Source: Deltaproteobacteria bacterium (GTDB taxonomy: Bacteria > Bdellovibrionota > O2-12-FULL-43-9 > JACQJE01). Taken from it: a stretch of 11,733 nucleotides of DNA. Where the stretch lies: positions 1 through 11,733 of the forward strand of contig JACQJE010000030.1 of the NCBI GenBank assembly GCA_016205125.1. The letters run 5' to 3'. The notes beneath the pieces were generated by a model. It worked only from the letters and a program-made list of their open reading frames with translations, did not search any database and was not told the DNA's origin. Both the position numbers and the translations under genes were made by a program. Shown piece after piece: positions 1 to 11,733 of this stretch (the stretch's first letter is position 1; every line of letters starts with the position of its first letter).

Positions 1-768
1 GAGCCGGGGGCGGGTTCAGATGTCGCAGGGATGTCGACTTCCGCCAAAAAAGCGGGCAATGACTACATTCTCAATGGCGAGAAATCTTTCATTACGAACG
101 CTTCTCACTCCAAGATGTTTGTGGTCTTTGCCACGCATGACCGCTCCAGGAGGGACAAGGGGATTTCGACCTTTGTCGTCCCGTCTGATGCAGAGGGGCT
201 CTCGATCGGGAAGAAAGAGCACAAGATGGGTCAGCGCGCATCGAATACCGCGAGCGTCATTTTTAAAGATGTGCGGGTCCCCGCGGAAGATCGACTCGGC
301 AATGAAGGGGACGGTTTCAAGATTGCAATGCGCACTCTTGATCACAGCCGTCCTCTTGTAGCAATTGCGGCGGTCGGCCTGGCGCGCTCTGCCATGGAAT
401 ACTCGATCAAATACGCGGCAGAGCGGAAGCAGTTTGATCAACCGATCGCCTCCTTTCAGGCGATCCAGTTTATGATTGCAGATATGGCAAAGGATATTGA
501 GGCGTCAAGATGGCTCACCTACTACTCTTCATGGCTTCTCGACCACAACAGACCCTCCACCCTTTACTCATCGATGGCGAAATGTATGGCCTCGGACGTG
601 GCCATGAGGGTCACGACGGATGCTGTCCAGATTTTTGGAGGGTATGGTTATAGCAGAGAATTTCCGGTGGAGAAGCTGATGCGCGATGCCAAACTCCTCC
701 AGATCTACGAAGGAACCAATCAGATCCAGCGGCTGGTGATTGCAAAAAATCTTCTCAGCGTAAGCTAA
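1..768 (+). CDS. Acyl-CoA dehydrogenase, C-terminal part (5' end outside window)
   Basis: Flavoprotein that performs alpha,beta-dehydrogenation of an acyl-CoA using FAD and passes electrons to electron-transfer flavoprotein; cytoplasmic, in fatty-acid or branched-chain amino-acid breakdown. The frame is open from base 1, and its first residues, EPGAGSD, are the family signature of the middle beta domain. It is followed by the LNGEKSFITNA segment, the FAD-contact region around RKQFDQPIASFQAIQ, and the C-terminal motif IYEGTNQIQRLVIAK. The Glu of IYEGT (codon 709-711) is at the position of the catalytic base of medium- and short-chain acyl-CoA dehydrogenases. About 255 residues are present, so some 120-130 N-terminal residues lie outside the window. 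The first internal ATG (31) is not the start. Stop is TAA. The family is certain, but the acyl substrate cannot be read from the sequence. The gene converges on the S41 protease gene. Confidence 0.97.
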   Translation, partial: EPGAGSDVAGMSTSAKKAGNDYILNGEKSFITNASHSKMFVVFATHDRSRRDKGISTFVVPSDAEGLSIGKKEHKMGQRASNTASVIFKDVRVPAEDRLGNEGDGFKIAMRTLDHSRPLVAIAAVGLARSAMEYSIKYAAERKQFDQPIASFQAIQFMIADMAKDIEASRWLTYYSSWLLDHNRPSTLYSSMAKCMASDVAMRVTTDAVQIFGGYGYSREFPVEKLMRDAKLLQIYEGTNQIQRLVIAKNLLSVS

Positions 769-787
769 AATTACAGCGACAGCGTGA

Positions 788-2200
788 CTACATCGATGCT
801 GCTTTGTCCTGCGCTGCGGGGGTACCACCCGCAGACTCCTTCATTCCGCCTTTGAGCAGCATCCACGTTTTGAGATAGTTGTAAGCCTGCTGGAGTTGGA
901 AATCGCTTTCCAAATCGGCGAGCTGTTCTTTCTTCCGCTCACCCTTTTCTTCTTTTTTCGGTTCTTGCTTAGGCTCCTTCTTCATTTCTTCTGGTTCTTC
1001 TCCATTTTCAATATGGTGAGGAAGATCCCGTTCGCGCTGCATGCGAAGTTTTTCGGCCTTTTTCTGTTCGGTTTTAAGGAGTGACATATCGATCTGCTCG
1101 ACGACGACATCGGGGGTAATCCCCTTTGCCTGAATCGAATGGCCATTGGGTGTGTAGTATTTTGCGACGGTGAGCTTCAGTGCAGATTGATCGGTCAATT
1201 CGATCACCGTCTGGACAGAGCCTTTGCCAAAAGTCGGTGTTCCGACCACCAGGGCGCGTTTGTGATCCTGCAGTGCTCCTGCGACGATTTCTGAGGCGCT
1301 GGCAGAAGCGCCGTTGACCAGAACGACCATCGGGAAACCACTGTAGGTCTTCTCTTTGTGAGCATAATGAATCTCTTTTGATTTCCCTTTTCTTCCAACG
1401 GTAGAGACAATGACCCCCTCGCGCAGAAAGAGATCGGCAACTTCTACAGACTGGTCGAGAAGCCCTCCAGGGTTATTCCGCAAGTCAAGGATGACCCCCT
1501 TAAAACCTTTTTTGGATGTCTTGTTCTTAAGCACCTTTGTCAGGTCATCTGTTGTCTTTTCGTTAAAGGTCGAGACTTTGGTATAGAGAACCCCGTCTGG
1601 CAAGTCTGCTTCCTTGATACTCTGAATCCGGATGATTTCACGCGTGATGGTAAAGTCTTTCGGCTCTTCAAATCCCTCCCGCACAATGGTCACAGTCACC
1701 CGCGTTCCTTTCTTGCCGCGGAGTTTGTTGACCGCTTCAATGATGGTGATCCCCTGAGTCGAATCCCCGTCAATCTTCACAATTTTATCGCCCGCCTGAA
1801 TACCCGCTTGCCAGGCGGGGGTATCTTCTATAGGGGCCACAATGGTCAGCACATCGTCACGAATGGTGATTTCAATTCCAAGCCCGCCAAATTCACCTGA
1901 AGTGTCTCCTTTCATCTGTTTAAAGACATCGGGGGGAAGAAAATTGGTATGCGGATCGAGCGTGGCGAGCATCCCCTTAATACCGCCATAAATCAGATCC
2001 TTTGAGTTGACCTCATCAACGTAGTTCTGTTCGACGTAATAGAGGACTTTGGCAAAGATATCGAGTTTTTCGTAAGCATCCTGAGAGACGGCAAAACTGG
2101 AGCGGTTGGTCATTCCATAGATGTAAAACACTGCGGATGCAACGACCGCTCCGATGAGAACACCCTTGATCTGGCGCATTTTGATCGCAATTTTTTTCAT
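788..2200 (-). CDS. ctpA: S41 family C-terminal processing peptidase (CtpA/Prc type)
   Basis: Periplasmic, membrane-tethered serine protease that trims or degrades proteins from their C-termini. The 470 residues comprise a basic N-terminus and one hydrophobic helix (about 13-30, an uncleaved anchor or signal), an N-terminal helical region, a PDZ domain (about 103-190, GGLGIEI to GDKIVKIDG) and the S41 catalytic core. The Ser-Lys dyad is visible: S301 in NGASASASEI and K326 in TFGKGSVQ, with Q330 four residues on, as in CtpB-type enzymes. After about residue 372 there is an unusual tail very rich in Lys and Glu (about 375-427), then a short helical end. The start is supported by a purine-rich GAGAGAAGG upstream; Met8 is an alternative. 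Stop is TAG, which shows that amber terminates here, because read-through would run antisense into the dehydrogenase gene. It lies 71 bp downstream of the subtilase gene on the same strand, so co-transcription is likely. Confidence 0.95.
   Translation of the reverse strand: MKKIAIKMRQIKGVLIGAVVASAVFYIYGMTNRSSFAVSQDAYEKLDIFAKVLYYVEQNYVDEVNSKDLIYGGIKGMLATLDPHTNFLPPDVFKQMKGDTSGEFGGLGIEITIRDDVLTIVAPIEDTPAWQAGIQAGDKIVKIDGDSTQGITIIEAVNKLRGKKGTRVTVTIVREGFEEPKDFTITREIIRIQSIKEADLPDGVLYTKVSTFNEKTTDDLTKVLKNKTSKKGFKGVILDLRNNPGGLLDQSVEVADLFLREGVIVSTVGRKGKSKEIHYAHKEKTYSGFPMVVLVNGASASASEIVAGALQDHKRALVVGTPTFGKGSVQTVIELTDQSALKLTVAKYYTPNGHSIQAKGITPDVVVEQIDMSLLKTEQKKAEKLRMQRERDLPHHIENGEEPEEMKKEPKQEPKKEEKGERKKEQLADLESDFQLQQAYNYLKTWMLLKGGMKESAGGTPAAQDKAASM
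814..834. repeat. Perfect 7-bp inverted repeat inside the 3' end of the S41 protease gene
   Basis: CTGCGGG (814-820) pairs with CCCGCAG (828-834) around a 7-base loop that itself contains GGTACC. It lies just past the convergent gene ends, about 45 bases beyond the dehydrogenase stop. No T-run follows on either strand, so it is not a standard intrinsic terminator. It could still end or protect the dehydrogenase message. Confidence 0.4.
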
Positions 2201-2220
2201 GGCCCGCCTTCTCTCAGAAA

Positions 2221-2241
2221 TGTGAACGATTTCGTTTCACA
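2221..2241. repeat. Short imperfect inverted repeat between subtilase and S41 protease genes
   Basis: TGTGAACG and CGTTTCACA form a stem with one bulged T around a 4-base loop. It lies in the 71-bp gap upstream of the S41 gene. It could be a weak transcript hairpin or an operator. There is no U-tract, and the half-site spacing does not match the CRP consensus. Confidence 0.35.
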
Positions 2242-2271
2242 AATGTAACATAAGGAGTTGTGTTCGACAAG

Positions 2272-3648
2272 TTAATTACCTGTTCCAGTTGCATGTCTGA
2301 AGGCGTTTTCGACGTCGAGTACCCCGGATGAAACGACGCTTTCATTGAGACTCGGCACTTTGCGTACTGACTCGATGAGGATCCGCTTCAGTTGATCATA
2401 CGTCAGATCTGGAACCGCGGACCAGACCAGTGCTGCGGCGCCAACGACGTGAGGTGTTGCCATCGAAGTGCCGCTCAGAAGCTGGTAATCGTTGTTGGGT
2501 GTTGTGCTCAGAGTGTCGACTCCTGGTGCAGCCAAATGAACAGATTGTTTCCCATAGTTGGACCACGATGCGAGTTTGTCATTCTGATCTGTAGCCGCGA
2601 CGGCGATAATGTTGTCAATCTTGTAGCTGGCTGGATAAGAGGGCTGGCTGTCGATATTATTCCCGCTGTTTCCTGCGGCCGCGACAAAAAGGACGCCCAT
2701 CTTTCGTGTCTCTATGATTGTATCTTCGAGCGCTTTGGAATAGGAACCCCCACCCCAGCTATTGTTGAGAACCCGTGCGCCATTGAAGGCGGCGTATTCA
2801 ATCGCCTTAATGGCATTGTTTGTTTTGCCAGAACCCTTGTTGTCGAGGAATTTCACTCCCATCAGGAGGATCCGGGGGCTGACACCGATGGTCCCTTTTC
2901 CGTTTTCACCCACAGCGCCAATGGTGCCGCTGACGTGCGAACCGTGCCGGTTGTCATCATAAGGGAGAGGTTCATTTGCTACAAAGTCCCACCCCACTAA
3001 ATCGTCGACATAGCCGTTATTATCATCGTCGACCTTATTATCTGGAATCTCTTTCTCATTGCGCCAGAGGTTGTAGGCCAAATCTTCGTGGTTGTAGTCA
3101 ATCCCTGTATCGATGATCCCTACAATGACATCATGGCTCCCCATCCAGGTTGGCCATACTTGTGGAGCGCGAACGGTCTTGACACCCCAGGTCTGTCCAA
3201 AGAGGGGATCTGCTTCACCATTTGGCTCGCCGGGAGCTGGATTGAGTGCTGGTTTTTTTGACTTTGCGGGCGGAAAGAAGCCGGCAAATGCATATTGATA
3301 GTAATTGGGTTCCGCATATTCGATATTGGGGTTGCGCCGAAGTTTCAGGAGCGCTTCTTTGATCGACATCCGCGTCCGCAGAGTCACTAGCGAAAGATCT
3401 GCGACCATAAAATCCGATTCTACCGAAGCGGCTTCGATGTCAGAGAATGTGGAAAGGATATCAGAAGAGCGAATATCCCCGCGCCACTTGATAAAGATCT
3501 GCTGGTCCACATAAGGGAGGATCCAGCCCTCCACATTGATGTCATGATTCGCATTGGTGAGCGAGGATGAATAGAACTGTTGAAAGACTAACCCAAGGAC
3601 AAAGAGGCTCAGTACAGCTGAGCCTGCGGCAATATATTTTAACTTCAT
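2272..3648 (-). CDS. Exported subtilisin-like serine protease (S8 family) with N-terminal prodomain
   Basis: Secreted endoprotease made as a pre-pro-enzyme, 458 residues. Residues 1-25 are a signal peptide or anchor (MKLKYI followed by a hydrophobic stretch). Residues about 38-120 look like an inhibitory prodomain of the fervidolysin/I9 type (ending NIEYAEPNYYQYAF), followed by a Pro-rich linker. The S8 catalytic domain runs from about 150 to 455 with a full triad: D180 in GIIDTGID, H235 in NRHGSHVSGT and S395 in LSGTSMATPH; oxyanion Asn327 is in AAAGNSG. An Asp/Asn-rich stretch at 207-216 looks like a calcium-binding loop. The start is fixed by a strong AGGAGGA ribosome site seven bases upstream. 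There are no C-terminal appended domains. Its pairing with a downstream S41 protease suggests an envelope or extracellular proteolysis operon. Natural substrates are unknown. Confidence 0.96.
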   Translation of the reverse strand: MKLKYIAAGSAVLSLFVLGLVFQQFYSSSLTNANHDINVEGWILPYVDQQIFIKWRGDIRSSDILSTFSDIEAASVESDFMVADLSLVTLRTRMSIKEALLKLRRNPNIEYAEPNYYQYAFAGFFPPAKSKKPALNPAPGEPNGEADPLFGQTWGVKTVRAPQVWPTWMGSHDVIVGIIDTGIDYNHEDLAYNLWRNEKEIPDNKVDDDNNGYVDDLVGWDFVANEPLPYDDNRHGSHVSGTIGAVGENGKGTIGVSPRILLMGVKFLDNKGSGKTNNAIKAIEYAAFNGARVLNNSWGGGSYSKALEDTIIETRKMGVLFVAAAGNSGNNIDSQPSYPASYKIDNIIAVAATDQNDKLASWSNYGKQSVHLAAPGVDTLSTTPNNDYQLLSGTSMATPHVVGAAALVWSAVPDLTYDQLKRILIESVRKVPSLNESVVSSGVLDVENAFRHATGTGN

Positions 3649-3655
3649 GGATACT

Positions 3656-3662
3656 TCCTCCT
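3656..3662 (-). promoter_or_regulatory. Ribosome binding site of the subtilase gene
   Basis: On the minus strand this reads AGGAGGA, seven bases before the ATG at 3648-3646. It is a near-perfect Shine-Dalgarno sequence that decides the start. Confidence 0.85.
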
Positions 3663-3768
3663 GCGGACAGATGAGAACTCACTAGACTCTTCACTTGTTA
3701 TCGGAGGGGAGGGGGAAAAGTTGAGAAAGTGGAAAGGCGCTACCCAAATCCGGTAAATTGAAAAAGAT

Positions 3769-3790
3769 GATCTTCCCTGAGCTGAAGATC
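3769..3790. promoter_or_regulatory. Perfect 7-bp inverted repeat, candidate activator site
   Basis: GATCTTC (3769-3775) and GAAGATC (3784-3790) are separated by 8 bases. The centre lies about 190 bp upstream of the start site predicted from the sigma-54 element, the usual distance for a bacterial enhancer-binding protein. No T-run follows, so terminator function is unlikely. The assignment as an activator site is inferred from position only. Confidence 0.4.
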
Positions 3791-3793
3791 TGG

Positions 3794-3825
3794 CAGCATT
3801 GAAGGTAACATAACAAACAATACTG
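3794..3825. repeat. Imperfect 8-bp inverted repeat
   Basis: CAGCATTG (3794-3801) and CAATACTG (3818-3825) match at 7 of 8 positions across a 16-base spacer. It lies next to the 3769-3790 repeat and may be a second regulatory half-site pair. It could also be chance. Confidence 0.25.
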
Positions 3826-3946
3826 GGAGGAGCATCGCGCATTCGCCCTCGCAAAGCGGTGATTGTTAGGTACATATCATGAAAGATTCGATGTAAAGCC
3901 CTGACACTTATCGTGCCAAAATCCGTCGTTCAGATCGGTCGCGTCG

Positions 3947-3962
3947 TGGCATGCTTTTTGCT
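3947..3962 (+). promoter_or_regulatory. Sigma-54 (RpoN) -24/-12 promoter
   Basis: The sequence TGGCATGCTTTTTGCT matches the RpoN consensus TGGCAYG-N4-TTGCW at every defined position, with the diagnostic GG (3948-3949) and GC (3960-3961) separated by exactly 10 bases. It reads rightward. Transcription would begin near 3973 and leave a leader of about 80 bases before the ATG at 4055. Sigma-54 promoters need an ATP-driven enhancer-binding activator, so the giant gene downstream is probably switched on by a specific signal. Confidence 0.72.
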
Positions 3963-4043
3963 TTCATAGTCTGAGTAGTGTAAACCAGCTCCTTGCCCCT
4001 TCAGGGTTGGAGGAATCTAACCGTTGAATATGACCCGTTTTTT

Positions 4044-4048
4044 AGGAG
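4044..4048 (+). promoter_or_regulatory. Ribosome binding site for the 4055 start
   Basis: AGGAG sits six bases before the ATG at 4055. It is the only clear Shine-Dalgarno/start pair in the whole rightward frame. Positions after the TAG at 4739-4741 lack one, which supports 4055 as the start of the entire frame. Confidence 0.8.
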
Positions 4049-4054
4049 AGCGAG

Positions 4055-4741
4055 ATGAGAGACAATAGGGAAGGAAACAAAGGATTCATGAGAGAAAGAG
4101 CGCCGAAAATTGCTGAAGAGGGCCCATTTTGTCACCGCACGCTGAGAGGCCGCATGATATTTTTTCTGGCCACCCTTTCCTTCTTTGCCGCGCTCTTGCT
4201 CCCCCTTTTCGAAGGGTGGGCCGGCGGGCGTGCCCGCATTGTGGAAGAGTTGCTTTCCGTCCTGATGCGGAAGCAATCTGCGGCGGCGGTGAGCGCAACG
4301 ACCTTCGCGCCTTCCCGCCTCGTCCTCGAACGGTCTCTATTATTACGGCAATTTGGACCAGAGATTCTGATGGAAATGGCCAGAGGGAGTCACTGGACGC
4401 TTTCTTCTGAAGATCAGAGATTGATTGAAGAACTACAGAAGATTGTCCTGCGGGAGGATAATATTTACGCGCTTCGCATCTGGACGCAATCTGATCCCGG
4501 TCTTTACCAACAGCTTCTTCCTGATCTGCGGAGTTTTCTTGACCTCGATTCCCCTCCTTCCAAACTCCTTTCCATGGAAATAGGGGATGAAGAACTTCCG
4601 GTCGACCTGCCGGAAAGTGCAGGGGGTCCTATTCGACGCTTGCTGGCCACCTTGCACCACCCAAAGAGTTCTCCACAGGAGCGCTCTCAGAGTGCACGTG
4701 AGCTTGGAAGCTTTAAATATCAGGAAGTGCGCATTTCATAG
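4055..4741 (+). CDS. N-terminal part of the giant protein, or separate 228-aa membrane-associated protein ended by TAG
   Basis: No named family is recognised. The 228 residues begin with a basic segment of about 33 residues, then a hydrophobic helix (about 34-52, from RMIFFLATLSFF to LLLPLFEGW). This could be a long signal peptide or a single membrane anchor with the C-terminal side predicted outside. The rest is helical and mostly soluble; the end (about 205-228, QSARELGSFKYQEVRIS) looks like the first half of a HEAT-type repeat. The frame then meets TAG at 4739-4741, and the same frame continues directly with LETVRSEISSRNPNSYVLSAALGSL, which reads like the other half of that repeat. I therefore suspect this is the 5' part of the downstream giant gene, interrupted by a nonsense codon, and not an independent gene. 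It has a good ribosome site and a sigma-54 promoter upstream. Confidence 0.75.
   Translation: MRDNREGNKGFMRERAPKIAEEGPFCHRTLRGRMIFFLATLSFFAALLLPLFEGWAGGRARIVEELLSVLMRKQSAAAVSATTFAPSRLVLERSLLLRQFGPEILMEMARGSHWTLSSEDQRLIEELQKIVLREDNIYALRIWTQSDPGLYQQLLPDLRSFLDLDSPPSKLLSMEIGDEELPVDLPESAGGPIRRLLATLHHPKSSPQERSQSARELGSFKYQEVRIS
4739..4741 (+). other. In-frame amber codon splitting the giant reading frame
   Basis: TAG is the only stop in 2559 codons of one frame from 4055 to the window end. The next codons (CTT GAA ACG GTG) continue protein-like sequence at once. The S41 gene in this window also ends in TAG, so amber is a normal stop here and wholesale reassignment is unlikely. The remaining options are a nonsense mutation, a sequencing error, translational read-through, or a true boundary between two genes. 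Confidence 0.85.
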
Positions 4742-4822
4742 CTTGAAACGGTGAGAAGTGAAATCTCTTCACGGAATCCCAACTCGTATGTGCTGAGTGC
4801 CGCGCTGGGCTCTCTTACGGGC

Positions 4823-7800
4823 ATGGTCGATCAGTCAGTAAGCAAAGAGCTGGAACAACTCCTTTCTCTATTTAACGAAAAGATCACGGCCAACTGGAAG
4901 CCACATGTTGAATCTCTTTTTAAGGAGGTCATCAGTAAAAGCCGAATCCAGGAAAAAGTCGAACTTGCTTCTTTAAAAGCAGTGAATGGCCCAGAAGGCG
5001 AAGGGGATAGTCTTGATGAGCAACTGATGCATGCAGTGGATCAAGGGTCACTCTCCCGGGAAGCTGGAGGTGTCTTTAGAGCAGGAACGGGAAGATTTTT
5101 GTCCGATGAATTGATGGCGTGGGAAAGAAAAGGGACGCATCCGGAGATTACAGGAAGAGAGAGGGAGGTGCAGCGTGTACTGGAGGTGCTGGTTCGTCTC
5201 AAAGCTCGTGTGCCTGTGTTGGTAGGACGGGCTGGAGTCGGAAAAACCGCTATTGCGGAGACATTAGCCCTTAGGATAGCTGAACGCAGGTTGCGCGACA
5301 ATATCGTTCTTGACAGAGAATTTCCGAAAGGTTCTGTCGTGATTCAAACTACCCCGGGCAAGATTTCAGAGCTGGCGCGTTCAAATGATCCGACATCACA
5401 GGCCGTTGCCGTTGAGAATTATATACGTTCGATCAAAGAGGTTGAAAAGGCACTTGGCGTCACCATTGTTCTCTTTGTCGACGAGTTCCATACATTCAGC
5501 CGGGCTCAGTTGAACGCTTTGAAACCCTTAGTTGAGGATGTCGATGGCGTGCGAATTGTGGGAGCCAGTACGCCGGGTGAGTTTGAATTGTCCCTGGACA
5601 ATGACAATGCCTGGAGACGCCGTGTTGAAGCTGTAAATGTATCGGAGATGAGCGAAGAGCAGACACTGGAAGTCATCAAAGAGGGATGGCTGGATGTTTT
5701 GGAGCAGCGTTATTTTGTGAAGTTTACCGGGGACGAACTCGTAGATGTCTTACGACTAGCGCAAGAAGTTTACCCCGATTTAGCTCGCCCGAGCGCACAG
5801 ATTAAGTTTTTGGACGCATTGGCAGCCTATACGAGTACACGGGAAGAGAAGACGAATCAGGAGATTGAGATTGGTGTCGAGGCAGCAAAAGAGTACGCAT
5901 CGATCTTGACCGGCATACCGATCAATCCGCGTAAGCCGCAGGAGCTGATGCCTTATATTGAAAAGGGACGATCAGAGTTAAAACGACGTGTTGTGGGTCA
6001 GGATCATTTGGTGGACGCCTTAGTCAATCTCTGGCAGCAGGTGATGACAGGAGAGCCGGGTAAAGCGGCTAAGTCAGCAGTCATAATAGGTACGACGGGT
6101 GTTGGTAAGACACTCATTGCGAAGCAGTTGGGTGAGGTCTTTTTGGGTAGTCGCGAGAAGGTTTTAACCATTGATGCAACGGCCTTCCAGACAGGTGATT
6201 TGTCGCTGAATAGTCTGATTGGAGCCCCTCCTGGAGTGATTTCGAGCGATAAGAGAAAAGGGGTTTTGCCAGAATGGTTAAGTGGACCGGGTAAGCAGGC
6301 GGGTATCATTATAATTAACGAGTTTGATAAGGCTCATCCGGATTTTGCGAAGCGGCTTATGGAAATGCTGGACCAAAAAACACTTACAGCTGGAGACGGA
6401 AGAGAGTATCGATTATCCAGACATTTGATTGTTTTCACAACAAACCGCGGCGCAAACCGGGTTTTTGATCCGAAGCTTGGCAAGTTCCTGAGTACGGAGG
6501 AGATGAGCAGGAGAGTAGAAAACATTACTCCGTCGCAGGCCAAGAGTTTCTTTACAGAGTCTGAAGGGTATGCATCGAGAGATGCCGGCCGCCTGCCGCC
6601 AGAGGTGGTCAACCGGATTGATGCGTGGATGGTCGCAAAACCGCTCACGTTTGAAGATGCGGTCAAAATTGCCGAAATCGAGATAACGCAGTTGACAGAG
6701 AGTCTCTTAGAGCAGCACGGCTTCAAAGTAGCGTTTAGCCAGGACTTAATCCGCCGTATTGTGGAGCAGAGCTTTACAAGAACGGAAGGCGTCCGGGATG
6801 TTAAGCAAGCCCTTGAGCGGACATTTAACGAAGTGCTGGGGGCGATTTGGAAACATGTGGAAAATGTGGAGCGGAGTGAGTTTGCTGTTGAGATTCATGA
6901 CGAGAGGGAAAAAAGCTTATTACGCGTGATTGATAAGAAGCAGGACGATCCTGTTGTGGTCGAAGTACCCTATCATACGCCGCCCAAATTTATGGCCATT
7001 CAGGACCCCCGATTTATGGAAATACTCAGCCATCTGGGAGAAAGGCTGCGGGGTGAAATATATGGTCAGGATGAGGCCATCGAGACGATTGTGCGGGCCG
7101 TTCGACGCCGCGCTGCTATGCCTGGCTCACGACCACTCTCAATAGGGTTGTTTGGTCTGACCGGGACTGGCAAAACTGAGATTGCGAAGTCGTTAGCGAA
7201 GTATCTGTATGGTGGTGTTGAAAGAGCGCGTATTCTTTCCTTCGGGAAGATACAGGAGAAGTTTGATCTTGCCAATATCTTCAATCCACCCAAGGGTGTT
7301 CAGGGCAGTGATGAGATCAGTGAGTTTGAGCGTATACTGCAGAGTTTTGGAGAAGAGGGTGGAGTCATTGTCTTTGACGAGCTTAGTAATATGGGCAAGG
7401 GGCGTCATCCGCATGAGCGATCAGCCTTATTTATGCAGCTCTATGAGATCTTTGAAGAAGGGGAATGGACCAGTCCGCTCGGCAAGACATATGACCTCTC
7501 CAAATTTACCATTATCTCAACCGGTAATGATGGGGAACATCTATTCAGACAACAGCCGAACGAAGATCTCAAACTCGCCGTGTGGGAGCAGATGCATAGC
7601 CGCGATCGCATTGTTCAGATTTTGCTGGATTCCCATATACCAGAGGCATTTATCAATCGGATGGATGCGCTTGTCCTGATGCGCCCGACTGGAAGCCATG
7701 TACAGGGTGAGATTGTTCGGAAATTCATGCGTGCAGTTCAAACAGAGTTTGAAAGAGAATATAACATTTCGATTATCTTTGCGGATGATCTTATCGAGAA

Positions 7801-10800
7801 GATATCACAGGCATTTTTCCCGATTCAGGAAGGCGCACGAGCTGCGCGAAGGTTTGTAGAAGAAGAGGTGAGCGGACTGGTTGCCGAACTCATCATGGCG
7901 CATCAAAGTGACATTGCGAAGGCTGAGGATCGGATTGAGCTTCACGTGACGCTTGAGTTAGATGCGCCTGAGAAGCCATGGGCTGTCGAGCGCGTCGAAG
8001 CTGCTAAGGGGATATTGCGAGTAGAAGCGAAGCTGGATAGGGGAGTGGTTCGGGAAGAGCGTGAAGTGAGGCCCATTTCGTTACCGAATCAGGTATCCAG
8101 AGAAGATGCGAGACGTACGGCTATCCATGAAGCGGGTCATGCCCTTGTGAATGAGCGATTAGGTCAGCCGCGCGGTCGCCTTGAGTGGATTACAATTGCC
8201 CAGGCTGGAGATGCCGGTGGTTATGCACGATTTAAAGGGCATGAAAGCGGTGTTCATACACGACAGGGCGTGCTTAATGAGCTCGCCGTGATGGCGGGGG
8301 GGATGATGGCGCAGGAACTGCGCGGTATGGAGCGGGACTCCGGCTGGCAAAGAGATCTTCAGCAGATGCGTGCCTTGGCACAAAAAGCAATCCTGCAATA
8401 CGGACTCTCCTCTGAACTCGATGCTCTCCCGAATTTAGGCCATGAAGAGGGTCTCTCGCAATTATCTGCAGATCAAAGAGAGAGGGTAAATACCGAGATC
8501 GAGAAATTGATGACTGAGGCCAAAGAGTTGGCTCGGCAGGTTTTGTCCGCAGAGGGCACTGAGCAGTTTCTTAATGACCTTGTTGAGAGACTTCTCCAGG
8601 AGGGATCCCTTAAAGGCGGGACCGTTTCCGAACTCCTCGCAGATGAAAAAGTGGAGAGTAAAGAAAAAGCCGTGACTGAGCAGCAGTCTCCTTTCCCTCC
8701 TGAACACAATGATGAATCTCCGGCAGGGACCAAAGAATCGAGATCTGAACAGTTTTTATCTCCAGCCGATCTGTCTGATGCAATTGAGAGGAACCGGCAC
8801 CGGGTCGCCGAGTTCGAATTCTTAGCCGAAGAAGCCGGGAAACTGGGCGTTCGTCTCTGGCTCTTTGGCGGCACTGCGGCTGGGTTTGCCCACTATGTTT
8901 ATTGGGATCTGATGAGAGAGCGGGGTGTGGAGAGCTTGCCGGAAGAGCGTTTTGATTATGACTTTACGAACATCTACCGCTCCACACAGGATGCCGATCT
9001 GGCGATTGATGGAATCCCTGAGCAGGCCGATCAGTTAGAAAGATCCGTGCGGGAGAAATTCCCCCATCTCCAAGGCAATAAATCGGTCTGGGAGATTCGA
9101 ACCCTGCGGAAGAAAAACGGCGGCAATCGCATCCCTATTCTTGGAAGAGAGGCTTTTGATTTTCAAAACCAGCATACCGATTCAAATTCAACGGGTTTGA
9201 TTGAGCTGACCCAATCAACGGAACCGGTCGTTCGGGATGCAAGAGACTGGAGTGCGGAAGAATCAAACTTTTTAAGGGATGTCGCAACTCGAACCCTTCA
9301 CTATTACGACTCTAAAAAACATGAAGAGACCTCGCGTGCCCGTGAAGGGAAGAATCCTCCGATTGTCTCAGTCATTCGCTACCTCACGAAGATCTTCCAG
9401 TTTGAACTTAAGATTCCTCAAGAGAGTCTGAAGAATTTGAAGAAGGTGATAGAAGCGTTTGATCCTGCAGAGCTTAAGAATGATTATGTGAGACACTGGA
9501 TGGAGAAGAATGCGAAGAAGCTCATCCTGAATGCGGTGGACGTTGAGTACGCAATCGAGACACTGGGTGAGCTGGGTCTGCGCGAGAAGCTCATTGCTCT
9601 TGGAGATAAAAACGAGCCGCATACGATGGCCTGGTGGCTGAATCGGGAGCCCCTGGCGGGAAAACCCCTGGGGCAGGGAGAAGGGAAGACCATGAATGAT
9701 CTTGTTCGTGAAGGAGAGATCCAGCCCGATCCGGATCGTGGAAAAGTAGTTGCTGCTCATGAGACTTTTAGCTTCCTCGCCTATGAGACGATGACCCATC
9801 ATCCCGCCGGCAAGCCCAATGCACTTATTTCCCGGCAGGGCATTCCGGGGGAAGCAGCTGCCTATGGAGATGGATTTTATACACGTATAGGAAGTTCAGG
9901 TGCGCGAGGGACGGGATTGACGGTTCGATATGAAGTCGAGGGTCGTGCCAGAGAGGGAGTCGATTTTGAGCGCAATGGCGATTTCCTGATCTTCAGGAAC
10001 AAAAACGCCTTAAAAGTCATCCCTGAGATCCTCACGATGACGCCCGGGGAGTATGCGGATCTCATTACGAACCCCCAGTTTAGCGCAGAAGGAAGTGATC
10101 TGGCGGTTTATCTGCGACTCAAGCGGCGCATTTTTAACCAACTCTCTGCATCCTCTCAAGATCAAAGACAAGCATGGTTTAAGCGGCTAAAAAAGGCGAA
10201 TCTTACTTTTTCCAAACAACGGTTTGAATTCATTGTGGCTCTTGGGAGTGATTCTATCAAAGAATATATCGCGGTCGCTCAGGCGGGAGATAGAGTTGCG
10301 GGGATTGAGTACGTCTTTGGAGAGGGGGTAGAAGATGCTCAAAGTGCTTTAATCGAGCAATTTGCAGGTGAGGAAGTTGATGCGGAGACTGAACTGGCCT
10401 TAACGAAGCGCCTTTATCGAATTGGCACAGAAGGGGTAGTGAAGTTAGCTAGAAGCACAAATGTGCAAGCTTATGTGGCTGCGTATCTTAATGTGGCAAA
10501 TTCAGAGATGGCGATTGGGAGAACGCTTTCTCTCTGTCTCCATTCGGGGGCAGAGGAATATCGCGCGTTCGGAGAAGATCTCTTAGCCCGCCTGGAAAAT
10601 TCTGATTGGAAGGATGCGCCAGTTGTTGCGGCCTATCTTGACATTGCAAGAATCGGCCAGCAGAGGTCTGCTCCTTTTCCAGAAGCGGCAAAAGAGTGGC
10701 TGACCCGTGCCGATGTGATCCCAGAGATCAAAGCTCAATTCTTGCTCTCCAATTTGGGAGTTGAGGTTTCTGGAGATTCTCAGCCGAATCCATCGTCTCA

Positions 10801-11733
10801 CTCATCCCCTCTCCCCTTTGTGGGAGAGGGAAACATATCCTCCCCCCTCGAGGGGGAGGATAAAGGTGAGGGGGCTCCTCTCTACGTCCGCTATCGGGAT
10901 TCCATGCCACAAGCTGAGAGAGATGCAGTCCTGAAAGTCATCGACGAAAAAACGAATCTATTCCTCTTCGAAAAACTAGCAAAAGAGCAGGGGGAGCAGC
11001 TGCTTCGTCGTTTTTATGAAGTGGCGAAAGCGGAGAGTTTTCTCTATATCCCGTTCGAATTTCCGAAGAAAGGGAAGCAATTTCGCATGGGTAAAGGGGA
11101 TGGGGCTCACGATGTTGTCCTTACCCGGTCATTTGGCATGCAAGCGACCCCTTTTACACAGCTGCAGGTGGCTCTTCTGTTAGGCGAAAATCCATCTCGT
11201 TTTAAAGATACGGGGGCGATTTGGATCATTAATAGTAAAGAGATGAAGATTGATGCGAACCGGCCAACAGAAAGTATCTCGCACAACGACATCCAAGAGC
11301 GCATCATGGTGAAACTAAATGAGATTGACCCACGCTATCAGTGGCGACTTCCGATGGAAGCGGAGTGGGAATATGCCGCGCGTGGTGGAACAGATACGGC
11401 TTACTCCTTTGGGGATGACAGCACAAAACTTTTTCAATATGGGTGGTTTAGTGAAAACTCCGACGGGAAGACGCAAGAAGTGGCGAGGTTGAAACCAAAC
11501 GCTTTTGGTCTTTTCGATATGTATGGACTTGTTTGGGAGTGGTGCCAAGACTGGTATGGGGATTATCCCAAAGAAAAAGTGGTGGATCCGCAAGGCCCGA
11601 AAACAGGCTCGTACCGCGTTTTCCGTGGCGGCGGTTGGCACTCCGCCCCGGGGCTCCTGCGGTCGGCTGCCCGCAACTACTACGGGCCCGCTATCCGCCA
11701 TGGCGGCGTTGGCCTTCGTGTTGTGAGGACTTA
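4823..11733 (+). CDS. Giant multidomain protein: three Clp-type AAA+ modules, M41 protease, NTase-like and ART-like regions, C-terminal FGE/lectin-fold domain (3' end at window edge)
   Basis: The frame is open from 4742 to the final base; the last full codon is ACT and the next begins TA, so the stop probably lies one base outside. The start is uncertain: 4823 is the first ATG after the TAG and 4751 a GTG, but neither has a convincing ribosome site, and protein-like sequence begins right after the TAG, so the true start may be 4055. Counting from 4055 (amber as residue 229), the order is HEAT-like helices, AAA+ modules at about 365-630, 637-950 and 986-1300, an M41 zinc protease at 1348-1529, a nucleotidyltransferase-like region at 1585-1720, an ART-like region at 1894-2000, a helical linker to about 2340, and an FGE/SUMF1-fold domain at 2343-2559. 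I do not recognise a named protein with this architecture. A likely role is ATP-driven remodelling and proteolysis controlled by a C-terminal recognition domain, which is inference. Confidence 0.9.
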   Translation, partial: MVDQSVSKELEQLLSLFNEKITANWKPHVESLFKEVISKSRIQEKVELASLKAVNGPEGEGDSLDEQLMHAVDQGSLSREAGGVFRAGTGRFLSDELMAWERKGTHPEITGREREVQRVLEVLVRLKARVPVLVGRAGVGKTAIAETLALRIAERRLRDNIVLDREFPKGSVVIQTTPGKISELARSNDPTSQAVAVENYIRSIKEVEKALGVTIVLFVDEFHTFSRAQLNALKPLVEDVDGVRIVGASTPGEFELSLDNDNAWRRRVEAVNVSEMSEEQTLEVIKEGWLDVLEQRYFVKFTGDELVDVLRLAQEVYPDLARPSAQIKFLDALAAYTSTREEKTNQEIEIGVEAAKEYASILTGIPINPRKPQELMPYIEKGRSELKRRVVGQDHLVDALVNLWQQVMTGEPGKAAKSAVIIGTTGVGKTLIAKQLGEVFLGSREKVLTIDATAFQTGDLSLNSLIGAPPGVISSDKRKGVLPEWLSGPGKQAGIIIINEFDKAHPDFAKRLMEMLDQKTLTAGDGREYRLSRHLIVFTTNRGANRVFDPKLGKFLSTEEMSRRVENITPSQAKSFFTESEGYASRDAGRLPPEVVNRIDAWMVAKPLTFEDAVKIAEIEITQLTESLLEQHGFKVAFSQDLIRRIVEQSFTRTEGVRDVKQALERTFNEVLGAIWKHVENVERSEFAVEIHDEREKSLLRVIDKKQDDPVVVEVPYHTPPKFMAIQDPRFMEILSHLGERLRGEIYGQDEAIETIVRAVRRRAAMPGSRPLSIGLFGLTGTGKTEIAKSLAKYLYGGVERARILSFGKIQEKFDLANIFNPPKGVQGSDEISEFERILQSFGEEGGVIVFDELSNMGKGRHPHERSALFMQLYEIFEEGEWTSPLGKTYDLSKFTIISTGNDGEHLFRQQPNEDLKLAVWEQMHSRDRIVQILLDSHIPEAFINRMDALVLMRPTGSHVQGEIVRKFMRAVQTEFEREYNISIIFADDLIEKISQAFFPIQEGARAARRFVEEEVSGLVAELIMAHQSDIAKAEDRIELHVTLELDAPEKPWAVERVEAAKGILRVEAKLDRGVVREEREVRPISLPNQVSREDARRTAIHEAGHALVNERLGQPRGRLEWITIAQAGDAGGYARFKGHESGVHTRQGVLNELAVMAGGMMAQELRGMERDSGWQRDLQQMRALAQKAILQYGLSSELDALPNLGHEEGLSQLSADQRERVNTEIEKLMTEAKELARQVLSAEGTEQFLNDLVERLLQEGSLKGGTVSELLADEKVESKEKAVTEQQSPFPPEHNDESPAGTKESRSEQFLSPADLSDAIERNRHRVAEFEFLAEEAGKLGVRLWLFGGTAAGFAHYVYWDLMRERGVESLPEERFDYDFTNIYRSTQDADLAIDGIPEQADQLERSVREKFPHLQGNKSVWEIRTLRKKNGGNRIPILGREAFDFQNQHTDSNSTGLIELTQSTEPVVRDARDWSAEESNFLRDVATRTLHYYDSKKHEETSRAREGKNPPIVSVIRYLTKIFQFELKIPQESLKNLKKVIEAFDPAELKNDYVRHWMEKNAKKLILNAVDVEYAIETLGELGLREKLIALGDKNEPHTMAWWLNREPLAGKPLGQGEGKTMNDLVREGEIQPDPDRGKVVAAHETFSFLAYETMTHHPAGKPNALISRQGIPGEAAAYGDGFYTRIGSSGARGTGLTVRYEVEGRAREGVDFERNGDFLIFRNKNALKVIPEILTMTPGEYADLITNPQFSAEGSDLAVYLRLKRRIFNQLSASSQDQRQAWFKRLKKANLTFSKQRFEFIVALGSDSIKEYIAVAQAGDRVAGIEYVFGEGVEDAQSALIEQFAGEEVDAETELALTKRLYRIGTEGVVKLARSTNVQAYVAAYLNVANSEMAIGRTLSLCLHSGAEEYRAFGEDLLARLENSDWKDAPVVAAYLDIARIGQQRSAPFPEAAKEWLTRADVIPEIKAQFLLSNLGVEVSGDSQPNPSSHSSPLPFVGEGNISSPLEGEDKGEGAPLYVRYRDSMPQAERDAVLKVIDEKTNLFLFEKLAKEQGEQLLRRFYEVAKAESFLYIPFEFPKKGKQFRMGKGDGAHDVVLTRSFGMQATPFTQLQVALLLGENPSRFKDTGAIWIINSKEMKIDANRPTESISHNDIQERIMVKLNEIDPRYQWRLPMEAEWEYAARGGTDTAYSFGDDSTKLFQYGWFSENSDGKTQEVARLKPNAFGLFDMYGLVWEWCQDWYGDYPKEKVVDPQGPKTGSYRVFRGGGWHSAPGLLRSAARNYYGPAIRHGGVGLRVVRT
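5141..5940 (+). other. AAA+ module 1 (ClpA/ClpB D1-like)
   Basis: Starts ITGREREVQRVLEVL, as in ClpB/ClpA D1. Walker A is GRAGVGKT (5225-5248) and Walker B is LFVDEFHTF (DE codons 5480-5485). The sensor region VRIVGASTPGEF is followed by AWRRRVEAV, which corresponds to the D1 arginine-finger segment. The ClpB middle coiled-coil domain is missing: the linker goes straight to TGIPINPRKPQELMPY, as in shorter Clp ATPases. The D1 pore-loop Tyr (KYRG in ClpB) has no counterpart here. Confidence 0.88.
5960..6905 (+). other. AAA+ module 2 (ClpB D2-like) with Walker B Asp to Asn change
   Basis: RRVVGQDHLVDALV is the typical D2 entry. Walker A is GTTGVGKT (6089-6112). Walker B reads IIIINEFDKAHPD (N codon 6317-6319) where ClpB D2 has LLDEVEKAHPD, so the magnesium-coordinating Asp is Asn while the catalytic Glu is kept. 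The pore loop is GAPPGVIS in place of GAPPGYVG. The arginine finger region LPPEVVNRIDAW and the sensor-2 helix EGVRDVKQAL are present. Confidence 0.88.
7010..7960 (+). other. AAA+ module 3 (second ClpB D2-like copy)
   Basis: Begins GEIYGQDEAIETIVRAV. Walker A is GLTGTGKT (7154-7177) and Walker B is VIVFDELSNM (DE codons 7376-7381), both intact. The arginine finger region IPEAFINRMDALVLM and sensor-2 EGARAARRFVEEE match the Clp D2 small domain. The pore loop is PPKGVQG with no aromatic residue. A third Clp module on one chain is unusual, since ClpA, ClpB and ClpC have two. Confidence 0.88.
8096..8640 (+). other. FtsH-type M41 zinc metallopeptidase domain
   Basis: RRTAIHEAGHALV carries the zinc motif HEAGH (8126-8140). 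Later, SGWQRDLQQMRALAQKAI and QYGLSSEL align with the FtsH segment TGASNDLKRATELAR and EYGMSEKLG, so the third zinc ligand Asp is kept (codon 8354-8356). The end, LLQEGSLKGGTVSELL, resembles the last helix of FtsH. Catalytic residues appear intact. The AAA+ module in front is of Clp type and lacks the FtsH second region of homology, so this protease has been joined to a foreign motor. Confidence 0.88.
8804..9210 (+). other. Nucleotidyltransferase-fold-like region
   Basis: VRLWLFGGTAAGFAHYV (GG codons 8867-8872) followed by STQDADLAIDG (Asp codons 8990-8992 and 8996-8998) has the GG...DxD arrangement of the DNA polymerase beta-type nucleotidyltransferase fold, as in AbiEii-like enzymes. The gap between the two motifs, about 40 residues, is longer than usual. 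A third acidic residue was not identified with certainty. Function is uncertain. Confidence 0.5.
9734..10050 (+). other. Region loosely resembling ADP-ribosyltransferases
   Basis: The order ALISRQGIPG, YGDGFYTR (9863-9886) and NGDFLIFRNKNALKVI (about 9974-10021) recalls the three-part layout of ADP-ribosyltransferase folds, in which a GxGxY-type segment is followed by a strand bearing the catalytic Glu. Here that last strand has Asp (codon 9980-9982) where Glu would be expected. The resemblance is weak, and another beta-rich fold is possible. Confidence 0.3.
10798..10880. repeat. Palindromic intergenic-type repeat inserted in frame in the giant gene
   Basis: Two adjacent hairpins are seen. 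CCCTCTCCC (10807-10815) pairs perfectly with GGGAGAGGG (10822-10830). A second palindrome spans 10836-10862, centred on CTCGAG, with one bulged C. It is followed by AAAGGTGAGGGGG. This composition is typical of REP-like dispersed elements normally found between genes. Here it is translated as SPLPFVGEG, then SSPLEGEDKGEG, inside a helical linker, without breaking the frame. Confidence 0.75.
11081..11731 (+). other. FGE/SUMF1-family C-type-lectin-fold domain
   Basis: The C-terminal 217 residues carry the family landmarks FRMGKGDG, WRLPMEAEWEYAARGG, NAFGLFDMYGLVWEWCQDWYG, DPQGPKTGSYRVFRGGGW, LRSAAR and VGLRVVR. True formylglycine-generating enzymes have a pair of catalytic cysteines near the RGGSW/RSxxR region. 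This domain has only one Cys, in VWEWCQDW, and none there, so sulfatase activation is unlikely. The same fold serves as a binding scaffold in many proteins, including DGR variable proteins. Confidence 0.9.
11612..11731 (+). other. Candidate DGR variable region at the 3' end of the gene
   Basis: Framework residues RVFRGGGW, LRSA, R, R and VG-RVV match the C-terminal consensus of lectin-fold variable proteins. At sites where such regions commonly carry Asn (AAC), this gene has CAC, TCC, GCC (11639-11647), CTC (11654), GCC (11669), AAC, TAC, TAC, GGG (11675-11686) and CAT, GGC, GGC (11699-11707). Ten of these twelve end in C, so the changes fall on the first two codon bases, as expected from adenine-specific mutagenesis of AAC codons. 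Positions 11641-11674 contain no A. The template repeat and reverse transcriptase are not in the window, so this is a strong pattern without the partner elements. Confidence 0.6.

Follow-up and report, generated by a model that had tools for sequence, protein, structure and literature searches.

The last 128 bases of the stretch of DNA analyzed here (11,733 nucleotides, hereafter the window) very probably constitute the variable region (VR) of a diversity-generating retroelement (DGR), a bacterial system that scrambles a binding surface on purpose, and one that acts in trans on several genes of the source genome. This VR (11606..11733, forward strand, cut by the contig end) terminates a giant protein combining AAA+ modules, an M41 peptidase and a C-type-lectin tip. 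A preliminary description had proposed from the sequence alone that a DGR diversifies this protein, a proposal now supported by a template-like repeat, by what is probably the tail of a reverse transcriptase (RT) of DGR type and by substitutions that fall on template adenines. Copies of the VR lie elsewhere in the same genome at the 3' ends of two other genes, on contigs C36 and C14, with 81% and 78% identity to the window copy (contig C172), and its delimitation rests on these repeats together with the biases in adenine columns and codon positions described below. Thus, three genes carry the VR at their 3' ends, and the match of the window protein to TvpA indicates a diversity-tolerant fold for the target.

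The distribution of substitutions within the genome itself supports this reading. Among the three VRs, 21 of the 26 columns with a template adenine vary, as against 7 of the 68 columns with other template bases (P=1e-10); resolved by template base, the variable columns number 21/26 for A, 2/29 for C, 5/30 for G and 0/9 for T. The window and C36 copies differ at 16/26 adenine columns and only 2/68 others, and over 28 codons their differences number 9, 9 and 0 at codon positions 1, 2 and 3, respectively, whereas the same count over 220 upstream codons gives 95, 77 and 136; the binomial probability of 0/18 third-position differences is 2.8e-5. The C14 copy is more divergent, the pairs involving it showing four third-position differences each and 7/68 non-adenine differences. 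This divergence, and the presence in the genome of four genes with FGE domains, the fourth of which (C106) is far from the window in sequence (differing at 18/26 and 22/68 columns), would accord with a history free of any retroelement, in which lectin-fold paralogues underwent diversifying selection or exchanged sequence by gene conversion. Neither the preference for template adenines nor the untouched third positions of the window-C36 pair is expected of selection, and an RT tail and template-like repeat occur together, spaced as in relatives; as a sole cause, paralogue selection or conversion is contradicted by all three observations, and we regard it as highly improbable.

The sequence of the tip itself is consistent with a DGR target. 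Residues 2286-2327 of the 2,327-residue frame read ...GSYRVFRGGGWHSAPGLLRSAARNYYGPAIRHGGVGLRVVRT, and both the reading frame and the conserved framework residues are those of the lectin-fold C-terminus that had been described. The depletion of adenine noted there is likewise apparent, this base making up 8.6% of 11606-11733 versus 28.6% of 11400-11605. The hypervariable core, with its codons aligned to template AAC codons, spans 11639..11707 (forward strand) in the comparison of the window, C36, C14 and C204 sequences, its last few codons being placed through the templates of relatives since the C204 template stops before them. About 12 altered codons, mostly ending in C, had been reported; of the 12 window codons that align to AAC or ATC in the template, 11 do have C as their last base, and one has stayed AAC. 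The VR had also been placed at the extreme 3' end of the gene: it is indeed terminal, although its start lies near 11606, not at 11612, and the stop codon is outside the window. Only 'TA' is left after the final ACT, and the C36 and C14 genes run two more codons before a TGA, so the gene must finish immediately beyond the window. The 3' end of the VR, GTTGTGAGGACT (11720..11731, forward strand), is a possible IMH, to judge from the VR and template ends of relatives. At this position the VRs of relatives have (G/T)TGAGGAC in 6/7 cases and their templates end in NTGAG(T/C)AC in all 6 viewed, so that VR ends differ from template ends. As candidates for a downstream hairpin, predicted folds of -27 kcal/mol or lower, a threshold set by the weakest of the nine, follow 9/9 VRs as against 6/150 random segments, with a slight advantage to the VRs from a scan stepped at 1 nt rather than the 5 nt of the control; the window itself stops at its VR.

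An AAC-rich template-like repeat (TR) was found on another contig of the same genome (G000:C204:88-180), lying 11 nt downstream of what is probably the end of a DGR-type RT, a 27-residue tail (RSMIAHISHANSKALRRKELERWNVLA, then a stop) whose gene is cut by the contig edge. This tail was recovered by querying the genome with the DGR RT of a relative (68% identity over RT residues 320-341, E=0.0027), and both tail and spacing match the DGR RTs of the same phylum, four relatives having the identical 11-nt spacing. Of the RT and template repeat for which the preliminary description had recommended a search, the latter is thus represented by a template-like repeat and the former by its tail alone. 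Over the first 94 columns the window VR mismatches the C204 repeat at 19/26 adenine and 9/68 other columns (P=5e-8), the mismatches thus concentrating on adenines, with an imperfect template. The C204 repeat differs from both the window and C36 copies at 8 shared non-adenine columns, which marks it as a sister copy and not as the actual template. A phage origin received no support from viral_contigs, where one exact RT-TR junction pattern (11-nt spacing) gave 0 matches. The sole full-length RT found in the assembly, on C131, was rejected as a DGR RT: it scores 328 bits against TIGR04416 (cut-off 300) and is adjoined by RF00029, identifying it as a group II intron RT.

These features leave a substantial, though not the favored, possibility that the DGR is now dead in this lineage, with a shortened, drifting template and three VRs that persist as frozen products. 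The C204 repeat stops after GGGAACCG, lacking the 3' part present in the TRs of relatives, and its 9/68 non-adenine mismatches with the window compare with 0-1 of 85-92 in six relatives; moreover, neither an RT body nor a match to Avd was found in the assembly, though at 78% completeness the latter absence is weak evidence. Avd is an accessory component that some DGRs lack. The assembly is in 219 contigs and C204 begins within the RT gene, both of which weigh against extinction, as does the near-identity of the window and C36 copies at non-adenine columns, which points to one shared, unseen template; one of their two differences there sits at the edge where the C204 repeat breaks off.

Related genomes of the phylum provide intact counterparts of the DGR proposed here. 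DGR RTs, full-length ones included, occur in 28 of the 290 genomes sampled, with a best match to Brt at E=4.7e-57. The TR-VR comparison was tried on 11 relatives and scored in seven, the anchor pattern finding no TR start in G092, G055, G076 and G174; the scoring that yielded G043, G039, G032, G009 and G027 left out nine loci, namely seven duplicates from the source genome itself (L005-L009, L014, L016) and two weak G029 matches (L013, L015). Six of the seven show 0-1 non-adenine changes: adenine and other columns changed, respectively, at 24/30 and 0/87 in G043, 18/25 and 0/92 in G039, 13/28 and 0/89 in G032, 16/28 and 1/89 in G009, 19/28 and 0/89 in G099, and 19/32 and 0/85 in G204. G027 is the exception, with 10-11/85 non-adenine differences. 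The distance from RT stop to TR is 11-14 nt in 6/7 relatives measured and 18 nt in G043. Comparison at the protein level constitutes weak evidence, because of the six pairs exceeding 70% identity in a set of 25 partner proteins with an FGE domain, two vary more in the VR (P0128/P0142, 12/40 vs 110/1029 elsewhere, P=1e-3; P0041/P0043, 23/40 vs 261/923, P=1.5e-4) and four do not.

The protein that bears the VR is a giant fused open frame of 2,327 residues with a GTG start (4751..11731, forward strand, as are all features that follow), open at the contig end. It contains three Clp/ClpB-type AAA+ modules (5111..7906; domain searches, with Walker A motifs at residues 159, 447 and 802), an M41 zinc-peptidase domain (8093..8629; Pfam PF01434, 3.7e-20; HEAGH at residues 1126-1130), a conserved N-terminal domain of a lectin-tipped partner family (8786..10150) and an FGE/C-type-lectin domain (11096..11728; Pfam and PDB sequence and profile matches). 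The earlier reading of a giant AAA+/protease protein with a TvpA-like fold is thereby upheld, the best-scoring solved structure for the tip being Treponema TvpA (2y3c; 4e-24 by sequence, 2.8e-35 by profile). The Pfam FGE-sulfatase match (residues 2116-2326, E=3.6e-31) could in principle denote the domain of an ordinary formylglycine-generating enzyme whose tail happens to be GC-rich, but TvpA outscores every FGE chain among the matches listed (4e-24 vs 1.5e-16), and the catalytic cysteine pair that FGE carries in its C-terminal core has no evident counterpart by sequence, there being no cysteine in the last 45 residues. These points, together with the VR evidence, make an ordinary enzyme the least credible of the explanations considered. 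The partner N-terminal domain is 48% identical to the separate target protein of G099 over 450 aligned positions, and its family occurs in 9/290 genomes of the phylum, the source genome included. It had nothing above the Pfam cut-off, and a PDB profile search matched the FGE part alone; its motifs GGTA...DLAI and YGDGFYT appear NTase-like. Beyond the phylum, the best segments in the genome_contigs scan (best 80 of 577 loci) are confined to the FGE end (query residues 2068-2327). Upstream, a same-frame open frame with a signal-peptide-like segment (4055..4741) is split from the giant frame by a TAG at 4739-4741; its homologous continuity with P0003 was judged by eye, and BLASTP was not significant.

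Judged from these alignments, the giant protein is a fusion of an AAA+/M41 protease with a lectin-tipped protein that is separately encoded elsewhere. In G099 the two genes are neighbors within a complete DGR cassette comprising AAA+/M41, target, HRDC protein, Avd (NF033474, 108.6 bits, cut-off 80), RT and TR. Of the 30 genomes in the sample that encode the AAA+/M41 protein, some with cut frames, only the source genome was seen to carry the fusion. DGR RTs and AAA+/M41 proteins occur separately in 28 and 30 of the 290 genomes and together in 7 (P=0.016, the RT of the source genome being counted absent). The AAA+/M41 gene adjoins the target in G099 only, of the seven scored relatives, in the stretches fetched; in G204 the lectin beside the protease showed no match to the TR of the same genome, and in G201 protease and FGE genes are neighbors, yet the genome yielded no DGR RT (it falls outside the 28 RT-bearing genomes).

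By the known DGR mechanism, the RT would make errors at adenines while copying a template RNA, and the error-bearing cDNA would replace the VR, so that some twelve surface positions on the tip would be re-randomized with the fold retained; AAC to NNC changes would be unable to create a stop codon. The most likely role would be variable target recognition feeding the unfoldase-protease. Homologues of both halves mostly start with signal-peptide-like segments, suggesting that proteins of this kind, perhaps including the window's own, may be active on the cell surface or inside a second cell. In this probably predatory phylum, one could tentatively envisage a triple AAA+/M41 protease, exported by a signal sequence, that carries or is paired with a lectin tip under continual DGR randomization, and that would thereby sample new protein or glycan targets on prey or rivals, to be unfolded and cleaved. 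We consider this doubtful, as of the seven scored relatives only G099 has the protease next to a VR gene; that the fusion here and the G099 gene pair make protease and hypermutated binder a single machine, which is part of the same idea, is similarly speculative.

Among known systems, the DGR of Treponema denticola resembles that of the window in placing the VR at the C-terminus and in serving several targets, and its target TvpA (2y3c) in the FGE-type C-lectin fold. Unlike TvpA, which is a small surface lipoprotein, the lectin here terminates an AAA+/M41 fusion protein. The BPP-1 DGR (Mtd, Avd, Brt) shares with the present systems the RT family of the relatives, the Avd of G099 and an adenine-directed VR; it differs in having its TR between avd and brt, whereas in the relatives the TR directly follows the RT stop, and the sources here are bacterial contigs rather than a phage record. 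To our knowledge, the events that follow binding by a diversified tip have been worked out for few DGR targets. The link between a hypermutated tip and a complete unfoldase-protease, through fusion in the window and through neighborhood in G099, offers a concrete and testable guess.

A metagenome survey recovered >30,000 DGRs by an approach that, by its own account in the part of the study drawn on here, would miss remote targets (Roux et al. 2021, PMC8144416); the present DGR, with its VRs on contigs other than that of the RT tail, is of this kind. FtsH ternary conflict systems, as outlined in the relevant section of their description, combine two FtsH-type AAA+ domains with MoxR and vWA partners, and sister VMAP systems are coupled to DGRs (Kaur et al. 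2020, PMC7159879). The likeness lies in an FtsH-kind AAA+ within a putative conflict system; a Pfam scan covering five window frames detected neither a vWA domain nor a MoxR-specific family. Also comparable are the DGR targets of CPR bacteria and Thiohalocapsa, which are NTPase-lectin fusions, the FGE subtype included, with CLec-AAA cited there as the most frequent architecture in CPR (Dore et al. 2024, PMC10907252). These share with the window protein a lectin VR fused to a P-loop NTPase, but the NTPases in the portions of that account considered here are STAND/NACHT, KAP or MoxR-associated, with no Clp-type triple AAA+ with M41 described.

The giant frame (4751-11731, 2,327 aa) ends in a C-terminal FGE/C-lectin domain (PF03781, residues 2116-2326, E=3.6e-31), for which TvpA (2y3c), a protein diversified by a DGR, is the highest-scoring solved structure (4e-24), 1.5e-16 being the best value among the FGE chains listed; the lectin-fold tip claimed in the preliminary description is thus borne out. 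Its depletion in A is likewise real, adenine making up 8.6% of the final 128 bases against 28.6% just before them. The genome assembly (1.36 Mb, 219 contigs, 78% complete), in which the window is one entire contig of 11,733 nt, contains four FGE genes by PF03781 search, the window's included, and its closest other genome among 59 in the search for relatives shares only its class. A DNA search of the assembly matched the window tail to the 3' ends of two of these genes, on contigs C36 (81%) and C14 (78%), the fourth, on C106, being more diverged.

The C14 tail in turn matches positions 88-180 of contig C204 (E=5e-16), a repeat (GSNRVIRGGNWNNNPENVRPANRNNNRPGNR) abundant in AAC codons and enclosed by an open frame of just 77 aa. 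Over 94 columns, ending where this repeat breaks off and comprising 26 template adenines and 68 other bases, the window mismatches it at 19/26 adenines and 9/68 other bases (P=5e-8), C36 at 20/26 and 9/68, and C14 at 16/26 and 7/68. Among themselves, the three variable regions (VRs) vary at 21 of the 26 adenine columns as against 7/68 elsewhere (P=1e-10; by template base, A 21/26, C 2/29, G 5/30, T 0/9). In the 28-codon core the window and C36 differ 9, 9 and 0 times at codon positions 1, 2 and 3, versus 95, 77 and 136 in the 220 codons upstream; the remaining two pairs give 10, 9, 4 and 11, 8, 4, with the third position low, albeit above zero. The window and C36 differ at 16/26 adenine columns and only 2/68 others, although 8 non-adenine columns set both of them apart from the C204 repeat; both were therefore probably written by one unseen template, of which the C204 repeat would be a sister. 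The C106 protein (L004 1042-2319) has a diverged tail that misfits the template; its gene differs from the window at 18/26 adenine and 22/68 other columns, a poor fit to the DGR pattern, and is perhaps an old or inactive target.

The template repeat and reverse transcriptase (RT) that the preliminary description had pointed to as companions of such a region were each recovered in part. The C204 repeat shows the expected adenine bias, but also the 9/68 non-adenine mismatches, and it breaks off early, the template repeats (TRs) of relatives extending about 30 nt past this point; the repeat (L049 about 96-190) stops after GGGAACCG, followed by unrelated sequence beside a convergent gene. An RVT_1 search of the assembly yielded a full-length RT of group II intron type alone, which lies on C131 (L001/L053) in an intron with an RF00029 match and an RT/maturase, about 570 nt downstream of a tRNA gene. 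Beside the repeat, however, nucleotides 1-81 of C204, which starts within an RT gene, encode RSMIAHISHANSKALRRKELERWNVLA and a stop, resembling the C-terminal ends of the DGR RTs of two other genomes of the phylum, G009 (RSMIAHVTHANSTRLRRREFEQSLSLA) and G039 (KSMVAHISHADTRELRRKEFERSLNLA). Used as query, the G009 RT retrieved the intron RT and also this tail, which aligns with RT residues 320-341 at 68% identity (E=0.0027). The TR follows the RT stop after 11 nt in C204 and likewise in G009, G027, G039 and G032; the spacing is 14 nt in both G099 and G204, and 18 nt in G043. Elsewhere on C204 are a gene for glutamate dehydrogenase and a frame that we read as RecD-like, and the contig's tetranucleotide profile correlates at 0.84 with the window as against 0.25-0.58 with six loci from other genomes. 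A DGR that is now a relic and no longer active is a serious possibility, though one toward which we do not lean. The VR copies, template-like repeat, RT tail and adenine-biased substitutions support the proposal that the window ends in a DGR variable region, which we regard as very likely.

DGR-like RTs occur in 28/290 genomes of the phylum (BPP-1 Brt query, E<=1e-20). As a positive control, TR-VR scoring was tried in 11 relatives, of which seven were scorable; G092, G055, G076 and G174 were left out because the anchor pattern missed the TR start. Differences at adenines and at other bases are 24/30 and 0/87 in G043, 18/25 and 0/92 in G039, 13/28 and 0/89 in G032, 16/28 and 1/89 in G009, 19/28 and 0/89 in G099, 19/32 and 0/85 in G204, and 23/32 and 11/85 in G027, whose second VR gives 16/32 and 10/85. 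A downstream fold of -27 kcal/mol or lower follows 9/9 VRs examined versus 6/150 random segments; the strong hairpins 3' of the C36 and C14 VRs (L050 about 1565-1610, L051 about 3565-3610) have a common loop, GTCTTTCA, and differing stems. The G099 cassette comprises, in order, an AAA+/M41 protein (1,433 aa), the lectin target (1,056 aa), an HRDC protein, Avd, RT and TR, the third being an HRDC/HhH protein with a RecQ-like C-terminus (L182 12007-12534). Directly shown are the VR family, the template-like repeat, the RT tail, adenine-directed substitution and intact homologous cassettes in relatives.

Residues 1-1290 of the giant protein resemble lectin-free AAA+/M41 proteins about 1,430 aa long (P0003: 45% over 1,301 aligned positions), which have three Walker A motifs and HEAGH, while residues 1352-2327 match the separate G099 target (E=8e-134, 48% across 450 aligned positions; 33% at the lectin end). 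The AAA+/M41 part is found in 30/290 genomes, this one counted (E<=1e-40), and is fused to the partner only in the window, the open frames of the other 29 spanning 496-1,616 aa, some ending at contig ends. The partner adjoins the protease gene in 5/29 neighbourhoods, several of the 29 being incomplete: as partner domain plus FGE in G099 and G204, partner domain in G032 and G283, and FGE only in G201. The adjacent lectin is demonstrated as a VR gene in G099 alone. That of G204 does not match the G204 TR, the scored VR being a different gene; G201 is absent from the 28 RT-bearing genomes; and no AAA+/M41 gene was seen near the DGR targets of G009, G027, G032, G039 and G043 in the stretches examined, which are short upstream. 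These observations weigh against a general protease-DGR link. The partner domain occurs in 9/290 genomes, this one counted, with at most five scored matches per genome. In a large protein database the fused partner half has 302 matching proteins; 26 of the 120 listed carry FGE, the rest having different C-terminal domains or none known. P0061-P0159 form a large family, most members having signal-like N-termini, with a common N-terminal domain of about 455 aa and FGE, ankyrin, HEAT or no known C-termini; for several of them the longest contig has an identical length, which suggests several copies per genome. Within the giant frame, a GC-rich palindromic stretch at about 10790-10880 (CCCCTCTCCCC...GGGAGAGGG, CTCCCCCCTCGAGGGGGAG) coincides with a gap in the alignment to the G009 target and has the look of a repeat element inserted without breaking the frame. 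Upstream on the opposite strand (788-3648) are two more proteases, an S41 with PDZ and an S8 subtilase.

By a crude rule that looks for a hydrophobic run after a basic residue, 87/120 listed partner-family proteins score positive in their first 60 residues, versus 9/120 for residues 61-120, and the N-termini of the AAA+/M41 homologues P0003-P0008 are likewise signal-like by eye. The signal-like segment of the window sits in a separate 228-aa frame (4055-4741) that an in-frame TAG (4739-4741) closes ahead of the giant frame, and hence we only infer export of the giant protein. P0003 and P0004 appear continuous across this region by eye, and BLASTP against P0003 gave no significant match; the TAG may be a genuine nonsense codon, may stem from faulty assembly or may mark an actual boundary between two genes.

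By established DGR biology, mutagenic retrohoming would rewrite the VR and the lectin tip would act as a binder; more speculatively, binding by the tip might steer the AAA+/M41 part to substrates. The novelty lies in the fused protease context of the VR. Our literature search, with subscription journals mostly and supplements wholly outside its reach, found nothing on DGRs with Bdellovibrionota or with Clp and M41, and in the match checked for Bdellovibrio or predatory bacteria DGR occurs solely in the reference list. As far as the portions consulted describe them, the FtsH ternary systems (Kaur et al. PMC7159879) differ in having MoxR and vWA partners, none of which was seen in the five window frames scanned, whereas the sensor-NTPase DGR targets in the consulted part of Dore et al. 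(PMC10907252) resemble the proposed arrangement of a binder joined to AAA+/M41.
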